Origin: an uncultured Acidobacteriota bacterium
GTDB lineage: Bacteria > Acidobacteriota > Vicinamibacteria > Vicinamibacterales > UBA2999
Direction of reading: 5' to 3'
DNA: 37,854 nt
NCBI GenBank assembly: GCA_902826515.1
Contig: CADEFD010000025.1
Coordinates: 1 to 37,854, forward strand
Shown here: positions 1-37,854 of the stretch, piece after piece
Layout of the letters: each line of letters begins with the position of its first letter
Position numbering within the stretch: position 1 is the stretch's first letter
Notes under the pieces: generated by a model
Told to the model about the DNA's origin: nothing
Databases searched by the model: none
What the model saw: the letters and a program-made list of their open reading frames with translations, nothing else
Translations under genes and position numbers: made by a program

Positions 1-77
1 AGTTCCTTCACGTGCACCACGGTCTCGTGCACGGTCTTGAACATCTTCCAGTTGCCCGCGATGAATGGCTGACGCAT
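1..77 (-). CDS. tpiA: Triosephosphate isomerase, N-terminal fragment
   Basis: Only the first 25 codons lie in the window; the gene runs off the left edge. The translation begins MRQPFIAGNWKMFKT, and the F-x-x-G-N-W-K-M motif is the hallmark N-terminus of triosephosphate isomerase, whose Asn and Lys in this motif lie in the active site. The enzyme interconverts dihydroxyacetone phosphate and glyceraldehyde 3-phosphate in the cytoplasm. It follows pgk on the same strand after a 79-base GC-rich gap, giving the common order gap-pgk-tpiA. The start ATG (complement of 75-77) is fixed by the motif. Confidence 0.9.
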   Translation of the reverse strand, partial: MRQPFIAGNWKMFKTVHETVVHVKE

Positions 78-156
78 GGGGCGATCCTTGCCGGGGCTCG
101 GGGCCCGGGGCCCGGGTCTCGGGCACAGCCCGGACCTTGCCGCGCTCACGTTCAGG

Positions 157-1356
157 CTACGTCATGTCGGGGAGGGCCGCGACCCCCGGCAGCTCGGCCC
201 CGCCCAGGAACTCGAGCGAGGCGCCGCCGCCGGTCGAGATGTGGCTGACCTTGTCGGCCACACCGGCCGCGTGCACCGCCGCCACCGAGTCGCCGCCGCC
301 GATGATGGTCGTGCCCTGCACGGCCGCGACGGCCTGGGCCACGCCCATCGTGCCGGCCGCGAACGGCGCCATCTCGAAGACGCCCATCGGGCCGTTCCAC
401 ACGACGGTCTTCGCGGTTTCGATGATCGAGCGGTAGAGCGCGATCGTCTCGGGGCCGATGTCGAGCCCCATGCGATCGCCGAGCTCGTGGTCCGACACCT
501 GCAGCACGGCCGTCGCCGCGCCGGCGTCGAGTGTGCCGGCCACCACGTGATCCACCGGCAGCGTGAGCGCCACGCCGCGCGTCTGGGCCGCCTCGATGAT
601 GCGCAGCGCGTCGGCGAGCTTGTCGTCTTCGACGAGGGATTTCCCGACCGGCAGGCCGAGCGCCTTGAAGAAGGTGTAGGCCATGGCGCCGCCGATGAGC
701 AGGTGGTCCACCTTGCCGAGCAGGTTCTCGATGACCTCGATCTTGTCCGACACCTTGGCGCCGCCGATGATGGCGACAAACGGACGGTCGGGATCGCCGA
801 GGGCCTTGCCCAGGTAGGCGAGTTCCTTCTCCATCAGCAGGCCGGCGCCGGCGGCGGCAAACGGGCCCACCATGGCCGCCACCGACGCGTGCGCGCGGTG
901 CGCGGCGCCGAAGGCGTCGTTCACGTAGACGTCGGCGAGGGTCGCAAGGGCGGTGGCGAAATTGGCCTCGTTCTTCTCTTCCTCGGCATGGAAGCGGAGG
1001 TTCTCGAGCAGCACGACGCGCGAGCCGCCCGGCGCTTCGGCCTTCGCGATGGCCGCCCGCGCCGGTTCGCCGATGCAGTCCTCGGCGAAGACGACCTCCA
1101 CGCCGAGGAGCTGCGACAGATGCGCCGCCACCGGCTTCAGGCTGTACTCGGGCGCGACCTTGCCCTTCGGACGGCCGAGGTGCGAGGCCAGGATCACGGT
1201 GCAGCCGTGATCGAGCGCGTACCGCACCGTCGGCAGCGCGGACGTGATGCGCGTGTCGTCGGTGATGACGCCGTTCTTGAGCGGGACATTGAAGTCCACG
1301 CGCATGAAGACGCGGCGGTCGTCGAGGGGCAGGTCGCGGATCGAGTACTTGGTCAT
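157..1356 (-). CDS. pgk: Phosphoglycerate kinase
   Basis: A 399-residue cytoplasmic enzyme of lower glycolysis that moves phosphate from 1,3-bisphosphoglycerate to ADP. It carries the N-domain signature RVDFNVPLK (residues 19-27), SHLGRPKG, the hinge-side [10 protein letters not shown] and the nucleotide-domain GGGDSVAA and [11 protein letters not shown] motifs. Length is normal for the family. The reading frame is open further upstream, but the start at [10 protein letters not shown] is chosen because it gives the canonical N-terminus and lies 8 bases after the gap stop codon; the longer version would overlap gap. It is the second gene of the gap-pgk-tpiA unit and should be expressed from the promoter upstream of gap. 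Confidence 0.97.
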
Positions 1357-1364
1357 CACGGCGC

Positions 1365-2460
<1,096 letters not shown>

Positions 2461-2521
2461 ACGCCGGCTCCGCCGTCGCTGGTAATCTAACCTGCGTAAA
2501 ATGAGCAACTTGCGGGCATAA

Positions 2522-3853
2522 ATGTACGCGCTCTATACCGGACTCATCGTGCTCTTCGCGCTGGCGGCCTCGCCCTGGCTCGTCTACCAGGCGCTCCGCT
2601 ACCGGAAGTACGTGGGCAGCCTGTCCCAGCGCCTCGGCTATCTGCCGGTGTCGTTCAATATCGATGCCGAGTCGTCGATCTGGATCCACGCCGTTTCCGT
2701 GGGCGAACTGCTCACGGCCCGCCCGCTCATCGCGGCGCTGCGCGAGAAACACCCCTCGCTGCGGATTTTTCTCTCGACCACGACCATGTCGGCGCAGCAG
2801 CTGGCGCGCCGCAATCCGCTCGACGTGGACGGCGTGTTCTACTTTCCCTTCGACCTCGGCTTCGTCGTCCGCCGCACGCTGGACCTCGTGAAGCCGAAAC
2901 TGTTTCTGATGATGGAAACGGAGATCTGGCCGAATCTCCTGCGTGAGTGCCGCCGCCGCGGCGTGCGCACGGCGATCGTCAACGGCCGGCTCTCGTCGCG
3001 CTCGTTCCCGCGCTATCGTGTCGCCCGCGGCTTCTTCCGCCACGTGCTCGCCGACATCGACCGCTTCTGCGTGCAGTCGGACGAATCGCGCCGCCGCTTC
3101 GTCGAGATCGGCGCGCCGGCCGACCGCATCTCCGTGACCGGCAGCCTGAAGTTCGATTCGCTCGAACCGGCCAGCGCCGGCCAGGCGCGGTCGCGCGACC
3201 GCGTGCTGCGTTACTTCCGCTTCACCCCGGCGCGTCCGGTGTGGGTGGCGGGCAGCACCATGAAGGGCGAAGAAGCCATCGTGCTGCGGGTCTTCCGCCG
3301 CCTGAAGGCTTCGCAACCCACGGCGGTGCTCGTGCTGGCGCCGCGGCATCCGGAGCGGTTCGACGACGTCGTGGCGATGGCGCAGCAGGAAGGTTTCCGC
3401 ACCGTGCGGCGCAGCGAGCTGCCGATCGACGCCGAACCGCGCGCCGATGTCGTCGTGCTCGACACGATCGGTGAACTCGCCGCCGTCTACCAGGTGGGCA
3501 CGCTCGTGTTCGTGGGCGGCAGCCTGGTGCCAACGGGCGGCCACAACATCCTCGAACCGGCCGTGTTCGGCCGTCCGGTGGTGTTCGGGCCGCACATGCA
3601 CAACTTCGCGGAGATCGCTTCGGCCTTCGTGGCCGCGGATGCCGGCGTGCAGGTGGCGTCGGAGGGCGCCTTCGAAGACGACGTGCTGGCGCTCATGGCC
3701 GACCCGGTGCGCCGGGCGCGTCTCGGCGCCGCCGCCCGCGCCCTGGTCGAGGCCAATCGCGGCGCCAAGGCGAAGACGCTCGAGACGCTCGATCTGCTGC
3801 TGCCGCCGCCCTCGGCGCGGCCGAACAACGTGCGGCCGTTCCGCGCGCCGTGA
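2522..3853 (+). CDS. waaA: 3-deoxy-D-manno-octulosonic acid (Kdo) transferase
   Basis: A 443-residue GT30 glycosyltransferase that adds Kdo from CMP-Kdo to the lipid IVA precursor at the cytoplasmic face of the inner membrane. An N-terminal membrane segment (about residues 4-25) is followed by the GT30 signature WIHAVSVGE, with the catalytic-base glutamate at position 62. The C-terminal half has the FVGGSL-x5-GGHNILEPA donor-binding region around residue 330. Length is close to E. coli WaaA. Whether it adds one or two Kdo units cannot be told from sequence. It opens the nine-gene LPS operon; a TAAAAT hexamer at 2497-2502 is a possible -10 element without a clear -35. Confidence 0.95.
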   Translation: MYALYTGLIVLFALAASPWLVYQALRYRKYVGSLSQRLGYLPVSFNIDAESSIWIHAVSVGELLTARPLIAALREKHPSLRIFLSTTTMSAQQLARRNPLDVDGVFYFPFDLGFVVRRTLDLVKPKLFLMMETEIWPNLLRECRRRGVRTAIVNGRLSSRSFPRYRVARGFFRHVLADIDRFCVQSDESRRRFVEIGAPADRISVTGSLKFDSLEPASAGQARSRDRVLRYFRFTPARPVWVAGSTMKGEEAIVLRVFRRLKASQPTAVLVLAPRHPERFDDVVAMAQQEGFRTVRRSELPIDAEPRADVVVLDTIGELAAVYQVGTLVFVGGSLVPTGGHNILEPAVFGRPVVFGPHMHNFAEIASAFVAADAGVQVASEGAFEDDVLALMADPVRRARLGAAARALVEANRGAKAKTLETLDLLLPPPSARPNNVRPFRAP

Positions 3854-3877
3854 CGGCGGCCGGCTGCTGAGATCCTC

Positions 3878-4864
3878 GTGCTGCACACCCTCTACGGACG
3901 GCTCGCCCTGACCCGGCGCGCATGGTACGAACGGCCAGGCGCCCGGCGCCGGCTGGGCCGTCCCGTCATCAGCGTGGGCAACCTGAGCGTGGGTGGCACC
4001 GGCAAGACGCCGCTCGTGGCCGCGATCGCGTCGTGGCTCGTGTCGATCGGCGAACGTCCGGCGATTCTGTCGCGCGGCTACGCGCGCACCGTCACCCGGC
4101 GCGAGCCCACCGTGGTGTCGGACGGCACGCGCGTGCTGACGGACGTCGCCCATGCCGGTGACGAACCGCTGATGCTCGCGCGCGCCGTACCCGGAGCGCG
4201 TGTCGTGGTGTGTGCGGAGCGGTACGCCGCCGGCGTGGTCGCCGAAACGTCCCTTGGCGCCACCGTGCACGTGCTCGACGACGGCTTTCAGCATCTGCCG
4301 CTCGCCCGCGAACTGGATATCGTCGTCACGGCGGCTGGCGCGCTGGCGACCGACGCCGTGCTGCCGAAGGGACGCCTGCGCGAGCCGCTGACGGCGCTGT
4401 CGCGCGCCGGGGTGCTCGTGGTGGTCGGCGCGACCGACGAGGCCGCCGCGGCGGAGGCGCGCGTCTACGGCGTGGTCTGCGGTCTGGGCGCCACGCGCCG
4501 GCTGGGCGCGCCCGTGACCGTGCAGGGGGAGGCGCCCACGCGCGACCGCCCCCTCGTCGCCATGGCCGGCATCGGCCAGCCGGCGCAGTTCGTGGACGCC
4601 CTGACGGCCGACGGCTGGATGGTGGTGGACACCTGTGCCTATCCGGACCACCACTGGTACACACCCGCGGATCTCTCCGCCGTGGCGCGCCGCGTCGCCG
4701 CGGCCGGCGCGTGGGGGGTGGCCACGACCGACAAGGACGCCGTGCGCCTCGAACCGCTCGGGCCGCTGCCGGTCACGGTGGCCCGCTGGCCGCTCACGCT
4801 CGACGTGCCGCGGTGGGACACGCTCACGGGCGCCATCCGCCAGGTGCTCGGAGGCCGCGCGTGA
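3878..4864 (+). CDS. lpxK: Tetraacyldisaccharide 4'-kinase
   Basis: A 328-residue enzyme that phosphorylates the 4' position of the lipid A disaccharide to form lipid IVA. The Walker A loop SVGNLSVGGTGKTP (about residues 31-44) lies in the family-typical position after a short N-terminal helix, and LDDGFQHLPLARELDIV is the conserved LpxK segment containing the DDGFQH motif. The start is a GTG 24 bases after waaA; no ATG upstream gives a better N-terminus. Its TGA stop overlaps the GTG start of lpxL by four bases (GTGA), which suggests translational coupling. Confidence 0.95.
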   Translation: MLHTLYGRLALTRRAWYERPGARRRLGRPVISVGNLSVGGTGKTPLVAAIASWLVSIGERPAILSRGYARTVTRREPTVVSDGTRVLTDVAHAGDEPLMLARAVPGARVVVCAERYAAGVVAETSLGATVHVLDDGFQHLPLARELDIVVTAAGALATDAVLPKGRLREPLTALSRAGVLVVVGATDEAAAAEARVYGVVCGLGATRRLGAPVTVQGEAPTRDRPLVAMAGIGQPAQFVDALTADGWMVVDTCAYPDHHWYTPADLSAVARRVAAAGAWGVATTDKDAVRLEPLGPLPVTVARWPLTLDVPRWDTLTGAIRQVLGGRA

Positions 4865-5796
4865 AACAGCAGCGTCAGGCGCTCGAACTGGCGGCCGTGC
4901 GCGTCGTGGGCGCGGTGGCGAGCGCGCTGCCCGGGTGGCTCGCGCGCGCCGTCGGCGTGGCGCTCGGCCGCGCCTTCTACGTGCTCGACCGCTCGCACCG
5001 CCGCGTCGCGCTCGCCAACCTCGCACAGTGTTTCCCGTCGCGCTCCGAGGCCGAGCGGAAGCACATCGCGCAGCGGATGTTCGCGCACTTCGGCGTGCTG
5101 CTCCTCGAGCTGCTGCGGTTCGGCCGGCTGTCGCCGGAGGCGATGCGGGCGCGCGTCGTGGTGGACGGCGAGGAGCGCGTGCGCGCGGCCTACGCGAAAG
5201 GGAAGGGCGTGCTCTTCTTCACCGGCCACTTCGGCTTCTGGGAGATGCACGCGATGGTGCATGCGCTGGTCTTCCAGCCGATCGGCGTGCTGGCCCGGCC
5301 GCTCGACAACCCCGGGCTGCACGTGCTGCTCGAAGACATGCGGCAGCGTACCGGCAACACCGTCATCTACCGCGAAGGCGCCGTGCGCAAGGTGCTGCGC
5401 ATGCTGTCGATGGGGCAGGGCGTGGCGCTGCTCATCGATCAGCACATGCACAGCCCGGATGCGATCTGGGTCCGGTTTTTCCAGCGGCCCGCCGCCACGA
5501 CGTCCACCCTCGCGGCGCTCGCGCTGCGCACTGGCGCACCGGTGATCCCCGTGTTCGCCGTACCGCAGCCCGACGGCCGCCTGCGCCTCATCTACGAACA
5601 TCCGGTCGAGCCGCCGGCCGCCGATTCGCCCGACCCGGTCCGCGAGTTCACGCAGCGCTGCACCGACGTGCTCGAGATGTACGTGCGCCGGCAGCCGGAA
5701 CTGTGGCTGTGGATGCACCGCCGCTGGCGCGATGCGCCGGCGCCCGAGACGAAGGGCATGTTTCCCGAGGTGCGTGACGAGGGCGGCGATGCCTGA
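4861..5796 (+). CDS. lpxL: Lipid A late acyltransferase (LpxL/HtrB family)
   Basis: A 311-residue inner-membrane acyltransferase that adds a secondary acyl chain to Kdo-lipid A. The catalytic H-x4-E motif is visible as HFGFWE with His123 and Glu128. Further family blocks are the arginine-rich stretch near residue 47, AHFGVLLLELLR and the C-terminal PELWLWMHRRWR. The start is the GTG overlapping the lpxK stop; longer in-frame versions run through lpxK and are not credible. Only one such acyltransferase is in the operon, so LpxL and LpxM roles cannot be separated and LpxL is the default name. Confidence 0.9.
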   Translation: MKQQRQALELAAVRVVGAVASALPGWLARAVGVALGRAFYVLDRSHRRVALANLAQCFPSRSEAERKHIAQRMFAHFGVLLLELLRFGRLSPEAMRARVVVDGEERVRAAYAKGKGVLFFTGHFGFWEMHAMVHALVFQPIGVLARPLDNPGLHVLLEDMRQRTGNTVIYREGAVRKVLRMLSMGQGVALLIDQHMHSPDAIWVRFFQRPAATTSTLAALALRTGAPVIPVFAVPQPDGRLRLIYEHPVEPPAADSPDPVREFTQRCTDVLEMYVRRQPELWLWMHRRWRDAPAPETKGMFPEVRDEGGDA

Positions 5797-6853
5797 CCGC
5801 GCCGAAGCCGTGCGCCTGCCCGGCGAAGGCGGGGAGCGTGTGCTCGTCGTGGCGCCGAACTGGCTGGGCGACTCGGTGATGGCGCTGCCGGCCGTGCAGA
5901 CGCTGCGGGCCGCCTGGCCGGACGCCCATCTGGCCGTGGCGGCGCGCCCGAGCGTGGCGGCGCTCTTCGCGATGGTGCCCGGCGTGCAGCAGGTCATCAC
6001 GCTCGAATCGCGCGCCGGCTTGTCGGGCGTGCAGCGCTGGCGGCGCGATGTCGCGCGGCTCGAGGCCGAACATTTCGATCTGGCCGTGCTCTTTCCGAAC
6101 TCGTTCCTGTCGGCCTGGATCACCGCGCACGCGAAGGTCCCGGCGCGCTGGGGCTATGCGACGGACCTGCGCGGACGCTGGCTCACGCGTGCGTTCCGCC
6201 GTCCGCCCCCCGACGTGCACCAGGCCGATTACTACCTGGCGCTCACGACCGCCGCCGGCCTCGCGCCGGCGCCGCGCGTGGCGCGGATCGTGCCGCCAGA
6301 GGCGGCCGTCGCGTCCGCCCGGACGCTCGTGCCGCGCCGCGACTACGTCGTGCTCGCGCCCGGCGCGGCCTACGGACGCGCGAAGCAGTGGCCGCCGGAT
6401 CGCTACGCGGCATTGGCCGTGTCGCTCTGGCGCACGCGCGGACTCGCGCCGGTGGTCATCGGCGCGGGCGGCGATCGCGCGGCCGGCGATGAACTGGCGG
6501 CGGCGCTCGCCGAGATACCCGGCGGCAGCGAGACGGCGGCGGCGCTCGTCGATCTCATCGGCCGCACGGACCTTGCCACCCTCGCCGCCGTGCTCGCCGG
6601 CGCGCGGGCCGTCGTGGCGAACGACTCGGGCGCGATGCACCTGGCGGGCGCCGTGGGCACGGCCGTGGTCGCCATTTTCGGACCCACGAACGACCAGCAG
6701 ACGGCGCCGCTCGTCGCCTCGCTCGACGGTCCGCCGGCGCGCCTCGCCATCCACCCGGTGTGGTGCCGGCCGTGTATGCTGCGGGAGTGCCCGCTCGGGC
6801 ACGCCTGCATGCGCGGCGTGACTCCGACCGACGTCGCCGCGCTCATTCCATGA
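5789..6853 (+). CDS. waaF: ADP-heptose:LPS heptosyltransferase II
   Basis: A 354-residue GT9 glycosyltransferase that adds the second heptose of the LPS inner core. The N-terminal motif APNWLGDSVMALPA (residues 22-35) is characteristic of WaaF rather than WaaC. The C-terminal donor-binding region contains NDSGAMHLAGAVGT and FGPTNDQQTAP. It ends in a cysteine-rich segment (CRPC...CPLGHAC) that may bind metal or simply be structural. The ATG at 5789 overlaps lpxL by 8 bases and is chosen because the motif follows it at the usual distance; the ORF extends further upstream without homology. Confidence 0.93.
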   Translation: MPDRAEAVRLPGEGGERVLVVAPNWLGDSVMALPAVQTLRAAWPDAHLAVAARPSVAALFAMVPGVQQVITLESRAGLSGVQRWRRDVARLEAEHFDLAVLFPNSFLSAWITAHAKVPARWGYATDLRGRWLTRAFRRPPPDVHQADYYLALTTAAGLAPAPRVARIVPPEAAVASARTLVPRRDYVVLAPGAAYGRAKQWPPDRYAALAVSLWRTRGLAPVVIGAGGDRAAGDELAAALAEIPGGSETAAALVDLIGRTDLATLAAVLAGARAVVANDSGAMHLAGAVGTAVVAIFGPTNDQQTAPLVASLDGPPARLAIHPVWCRPCMLRECPLGHACMRGVTPTDVAALIP

Positions 6854-7476
6854 TCACGCCACCCGCGTCCACGCCGCTGCGCCCCGCCGTGTTCCTCGAT
6901 CGTGACGGCACGATCAACGAAGACGTCGGCTATCTGTCGGAGCTTTCGCATCTCACGCTCTATCCCTGGGCGATCGATGCGGTGCGTCTGCTGAACCGCG
7001 CCGGCTACCTGGTGGTGATGGTGACGAATCAGGGCGGCATCGGCCGCCGTATGATCCGTCCGGAGTTCGTCGGCGAACTCCACGCCGTCATCGACCAGCG
7101 CCTGGCCGCCGGCGGGGCGCATGTCGACGGCTGGTACTTCTGCCCGCATCATCCCGAAGCCCTCGTCGAGGAGCTCCGCGCCGTGTGCGACTGCCGCAAG
7201 CCGGCCACCGGCATGGCCCGCGACGCGGCCCGCGATCTCGGCATCGATCTGGCCCGCTCGTGGGTCGTCGGCGACAAGTGGATCGACGTGCAGCTCGGCC
7301 AGCGCATCGGCGGCCGCGGCATTCTCGTGCGCACGGGCTGGGGCGTCATCGAAGAAGGCGTGCGGCCCGAGGGGCAGACGGTCGAGGCGATCTGCGACAC
7401 CCTTGCCGGCGCCGTCGCGAGCATCCTGAGCGCCGATGGCGGCGGGCCCGCGGCCGCCGCCGGCCAGGGCCGCTGA
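6850..7476 (+). CDS. gmhB: D-glycero-beta-D-manno-heptose 1,7-bisphosphate 7-phosphatase
   Basis: A 208-residue HAD-superfamily phosphatase of the ADP-heptose pathway. The catalytic motif is DRDGTIN, with nucleophile Asp17 and general acid Asp19; motif III/IV residues appear in KPATGM and VGDKWIDV. The zinc-binding insert typical of GmhB is present as CPHHPEA followed by CDCRKP. The ATG overlaps the waaF stop as ATGA. Histidinol phosphatases share this fold, but the neighbours hldA, hldC and waaC make the heptose role secure. Confidence 0.93.
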   Translation: MITPPASTPLRPAVFLDRDGTINEDVGYLSELSHLTLYPWAIDAVRLLNRAGYLVVMVTNQGGIGRRMIRPEFVGELHAVIDQRLAAGGAHVDGWYFCPHHPEALVEELRAVCDCRKPATGMARDAARDLGIDLARSWVVGDKWIDVQLGQRIGGRGILVRTGWGVIEEGVRPEGQTVEAICDTLAGAVASILSADGGGPAAAAGQGR

Positions 7477-7495
7477 GGTAGTCTGTAGCCTCCGC

Positions 7496-8530
7496 ATGGC
7501 CACCGCCGCCGCGCTTCCTGGCGCCTCCGCCCGCCGCCTGCTCGACCTCATCGCCGCCGCCCGCGGCAGACGTGTCGTGGTGCTCGGCGACCTCATCGCC
7601 GACGAGTTCGTCTCCGGGCGCATCAGCCGCGTCTCGCGCGAGGCGCCGGTGCTCATCCTCGAATACGACAAGACGGAGATCGTGCCGGGCGGCGCCGGCA
7701 ACGCCGCCCACAACGTGGCCACGCTCGGCGGCGCGGTGACCCTCGTGGCGCTCGCCGGCCGCGACGAACCGGGCCGGCGCGTGCTGGCATCGTTCCCGTC
7801 GCGCGTCGATCGCCGCGCCATCACCCGGCCCGCCGGCTACCACACGCCGGTGAAGACGCGCATCCTCGCCGGCGGCGTCCATTCGGCCAAGCAGCAGGTG
7901 GTGCGCGTGGACCGCTTCACGCGCGAGCCGATGACCGACGCCTGGCGCGCGCAGTGGATGCGGGCGGCGACGACGGCCCTCCGGCAGGCCGACGCGGTGC
8001 TCGTCTCCGACTACGGCTCGGGTCTGCTGTCGCCGCAGGTCGTGACCGCGCTCGTCGCGCCGCTGGCCGCGCGCCGCGTGCCGGTGCTCGTGGACTCGCG
8101 CTACGACCTGCTGCGCTACCGCGGTCTGACCGCCTGCACGCCGAACGAATCGGAAGTGGAGCAGGCGCTCGATGTCACGATCGGCGACGCGCCGCGCGCG
8201 CTCGAGCGGGCCGGCCGCGCCATCCTGAAGAAGACGCGCATGGACGCCGTGCTCGTCACCCGCGGCAGCCGCGGCATGGCGCTCTTCGAACACGGCACAC
8301 CCACCACGCACATTCCGATCTACGGCTCGGACGAGATCGCGGACGTCACCGGCGCCGGCGACACCGTGATGGCGACGCTCACCCTCGCCCTCGCGGCCGG
8401 GGCGTCGATGACCGACGCGGCGCGCCTTGCCAACTACGCCGGCGGCCTCGTGGTGATGAAGCGCGGCACGGCCACGGTGTCGGCGCGCGAGCTCGCGGCG
8501 GCCGTGACCCGCGACCTGGGCGGCCGCTGA
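7496..8530 (+). CDS. hldA: D-glycero-beta-D-manno-heptose-7-phosphate kinase (HldE kinase half)
   Basis: A 344-residue PfkB/ribokinase-family kinase that phosphorylates heptose 7-phosphate at C1. The glycine-rich [15 protein letters not shown] block and the C-terminal PfkB signature [11 protein letters not shown] are clear, with catalytic Asp289. It corresponds to the N-terminal domain of the fused E. coli HldE; here the cytidylyltransferase half is a separate gene immediately downstream. The ATG is 19 bases after gmhB. Its ribosome-binding site is poor (GAGGTA about 15 bases upstream). Confidence 0.93.
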
Positions 8531-8532
8531 CG

Positions 8533-9009
8533 ATGGGCGCGGTGATGACGCGCGACGCGCTGGCGTCGTGGGTGGAGGCCCGGCGCCGGGCCGGGCGCAC
8601 GATTGCCTTCGCGAACGGCGTCTTCGACATGCTCCATGTGGGCCACGTGCGGTATCTCGAAGGGGCGCGCCAGGAAGCCGACGTGCTCGTCGTGGCGGTG
8701 AACGACGATGCCACCGTGCGGATGCTCAAGGGCCCCGACCGTCCCGTGCTGCCGGCCGCCGACCGCGCCGAACTCGTGGCCGCGCTGCGCTGCGCCGATG
8801 CGGTCGTCATCTTCCCGGAACCGACCGTGACGCCGCTGCTCGAACTGCTGCGTCCCGACGTGCACTGCAAGGGCACCGACTACACGGTGGACTCGGTGCC
8901 CGAACGCGAGACCGTGCGCGCTTACGGCGGCCGAACCGCCATCGTCGGCGATCCGAAGGATCACTCGACGCGCGATCTGCTGCGCGCGATCCGCGAGGGC
9001 CAGGGCTGA
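8533..9009 (+). CDS. hldC: D-glycero-beta-D-manno-heptose 1-phosphate adenylyltransferase (HldE nucleotidyltransferase half)
   Basis: A 158-residue cytidylyltransferase-fold enzyme that makes ADP-heptose from heptose 1-phosphate and ATP. The nucleotidyltransferase signature is [14 protein letters not shown], with the HxGH motif at residues 35-38. It matches the C-terminal domain of E. coli HldE (RfaE2). The start at 8533 is 2 bases after hldA; an alternative ATG at 8545 would remove only four residues. It feeds ADP-heptose to waaF and the following waaC, whose ATG overlaps its stop by one base. Confidence 0.92.
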
Positions 9010-10079
9010 TGGCGGCCGTGCTCGGCCACGACGCGCGCGTGCTCATCGTGCGGATGGGCGCCCTCGGTGACATCGTGCACGCGCTGCCCGTGCTCGCGGC
9101 ACTGCGAACGCACCGCCCCGACGTGCGCGTGGACTGGCTGGTGGACGCGCGCTACGCGGGCGTGCTCGGCCTCGTGGACGGTCTGGCCCGCCTCGTCGTC
9201 GTGCGCGCCACGGACGATGCCGTGGATCATCGCGTCGCGCGCTTCGCCGGCGTGGCCGGGATGGGCCGCGCGCTCGCGTTCCTGCGGCGTCAGGCCTACG
9301 CGGCCGCGATCGACCTGCAGGGGCTCATCAAGTCGGCGGTGTTCGCCCGCGGTTCCGGCGCGGCCCGCGTGCTCGGCTTCGAGCGCCGCGCGCTGCGCGA
9401 GCCGGCGGCGGCCTTCTGCTACGGCGAGCAGGTGGCGGTGGACGATCGCGGGCACGTCGTGCACAAGAACCTGGCGATGCTCGCCCCGCTCGGCGTGTCC
9501 TCGGCCGGCGTGACGTTCCCGTGGTCGGATCGCCCATCGGCGGTGGCGGCGGAGGTCGCGGCCGATGCCCGCGTGGCTGCCGGCGGCGGCTTCGTGCTGC
9601 TGAACCCGGGTGCGGCGTGGGAGAACAAGCGCTGGCCGGTCGAACATTTCGGCGACCTCGCCCGCGCGCTCGGCGAGCGGCACGGCCTCGTCAGCGTGGT
9701 GACGTGGGGACCGGGCGAGCAGGACCGCGCCGACGCGGTCGCGGCCCGTGCCGGTGCGCACGCGATCGTGTCGCCGGCGACGGCGCTGCACGACGTGCTG
9801 GCGCTCGCGCGCGCGGCGCGCCTCTGCGTCTCCGGCGACACCGGGCCGCTGCATCTGGCCGCGTCGGTCGGCACGCCGATCGTCGGCCTCTTCGGGCCGA
9901 CGCGTCCTGAACGCAACGGGCCGTGGCTCGCCGCCGACCTGGCCGTATCGCGGGCCGGCGAGTGCGTGTGTTTCCACAAACGGCAGTGCCTGCGCGGGCA
10001 GGCGTGCATCGATCGCATCGGCGTCGGCGAGGTGCTCGACGCCTGCACGCGGCGTCTGGCCGCCGGGAGGATCGCGTGA
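9009..10079 (+). CDS. waaC: ADP-heptose:LPS heptosyltransferase I
   Basis: A 356-residue GT9 enzyme that adds the first heptose to Kdo2-lipid A. The N-terminus LIVRMGALGDIVHALPVLAAL is the WaaC-type acceptor loop; the C-terminal half has LNPGAAWENKRWPVEHF, SGDTGPLHLAA and GPTRPERNGPW. Together with waaF it gives two heptose additions. Its start overlaps the hldC stop (TGATG), and its stop overlaps the next start (GTGA). Assignment to WaaC rather than a more distal heptosyltransferase rests on the GALGD loop and the operon context. Confidence 0.9.
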   Translation: MAAVLGHDARVLIVRMGALGDIVHALPVLAALRTHRPDVRVDWLVDARYAGVLGLVDGLARLVVVRATDDAVDHRVARFAGVAGMGRALAFLRRQAYAAAIDLQGLIKSAVFARGSGAARVLGFERRALREPAAAFCYGEQVAVDDRGHVVHKNLAMLAPLGVSSAGVTFPWSDRPSAVAAEVAADARVAAGGGFVLLNPGAAWENKRWPVEHFGDLARALGERHGLVSVVTWGPGEQDRADAVAARAGAHAIVSPATALHDVLALARAARLCVSGDTGPLHLAASVGTPIVGLFGPTRPERNGPWLAADLAVSRAGECVCFHKRQCLRGQACIDRIGVGEVLDACTRRLAAGRIA

Positions 10080-10606
10080 GCGTCGTCCGTGTGCTCGCGC
10101 GGTACCGCGTCGCGCTCGGCGGCCTGATGGCCGCCGTCACTCTGTGGTTCGCGCATCCCAGCGGCACGACCCTGCTGGCCGGCGGCGCCGTCGCGGCGCT
10201 CGGCGCGGCGCTGCGTCTCTGGGCCGCCGGACACGTCGAGAAGAGCCGCGAAGTGACGTCGAGCGGCCCGTACCGCTACACGCGGCATCCGCTCTATCTC
10301 GGCTCGACGATCGTCGGCGTGGGCGTGGCCGTGGCGGCGGCGAATCCGTGGCTGGGCCTGGCCATCGTCGGCTACCTCGTCTCCACGCTGACGGCGGCGA
10401 TGAAGGCGGAAGAAGCGCACCTGCGCGAGAAGTTCGGCGAGGCCTACGACCGCTACGCGGCCCGGCAGGCGCCGCTCATGGCCCGCGCGTTCACCTGGGA
10501 GCGCGCCTGGCGCAACCGCGAGCACCACGCGCTCGCCGGCCTCGTGGCAGGACTCTCGCTACTTGCGCTCAAAGTCTGGTATAGTCGTGTTTTCGTCGGG
10601 TTGTGA
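10076..10606 (+). CDS. ICMT/phospholipid-methyltransferase-like integral membrane protein
   Basis: A 176-residue protein with about four membrane segments and the C-terminal block of the isoprenylcysteine carboxyl methyltransferase and PEMT superfamily: GPYRYTRHPLYLGS (about residues 63-76), then EEAHLREKFGEAYDRYAAR. These residues bind S-adenosylmethionine and place the methyl acceptor at the membrane. The acceptor is unknown. Bacteria do not use CaaX prenylation in this context, so the position as last gene of the LPS operon, starting on a GTGA overlap with waaC, suggests a lipid or core modification. That link is inference. Its last codons contain a likely tRNA promoter. Confidence 0.8.
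   Translation: MSVVRVLARYRVALGGLMAAVTLWFAHPSGTTLLAGGAVAALGAALRLWAAGHVEKSREVTSSGPYRYTRHPLYLGSTIVGVGVAVAAANPWLGLAIVGYLVSTLTAAMKAEEAHLREKFGEAYDRYAARQAPLMARAFTWERAWRNREHHALAGLVAGLSLLALKVWYSRVFVGL
10577..10585 (+). promoter_or_regulatory. Extended -10 promoter element for the tRNA pair
   Basis: TGG followed by TATAGT (10580-10585) makes an extended -10 element inside the last codons of the ICMT-like gene. Initiation near 10592 would start about 18 bases before tRNA-Val. There is no convincing -35 hexamer, which is acceptable for extended -10 promoters. It would let the tRNAs be made independently of the LPS operon. Confidence 0.5.
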
Positions 10607-10609
10607 GCC

Positions 10610-10685
10610 GGGCGGTTAGCTCAGTTGGTAGAGCACCGGTTTTACACACCGGCTGTCACAGGTTCGAGTCCTGTACCGCCCACCA
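10610..10685 (+). tRNA. tRNA-Val (anticodon UAC)
   Basis: A 76-base cloverleaf with encoded CCA. The acceptor stem pairs GGGCGGT with ACCGCCC, discriminator A and then CCA at 10683-10685. The D-arm is GCTCAGTTGGTAGAGC. The anticodon stem CCGGT/ACCGG encloses TTTACAC, placing TAC at 10643-10645. The T-arm contains GGTTCGAGTCC. UAC reads valine GUA codons. It begins 3 bases after the upstream stop codon. Confidence 0.97.
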
Positions 10686-10742
10686 CCTGCTGGTAGGCGC
10701 GCGGGGCACGACCTTGACACGGTGGGTGGTCACGAAAAGATT

Positions 10743-10819
10743 GGGGTCGTAGTTCAGTTGGTTAGAACGCTGCCCTGTCACGGCAGAGGCCGCGGGTTCG
10801 AGTCCCGTCGACCCCGCCA
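10743..10819 (+). tRNA. tRNA-Asp (anticodon GUC)
   Basis: A 77-base cloverleaf with encoded CCA. The acceptor stem pairs GGGGTCG with CGACCCC, discriminator G (an aspartate identity base) and CCA at 10817-10819. The anticodon stem CTGCC/GGCAG encloses CTGTCAC, placing GTC at 10777-10779. The T-arm is GCGGGTTCGAGTCCCGT. It lies 57 bases after tRNA-Val and is probably co-transcribed with it. Confidence 0.97.
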
Positions 10820-10837
10820 ATCTCTTCGTTGATTGCT

Positions 10838-11003
10838 CGCCAGCTGGCGGGATCGACGATCTCGCACACGCCGCGGGGGCCTCTGGCCCTCGCGAACGGG
10901 TGCGAGCCTCGGCGAATCCGCCAACATCTTCTCCGCGCCAGCAGGTTGGCCTCCAGACCTGAGCACATCGCCCGCCCTGGCCTCCGTCAGGGCGTTTCTG
11001 TTT
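10838..11003 (+). ncRNA. Folded trailer downstream of tRNA-Asp, candidate small RNA
   Basis: This gene-free stretch carries four consecutive inverted repeats. They are a perfect 12-base palindrome CGCCAGCTGGCG (10838-10849), and a long hairpin at 10861-10906 with outer arms CTCGCAC/GTGCGAG and inner arms of 9 bases with one mismatch around a TCT loop. A hairpin at 10942-10961 and a terminator at 10973-11003 follow. No protein-coding signal is visible. It may be only a processed tRNA 3' trailer, or a stable small RNA made with the tRNAs. The function is unknown. Confidence 0.35.
10973..11003 (+). terminator. Intrinsic terminator after the tRNA pair
   Basis: CGCCCTG (10973-10979) pairs perfectly with CAGGGCG (10988-10994) around an 8-base loop and is followed by TTTCTGTTT. 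This is the clearest Rho-independent terminator in the window. It separates the LPS/tRNA unit from the penicillin-binding protein gene and argues against translating that gene's ORF from any start before 11003. Confidence 0.8.
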
Positions 11004-11024
11004 CCGGGCGCCAAACGTAGTACC

Positions 11025-13433
11025 GTGGGGGGACGCCGCTCCCCTCGGCGCGTGGCTCGCCACACCGTGCGTATCGCCTCATTTCTGGCACGTCCATTCG
11101 TCCAGCGCGCTTCGGCGCGCTTGCGGTCGTTCATCGCCCGCTGGCCGCGGCTGGCCGCTGCCGCCGCCGCGTGCGTGATGGCCGCGCAGCTCGCCGTGGT
11201 CATCGGCGTGCCGTGGACGATCCACGCCGTCGTCTCCGGCCTGCCGAGCATCGCCGACGTCAGGCGCATGGGCGAGATGGCCCAGGCGACGGTGTTCTAC
11301 GACGTGAAGGACCAGCCGGCCTTCACCATCTTCGAGGAGCGCCGCTTCGAGGTGCGCCTGGCCGACGTCTCGCCGCATCTCGTGAATGCGCTCGTCGCCA
11401 TCGAAGACCAGCGCTTCCGCTCGCACTGGGGCGTGGATGTCGTGCGTATCGTCGGCGCCATGCTGGCCAACGTGCGCGAAGGGCGCCTGGCGCAGGGCGG
11501 CAGCACGCTCACCCAGCAGCTCGCCCGTCAGAGTTTCCTCACCCTCGACAAGACCTACACGCGCAAGGTCCAGGAAGCCCTGCTCGCGCTGCGCATCGAG
11601 CAGCAGTATTCGAAGGACGAGATCCTCGAGCTGTACCTGAACAAGATGTACTTCGGCGCCGGGCTCTACGGCGCCGAGGCGGCCTCGCTCGGCTACTTCG
11701 GCAAGCCGTCGCGCGAGCTCACGGTGGCCGAAGCGGCGATGATCGCCGGCCTCGTGAAGTCGCCCTCGACGTGGGCGCCGACCGTCAACATGGAGCGGGC
11801 GATGGCGCGGCGCAACGTGGTGCTGGCGTCGATGCGCGAGATGGGCGTCATCGACGAGGCCACGCAGGCCGCGGCGAAGTCGGCGAAGGTGGTGCTGCGC
11901 GACGCGCTGCGCAGCGACGAGCCGTTCGGCCGCTACTTCAAGGAACAGGTGCGGCTCGAGCTCATCGAGCGCTTCGGCCGCGAACGTGTCTACCAGAGCG
12001 GGTTGCGCGTCTACACGACCATCGACGTCGACATGCAGAAGGCGGCGGAGGCCGCCGTGGCGAAGACCCTCGACGACCTGGAGCAGCGGCGCATCGCCTC
12101 GATGAAGGCGCGGAAGAAATCCATCGCGCCCGAAGAGTCGCCGCTCCAGGCGGCCGTCGTCGCCATCGACCCGCGCAGCGGCGCCGTGCGCGCGCTGGTC
12201 GGCGGGCGCAGCTTCGCCGACAGCCGCTTCAACCGCGCTACGCAGGCCAAGCGGCAGCCCGGCTCGGCCTTCAAGACGTTCGTGTACGCCGCGGCGCTCG
12301 AAGCCGGCTACACGCCGGCCACGCTCATCGAGGATCTCGATGCGCCGATCGACACCCTGCAGGGCGCGTGGACGCCGGAAGACGGCCATTCCGACGCCGC
12401 CGAGATGACGATGCGCGCGGCGCTCAAGATCTCGAGCAACCGCGCCGCCGTGCGGATGCTCGAGATGATCGGCCCGCCGGCGGCGGTGTCGTACGCGGCG
12501 AAGCTCGGACTGCCGGGGCTGCCGGCCGTGCCGTCCCTCGCGCTCGGCTCGGGCGAAGTCACCCTCTTCGACATGACGTCGGCCTACGGCGCGTTCGCCG
12601 CCGAGGGCCAGTGGCACAAGCCGTCGCTCGTTCGCCGCGTCGAGGATCTCGACGGCAGCGTCCTCTACACCGCCGAAGACACGGCGGTGCAGGCCGTGAA
12701 GGCCGACACCGCGTTCCTGATGACGTCGATGCTGCAGGAAGTGATCGACGGCGGCACGGCGTGGAAGGCGCGGCAGCTCGGCTTCCGCCTGCCGGCCGCC
12801 GGCAAAACGGGCACCACGAACGACTACCGCGACGCCTGGTTCGTCGGCTACACGAAGTCGCTCGTGAGCGGCGTGTGGGTCGGCTACGACACGCCGAAGC
12901 CGATTCTGCCGGGCGCCGCCTACGCGGCCGATGTCGCCGTGCCGCTCTGGGCGCGCTTCATGGCGCCGGCGACGGCGAACGACCAGCCCGAATACTTCAG
13001 CGCGCCGCGCGGCGTCGTCGCGGTGCAGATCTGCCGGCTCTCGGGGAAACGTCCGGCCGGCGGCTGCGACGCGGTGCCGGTGACGCTCGAGGACGGCGGC
13101 CACACCGAGCAGTCGATGATCCGCACCGAATATTTCGCGGCCGGCACCGAACCCGGCGACTCGTGCCACCTGCACGTCGGCCGCTCGCTGCTCGGGCGCT
13201 TCGCGAACTGGATCACGGCGCCCGGCGGTCAGACCGCCCGCGGCGCCGGCACGGCCGATGCGGCCGAGGAACCGGCGGCCGCACCGGCGGTGTCGCCGGC
13301 GCAGCAGGCGCCGGCCGTGGTCGAGGCGCCCGAGCCGCCGAAGAAACGCGGCTTCTGGGGCCGGCTCTTCGGCCGCGGCGATCGCGACGAGAAGAAGCCC
13401 GAGAAGAAAGACCCGCCGCCCCGGCGCCGGTAG
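11025..13433 (+). CDS. Class A penicillin-binding protein (transglycosylase/transpeptidase, PBP1A type)
   Basis: A bifunctional peptidoglycan synthase of about 802 residues. After a basic cytoplasmic tail comes one membrane anchor (about residues 38-62). The GT51 domain has the catalytic EDQRF with Glu127, GGSTLTQQ and the block RIEQQYSKDEILELYLN. The transpeptidase domain has SAFK with nucleophile Ser414 and Lys417, the SSN motif at 470-472 and KTG from Lys594. The C-terminus is a lysine- and proline-rich tail. The start is uncertain: GTG at 11025 is preferred because the ORF before it contains a terminator, with GTGs at 11052 and 11067 as alternatives. The ORF shows no ATG before the membrane anchor in this region. 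Confidence 0.93.
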   Translation: MGGRRSPRRVARHTVRIASFLARPFVQRASARLRSFIARWPRLAAAAAACVMAAQLAVVIGVPWTIHAVVSGLPSIADVRRMGEMAQATVFYDVKDQPAFTIFEERRFEVRLADVSPHLVNALVAIEDQRFRSHWGVDVVRIVGAMLANVREGRLAQGGSTLTQQLARQSFLTLDKTYTRKVQEALLALRIEQQYSKDEILELYLNKMYFGAGLYGAEAASLGYFGKPSRELTVAEAAMIAGLVKSPSTWAPTVNMERAMARRNVVLASMREMGVIDEATQAAAKSAKVVLRDALRSDEPFGRYFKEQVRLELIERFGRERVYQSGLRVYTTIDVDMQKAAEAAVAKTLDDLEQRRIASMKARKKSIAPEESPLQAAVVAIDPRSGAVRALVGGRSFADSRFNRATQAKRQPGSAFKTFVYAAALEAGYTPATLIEDLDAPIDTLQGAWTPEDGHSDAAEMTMRAALKISSNRAAVRMLEMIGPPAAVSYAAKLGLPGLPAVPSLALGSGEVTLFDMTSAYGAFAAEGQWHKPSLVRRVEDLDGSVLYTAEDTAVQAVKADTAFLMTSMLQEVIDGGTAWKARQLGFRLPAAGKTGTTNDYRDAWFVGYTKSLVSGVWVGYDTPKPILPGAAYAADVAVPLWARFMAPATANDQPEYFSAPRGVVAVQICRLSGKRPAGGCDAVPVTLEDGGHTEQSMIRTEYFAAGTEPGDSCHLHVGRSLLGRFANWITAPGGQTARGAGTADAAEEPAAAPAVSPAQQAPAVVEAPEPPKKRGFWGRLFGRGDRDEKKPEKKDPPPRRR

Positions 13434-13441
13434 GGCCGCGC

Positions 13442-14434
13442 ATGCCGTTTCGCGACGTCGTCGGTCATCGTCATCTCACGGCCCTGCTGTCGCGCGCGGT
13501 GTCGCGCGGCACGGTGCCGCCCACGCTGCTGCTGGCCGGTCCGGCCGGCGTGGGGAAGTGGCGCGTCGCCCGCGCCATCGCCGAGGCCCTGAACTGCCTG
13601 GCGCCGGTCGAGGGCGATGCCTGCGGCACCTGCCGCGCCTGCGATCGCATCGGCCGCGACATGCATGTGGACGTGCTGGCGCTCGTGCCCGACGACACCG
13701 GCAAGATCAAGGTCGAGGAGGTGCGCGACGTCCTCGACAAGTGCGGGTACCGGCCCTTCGAAGGCCAGCGCCGCGTCGTGCTCATCCGCGACGCCGACGC
13801 GCTGCTCGAGTCGGCGCAGAACGCGCTGCTGAAGTCGCTCGAAGAGCCGCCGCCGGCCACCGTGTTCGTTCTGACCTCGGCCTCGCCGGATGCGCTCCTG
13901 CGCACCGTGCGCTCGCGCACCATGCGCCTCACCTTCGGCCGCCTGCCGGTGGACGACATCGTGCAGCTCCTCGTGCGCGACCATGCGATGGCCGAACCCG
14001 ACGCGCGCCGCGTGGCCATGCTCGCCGATGGCAGCCTCGGCGCCGCCCTCGCCCTCGGCTCGACGGCGCTCGCCGACATGCGCGACGCCGCGACCCTGCT
14101 GCTGCGCGCCGCCAGCGCCGCCGACCTCGGCGCCCGGCTCGCCATCGCCAAGTCGGTCGTGGGCGAGAAGAAACCCGAGCGCACGCGGCAGGAAATGCAG
14201 GCGCTGCTCCACCTGGCCTCGTCGATCGTGCGCGACGTCGCGGTGCTGCACGCCGGCGCCGACCGGCGCCTGCTCGCCAACGGCGACATGGGCGACACCC
14301 TCGACCGCCTGGCTCGCGCCCTGCAGCCCGCCGCCGCCCGCCAGGCCTTCGCGACCCTCGACCGCGGCCTGAGCGCGCTCGAACGCAACGCCGGCCCGAA
14401 GCTCGTCACGGAGTGGATCTGCGCCGAGATCTAG
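13442..14434 (+). CDS. holB: DNA polymerase III delta' subunit
   Basis: A 330-residue clamp-loader protein. It has the P-loop region AGPAGVGK ending in Lys39 and a four-cysteine zinc module (Cys52, 61, 64, 67; spacing x8, x2, x2). The conserved segments LIRDADALLESAQNALLKSLEEPP and TVRSR follow; the latter corresponds to the SRC/arginine-finger segment but lacks the final Cys. The residue after Lys39 is Trp instead of Ser/Thr, so ATP binding is unlikely, as in E. coli delta'. This favours HolB over DnaX. Length also fits delta'. It starts 8 bases after the penicillin-binding protein gene and is probably co-transcribed. Confidence 0.88.
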   Translation: MPFRDVVGHRHLTALLSRAVSRGTVPPTLLLAGPAGVGKWRVARAIAEALNCLAPVEGDACGTCRACDRIGRDMHVDVLALVPDDTGKIKVEEVRDVLDKCGYRPFEGQRRVVLIRDADALLESAQNALLKSLEEPPPATVFVLTSASPDALLRTVRSRTMRLTFGRLPVDDIVQLLVRDHAMAEPDARRVAMLADGSLGAALALGSTALADMRDAATLLLRAASAADLGARLAIAKSVVGEKKPERTRQEMQALLHLASSIVRDVAVLHAGADRRLLANGDMGDTLDRLARALQPAAARQAFATLDRGLSALERNAGPKLVTEWICAEI

Positions 14435-14488
14435 CGGCATCGCCGGATCGCCGGATCGCAGCCGTCGTGTCATTATCTGGACGACCCC

Positions 14489-15373
14489 ATGAAGCCTCGT
14501 ATCGCCATCACCGCCGGTGATCCGGCCGGGATCGGGCCGGAGATCGCCGCCAAGGCCGCGGCCGACTGGCGCGTGCGCGCCGTCTGCGAGCCGATCGTCT
14601 ACGACACCACGCCGCCAGTGGCCGTGCCGATCGGCGAAGTGAGCCCGCAGGCCGGGCGGGCGGCGTTCGAGGCCATCGTGCGCGCGGTCGAAGACGCCAA
14701 ACATGGCGTGGTGCAGGCGATGGCCACGGCGCCCGTGAACAAGGCGGCGTTTGCCGCCGCCGGTCTCGGCTGGAAGGGCCACACGGACCTGCTGGCGCAT
14801 CTCTGCGGCGTCTCCGACGTGGCGATGATGTTCCACTCGCCGAAGCTGCGCGTCGTGCTGGCCACCGTGCACGTGCCGCTGCGCGACGTGCCACGCCTCA
14901 TCACCCGCGACCTCATCCTCTCCACGCTCCACATCGCCGCTCAGGAGCTGCCGTACTTCGGCGTGACCGGCACGCCGCGGCTGGCCGTGGCCGGGCTCAA
15001 CCCGCACGCGGGCGAAGGCGGCCTGATGGGCCTCGAAGAAATCGAAGTCATCGTCCCGGCCATCCGCGATGCGCGGCACGACGGGCTGAACGTCACCGGG
15101 CCGGTGCCGGCCGACACGGTGTTCGTTCGGGCGGCGCGCGGCGAGTTCGACTGCGTCATCGCCTGCTACCACGACCAGGGCCTCACGCCGATCAAGCTGC
15201 TGGCGTTCGGCACGGCCGTCAACGTCACCCTCGGCCTGCCGATCGTGCGCACCTCGCCCGATCACGGCACCGCCTTCGACATCGCCGGCAAGGGGATCGC
15301 CGATCCCGGCAGCATGGTGGAGTCGATTCTGCTCGCCGCTGAACTCGCCAAACGGATGGAGTCCACACGGTGA
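14489..15373 (+). CDS. pdxA: 4-hydroxythreonine-4-phosphate dehydrogenase, compact form
   Basis: A 294-residue member of the PdxA family, which oxidises 4-phosphohydroxy-L-threonine in pyridoxal phosphate synthesis. The N-terminus ITAGDPAGIGPEI is diagnostic. The metal-binding histidines appear as GHTD (His98), NPHAGEGG (His173) and YHDQGLTP (His228), and the NAD-side segment RTSPDHGTAFDIAGKG is intact. It is about 35 residues shorter than E. coli PdxA, the missing part lying between the first beta strands (after about residue 38). All catalytic residues remain. A PdxA2-type paralogue acting on another substrate is possible. It lies 54 bases after holB. Confidence 0.87.
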   Translation: MKPRIAITAGDPAGIGPEIAAKAAADWRVRAVCEPIVYDTTPPVAVPIGEVSPQAGRAAFEAIVRAVEDAKHGVVQAMATAPVNKAAFAAAGLGWKGHTDLLAHLCGVSDVAMMFHSPKLRVVLATVHVPLRDVPRLITRDLILSTLHIAAQELPYFGVTGTPRLAVAGLNPHAGEGGLMGLEEIEVIVPAIRDARHDGLNVTGPVPADTVFVRAARGEFDCVIACYHDQGLTPIKLLAFGTAVNVTLGLPIVRTSPDHGTAFDIAGKGIADPGSMVESILLAAELAKRMESTR

Positions 15374-15876
15374 GCACCCGCGGCGCACCCCCGAAAGCGG
15401 CGGCCCGCGCGACGAGCGACGAAGAGACGCTCATCGCCGACAACCGCAAGGCCCACTTCGACTACCACGTGCTCGAGACGTTCGAGGCCGGCGTGCAGCT
15501 GCTCGGCACCGAGGTCAAGGGCATCCGCGAGGGCAAGGCCAGCCTGCGCGACGCCTACGCCCGCATCGACAAGGGCGAGGTGTGGCTGTTCAACGTCCAC
15601 ATCAATCCCTACAGTCATCGCGGCTATGTGGACCACGACCCGAAGCGCAAGCGCAAGCTGCTGCTGCACGCGCAGGAGATCCGCAAGCTCATCGGCAAGA
15701 CCACCGAACGCGGACTGACGCTCGTGCCCCTGCGCCTGTACTTCAAGCGCGGCCGCGTGAAGGTCGCCATTGCCCTCGTCAAGGGCAAACAGGCCCACGA
15801 CAAGCGCGAGACCCTCCGCAAACGCGAGGTCGACCGCGAGACGCGGGCCGCCGTCAAGGAGCGCGCCCGCGCATGA
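15370..15876 (+). CDS. smpB: SsrA-binding protein
   Basis: A 168-residue RNA-binding protein that delivers tmRNA to stalled ribosomes for trans-translation. Conserved blocks are NRKAHFDYHVLETFEAG, LLGTEVKGIREGKASL, HINPYSHRGYVDHDPKRKRKLLLH and the basic C-terminal tail starting near GKQAHDKRETLRKR, which enters the decoding centre. The GTG start overlaps the pdxA stop (GTGA). No tmRNA gene (ssrA), often nearby, was seen in the window. The next gene starts on an ATGA overlap, so pdxA, smpB and the following aminotransferase are coupled. Confidence 0.95.
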   Translation: MSTRGAPPKAAARATSDEETLIADNRKAHFDYHVLETFEAGVQLLGTEVKGIREGKASLRDAYARIDKGEVWLFNVHINPYSHRGYVDHDPKRKRKLLLHAQEIRKLIGKTTERGLTLVPLRLYFKRGRVKVAIALVKGKQAHDKRETLRKREVDRETRAAVKERARA

Positions 15877-17024
15877 GTCAGGTGCCGTCGCTGCCCCCCA
15901 TCCCGTTCAACCGGCCCGCCGTGGCCGGCCGCGAGCGGGAGTACATGGAGCAGGCCCTGGCGTCGGGCCATCTGTCGGGCGACGGCGCCTTCACCGCCCG
16001 CTGCCACGCGATGCTCGAGGCGATCACCGGCGCGCCGAAGGTGCTGCTCACGACCTCGTGCACGCACGCGCTCGAGATGGCGATGCTGCTGCTCGGCCTC
16101 GCACCCGGCGACGAGGTCATCTGTCCCGCCTTCACGTTCGTGTCGTCGGTGAACGCGTTCGTGCTGCGCGGCGCCCGTCCCGTGTTCGTGGACATCCGCC
16201 CCGAGACGCTCAACATCGACGAGCGGCTGGTCGAGGCCGCGATCACGCCGCGCACGAAGGCGCTGCTCGTCGTGCACTACGCCGGCGTCGGCTGCGAGAT
16301 GGCGGCGCTCATGGCCATCGCGGCCCGCCACGGCCTGGCCGTCGTCGAAGACAACGCGCACGGCCTCTTCGGCCACTACGGCGGGCAGGCGCTCGGCAGC
16401 TTCGGCGCCATCTCGACGCTCAGCTTCCACGAGACCAAGAACCTCACCTGCGGCGAGGGCGGCGCGCTCGTGCTGAACGACGGCACGCTCGCCGAGCGGG
16501 CCGAGATCATCCGCGAGAAGGGCACCAACCGCAGCCGCTTCTATCGCGGCCAGATCGACAAGTACACGTGGGTCGACGTCGGCTCGAGTTACCTGCCGTC
16601 GGACCTGCTGGCCGCGTATCTCTGCGCGCAGCTCGAAGCCCGCGACCTCGTGCAGGCCCGCCGCCGCGCCATCTGGGACGGTTACGATGCCGCGCTGGCC
16701 GAGTGGGCGGATGCCCATGGCATCGGCCGGCCGCAGGTCCCCGCGCACTGCAGCCACCCGGCGCACATCTACTACCTGCTGCTGCCGTCGCTCGAGGCGC
16801 GCACGCGCCTGCTCGCCGACCTGCGCCGCGCGCTCATCCTCGCGACCTTCCACTACCAGCCGCTGCACCTCTCGGACATGGGCCGGCTGTTCGGGGGCCG
16901 CGACGGGCAGTGTCCCGTCACCGAGGACATCGCCGATCGGCTCGTGCGCCTGCCGGTGTTCTTCGATCTGAGCGCGCCGGATCAGGCGCGGGTCGTCGAG
17001 GCGCTGCGCGCCTTCCGCCCCTAA
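15873..17024 (+). CDS. rffA: dTDP-4-amino-4,6-dideoxygalactose transaminase (RffA/WecE type)
   Basis: A 383-residue PLP-dependent aminotransferase of the DegT/DnrJ/EryC1 family. The N-terminus IPFNRPAVAGREREYMEQAL-x-SGHLSGDG closely follows the RffA/WecE pattern, which forms dTDP-Fuc4N from dTDP-4-keto-6-deoxyglucose. The cofactor lysine is Lys189 in SFHETKN. Conserved CTHALEMA and PAFTFVSSVNAF segments bind PLP phosphate and substrate. No rmlA or rmlB for its substrate is in the window. It starts on an ATGA overlap with smpB and ends with its stop overlapping the convergent reductase gene by 4 bases. The substrate call is by motif; other DegT sugar transaminases are possible. Confidence 0.85.
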   Translation: MSQVPSLPPIPFNRPAVAGREREYMEQALASGHLSGDGAFTARCHAMLEAITGAPKVLLTTSCTHALEMAMLLLGLAPGDEVICPAFTFVSSVNAFVLRGARPVFVDIRPETLNIDERLVEAAITPRTKALLVVHYAGVGCEMAALMAIAARHGLAVVEDNAHGLFGHYGGQALGSFGAISTLSFHETKNLTCGEGGALVLNDGTLAERAEIIREKGTNRSRFYRGQIDKYTWVDVGSSYLPSDLLAAYLCAQLEARDLVQARRRAIWDGYDAALAEWADAHGIGRPQVPAHCSHPAHIYYLLLPSLEARTRLLADLRRALILATFHYQPLHLSDMGRLFGGRDGQCPVTEDIADRLVRLPVFFDLSAPDQARVVEALRAFRP

Positions 17025-17893
17025 GCCGGCGGCAGCGTCCGCACGTAGCGGGCGATGGCGTCGCGCCAGAGCGGCATCATCACGCCGTGCGCGGCGAGCG
17101 CCGCATTCGACAGCGCCGCGTACGTGGGCCGGCGGGCCGGGAACGCCGCGGGATCGAACGGCACGGGCGTGACCGCGCGGTCGGGATCGACACCAGACTC
17201 CACCGCAATAGCGCGCGCCACGTCCACCCACGTGCCGTGGCCGGAGTTCACGCAGTGGTAGAGCCCGAACGGCACGTCGCCGGCGAGAACCGCGGCGGCG
17301 GCGTCGGCGAGATCCGGCACGTACGACGGCGTCACCGTGCGGTTGGCGAACGCCTTCACCGTGTCGCCGCGGCGGATGGCGGCGGCGAGGCGGTCGAGAC
17401 TGCTCTTGGCGCGGCTGCCGCCGAAGAGACTCGCCACCCGCAGCACGTAGTGTTTCGCCGCGCGCTTTGCGAGGATCTCGCCGAGCAGCTTCGACTGCGC
17501 GTAGATGCTGCGCGGGCTGATCGGCGCATCTTCGCGCATCGGGCCGGGATCGACGGCCGGGTCGAAGACGAAGTCGGTGCTGTAGTGCAGCAGCACCGCG
17601 TGTTCCCGCGTGGCGGCGTCGGCCAGCACGGCCAGGGCCAGCCCGTTGGCGGCAAGCGCCGCCTGCGGATCGCGCTCGGCGCCGTCCACGTCGTTGTACG
17701 ACGCGCAGTTGATGATGACGTCTGGCGTCACGGCGCGCGTGACGCGCGTGACATCGGCCGTCGAGGTGATGTCGCACTCCTGCCGCGTCACCGCGGTGAG
17801 CGCGCAGTGGCCGTCGAAACGGGCGCGGATGGCCCCGGCCAGCTGGGCGCCCGCGCCGGTGAGCAGGACTCGCGTGGTGGGGGTGAGCGGCAT
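17021..17893 (-). CDS. dTDP-4-dehydrorhamnose reductase-like SDR protein (RmlD family)
   Basis: A 290-residue extended short-chain dehydrogenase. It has the nucleotide motif LLTGAGAQLAG near residues 10-20, the STDFVFD segment (Ser105, Thr106, Asp107) and the catalytic Y-x3-K as YAQSK with Tyr131 and Lys135, the arrangement seen in RmlD. RmlD makes dTDP-L-rhamnose from the 4-keto sugar. The other rml genes are absent, so a related sugar-reductase role is open. The start at MPLTPTTRVLL is chosen because the ORF upstream is a shadow of the divergent transferase gene. It is the only minus-strand gene inside the plus-strand polysaccharide block. Confidence 0.8.
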   Translation of the reverse strand: MPLTPTTRVLLTGAGAQLAGAIRARFDGHCALTAVTRQECDITSTADVTRVTRAVTPDVIINCASYNDVDGAERDPQAALAANGLALAVLADAATREHAVLLHYSTDFVFDPAVDPGPMREDAPISPRSIYAQSKLLGEILAKRAAKHYVLRVASLFGGSRAKSSLDRLAAAIRRGDTVKAFANRTVTPSYVPDLADAAAAVLAGDVPFGLYHCVNSGHGTWVDVARAIAVESGVDPDRAVTPVPFDPAAFPARRPTYAALSNAALAAHGVMMPLWRDAIARYVRTLPPA

Positions 17894-17899
17894 ACGGGC

Positions 17900-17952
17900 G
17901 GCGGGACGGCCCGCCAGGACAGAACCGCGGGACCCGAGCGACACAGTATCAT
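17900..17952 (+). promoter_or_regulatory. Divergent control region with hairpin and TATCAT element
   Basis: Between the RmlD-like gene and the fused transferase lies a perfect 6-base hairpin GGCGGG/CCCGCC (17900-17905/17910-17915) and TATCAT (17947-17952), a 5/6 match to the -10 consensus on the plus strand. No -35 hexamer stands out. The element would start transcription about 15 bases before the transferase ATG. Confidence 0.4.
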
Positions 17953-17972
17953 CAGACGACTTCGTCCGACAC

Positions 17973-19757
17973 ATGCCCGACTTGTGGTGGCCTCCGCTCG
18001 CCGCGTTCCTGCTCTCCGTCGCCCTGACGTATGTGGTGCGGCCGGCGGCGCGCATGGTCGGGGCGGTGGCGACGCCCAAGGAGGACCGCTGGCATCGCGG
18101 CACGATTCCCCTGCTCGGCGGCGTCTCGATCGCCGGCGCCGTGCTCATCGTGGTGCCCCTCCTGCCGGCGCTCTCGTGGAGCGCGTGGGCGCTCGTCGGC
18201 GGCGCGGCCGCCCTGGCGCTCGTGGGCCTGCTCGACGACTTCCGGCCGCTGCGTCCGCAGGTCAAGTTCCTGGTGCAGGTCATCGTCACCGCCATCGTGG
18301 TGGCGGGCGGCGTGCGGCTCACGGTGACCGGCGTCTCGCCGATTGACCAACTCCTCACGCTCGTCTGGCTGGTCGGCGTCACCAACGCCTTCAACCTGCT
18401 CGACAACATGGACGGGCTGGCCGCCGGCATCGGGCTCATCGCGGCCGGCTTCCGCTGCTACTTCTTCCTCGTGGACGGCAACGCCGAAGGCGCCTGGCTC
18501 GCCGCCACGCTCTGCGGCGCGCTCGCCGGATTCCTCCTCTTCAACTTCCAGCCGGCCTCGATCTTCATGGGCGACACCGGCAGCCTCTTCATCGGCATGC
18601 TGGTCGGCGGCCTGAACGTGATCGGGCCCTACGCCTACAGCCGCGGCACGGTCGCGGTGCTGATGCTGCCGGTGCTCGTGCTGCTCGTGCCGATCTTCGA
18701 CACCCTCTTCGTCACCATCGCCCGCACGCTCGCCGGAAGGTCGATCGCGCAGGGCGGCCGCGATCACACCTCGCACCGGCTCGTGGCGCTCGGCCTGTCG
18801 GAACGCGGCGCCGTGCTGGCGCTCTGGAGCATGGCCTTCGGGTCGGGCGTGGTGGCGGTGCTCTCGTATCGCCACGGCCTGCCGTATACCGCCACGCTGG
18901 TCGGGCTGCTCGTGGCGGGGCTCGCCGTGCTCGGCGTGAAGCTCGGCCTGCAGCGCGTCTATCCGCCGCGTGCCGATGTCGGCGCCATCCGCGTCGTGAC
19001 CGACCTCCGCTACAAGAAGCAGGTCGCCACTGTCGCCCTCGACGCCGCCCTCGTCGCCCTGGCCTACTACTCGGCCTACCTGCTGCGCTTCGAAGGCACA
19101 CTCGAGCGCGAGCTGCCCGTGTTCTCGAGCTCGCTGCTCATCATCCTCGTGACGCACGTCGTGATGCTCGGCGCCTTCGGCACCTACCAGGACTCGTGGC
19201 GCCACTCGGGCATCCGCGATCTGGTGAAGCTCACGGCCGCGGCCACCGCCGGCACCGCCCTCGCCATGCTCGTCGTGCTGCTCGCGTTCCGGTTCGAGGG
19301 CTACTCGCGCGCGGTGTTCGCCATCCACTGGCTGCTCACGACGAGTTTCCTGTGCGGCAGCCGCGTGCTCTTCCGGGCCCTCGGCGAGCTCTTCGTCGCC
19401 GCCGAAAGTGACGGCCCGCGCACAGTCATCTACGGCGCCGGCGCCGGCGGGGTGATGGTGCTGCGCGAGGCCCGCTCGAACGGCGACCTCGACTGGAAGA
19501 TCATCGGCTTCATCGACGACGATCGCGGCAAGTTCCGGACGAGCGTGCAGGGGGTGCCGGTGCTCGGCAGTCTCGAACAGGTGGCGCCGCTGCTGACCTC
19601 CGGCCAGGTGTCCCAGGTGGTCGTCTCGACCTCGACCGTGGCACCGGAACGTCTCGACGCCCTGACGCGCCTGTGCGCGGATGCCGGCGTCCGCACCCTC
19701 GTGGCCTCCCTCCAGTTCCACGATGCGCCAGGCTTCGGCGGGGCGCCCCGCGAATAG
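17973..19757 (+). CDS. WecA/MraY-type polyprenyl-phosphate GlcNAc(-like)-1-phosphate transferase fused to WbpM/CapD-type N-terminal module
   Basis: A 594-residue membrane protein of two parts. Residues 1 to about 335 form a polytopic initiating transferase with Asp88-Asp89 (LLDDFRPL), NLLDNMDG (Asp144, Asp147), MGDTGS (Asp201) and DHTSHRL (His265, His268). These are all the catalytic motifs of the WecA family, which moves HexNAc-1-phosphate to undecaprenyl phosphate. From residue 348 comes the four-helix membrane module (YKKQVATVALDAALVALAYYSAYLLRFEG) and a Rossmann domain (VIYGAGAGG from about 485) found at the front of WbpM/CapD/PglF 4,6-dehydratases. The catalytic SDR domain that should follow is absent; the protein ends cleanly. 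It probably starts the glycan made by this locus. Confidence 0.87.
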   Translation: MPDLWWPPLAAFLLSVALTYVVRPAARMVGAVATPKEDRWHRGTIPLLGGVSIAGAVLIVVPLLPALSWSAWALVGGAAALALVGLLDDFRPLRPQVKFLVQVIVTAIVVAGGVRLTVTGVSPIDQLLTLVWLVGVTNAFNLLDNMDGLAAGIGLIAAGFRCYFFLVDGNAEGAWLAATLCGALAGFLLFNFQPASIFMGDTGSLFIGMLVGGLNVIGPYAYSRGTVAVLMLPVLVLLVPIFDTLFVTIARTLAGRSIAQGGRDHTSHRLVALGLSERGAVLALWSMAFGSGVVAVLSYRHGLPYTATLVGLLVAGLAVLGVKLGLQRVYPPRADVGAIRVVTDLRYKKQVATVALDAALVALAYYSAYLLRFEGTLERELPVFSSSLLIILVTHVVMLGAFGTYQDSWRHSGIRDLVKLTAAATAGTALAMLVVLLAFRFEGYSRAVFAIHWLLTTSFLCGSRVLFRALGELFVAAESDGPRTVIYGAGAGGVMVLREARSNGDLDWKIIGFIDDDRGKFRTSVQGVPVLGSLEQVAPLLTSGQVSQVVVSTSTVAPERLDALTRLCADAGVRTLVASLQFHDAPGFGGAPRE

Positions 19758-19767
19758 GCCGTGTCGT

Positions 19768-19789
19768 CACCGCCAGCTTGTCGGCGGTG
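19768..19789 (+). terminator. Hairpin after the fused transferase gene
   Basis: CACCGCC (19768-19774) and GGCGGTG (19783-19789) form a perfect 7-base stem with an 8-base loop, 10 bases past the stop codon. There is no T-tract, so it is at best a weak or factor-assisted terminator or an mRNA-stabilising end. The loop overlaps the possible -35 of the next promoter. Confidence 0.35.
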
Positions 19790-19807
19790 CGCGCGGAATG
19801 GTACGCT
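19778..19807 (+). promoter_or_regulatory. Possible promoter of the nucleotide-sugar dehydrogenase operon
   Basis: TTGTCG (19778-19783), an 18-base gap and TACGCT (19802-19807) preceded by TGG, an extended -10 form. The same hexamer pair, nearly, occurs before thiS. Downstream in the leader a strong hairpin (19819-19826 with 19833-19840, one G-T pair) sits just before the GAGGAG ribosome-binding site. Confidence 0.4.
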
Positions 19808-19859
19808 AGATCGGTTGAGCCGGGCATTCGTGTGCCTGGCAGGGACCTGAGGAGAGCCA

Positions 19860-22158
<2,299 letters not shown>

Positions 22159-22181
22159 GCCCGGCGCGTCCCGACGGTTCC

Positions 22182-23312
22182 ATGGCCACCACACCCTCCG
22201 CGCCCGTTCCCCTGCTCGACCTGCAGGCCCAGTACCGGCCGCTCCGCGAGGCCCTCCTCGCGGCGGTCACGCGGGTCTGCGACAGCCAGCGCTGCATCCT
22301 CGGCGACGAAGTGGCCGCCCTCGAGCGCGAGCTGGCCGACTATCTCGGCGTGGCGCACGCGCTCGGCGTCTCGTCGGGCACCGACGCGCTCGTGGCCGCG
22401 CTCATGGCCCTCGAGATCGGCGCCGGCGACGAGGTCATCACGCCCACCTTCTCGTTCTTCGCATCGGCCGGTTCGGTCGTGCGCGTGGGTGCGCGGCCGG
22501 TGTTCGTGGACATCGATCCGGCCACCTACAACCTCGACGTCGAGGCGGTGGAGAAGGCGATCACGCCGCGCACGAAGGCCATCATGCCCGTCCATCTCTA
22601 CGGGCAGGCGGCCGGCATGACGGCGCTGCTGGCCGTCGCGAAGGCGCACGGCCTGGCCGTCATCGAAGACGCCGCGCAGGCCATCGGCGCGAAAGACGGC
22701 GGTACCGCCGTGGGCGGGCTCGGCACCATCGGCTGCTTTTCGTTCTATCCCACGAAGAACCTCGGCGCCTTCGGCGACGGCGGCCTCGTGATCACGAACG
22801 ACCCGGCGCTCTTCGAGCGGCTGCGCCTGCTGCGCGATCACGGGCAGCACCCGAAGTACCACCACGCGATCGTCGGCGGCAACTTCCGGCTGGATGCGAT
22901 TCAGGGCGCCGTGCTGCGCGTGAAGCTGCCGCATCTGGCGTCGTGGACCGAAGGCCGGCGGCGCAATGCCGCGCGCTACCGTGTGCTCTTCGCCGACGCC
23001 GGCCTCGATACGGTGGTCGCGCTGCCGTACGAACGTCCGGACGCGTATCACATCTACAACCAGTTCGTGGTGCAGGTGCCGGATCGCGACCGCGTCCGCG
23101 CGCACCTGGCATCGCTCGGCATCGGCACCGAGATCTACTACCCGGTGCCGTTCCACCGCCAGGCGTGCTTCGCGAACCTCGGGCATCCGCTCGACGCGTT
23201 CCCGCGCGCCGACGCGGCGGCCGGGCGCGTGCTGGCGCTGCCGATTTTTCCGGAGCTGGCAGACACGCAGCTGCAGCAGGTCGTCGCCGCCATCGGCGAC
23301 GCCGTGCGCTGA
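22182..23312 (+). CDS. DegT/DnrJ/EryC1 sugar aminotransferase (WbpE-like)
   Basis: A 376-residue PLP enzyme that aminates a keto sugar nucleotide. The N-terminus PLLDLQAQYRPLREALLAAV and CILGDEVAALERELADYLG resemble the WbpE/WlbC and FdtB/QdtB branch. The cofactor lysine is Lys192 in FYPTKNLGAFGDGG. With the dehydrogenase upstream, a 3-amino uronic acid is plausible, but family members act on many substrates. The frame continues upstream through gmd; the ATG at 22182, 23 bases after gmd, is the sensible start. Its stop lies 7 bases from that of the convergent ligase-like gene. Confidence 0.85.
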   Translation: MATTPSAPVPLLDLQAQYRPLREALLAAVTRVCDSQRCILGDEVAALERELADYLGVAHALGVSSGTDALVAALMALEIGAGDEVITPTFSFFASAGSVVRVGARPVFVDIDPATYNLDVEAVEKAITPRTKAIMPVHLYGQAAGMTALLAVAKAHGLAVIEDAAQAIGAKDGGTAVGGLGTIGCFSFYPTKNLGAFGDGGLVITNDPALFERLRLLRDHGQHPKYHHAIVGGNFRLDAIQGAVLRVKLPHLASWTEGRRRNAARYRVLFADAGLDTVVALPYERPDAYHIYNQFVVQVPDRDRVRAHLASLGIGTEIYYPVPFHRQACFANLGHPLDAFPRADAAAGRVLALPIFPELADTQLQQVVAAIGDAVR

Positions 23313-23319
23313 GCGCGCG

Positions 23320-25200
23320 CTAGTCGTCGAGCCAGGCGTTGACGACGGCGGCGCGCCGCGTGCCGCCGGCGCCCGGCCACGGGCGGCCGATGTCGACGCG
23401 CACCATCGGCCACTGCTTGGGCGGCACCGCCAGCCGGCACTCGAACGGCGTGGCGTCCCTGGCCTCGTGCTCGCACGCGATCCCGCCGCGCCCTGACACG
23501 ACCACCCGCACGGGGCGCGTGGCGGCGTCCTCGTGCGGCACGACGACCCGCGTCACCAGCGTGCGATGGCTGCCGGGATCGACCACCGCGACGCCGCGCT
23601 GGTCCATCCAGCGCCCGGTCCCGTACGGTGTCGGACCCACCGGCGTGACGCCGTAGCTGTAGGGCGTGTGGAAGCGGGCCGCACGGTAGGCGGGGCGAAG
23701 ATCCCGCCAGCCCGTCACTGCCGACCCCACGGCGCAGGCGAGCGCCAGCGCCCAGATCAGCCGGCCGTCGCGCGCGCGAACCGGTGCGCCGGCCGGCGCC
23801 GGCCAGCTGGTGACGGCGTGCGCGATGACCAGTCCGGCCAGCACCTGCAGCAGGGGGTGCGGCATCGGCGGCGAGACGAGCGCGAGCAGTCCCAGACCCG
23901 CGAGCGGCGCCGCGGCGGCGGCGTGTTCGCGCCTGGCCAGCGCACGCGCGAGCGCGGCGAGTGCCAGGAGCGAGCAGGCGAACGCCGGCAGGCTGCCGGC
24001 AAGGCCCAGTTCCGCGGCCTGCTGGCGCCACCAGTTCTGCGCGTTGTCGGGCGGCAGCGCAAAGGCGATCGCCTCGCTGGCGTAGCCGGTGACGAGGCTG
24101 CCGAACGTGCCCGGTCCGGCGCCCACCCACGGATGGTCCGTGATGATCGCCATCGCGGCCGGTCCGTAGCCGTCGCGATCCCACGCGAAGCGCCACACCC
24201 CCTCGGCGCCGGTCGTCCAGATTCCGCGGATGGTGTCGGCCAGGCGGCCGATGGCGTGGCCCATCGAGGCGTCGGGCACGCGGTCGGCCGCGACGACCAC
24301 GGCCACGAGCCCCAGCCCGGCCGCCAGCGCGAGCCAGCGGACCGGCCGGCTCGCCGCCAGTGCCTGCAGGCCCAGCACGAGGGCGAACACGGCCAGGGCC
24401 GATCGCGACCCGGTGGCGATGATGCCGGCCAGGCAGAGGGCCAGCCAGGCGGCGCCCCAGGCGACGGGCGGCACGACGGCGGGGCGCGCCGCCGAGGCCA
24501 CGACGATCGGCCCGACGAGGGCGATGAGCGCGGCCGTGGCATTGGCGTCGAGCAGCGTGCCCGACGAGCGCCGCAGCGCCACCCACGGTTCGCCGCTCAG
24601 GAATGCCGGGTTCACCTGTTGCTGCCACAGCGCGAGGGCGGCGGCCGCCGCGACGCCGGGCAGCAGCGCGGTCCACGTCCAGCGGCGGGCGTTGGCGGTG
24701 GCGCCCCAGTACCAATCGAAGAGCAGCAGGGCGACCAGTTGCGCGAGGCCCGTCAGCAGCACGACGCCGGCGTCATTGGGGGAGCCGGCCGCCGCCAGTG
24801 TGAAGTCGATCTCGCGCGCCGCCACCACCGGCGTCACGAGGGCCAGCACGAGCGCCCAGCCGGCGACCGCACCGCCCCAGAGTCCCTCGGCGTGCCAGGG
24901 GCGACGGCCCGGCCAGGCCAGCACCGCGGCAAGGCCGGCCAGCCACGGCATCAGCAGGTCGAAGTCGCCCGGCGGCCCCCATGGCCGCATCAGCACCGGC
25001 CAGAGCGGCGCCAGTGCCAGCGCGCCGGCCACGCCGGGCGTCGCGCCCGCCAGCAGGCGCAGCAGCAGGCCGGCGGCCACGGCGGCGACGGTGGGCCACG
25101 CCGCGCCGTCCTGCGCGGTGCGCAGGGCCGCGTGGGCAAGCGGGAGCAGCACCGCCGCGAGGCCGACGGCGACGCGCGCGGCACGCAGGGCTGGAGTCAC
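23320..25200 (-). CDS. O-antigen ligase/polymerase-like membrane protein (WaaL/Wzy_C family)
   Basis: A 626-residue polytopic protein with about ten to twelve hydrophobic segments. Signature pieces are GTLLDANATAALIAL, ATGSRSALAVFALVLG and the large periplasmic-loop motif HPWVGAGPGTFGSL followed by NAQNWWRQQAAELGLAG, typical of O-antigen ligases and Wzy polymerases. After the last membrane segment (about residue 475) there is a periplasmic C-terminal domain of about 130 residues. Ligase and polymerase cannot be told apart by these motifs. The GTG start lies 22 bases after the methyltransferase stop on the same strand, so it appears to be the last gene of the thiS-thiG-methyltransferase unit. 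Confidence 0.82.
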   Translation of the reverse strand: MTPALRAARVAVGLAAVLLPLAHAALRTAQDGAAWPTVAAVAAGLLLRLLAGATPGVAGALALAPLWPVLMRPWGPPGDFDLLMPWLAGLAAVLAWPGRRPWHAEGLWGGAVAGWALVLALVTPVVAAREIDFTLAAAGSPNDAGVVLLTGLAQLVALLLFDWYWGATANARRWTWTALLPGVAAAAALALWQQQVNPAFLSGEPWVALRRSSGTLLDANATAALIALVGPIVVASAARPAVVPPVAWGAAWLALCLAGIIATGSRSALAVFALVLGLQALAASRPVRWLALAAGLGLVAVVVAADRVPDASMGHAIGRLADTIRGIWTTGAEGVWRFAWDRDGYGPAAMAIITDHPWVGAGPGTFGSLVTGYASEAIAFALPPDNAQNWWRQQAAELGLAGSLPAFACSLLALAALARALARREHAAAAAPLAGLGLLALVSPPMPHPLLQVLAGLVIAHAVTSWPAPAGAPVRARDGRLIWALALACAVGSAVTGWRDLRPAYRAARFHTPYSYGVTPVGPTPYGTGRWMDQRGVAVVDPGSHRTLVTRVVVPHEDAATRPVRVVVSGRGGIACEHEARDATPFECRLAVPPKQWPMVRVDIGRPWPGAGGTRRAAVVNAWLDD

Positions 25201-25222
25201 GGGGTCCGTGAGTGGCGGCGCG

Positions 25223-26749
25223 TCAGGGGCGCCTGGCGACGATCGCGTAATCGCGGTGGGTGAAGAACAACCCGTTCAGCCGGTCGACGTTGCGATCGAG
25301 GACGTCGAGGAGGGACGGCAGAGCGGGATCCGAGGCGGCGGCGCGGGCGGCGGCAGGGAGCCGTTCGAGTTTGCCCGCCTCGGGATAGGGCGAGCGCCAC
25401 TGGATGGTGACGTCGGTGAAGCCGGCGGCCATGACCAGGAACTTCAGCGTGTCGGGATGCACCGGGCGCACGTGCGTCAGGTCGCGCACGTAGCTGTCGA
25501 AGAAGGCGCTCCAGCAGGCGGGGTTGATCGTCTCGAGCACGATCGCGGCGCCGGGCCTGAGCGCCTGCGCCGCCGCGGCCAGGAACCGCAGCAGGTAGTC
25601 GGGCTGCAGGTGCTCCACGACCTGGCAGGCGATGAGGCCGCCGAGGCTGCCGGGCGCCGACCCCGCCACGAACGACAGGCCGTCGGTTTCGGTGACGTCG
25701 AAGCCCTTGGCGCGGCTGCGCTCGACCATCTCGTGGTTGAGATCGACGCCGCGCGCCGTCAGGCCGGCGGATCGCAGCAGCTCGAGGAACTCGCCGCGCC
25801 CGCAGCCGACGTCCACGACATCGCCGGCCCCGGCGAAGATCGGCAGGTAGTCGGCCATGCGCTGCCGGATCTCGCTCTCGCTGCCGCGGAAGAGATCCTC
25901 GAAGCCCGCGTACTGCTGGCTCTGCAGGCGATCGCCGGCGAGCATCTGCTGGTGCGTGTCGCTCGCGGCGGCCGCCGCCTGGGGCACGGGGGCCGGTGCG
26001 CTGGTCGTCGGGGCGGCGCTCTGCGGCGCCGCCGGTACGCCGCGCGCGATCTCGCGGCTCAGCGCGAGCGAGGTCTGCTGCAGCACGGTCATCGCCGTGG
26101 CGAGATCGGCGAGACGGGCGTCGTAGCGCTGATCGCGGCCGAGCAGCGACTCGTAGCGCTTCAGCATCTCGTCCGACAGGCCGCTCGTGGCGGCGGCGAG
26201 GCCCCGCGCGATGTCTTCGAGGCGGCCGATCGCGACCTGCGCGTCTTCGGCCGTGCGGCGCGCCAGCCCGGCGAACTCGTAGTCCTTGGTGTCCACGTAC
26301 GGGGTGAGCGTCTGCAGGTAGACGACCAGCATCGACTGGAAGTGCGCGGCCTCCTCCACCTGGCGGCGCACCAGGCCGATGGTGGCGGCGATGGCGTCGG
26401 TGACGGCGCGTTCGCGCGGGATGCTGCGGTTCACGTGATCGACGAGCGACGCGTTGAACTGCTGCTGCGCGGCCAGCGCCGGCTGCATGGTGCGCCAGAC
26501 GAAGGCGGCAAGGCGGCCCTTCCAGCCGCTCGCGGCCGGCGCGTGGCCGAGCAGCGCGAACTGCTGGTTGAGCGGCGTGACCTGATGTTCGTCGGGCCCC
26601 GGCGGCGGATGCGGCAGGTCGGCCAGACGCTGCACGGCGGCATCCACGGCCGTGAGGGCCGCGTTGTAGCGCGCGTCGGCGGCCTCGCGCTCGCGCTTCA
26701 GGCGCGCGAGGTCGTCCTCCGACACCGTGCGCGCGACGGCCTCGGCCAC
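25223..26749 (-). CDS. Coiled-coil protein with C-terminal SAM-dependent methyltransferase domain
   Basis: A 508-residue protein. The first 240 residues are predicted mostly helical with heptad-like charged stretches (EDDLARLKREREAADARYNAAL and later), then an Ala/Pro-rich linker. A class I methyltransferase follows, with motif I VVDVGCGRGEF near residue 308, GVDLNHEMVERSR as the acidic loop and LVGLI-like ACQVVEHLQPDYL. Similar proteins sit in polysaccharide loci and may methylate sugars or cap chains, as the coiled-coil WbdD does; that function is inference. The start is a GTG whose G is shared with the thiG TAG stop; upstream frame is a shadow of thiG. Confidence 0.8.
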   Translation of the reverse strand: MAEAVARTVSEDDLARLKREREAADARYNAALTAVDAAVQRLADLPHPPPGPDEHQVTPLNQQFALLGHAPAASGWKGRLAAFVWRTMQPALAAQQQFNASLVDHVNRSIPRERAVTDAIAATIGLVRRQVEEAAHFQSMLVVYLQTLTPYVDTKDYEFAGLARRTAEDAQVAIGRLEDIARGLAAATSGLSDEMLKRYESLLGRDQRYDARLADLATAMTVLQQTSLALSREIARGVPAAPQSAAPTTSAPAPVPQAAAAASDTHQQMLAGDRLQSQQYAGFEDLFRGSESEIRQRMADYLPIFAGAGDVVDVGCGRGEFLELLRSAGLTARGVDLNHEMVERSRAKGFDVTETDGLSFVAGSAPGSLGGLIACQVVEHLQPDYLLRFLAAAAQALRPGAAIVLETINPACWSAFFDSYVRDLTHVRPVHPDTLKFLVMAAGFTDVTIQWRSPYPEAGKLERLPAAARAAASDPALPSLLDVLDRNVDRLNGLFFTHRDYAIVARRP

Positions 26750-27537
26750 TAGCGTCCCACCATGCCGTCGATCGGGCTGCTCGCCGACGCGTAGAGGCGC
26801 TTCGGGATGCGGCCGGCGAGGTAGGCCAGGCGGCCGGCGATGACGCCGTGTTTCATGGCCGCGGCCATCGCGATCGGATCGCGCGCGCCGGCCACCGCCG
26901 TGTTCAGCAGCACGGCGTCGGCGCCGAGTTCCATGGCGAGGGCGGCATCGGAGGCCGTGCCCACGCCGGCATCGACGATGATCGGCACCCGCGCCTGCTC
27001 GCGGATGATGCGCAGGTTGGTGACGTTCTGGATGCCGAGGCCGGAGCCGATCGGCGCGCCGGCCGGCATCACCGCCACGGCGCCGGCGTCCTCGAGCTTG
27101 CGGCACACGATCGGGTCGTCGTTCGTGTAGGGCAGCACGACGAAGCCGTCTTTCACGAGCACCTTCGTGGCTTCGACGAGGGCGGCGGTGTCGGGAAAGA
27201 GCGTGGCCTCGTCGCCGATGACCTCGAGCTTGACCCAGTGCGAGAGGCCGGCTTCGCGGCCGAGGTGCGCCGTGCGGATCGCATCCTCGGCGGTGTAGCA
27301 GCCGGCCGTGTTCGGCAGCAGCGTGATGGCCGCCGTGTCGATGAAGTCGAGCAGCGACGCCGAGCGCCGCGTGATGTCCACACGCCGCACCGCGACGGTC
27401 ACCATCTCGGTGCCGCCGGCCCGGTGAGCCGCCTGCATGATCTCGGGCGAGGGGTACTTGCCGGTGCCGAGGATGAGCCGCGAGCCGAACGTGCGGCCCG
27501 CGATGACCAGCGGATCGGGCGCGCCAGCGGCCGTCAT
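26749..27537 (-). CDS. thiG: Thiazole synthase
   Basis: A 262-residue TIM-barrel enzyme that builds the thiazole phosphate of thiamine from deoxyxylulose 5-phosphate, dehydroglycine and the sulfur on ThiS thiocarboxylate. The Schiff-base lysine is Lys103 in [10 protein letters not shown]; other conserved parts are [43 protein letters not shown] and [11 protein letters not shown]. The ATG overlaps the thiS stop as ATGA. Length is normal. Confidence 0.96.
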
Positions 27538-27752
27538 CGGCCCGCCTCCGGCGCGCCGCCGCCCACGAAGTTGACGATTTCCATCGAGTCTCCGGCCTGC
27601 ACGATCGTGGTCTCGAAGGCCGCCCGCTTCAGCACGACGAGGTTCAGCTCGACCGCCACCCGTCGCGGGTCGATCTGCAGGCTCGCCAGGAGCGCGGCCA
27701 CGGAGATCGGGCCGTCCAGGTCGAAGGGGTCGCCGTTCAGTTGAATGGTCAC
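27534..27752 (-). CDS. thiS: Sulfur carrier protein ThiS with a C-terminal extension
   Basis: A 72-residue beta-grasp protein that carries sulfur as a C-terminal thiocarboxylate for ThiG. It begins [12 protein letters not shown] and reaches the expected end EIVNFVGGG at residues 58-66. However, six more codons (APEAGR) precede the TGA stop. Active ThiS must end in Gly-Gly, so either the tail is removed or the protein is atypical. The reading frame is unambiguous because the stop overlaps the thiG ATG. The start is a GTG 17 bases from the predicted transcript start, leaving no space for a TPP riboswitch. Confidence 0.88.
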
Positions 27753-27775
27753 GAGCGCGGAGGCGTACGCAGGCG

Positions 27776-27805
27776 AGCGTACTCAGCGCTTGGAAGGCAA
27801 GTCAA
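27776..27805 (-). promoter_or_regulatory. Promoter of the thiS-thiG-methyltransferase-ligase unit
   Basis: On the minus strand TTGACT (27800-27805), an 18-base spacer and TACGCT (27776-27781). The transcript would begin near 27769, about 17 bases before the thiS GTG. The -35 is a 5/6 match. The -10 is identical to that before the nucleotide-sugar dehydrogenase. Confidence 0.5.
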
Positions 27806-27809
27806 GGCG

Positions 27810-27840
27810 CGCGGGGGAAGGGACGCGCCCCTCCCCCGCG
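27810..27840 (-). terminator. Strong GC-rich hairpin between the modular secreted-protein gene and thiS
   Basis: CGCGGGGGA (27810-27818) pairs perfectly with TCCCCCGCG (27832-27840), with a loop that can itself pair GGG with CCC. It lies 18 bases past the stop of the minus-strand modular secreted protein, immediately before the thiS promoter. The position suits a terminator for that gene, but there is no U-tract, so the call is tentative. Confidence 0.45.
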
Positions 27841-27858
27841 ATGGTGCGGATGGACTGG

Positions 27859-28905
27859 CTAGCGCGAACCGCCCGGGCGGCTTTCGATCTCGACCTCTTC
27901 GGCGATGACTTCGCCGTCATCGGTCTTCATGTCGCCCTTCACGCGGACCTTCGTGCCCACGGTGAGGCTGGCGCACGTGCCGTGTTCGAAGGTCGTGTTG
28001 GCGTCGGTCACGACCTTGACCACGCCGGCCACCGTGAACGACAGGGCAGGGCAGGCGCCGCTCACCGCCGTGATCGTCGAGCGCCCTTCGACGCGGCGCG
28101 ACTTGAAGCGCACCCAGCTGGCGACGTTGGCGGTCGCGTCGTCGTCCTTGAAGCCGCGCGCCTGCACGCGCACGCCGACGGCGAGGTCGCCGCAGGCGCC
28201 GCCCACGAAGTTGGTGGCGGCGTTCACCTGCACGGCGGTGGACCCGAAGTAGATCGTGGCATCCGGGCAGGTGCCGGTGACCTGCGTGATGCGGCCTTCG
28301 CCCTCGCCGTAATGGCGGTGGCCCTTGATCTCGATGAGACGGGCGCGGTACCCGCCGCCGGTCGCCGGCACGGCCTTCACCTTGATCTTCGTGCCGACCT
28401 TGATCTGATCGCAGCCGGCGCCGCGATTGGCGGGCACGTACTTCGTGAGCGCGTCGGCCTTCACGGTGAGGCCATCCACGGTCAGCGTGACGTTCGGGCA
28501 GGTTCCCTGCACGTCGGTGACGCGGCCTTCCCCCTCGCCCTCACTCCCGTCTTCGATCTCGATCGTGGTGGCCACGACCGACAGGGCGCCGCCGCTGATC
28601 GTGAGCATGCCGCGCACTTCCACGAGCTGATTCGCGGCGAGCTGCCCGCAGCTCTGGCCGGCCGGGAAGGTCGTGCCGGCGTCGACCGTCACCGGGATAC
28701 CGGCAATCGTGAGCACGACCGCAGGGCACGTGCCCGTCACGGCGCTGATCGTGGCCTTGCCTTCGACCTGGAGCTGCTGGAAGGTGCCGGCCAGCGGGGC
28801 GGCGCCGAGCACGCGGTCCTGGAGCCCGAGTGCGTGCGCCCGTCCAGCCAGCATCAGCAGCGCCAATACAAAAATGCCGTGCTTCATCAGTCTCACCATG
28901 TTCAT
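27859..28905 (-). CDS. Secreted protein of four tandem cysteine-paired beta modules (DUF5666-like)
   Basis: A 348-residue protein with a signal peptide (MNMVRLMKHGIFVLALLMLA then AHA, cleavage after about residue 25). Four repeats of roughly 72-77 residues follow, each opening with an E-G-K/R-x-T-I-x-V-x-G-T-C-P pattern. Each contains short alternating hydrophobic strands and one more cysteine 25-29 residues on: Cys60/86, 136/165, 213/238 and 285/311. The strand pattern resembles DUF5666/OB-like repeats, which have no known function. The ATG at 28905 is favoured by the signal peptide and a GGAG site; the frame upstream is noncoding. Disulfides within each module in the periplasm or outside the cell are likely but inferred. 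Confidence 0.78.
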   Translation of the reverse strand: MNMVRLMKHGIFVLALLMLAGRAHALGLQDRVLGAAPLAGTFQQLQVEGKATISAVTGTCPAVVLTIAGIPVTVDAGTTFPAGQSCGQLAANQLVEVRGMLTISGGALSVVATTIEIEDGSEGEGEGRVTDVQGTCPNVTLTVDGLTVKADALTKYVPANRGAGCDQIKVGTKIKVKAVPATGGGYRARLIEIKGHRHYGEGEGRITQVTGTCPDATIYFGSTAVQVNAATNFVGGACGDLAVGVRVQARGFKDDDATANVASWVRFKSRRVEGRSTITAVSGACPALSFTVAGVVKVVTDANTTFEHGTCASLTVGTKVRVKGDMKTDDGEVIAEEVEIESRPGGSR

Positions 28906-29225
28906 GTCGCTCACTCCGCTCGAAAATGTAACCGGCGCTGGCATGTCCGACCGGGGCGAGTCGGCGCCGGTGCAGGACGAGCAAGACACGTTCCCACGCC
29001 TCGTCCCGGGCTCACGGGTCCCCTGATCGCAGGGAAATCGCCACCCCACGAACTGAGAGCGCGCGGCGGGCCGTCGCGGAACAACGAAACCGAGCACGAA
29101 CTACCACTCCCGGTGTACGGAAACCCATCACTCGGCGAGGCCCGGCGGCGTTTGAACAGTCGTTTGACTCACATCTCGGCGCGGATGTACCGTGATCAGT
29201 CGGCCTATCGAGGGGCCACGTCACT
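28906..29225. other. 320-base divergent intergenic region
   Basis: No gene is seen here. The half next to the secreted-protein gene contains a long inverted repeat (ACCGGCGC at 28931-28938 and GCGCCGGT at 28964-28971, with inner arms CCGAC/GTCGG). A second repeat is GGACGAG (28975-28981)/CTCGTCC (29000-29006). The other half carries the probable promoter of the large oxidoreductase. A TACATT hexamer on the minus strand near 28925 is a possible -10 for the secreted protein, without a good -35. Confidence 0.5.
29164..29193 (+). promoter_or_regulatory. Possible promoter of the large oxidoreductase gene
   Basis: TTGACT (29164-29169), an 18-base spacer and TACCGT (29188-29193). The geometry and hexamers are like those of the thiS promoter. 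Initiation near 29200 gives a leader of about 25 bases, which contains a GAGGGG ribosome-binding site about 10 bases before the ATG. Confidence 0.4.
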
Positions 29226-32200
29226 ATGAGCGCCGCGCCTTCTGCTGTCGACCGTCTGGGACTGCCCGAGTTCACGTTCGCGGACCTGCACGAGCCCGCC
29301 CGCCTCGCCGATCTGTACGGCCGGTTCATCGCCGAGGTCGTCGGGACCGAGCCGGCGCTCTGGGAACGCTGGCAGGCGCAGGCCGCCGCGCCGCCGGGCC
29401 CGGTGGACCGCTCGGCGCTGCTCGTCGCGCTCGCGCCGCACGTGAGCCGCTTCATCGCGAAGCTCTTCGCCGTGGGCCCGGAGGCCGAGGTGCTCGCCGC
29501 GACCACCCGCGCGTACGACGACCTCTTCCGCTTCAAGATCGACTTCGTGCGCCGCCGCGCCCTGCCGCTGCTCAAGGGCGGCGCGCCGGTGCCCGTCACC
29601 GCTGAGGATCACGCGTACGTGGACGCGATCCTCGCCGGCGCCGCCGACGCCGGCGCCCGTGAGCTGCTCGTCGCGCGCGCCGGCTGCGCGCTGCTCGATC
29701 GCGACGAGGCCGCGCGCGGCTCGGGCGACGAATCCGCGAAGGCCGCCCTGGCCGCCGAGATCGACGCCCTGAAGCGCTGGTGCGCGGCGCACCTGCGCCA
29801 TCCCGCCTTCCGCGACTGGGTGGTCTTCAAGTTCCCCGAGACGCTCGACTTCGAGCACCTCGTGCACATCACGCGGCCCGACCCGGCGCTGCCGAACGTG
29901 GTGGCCGGCCCCGACGCGCTGCTGCGCCGCCGCGACGGCTTCGCGCTCACCGACCCGCGTTACTCGACGCGCGAGGTGCTGAGCGAAGTGCACTACTGCG
30001 TGCTCTGCCACGAGCGCGACAAGGACAGCTGCAGCAAGGGCATCACCGACAAGCAGGGCGCCCTCACCTCGAACCCGCTCGGCATTCCGCTTGCCGGCTG
30101 CCCGCTCGACGAGAAGATCTCGGAGATGCACCTGCTGCGCAAGCGCGGCGACGTGCTCGGCGCGCTGGCCCTCGTGATGATCGACAATCCGATGTGTCCG
30201 GGCACCGGCCACCGGATCTGCAACGACTGCATGAAGGCCTGCATCTACCAGAAGCAGGAACCGGTCAACATCCCGCAGATCGAAACCGGCGCCCTCACGG
30301 ACGTGCTCGGCCTGCCGTGGGGCGTCGAGATCTACGGCCTGCTCACGCGCTGGAATCCCCTCAACCACGCGCGGCCGCACGCGCTGCCCTACAACGGGAA
30401 GAACGTGCTCGTCGTGGGTCTCGGCCCGGCCGGCTACACGTTGTCGCACTACCTGCTGAACGAAGGCTTCGGCGTGGTCGCCATCGACGGCCTGAAGATC
30501 GAGCCGCCCGATCCGGCGCTCGCCGGCGGCCCCGGCGTGCCGCCGCAGCCAATCGCGCGCTGGTCCGACATCTACCGCCCGCTCGACCAACGCGTGCTCG
30601 AAGGGTTCGGCGGCGTGTCCGAGTACGGCATCACCGTGCGCTGGGACAAGAACTTCCTGTCGCTCATCCATCTGACGCTGGCGCGGCGCACGCGGCTCAG
30701 GATCTACGGCGGCATCCGCTTCGGCGGCGCCCTGCCCATCGACGACGCCTGGGCGCACGGCATCGACCACGTGGCGATTGCCGCCGGCGCCGGCCGTCCG
30801 ACGATCATCGACATCAAGAACAACCTGATCCGCGGAATCCGCAAGGCCAGCGACTTCCTGATGGCGCTGCAGCTCACCGGCGCCTTCAAGGCCGATGCGC
30901 TGTCGAACCTCCAGGCGCGGCTGCCGGCGGTGGTCATCGGCGGCGGCCTCACCGGCGTCGACACGGCCACGGAACTGTTCGCGTACTACCCGCTGCAGGT
31001 CGAGAAGATGCTCGACCGCTATGAGGCGCTGGCCGCGACGGTGGGCGACGCCGAGGTGCGGCGGACCTTCGACGACGAGGAGCGCGGCATCCTCGACGAG
31101 TTCCTCGGGCACGGCCGCGCCGTGCGCGCCGAACGTGCCCGCGCGGCGGCGGCCGGCGAGGCCCCCGACTTCGTGCCGCTCGTGCGGCAGTGGGGCGGCG
31201 TCACGCTGGCCTATCGCAAGCGGCTGCAGGACGCGCCGGCCTACCGTCTGAACCACGAGGAAGTGGCCAAGGCGCTCGAGGAAGGCATCACGTTCGCCGA
31301 GAACCTCGAGCCGGTCGAAGCCGTGCCCGACGCCTTCGGCCACGTGCGGGCGATGATCTTCAAGAGCCCCGGCGGCCCGGTCGAGCTGCCGGCGCGCACC
31401 GTGCTCGTGGCGGCCGGAACGGCGCCGAACGTGACCTACGAGAAGGAACATCCCGGCTCGTTCACGCTCGACGGCAAGGCGAAGTTCTTCAAGGGCTACC
31501 GCGTCGAACGCGACGCCTCCGGCGTGCGCACGCTCGTCGAGGACGCCCAGGGCTTCTTCACCTCCTACGCGCGCGAGGGCCGCTTCGTCAGCTACTACGG
31601 CGACAACCATCCGCGCTACAACGGCAACGTCGTCAAGGCGATGGCGTCGGCCAAACACGGCTACCACCACGTGGTGGCCCTCTTTGCCGAACAGCTCGCC
31701 GCGCTCGATCCGGCGGCCCAGCCGGCGCGGGACGCGGCGTGGCACGCGCTCGTCGCGCGCTTCGACCACGAGCTGCTCGCCCGCGTCGAACGCGTAGACC
31801 GGCTGACGCCGACGATCATCGAAGTGATCGTGAAGGCGCCGGCCGCCGCCCGGTATTTCGAACCCGGGCAGTTCTACCGCCTCCAGAACTTCGAACGCGG
31901 CAGCGCCCGCCTGACGACCGACGGCCACGTGTCGTCGCTCGTCATGGAAGGCATCGCCCTCACCGGTGCGTGGGTGGACCGTGAGCAGGGACTCCTGTCG
32001 CTCATCACGCTCGAGATGGGCGTGTCGAGCCGGCTCTGCGGCTACCTGCAGCCCGGCGAGCCGGTGGTCGTGATGGGCCCGACGGGCGCGCCCACCGAGA
32101 TCCCCGACGGCGAGGCCGTGCTGCTCGCCGGCGGCGGCCTGGGCAACGCCGTGCTCTTCTCGATCGCCCGCGCGCTCAAGGCGCGCGGCAACCGCGTGCT

Positions 32201-32762
32201 CTACTTCGCCGGCTACAAGAACGGCGCCGATCTCTTCAAGCGCGAAGACATCGAGGCGGCGACCGATCAGGTGATCTGGGCCACCGACACCGGCGTCGAG
32301 ATTCCGCCTGGCCGCCCGCAGGACCGGCACTTCCGCGGGAACATCGTGCAGGCGATGGTGGCCTACGCCGAAGGCCGCCTGGGCGAGACCGTGGTCCCGC
32401 TGCCGTCGGTCTCGCGCATCATCGCCATCGGGTCCGACCGCATGATGCACGCGGTGCAGGGGGCGCGGCACGGCGTGCTGGCGCCGCATCTCACGCGTCA
32501 CGTCGCCATCGGCAGCATCAACTCGCCGATGCAGTGCATGATGAAGGAAGTGTGCGCGCAGTGCCTGCAGCGCCACGTCGATCCGGCGACCGGCCGCGAG
32601 GAGTTCGTCTTCTCCTGCTACAACCAGGATCAGGAACTCGACCGCGTGGACTTCGCCAACCTGCGGGCGCGCCTCAAGCAGAACAGCGTGCAGGAGCGCA
32701 TCGCCGATCTGTGGCTGGCGCACGTCCTGGCGCAGGCACCGCAGCCGCTCGCGCACGTGTAA
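29226..32762 (+). CDS. Single-chain flavo-iron-sulfur oxidoreductase: GltD/NfnB-like half fused to PyrK/NfnA-like half
   Basis: An 1178-residue cytoplasmic protein. Residues 1 to about 245 are helical and unrecognised. Cys258, 261, 269, 292, 324, 332, 335 and 339 form two likely [4Fe-4S] sites of the glutamate-synthase small-subunit type (CVLC...C, CNDCMKAC). Then come an FAD motif VVGLGPAGYTLS near residue 395 and a second dinucleotide motif VVIGGGLTGVDTATE near 570. That domain holds an unusual charged insert (about 591-685). From about 848 an FNR-like domain follows (FEPGQFYRLQNF, LAGGGLGNAV) and ends with Cys1104, 1110, 1113 and 1131, a PyrK-like [2Fe-2S] set. NfnAB, a bifurcating ferredoxin/NAD/NADP enzyme, has the same two halves as separate subunits. 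Its substrates are unknown. Confidence 0.85.
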   Translation: MSAAPSAVDRLGLPEFTFADLHEPARLADLYGRFIAEVVGTEPALWERWQAQAAAPPGPVDRSALLVALAPHVSRFIAKLFAVGPEAEVLAATTRAYDDLFRFKIDFVRRRALPLLKGGAPVPVTAEDHAYVDAILAGAADAGARELLVARAGCALLDRDEAARGSGDESAKAALAAEIDALKRWCAAHLRHPAFRDWVVFKFPETLDFEHLVHITRPDPALPNVVAGPDALLRRRDGFALTDPRYSTREVLSEVHYCVLCHERDKDSCSKGITDKQGALTSNPLGIPLAGCPLDEKISEMHLLRKRGDVLGALALVMIDNPMCPGTGHRICNDCMKACIYQKQEPVNIPQIETGALTDVLGLPWGVEIYGLLTRWNPLNHARPHALPYNGKNVLVVGLGPAGYTLSHYLLNEGFGVVAIDGLKIEPPDPALAGGPGVPPQPIARWSDIYRPLDQRVLEGFGGVSEYGITVRWDKNFLSLIHLTLARRTRLRIYGGIRFGGALPIDDAWAHGIDHVAIAAGAGRPTIIDIKNNLIRGIRKASDFLMALQLTGAFKADALSNLQARLPAVVIGGGLTGVDTATELFAYYPLQVEKMLDRYEALAATVGDAEVRRTFDDEERGILDEFLGHGRAVRAERARAAAAGEAPDFVPLVRQWGGVTLAYRKRLQDAPAYRLNHEEVAKALEEGITFAENLEPVEAVPDAFGHVRAMIFKSPGGPVELPARTVLVAAGTAPNVTYEKEHPGSFTLDGKAKFFKGYRVERDASGVRTLVEDAQGFFTSYAREGRFVSYYGDNHPRYNGNVVKAMASAKHGYHHVVALFAEQLAALDPAAQPARDAAWHALVARFDHELLARVERVDRLTPTIIEVIVKAPAAARYFEPGQFYRLQNFERGSARLTTDGHVSSLVMEGIALTGAWVDREQGLLSLITLEMGVSSRLCGYLQPGEPVVVMGPTGAPTEIPDGEAVLLAGGGLGNAVLFSIARALKARGNRVLYFAGYKNGADLFKREDIEAATDQVIWATDTGVEIPPGRPQDRHFRGNIVQAMVAYAEGRLGETVVPLPSVSRIIAIGSDRMMHAVQGARHGVLAPHLTRHVAIGSINSPMQCMMKEVCAQCLQRHVDPATGREEFVFSCYNQDQELDRVDFANLRARLKQNSVQERIADLWLAHVLAQAPQPLAHV

Positions 32763-32781
32763 CCCGCCTTCGCCACTTCGT

Positions 32782-32814
32782 GGCTTCGGCGAGGCTTCGG
32801 CGAGGCTTCGGCGA
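32782..32814. repeat. Three tandem copies of an 11-base unit
   Basis: GGCTTCGGCGA is repeated three times exactly (32782-32792, 32793-32803, 32804-32814). Just before it, CGCC-TTC-GCCAC-TTC-GTGGC-TTC-GGCG makes a hairpin with symmetric TTC interruptions. The array lies between the oxidoreductase and kinase genes, 20 bases after the stop. It may act as a transcript end or be a dispersed intergenic repeat. Confidence 0.85.
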
Positions 32815-32841
32815 GACTACTGCGCGCCTGACGGCTCGCAG

Positions 32842-32847
32842 TAGACT
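32842..32847 (+). promoter_or_regulatory. Possible -10 element for a leaderless kinase transcript
   Basis: TAGACT (4/6 to the -10 consensus) ends exactly 6 bases before the kinase GTG, so transcription would begin at or next to the start codon. No -35 is seen and no ribosome-binding site fits. The same spacing occurs before marR and glk. Confidence 0.35.
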
Positions 32848-32853
32848 GGGCGG

Positions 32854-34560
32854 GTGCTGACCCCCGGCCACGTCATCGACGGCCGCTACGAGATCCTGGG
32901 CCCGCTTGGCGCCGGCGGAATGGGGCAGATCTACAAGGCGCGCCGCGTCACGCTCGGCGACGAGGTGGCGCTCAAGGTGCTGCTCTCGCCCGAGGCCGAT
33001 CGCGAGGCGCGCGAACGGTTCCTGCGCGAGAGCCGGGCCTCGGCGCAGCTGCGCCACCCGCACATCGTCTCGATTCTCGACTTCGACATGGACGCCGACG
33101 GCCGGCCGTTCCTCGTCATGGAACTGCTGAGCGGGCCGAGCCTGCGCGACGAGATCGACCTCGCCGGCGCGCTCGGGCCGGCCCGCGCGGCCGAGGTGCT
33201 GCGTGTGGTGGCGAGCGCCGTGCAGCTTGCGCACGATCACGGCATCACGCACCGCGACCTGAAGCCGGCCAATATCGTGGCCCACCGCTACGGCTCGGGC
33301 GACCGCGTCTACAAGGTGATCGACTTCGGCCTGGCGTCGGTGGCCACGGCGCCCGACGTCACGCGCCTCACGCTGCCGTTCACGTTCCTCGGCACGATCG
33401 CCTATTCACCGCCCGAGCAGCTCGCCGGCGAGGCCGTGAGCGCGGCGTCCGACCAGTATTCGCTCGCCGTCGTCGCCTACGAAATGCTGACGGGGAAACG
33501 TCCGTTCGAGGCACCCGAGCCGATGGCGCTCGCCCAGCAGGTCATGACCGGCACGACCTCGCCGCCCTCGTCGGTCCGCCCGGGCCTGCCGCCGGGTGTC
33601 GATGCCGTCATCGCGCGCGGCATGACGCGGGTGCCCGGCGAGCGCTGGCCGAGTGTGTCGGCGTTCGTCGACGCGCTGCTCGAGGCGCTCGATGCGGCGC
33701 GCCCGCCGGATGAGGCCGGCGGGACGCTCGACGGCGACGGCCTGCTCTCGCGGTACGACCTCGGCGACGTGCTCGGTCCGGGCCGACTCGGCAGCATCGT
33801 CAGGCGCGGCACCCATCGCGCGCTGTCGATTCCCGTCGCCATCCGCCATCTGAAACGCGACGGGCAGACGCAGTGGGAGGCGCTGCGCGCCCGGTTCCTG
33901 CAGGAGGCGCGCACGCTGCAGGTGCGGCATGCCCATCTGCTCAACGTGCGTGACTACGGCGAGGATGCGAGCGGCGTCTTCGTCGTGACCGATCTCGTGG
34001 ATGGACCGAGCCTGCGCGCGGTGCTCGCCGGCGGGGCACTCGACTGGACGCGGGCGCGGCGGATGATCCTGCAGATGACCGACGCCGCCGGCGCGCTGCA
34101 CCGCCACGGCGGCCTGCTCACCGGCGTCAATCCCGATACGATCCGCGTCACCGGCGAGGCCGGCGCCGAACATCTCGTGCTCACGAGCGGCGGCATCCGC
34201 GCCCTCACCGACGTGCTGGCGACGATGCGCGAGACGCAGCTGCGCGGCGTCGAGTCGAGCGAGCTCGAGCTGCCGTATCTGGCGCCTGAGGTGCTCACCG
34301 GACGCCCGCCCGATGCGCGCGCCGACCTCTTCACGATCGGCGTCGTGGCGTATCAGCTCGTCGCGGGCCGGCTGCCGTTCCAGGCGCCGACTTTGCCCGA
34401 GCTCATCGGCACGATGTTCGCCGGCGCGCCGCCCGCCATCGCCGGGGCGGGCGTGCCGGCAACGGCCGCCGCCGCCATCGCGCGGTGCCTGGCGGCCGAT
34501 CCGGCCGCGCGCGGCACCCTTGCCGAACTGCAGGTCGCCGTGCGTCAGGCCGCGGCCTGA
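32854..34560 (+). CDS. Hanks-type Ser/Thr kinase with tandem C-terminal pseudokinase
   Basis: A 568-residue soluble protein. The first domain (about residues 8-275) is a complete kinase: GAGGMG loop, Lys41 in VALK, catalytic HRDLKPAN (Asp135, Lys137) and DFG from Asp157, followed by GTIAYSPPEQL. A second kinase fold (about 298-565) keeps the overall pattern (YDLGDVLG, LPYLAPEVLTGRPPDARADLFTIGVVAYQLVAGRLPF) but lacks catalytic residues. VAIK becomes VAIR (Arg331), the HRD Asp aligns with Gly424, the metal-binding Asn with Thr429, and DFG reads SGG at 445-447. There is no membrane segment or sensor domain. The pseudokinase may regulate the first domain or recruit substrates. The start is GTG; the 3' end overlaps convergent doxX by 16 bases. 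Confidence 0.9.
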   Translation: MLTPGHVIDGRYEILGPLGAGGMGQIYKARRVTLGDEVALKVLLSPEADREARERFLRESRASAQLRHPHIVSILDFDMDADGRPFLVMELLSGPSLRDEIDLAGALGPARAAEVLRVVASAVQLAHDHGITHRDLKPANIVAHRYGSGDRVYKVIDFGLASVATAPDVTRLTLPFTFLGTIAYSPPEQLAGEAVSAASDQYSLAVVAYEMLTGKRPFEAPEPMALAQQVMTGTTSPPSSVRPGLPPGVDAVIARGMTRVPGERWPSVSAFVDALLEALDAARPPDEAGGTLDGDGLLSRYDLGDVLGPGRLGSIVRRGTHRALSIPVAIRHLKRDGQTQWEALRARFLQEARTLQVRHAHLLNVRDYGEDASGVFVVTDLVDGPSLRAVLAGGALDWTRARRMILQMTDAAGALHRHGGLLTGVNPDTIRVTGEAGAEHLVLTSGGIRALTDVLATMRETQLRGVESSELELPYLAPEVLTGRPPDARADLFTIGVVAYQLVAGRLPFQAPTLPELIGTMFAGAPPAIAGAGVPATAAAAIARCLAADPAARGTLAELQVAVRQAAA

Positions 34561-35033
34561 CGTCCCGACGCGTCGTCGCGGGCGCTCTGCTCAGAGACCC
34601 CGACGAGCCAGCCGTCCACTGACGCGGCGCCGCCGCCCTTCACGATGAGCGGCAGCGCGAGCGCCAGCACCAGCAGGTGGTACTCGAAGCCTTCGCCGCC
34701 CTGGGCCCCCGTCCAGTTCATGAAGAAACCATGCGGCAGGTGCGCGAACCACACCGCGCCGACCATCACCGCGGCGACGCCGAACGCCGTGAGCCGCGTG
34801 GCCAGGCCGGCGATGAGCGCCAGCGCGCCGATCGACTCGGCGGCGATGACCAGCCAGCCCACCGGCGCCGGCATGCCGAGCGTGCCGGTGAAGAAGCCCA
34901 TGGTGCCGGTGAAGCCGTAGCCGCCGAACAGGCCGAACAGCTTCTGCGCCCCATGCGGCAGCATCACCGCGCCGAGCACGAGGCGCTGGAAGAGGCGGGT
35001 GGTGGAATCATCGGTCGAGAGGAAGCGCAGCAT
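34545..35033 (-). CDS. DoxX-family membrane protein
   Basis: A 162-residue protein with about four membrane helices, matching the DoxX pattern. It has an N-terminal LVLGAVMLPHGAQKLFGLFGGYG, then GMPAPVGWLVIAAESIGALALIAGLATRLTA and AVWFAHLPHGFFMNW before a last hydrophobic segment. DoxX-like proteins are membrane subunits or partners in thiol and quinone redox stress responses; the substrate is unknown here. It has a good CCGGAG ribosome-binding site and lies directly downstream of the marR gene on the same strand, behind its own operator copy. Confidence 0.88.
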   Translation of the reverse strand: MLRFLSTDDSTTRLFQRLVLGAVMLPHGAQKLFGLFGGYGFTGTMGFFTGTLGMPAPVGWLVIAAESIGALALIAGLATRLTAFGVAAVMVGAVWFAHLPHGFFMNWTGAQGGEGFEYHLLVLALALPLIVKGGGAASVDGWLVGVSEQSARDDASGRQAAA

Positions 35034-35055
35034 GGCGAAGTCTCCGGAGGCACAG

Positions 35056-35111
35056 GTCCGCGGTCATCGCGGACGTGATAGTTGCGTGAACGATCGTCGT
35101 TGAAACGAATA
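35056..35111 (-). promoter_or_regulatory. doxX promoter with MarR-like operator
   Basis: On the plus strand TCGTCGTT-GA-AACGAATA (35094-35111) matches the marR palindrome at 16 of 18 positions. It overlaps a minus-strand -35-like TTCAAC (35099-35104), which is 18 bases from TATCAC (35075-35080). Just downstream in the transcript is a perfect 7-base hairpin GTCCGCG/CGCGGAC (35056-35074). Control of doxX by the adjacent MarR protein is likely. Confidence 0.6.
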
Positions 35112-35152
35112 AATGCGGTGACGAGTAGGATGCCGGTGTCATGGCGGTCGTG

Positions 35153-35710
35153 TCAGCGGGCGCGGGTCCGCGTGGCGGCTGACGGCGCGGCGGGCGCCCG
35201 GCCGCCAGCCCGCGCGGCCCGGGCGGATGTGCCGGGTGCGGTGGGCGCGGCAGGGGTGCGGGCCAGTTCGAGAAGTGTCGTGAGTGACGTGAGCCGGGCG
35301 GCCGGGACGTGCGCGAGGGCCCGATCCACGGCATCGCGCACCGGCCCGTCGAGTGTGTCGAGCAGCGCCAGGCCCTGACGCGTGATGCGGGTCGTGACCA
35401 CCCGGCGATCGCTGTGTTCGCGGGCACGCACCAGCAGGCCGCGCGTCTCGAGGCGGTCGAGCAGGCGCGTCACGTCAGGGTCGTGGGTCACAAGACGCGT
35501 GGCCACTTCCGAACACGTGTGGCCCTCCGTGCCGGCGCCGCGCAGGATGCGCAGCACGTTGTACTGCGCCTCCGAGAGTTTGTGCGGCCTGAGCACGAGC
35601 GCCACGCCGCGCGCGAGCTGGTCGGCGGTGCGGATGAGGTTCAGGTACGCCTCTTCCGCCGGGCTGGCGAACGGCCGGCGCTGGCGAAGGTCGTCCTGGA
35701 GGCGTCCCAT
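35153..35710 (-). CDS. MarR-family transcriptional regulator
   Basis: A 185-residue winged-helix regulator. A dimerisation helix region (AEEAYLNLIRTADQLARGVALVL) leads to the HTH (LSEAQYNVLRIL, CSEVATRLVTHDPDVTRLLDRLETRGL) and the wing REHSDRRVVTTRIT. The C-terminal 30 residues are an Ala/Pro/Arg-rich tail unlike most MarR proteins. The frame can be extended to a TTG at 35746, but that codon is part of the TTGACA -35 box, so MGRLQDD at 35710 is the start. It probably represses itself and doxX. The ligand is unknown. Confidence 0.9.
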   Translation of the reverse strand: MGRLQDDLRQRRPFASPAEEAYLNLIRTADQLARGVALVLRPHKLSEAQYNVLRILRGAGTEGHTCSEVATRLVTHDPDVTRLLDRLETRGLLVRAREHSDRRVVTTRITRQGLALLDTLDGPVRDAVDRALAHVPAARLTSLTTLLELARTPAAPTAPGTSARAARAGGRAPAAPSAATRTRAR

Positions 35711-35716
35711 GTCCAG

Positions 35717-35746
35717 ACGATAGTCGTTGAAACGACTACATGTCAA
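35717..35746 (-). promoter_or_regulatory. marR promoter with perfect palindromic operator, leaderless start
   Basis: TTGACA (35741-35746), 18 bases, TATCGT (35717-35722) on the minus strand. The spacer and the edge of the -10 are occupied by the perfect 18-base palindrome TAGTCGTTGAAACGACTA (35721-35738, plus-strand reading). The -10 ends 6 bases before the ATG, so the transcript probably starts at the start codon. Bound repressor would block polymerase. Confidence 0.75.
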
Positions 35747-35757
35747 CCCCGGCGCCG

Positions 35758-35811
35758 CCCTGTCCGCACTGGCACGGCTTCAGCGCCGATTCCGTGCCAA
35801 GTGGGACAGGG
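35758..35811. repeat. Imperfect 20-base inverted repeat after glk
   Basis: The arms 35758-35777 and 35792-35811 match at 16 of 20 positions (outer CCCTGTCC/GGGACAGGG side and inner TGGCACGG/CCGTGCCA) around a 14-base centre. It starts 3 bases beyond the glk stop. Each arm's TGGCACGG is followed by a GC 10 bases after the GG, the core spacing of a sigma54 promoter, in both directions. It may equally be a terminator-like fold lacking a U-tract. Confidence 0.7.
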
Positions 35812-35814
35812 CCG

Positions 35815-36774
35815 TTACATGTCGAGGGCGGCGACGGCCGCGCCCAGCAGGGCGGCCCGGTCGTTCAGGATGACGTGCACCGGCATGGCCGCGAGCAGCG
35901 GCGTCATCGGCGCCTTGTCGAGGAACGGATCCATGAAGCGCCGCGTGAGGAGCGGCAGGATCTTCGGCGCGATGCCGCCGCCGACGTAGACGCCGGCCGT
36001 GGCCACCGCGCGCAGCGCGAGATTGCCGGCTTCGGCACCGTAGGCGTCCGCGAAGAGATCCATGACGGCGCCGCAGCGCGCGCAGCTCCCGGCCGACGCC
36101 GCCTCGGACACGCGCGCCGGGCCGTCCTGGTCGGCAAAACGTCCGGCGACGGCGCAGTGGTCGGCGCCGTGCGCGTGCGCCGCGATATGCACGAGGCCGA
36201 TGCCCGAGACCACGCGTTCGATGTCCACGCGGCCGACCTCGGCGCGGATGGCGCGCACGAGCGCCAGTTCCTCGTCGGTGCGGGCCGCGAAGTCGGCGTG
36301 GCCGGCTTCCGACGGCACCGGCAGCAGGCGCTCGCCCACGCGGTGCAGGATGGCTTCGCCAAGGCCGGTGCCGGCGGCGATGAGCGCGGCGTTGCCGCCA
36401 GGGTGCGGCACACCGGCCTGCAGCGTGTGCAGTTCGTCGGCGGTCAGCACCGGCACCGCCCATGCCATCGCCTCGAGATCGTTCAGCAGCCGCAGCCGGG
36501 TGACGCCGGTCGCCTCGACCATCTCGTCGTGCCGCACGCGCCACGGCACGTTGGTCATCGTGACCTCGCCGTCGACGATCGGCCCGGCGATGCCGAGCGA
36601 CACCCGCGTCACCTGCGGATCGCGCGCGCCGAACGCGGCGTCGAGCAGCGCCGGCAGGCCCGGGTAGTCGAGCGTGCGCAGCTCCCGCACATCGAGCAGG
36701 GCCGGCCGCGGCCGCGTGTCCGCGAATCGCCCCACGAGCGTCTTCGACCCGCCGACGTCGGCCGCAAGAATCAT
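35815..36774 (-). CDS. glk: Glucokinase
   Basis: A 319-residue enzyme of the bacterial glucokinase family (Glk type rather than ROK), which phosphorylates glucose at C6 with ATP. The phosphate loop is ADVGGSKT at residues 5-12. The catalytic aspartate is Asp99 in LLNDLEAMAWAV, and AAGTGLGEAI and PSEAGHADFAARTDEE are the following signatures. Length is typical. The ORF extends 42 codons upstream, but MILAADVGG at 36774 is the natural start and lies right behind a TACAAT element. It is divergent from the HTH-TPR gene by 71 bases. Confidence 0.9.
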   Translation of the reverse strand: MILAADVGGSKTLVGRFADTRPRPALLDVRELRTLDYPGLPALLDAAFGARDPQVTRVSLGIAGPIVDGEVTMTNVPWRVRHDEMVEATGVTRLRLLNDLEAMAWAVPVLTADELHTLQAGVPHPGGNAALIAAGTGLGEAILHRVGERLLPVPSEAGHADFAARTDEELALVRAIRAEVGRVDIERVVSGIGLVHIAAHAHGADHCAVAGRFADQDGPARVSEAASAGSCARCGAVMDLFADAYGAEAGNLALRAVATAGVYVGGGIAPKILPLLTRRFMDPFLDKAPMTPLLAAMPVHVILNDRAALLGAAVAALDM

Positions 36775-36780
36775 CGCAAT

Positions 36781-36786
36781 ATTGTA
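36781..36786 (-). promoter_or_regulatory. glk -10 element, leaderless geometry
   Basis: TACAAT (5/6 match) on the minus strand ends 6 bases before the glk ATG, so the transcript likely starts at the start codon. A TCAACG 18 bases upstream is a weak -35. Confidence 0.45.
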
Positions 36787-36806
36787 TGCGCCGGCGCGAT
36801 CATGCG

Positions 36807-36836
36807 TTGACACGGTGCCATCACATTCGCCATCTT
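36807..36836 (+). promoter_or_regulatory. Possible promoter of the HTH-TPR gene
   Basis: A perfect TTGACA (36807-36812), an 18-base spacer and CATCTT (36831-36836; weak -10). Only 9 bases separate the -10 from the ATG, and no ribosome-binding site is obvious, so the leader would be very short. Confidence 0.45.
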
Positions 36837-36845
36837 GGTGTGTCG

Positions 36846-37718
36846 ATGTCCGCAGAGCCCACTGACACTCTCGCACCGCCCCCGGCGGCGATCTCGTCAC
36901 CCGGGCCGCGCGACGTGCTGGGCATGTATCCGGCGCTGCGCGAAGACCACGTCCGCTACCTGCAGAAGTGGGGCTTCATCACCCCGGGGCAGCGGGGCGG
37001 CGGCACGCAGTTCTCGTTCGCGGATCTGGGCCTGCTGCGTCAGATCCACAGCGAACTGGAGCGCGGCATCAACTTCCGCGCGGCGCTGCGCGCTCTGCAG
37101 AGCGAACGGCAGGGCCAGCTCGCGTTCGACTTCCGGCTCGACGCCGAACCGGCGCGCATCATCGCGCTCACGAAGAAACAGCCGCCGGTGGCGGCGGCGA
37201 AGTCGTCGATCGCGGACGTGACGCTCGACGGCACGCGGACGCTCACGCCCGCCGAGCAGCAGTTCCTCGAAGGCTCGCTGCTCGACGACGGCACGCCCGA
37301 TCGGCAGCAGGAAGCGGCGCGCGCCTACCGCAAGGCGCTGCACGACGATCCGAACCTGGTCGCCGCGGTCATCAACCTCGCCAACATCCGCTATGCGTGC
37401 GACGAACTGCCCGAGGCGCAGGCGCTCTATGAACGCGCCCTGCGTCTCGATGACAGCTTCTTCGAGGCGCACTTCAACCTCGGCAACATCCACCACGATC
37501 TGGGGCGGCACGCCGAGGCCGTCGAGTACTACCGCCGCGCGCTCTCACTGAACGGGCAGTACGCCGAAGGGCACTTCTACCTGGCGGTCACGCTCGAGAA
37601 GCTGGGCCGCTCGGCCGAAGCGCGGCAGCACTGGCGCGCGTATCAGTTCCTGGCGCCCGACGGCGAATGGGTGGATCTGGCGAAGGAGTTCGGCGACGAG
37701 CCGCCGCCCGCGCGCTAG
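36846..37718 (+). CDS. MerR-like helix-turn-helix domain fused to tetratricopeptide repeats
   Basis: A 290-residue protein. Residues about 22-85 resemble a MerR-type winged HTH (YPALREDHVRYLQKWGFITP, then FSFADLGLLRQIHSELERGINFRAALRAL). A linker of about 60 residues follows, then three or more TPR units (about 152-275), with typical lines NLANIRYACDELPEAQALYERAL, NLGNIHHDLGRHAEAVEYYRRAL and YLAVTLEKLGRSAEARQHW. It has no membrane segment. A DNA-binding protein that takes its signal by protein contact is a reasonable reading; targets are unknown. The start is the ATG at 36846; the ORF before it overlaps the promoter. Confidence 0.83.
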   Translation: MSAEPTDTLAPPPAAISSPGPRDVLGMYPALREDHVRYLQKWGFITPGQRGGGTQFSFADLGLLRQIHSELERGINFRAALRALQSERQGQLAFDFRLDAEPARIIALTKKQPPVAAAKSSIADVTLDGTRTLTPAEQQFLEGSLLDDGTPDRQQEAARAYRKALHDDPNLVAAVINLANIRYACDELPEAQALYERALRLDDSFFEAHFNLGNIHHDLGRHAEAVEYYRRALSLNGQYAEGHFYLAVTLEKLGRSAEARQHWRAYQFLAPDGEWVDLAKEFGDEPPPAR

Positions 37719-37740
37719 GCCGGGCCGGGCGCCGTTGTGG

Positions 37741-37854
37741 TCAGTCGTTCCAGCGCGGATAAGACCCTGAGGGAGCCGGCGGCCGCGCCTTCGGCGCGCG
37801 CTTCACCTTGTAGTACTCGCAGTCGACGCACCACGAGTCGGGGTTGAACCCGGT
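37741..37854 (-). CDS. C-terminus of an unrecognised protein with a Cys-x2-Cys pair
   Basis: The last 37 codons of a minus-strand gene enter from the right edge and end at TGA (37741-37743). They read GFNPDSWCVDCEYYKVKR followed by a Pro/Ala/Lys-rich tail ending YPRWND. The CVDC pair could bind metal. The composition looks coding, and the stop lies 22 bases from the convergent HTH-TPR stop. I do not recognise the family. Confidence 0.6.
   Translation of the reverse strand, partial: TGFNPDSWCVDCEYYKVKRAPKARPPAPSGSYPRWND

Follow-up and report, generated by a model that had tools for sequence, protein, structure and literature searches.

A WecA-type initiating transferase that ends in the membrane and Rossmann module of CapD and WbaP proteins: a possible nucleotide-responsive control of chain initiation

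Introduction

Why should a transferase of the class that initiates surface-polysaccharide chains end in the front half of a sugar dehydratase, with the dehydratase itself absent? The question is raised by an open reading frame at 17973-19757 (+) of the window, by which we mean the whole stretch of DNA analysed, 37,854 nucleotides of contig CADEFD010000025.1 from an uncultured Acidobacteriota bacterium. The frame has an ATG start and encodes 594 amino acids. A sequence-only reading had described the product as a WecA-type transferase joined to the front half of a WbpM/CapD protein, and had suggested that the orphan module either senses or binds a ligand and gates chain initiation, or docks a separate dehydratase.

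Polytopic transferases were listed as 'PGT only', without accessory domains, in the 2024 WbaP paper, and the authors of the WbaP structure found the presence of the module on both transferases and dehydratases puzzling (PMC10942596). UMP, UDP and UTP each make the isolated module domain of WbaP more stable, and WbaP activity is inhibited by UMP, the IC50 being 4.1 uM (PMC10942596). Our literature search found no paper joining both domain names in a description of the present architecture; domain databases may well list it. To our knowledge, a role for the module's Pfam domain, PF13727, as a uridine-nucleotide sensor that alters activity is known for WbaP only.

Results

The protein is a complete polytopic phosphoglycosyl transferase of the WecA/MraY type followed by a four-helix bundle and a Rossmann domain, without a dehydratase. 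Pfam places Glycos_transf_4 (PF00953) at residues 72-217 (E 2e-33; 116 bits, cut-off 27) and CoA_binding_3 (PF13727) at residues 401-575 (E 1.4e-15; 58 bits, cut-off 25), and gives no match in the protein to Polysacc_synt_2 (PF02719) or Bac_transf (PF02397). A longer open frame runs from 17610, its upstream part overlapping the divergent RmlD-type gene; the ATG at 17973 is common to the aligned proteins of the same genus.

The transferase half (residues 1-328; 17973-18956, with this and the following parts all on the plus strand) has 11 predicted membrane helices. It is followed by a variable linker (residues 329-345; 18957-19007), where identity within the genus is 47-65%, compared with 72-96% for the domains. 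The four-helix transmembrane bundle (residues 346-473; 19008-19391) shows the CapD-type signatures D357, R372, Y405xxxW409, D416 and R464 in the conservation table. The Rossmann domain (residues 474-577; 19392-19703) has GAGxxG at 488-493, F513-x-DDD with the aspartates at 515-517, and G527, and no beta-hairpin beyond its last strand. A short disordered tail with the stop codon (19704-19757; pLDDT 37-42) then ends the chain, without an SDR domain.

Structure modelling, which the sequence-only reading had proposed, gave an AlphaFold2 whole-chain model (pLDDT 75) with helices for the 11 membrane spans, then a linker that is disordered at 328-348 (pLDDT <50), then four more helices. A five-stranded Rossmann fold closes the chain, its last strand at 574-577 before a short low-confidence tail, so the claim that the chain stops after this domain was borne out. 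The module modelled alone from 35 relatives reached pLDDT 91. As judged from the model and from charges, the transferase half, with its 11 helices, would end in the cytosol as WecA does, and the four further helices would return the chain there, which would set the Rossmann domain on the face where UDP-sugar binds and UMP is released.

All the catalytic residues cited for a WecA-type enzyme are present: D88, D89, D144, D147, D201, H265 and H268, with the histidine motif reading D264-H265-x-S-H268-R-L. All seven are kept in 80 of 81 fusions, locus L030 being the sole exception. Foldseek with the moderate-confidence model (pLDDT 75) matched MraY, with a TM-score by target of 0.66-0.76, and also DPAGT1. 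WecA is the nearest NCBIfam model to the first half, scoring 117 bits to TIGR02380 against an equivalog cut-off of 326; as this is far under the cut-off, the half is WecA-type rather than a proven WecA. The source genome has only two PF00953 genes, the fusion and one of MraY type, and also encodes two large monotopic transferases.

The module is nearest to the front half of WbpM/CapD proteins and next nearest to that of large monotopic transferases such as WbaP. By hhalign it matched CapD front halves at E 7.7e-56 and the large monotopic transferases at 3.7e-30, and W409, R498 and D517-x-x-K520 are CapD-type. The kinship with WbpM/CapD that had been read from the sequence thus stands; what that reading missed was the same module on WbaP and WcaJ, which is the better functional analogy. 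WcaJ/WbaP-type modules were rejected as the nearest kin, their profile match being weaker than that of CapD. For the second half of the protein, the nearest NCBIfam match, below cut-off, was the front half of large monotopic transferases.

Among solved structures, the profile of the module picked out 3nkl, a Rossmann domain deposited as UDP-D-quinovosamine 4-dehydrogenase, at E 5e-18 and WbaP at E 4e-8. Fold matching with Foldseek returned WbaP 8t53 (E 1.7e-5), 3nkl (2.0-2.3 A over about 100 columns) and then NAD(H)-sensing Rex proteins. By Pfam, the Rossmann domain resembles PglD_N, the front domain of a sugar acetyltransferase. The match to WbaP stops ahead of the WbaP beta-hairpin, and most fusions end within about 20 residues of that point. 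The nucleotide site is well conserved across the 81 fusions (GxGxxG 90-97%, D515/D516 91-92%, G527 95%). For a single pair of sequences the dN/dS of the Rossmann domain was 0.027, a value from which no conclusion is drawn.

That two genes were joined by an artefact of prediction, assembly or frameshift has next to no probability. Both gene kinds do adjoin at one locus (L140), parted by a stop codon. Against an artefact, the full-length fusion is present in all five searched genomes of the genus, in one unbroken frame across the junction, the four copies outside the source genome being 76-89% identical to that of the window; in an even sample of 199 genomes from the phylum, 35 have a match that spans the junction, counted as junction-spanning rows without a stop; and 59 loci come from independent assemblies that include single-contig and isolate genomes. 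The orthologues rule out the frameshift or assembly error that the sequence-only reading had considered.

The fusion is also frequent among other genomes of the same order. Mapped by taxonomy, dehydratase-less fusions made up 59 of the best 80 loci in a scan of a public genome collection, spread over about 12 phyla; the record titles name Rokubacteria, Acidobacteria, Desulfobacteraceae and other deltaproteobacteria, Omnitrophota, Planctomycetes, Nitrospirae, Chloroflexi, Actinobacteria, Gemmatimonadetes, Verrucomicrobia, Bacteroidetes and Salinibacter, and most of these records are metagenome bins, so that single phylum labels may be wrong, while Salinibacter altiplanensis is an isolate. No full fusion was found in plasmid records. 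No SDR follows the module in any orthologue checked, and the C-terminal extension is at most 93 amino acids in every fusion except three, one of which continues into a deacetylase (L030) and two into a GT-B domain (L143 and L144). A triple fusion of transferase, module and dehydratase was absent from about 90 fusions; its monotopic counterpart exists (L123).

The fusion is an old and widespread family of single origin, not a one-off, as seen mainly in the tree of the transferase half. In this 44-row tree, fused and unfused sequences are parted by three changes, compared with 12.7 in shuffles. One gain and two losses suffice, since the only exceptions are L094, which is unfused, and L031, whose module is replaced by a cytidylyltransferase. 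In the module tree a single branch sets the fusion modules apart, close to CapD and distant from the WbaP type; support for the branch is weak (46/16), so the case for a single origin comes chiefly from the transferase half. The two trees have many subgroups in common, and the halves have therefore largely travelled together. At L140 (780-3890, minus strand) a separate WbpL-like transferase gene is followed directly by a complete CapD/WbpM gene, and it is plausible that this layout is ancestral to the fusion.

Several relatives vary the architecture. The 1046- and 1069-residue proteins of L143 (730-3867, minus strand) and L144 (680-3886, minus strand) consist of a polytopic transferase, the PF13727 module and then a GT-B glycosyltransferase, and therefore hold two chain-assembly steps in one polypeptide. 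A 903-residue paralogue at L030 (1441-4149, plus strand) continues from the module into a polysaccharide deacetylase with DUF3473. Its transferase motifs are degenerate (D88 to S, D201 to E), and to judge by these substitutions it is likely to be a dead transferase retained as a platform. A polytopic transferase at L031 (997-2556, minus strand) has a cytidylyltransferase-like domain (PF01467) in place of the module. In two genomes of one related genus the protein (L017, 1462-3189, minus strand; L151, 1629-3149, plus strand) has the transferase and four helices and ends just before the Rossmann domain, and no Rossmann domain was found in the stretch fetched around either.

Monotopic enzymes show related joins. 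At L123 (172-3696, plus strand) a 1175-residue protein consists of a monotopic transferase (PF02397) and a whole CapD (PF13727 and PF02719), and is the monotopic counterpart of a transferase-plus-dehydratase fusion. One frame at L106 (3121-5403, plus strand) encodes a GT2 glycosyltransferase and PF13727 together with part of a monotopic transferase domain.

The fusion gene stands in a polysaccharide cluster. Its divergent neighbour is an RmlD-type reductase (17021-17914, minus strand; PF04321, E 5e-64) whose synteny is kept in the genus, and beside this lies a DegT/DnrJ aminotransferase (15582-17024, plus strand; PF01041, E 6e-92) with its gene start inside the open frame. Downstream are a nucleotide-sugar dehydrogenase (19860-21155, plus strand; TIGR03026, over cut-off), which is adjacent to the fusion gene in some members of the genus but not in others, and a GDP-mannose 4,6-dehydratase, GMD (21169-22158, plus strand; TIGR01472, 431 bits, cut-off 415). 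This GMD is a soluble extended SDR, not of CapD type. The same cluster has a membrane protein resembling Wzy or O-antigen ligase (23320-25200, minus strand), with a match to PF04932 at E 1e-4 that is below cut-off, and a methyltransferase (25223-26749, minus strand) with PF13489 at its C-terminus and about 290 N-terminal residues without a Pfam match. The block of aminotransferases, RmlD-type reductase, GMD and Wzy-like protein is kept in the genus.

At the 59 fusion loci the commonest neighbours are GT-B glycosyltransferases (33/59) and NAD-dependent sugar epimerases (21/59), with asparagine synthase and Wzy-like proteins also among them. None of the 59 neighbourhoods, taken up to 8 kb on each side, contains a CapD-type SDR, and neighbourhood clustering gave no recurrent non-carbohydrate partner gene beside most fusions. 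The only strong full-length match to a CapD-type dehydratase in the source genome is a stand-alone protein on another contig, C3 (L138, 2013-3161, plus strand), which has no membrane module and lies beside motA/motB-like genes.

Discussion

The fusion protein would be the initiating enzyme of a surface-polysaccharide cluster, making O-antigen or exopolysaccharide. By the reaction known for its family, it would use a UDP-sugar to load undecaprenyl phosphate with a sugar-1-phosphate, probably HexNAc-1-phosphate, and release UMP. The CapD/WbaP-type module would lie at the cytosolic C-terminus, the predicted topology placing its Rossmann domain and the active site on one side of the membrane. There the module most likely regulates in cis, with the helix bundle aiding dimerisation or positioning of the enzyme and the Rossmann domain binding a uridine nucleotide (UMP, UDP or UDP-sugar) that would lower or raise initiation. 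We put the probability at about one half that the cytosolic module regulates chain initiation in this way, most likely in response to a nucleotide; both the binding and the regulation are argued by analogy with WbaP.

The conserved catalytic residues, the nucleotide-sugar gene context, the kept Rossmann site, the match to WbaP and the co-inheritance of the two halves all count towards a regulator. Other results count against it. The Rossmann domain is absent in the two genomes of one related genus, where it must be dispensable because the transferase and helices are kept without it. The beta-hairpin of the WbaP dimer is missing, and CapD rather than WbaP is the closer kin of the module. The ligand could also be of another kind, since the Rossmann fold matches the NAD(H)-sensing Rex proteins as well.

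The main rival holds that the module is a protein-docking platform, so that binding of a regulator or a later pathway enzyme would recruit the transferase or activate it. EpsZ, a large monotopic transferase that has the module without the beta-hairpin, is activated by the response regulator EpsW, probably, by modelling, through the module region (PMC12802240), and in L143, L144 and L030 a further pathway enzyme does follow the module. However, no one partner gene outside carbohydrate metabolism recurs beside most fusions, and the nucleotide-site motif is conserved beyond what a pure docking surface would need; we consider docking possible but rather improbable. Less probable again, and in our judgement unlikely, is a mainly structural module, which would hold a dimer together or fix the enzyme in a membrane complex and involve no regulation by a ligand. 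Such a role would suit the helices that persist without a Rossmann domain in one genus, and much of the WbaP dimer interface lies in the module domains (PMC10942596), but a nucleotide-binding motif kept in about nine-tenths of fusions over about 12 phyla speaks against it, as do the WecA and MraY relatives that function without such a module. The suggestion that the module docks a separate CapD-type dehydratase, which would hand a modified sugar to the transferase, fared worse again. It draws on the CapD kinship of the module, on the transferase gene directly before a complete CapD gene at L140 and on the whole CapD fused to a monotopic transferase at L123. With no CapD-type SDR in any of the 59 neighbourhoods, and the source genome's only strong match on another contig by motility genes, it appears very improbable.

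If the module does respond to UMP, an initiating enzyme class that usually has no accessory domains would respond to its own by-product. Restraint of initiation matters for all surface glycans, because undecaprenyl phosphate is in short supply and cell-wall synthesis draws on it too. The polytopic transferase is a third unrelated catalytic partner for the module, in about 12 phyla, which argues that the module does the same job wherever it is placed. Rather more tentatively, at somewhat less than even odds, PF13727 with its four-helix bundle may be a portable feedback valve for uridine nucleotides (UMP), used on monotopic transferases, on CapD-type dehydratases and on polytopic WecA-type transferases. 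Members of this enzyme class are found both with the module and without it, which offers a clean test of module function.

Each part of the fusion can be set beside a known system. The polytopic transferases WecA, TagO and WbpL (PNPT, PF00953; structures of MraY and DPAGT1) share its catalytic domain, acidic motifs and 11-helix topology, but the fusion has an additional module of 260 residues. The first cytosolic loop reads DRWH in the fusion family and R-K/R-x-H in most of the unfused relatives compared, and the later motif is DHxSHRL rather than the HxHH of classical members, although DHxSHRL is also found in the nearest unfused relatives.

The WbpM/CapD/PglF 4,6-dehydratases (PF13727 and PF02719) share the bundle and Rossmann domain, with the motifs YxxxWR, GAGxxG and DDDxxK. 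In these proteins, however, the module is N-terminal, whereas in the fusions it is C-terminal, and the catalytic SDR is absent from every fusion examined. The best functional analogy is with WbaP, WcaJ and EpsZ (PF13727 and PF02397), which are alike in reaction class, module and predicted cytosolic position of the module. Their catalytic domain has an unrelated monotopic fold and the order of domains is reversed. The fusion modules also finish before the site of the beta-hairpin, which in WbaP makes most of the dimer contact.
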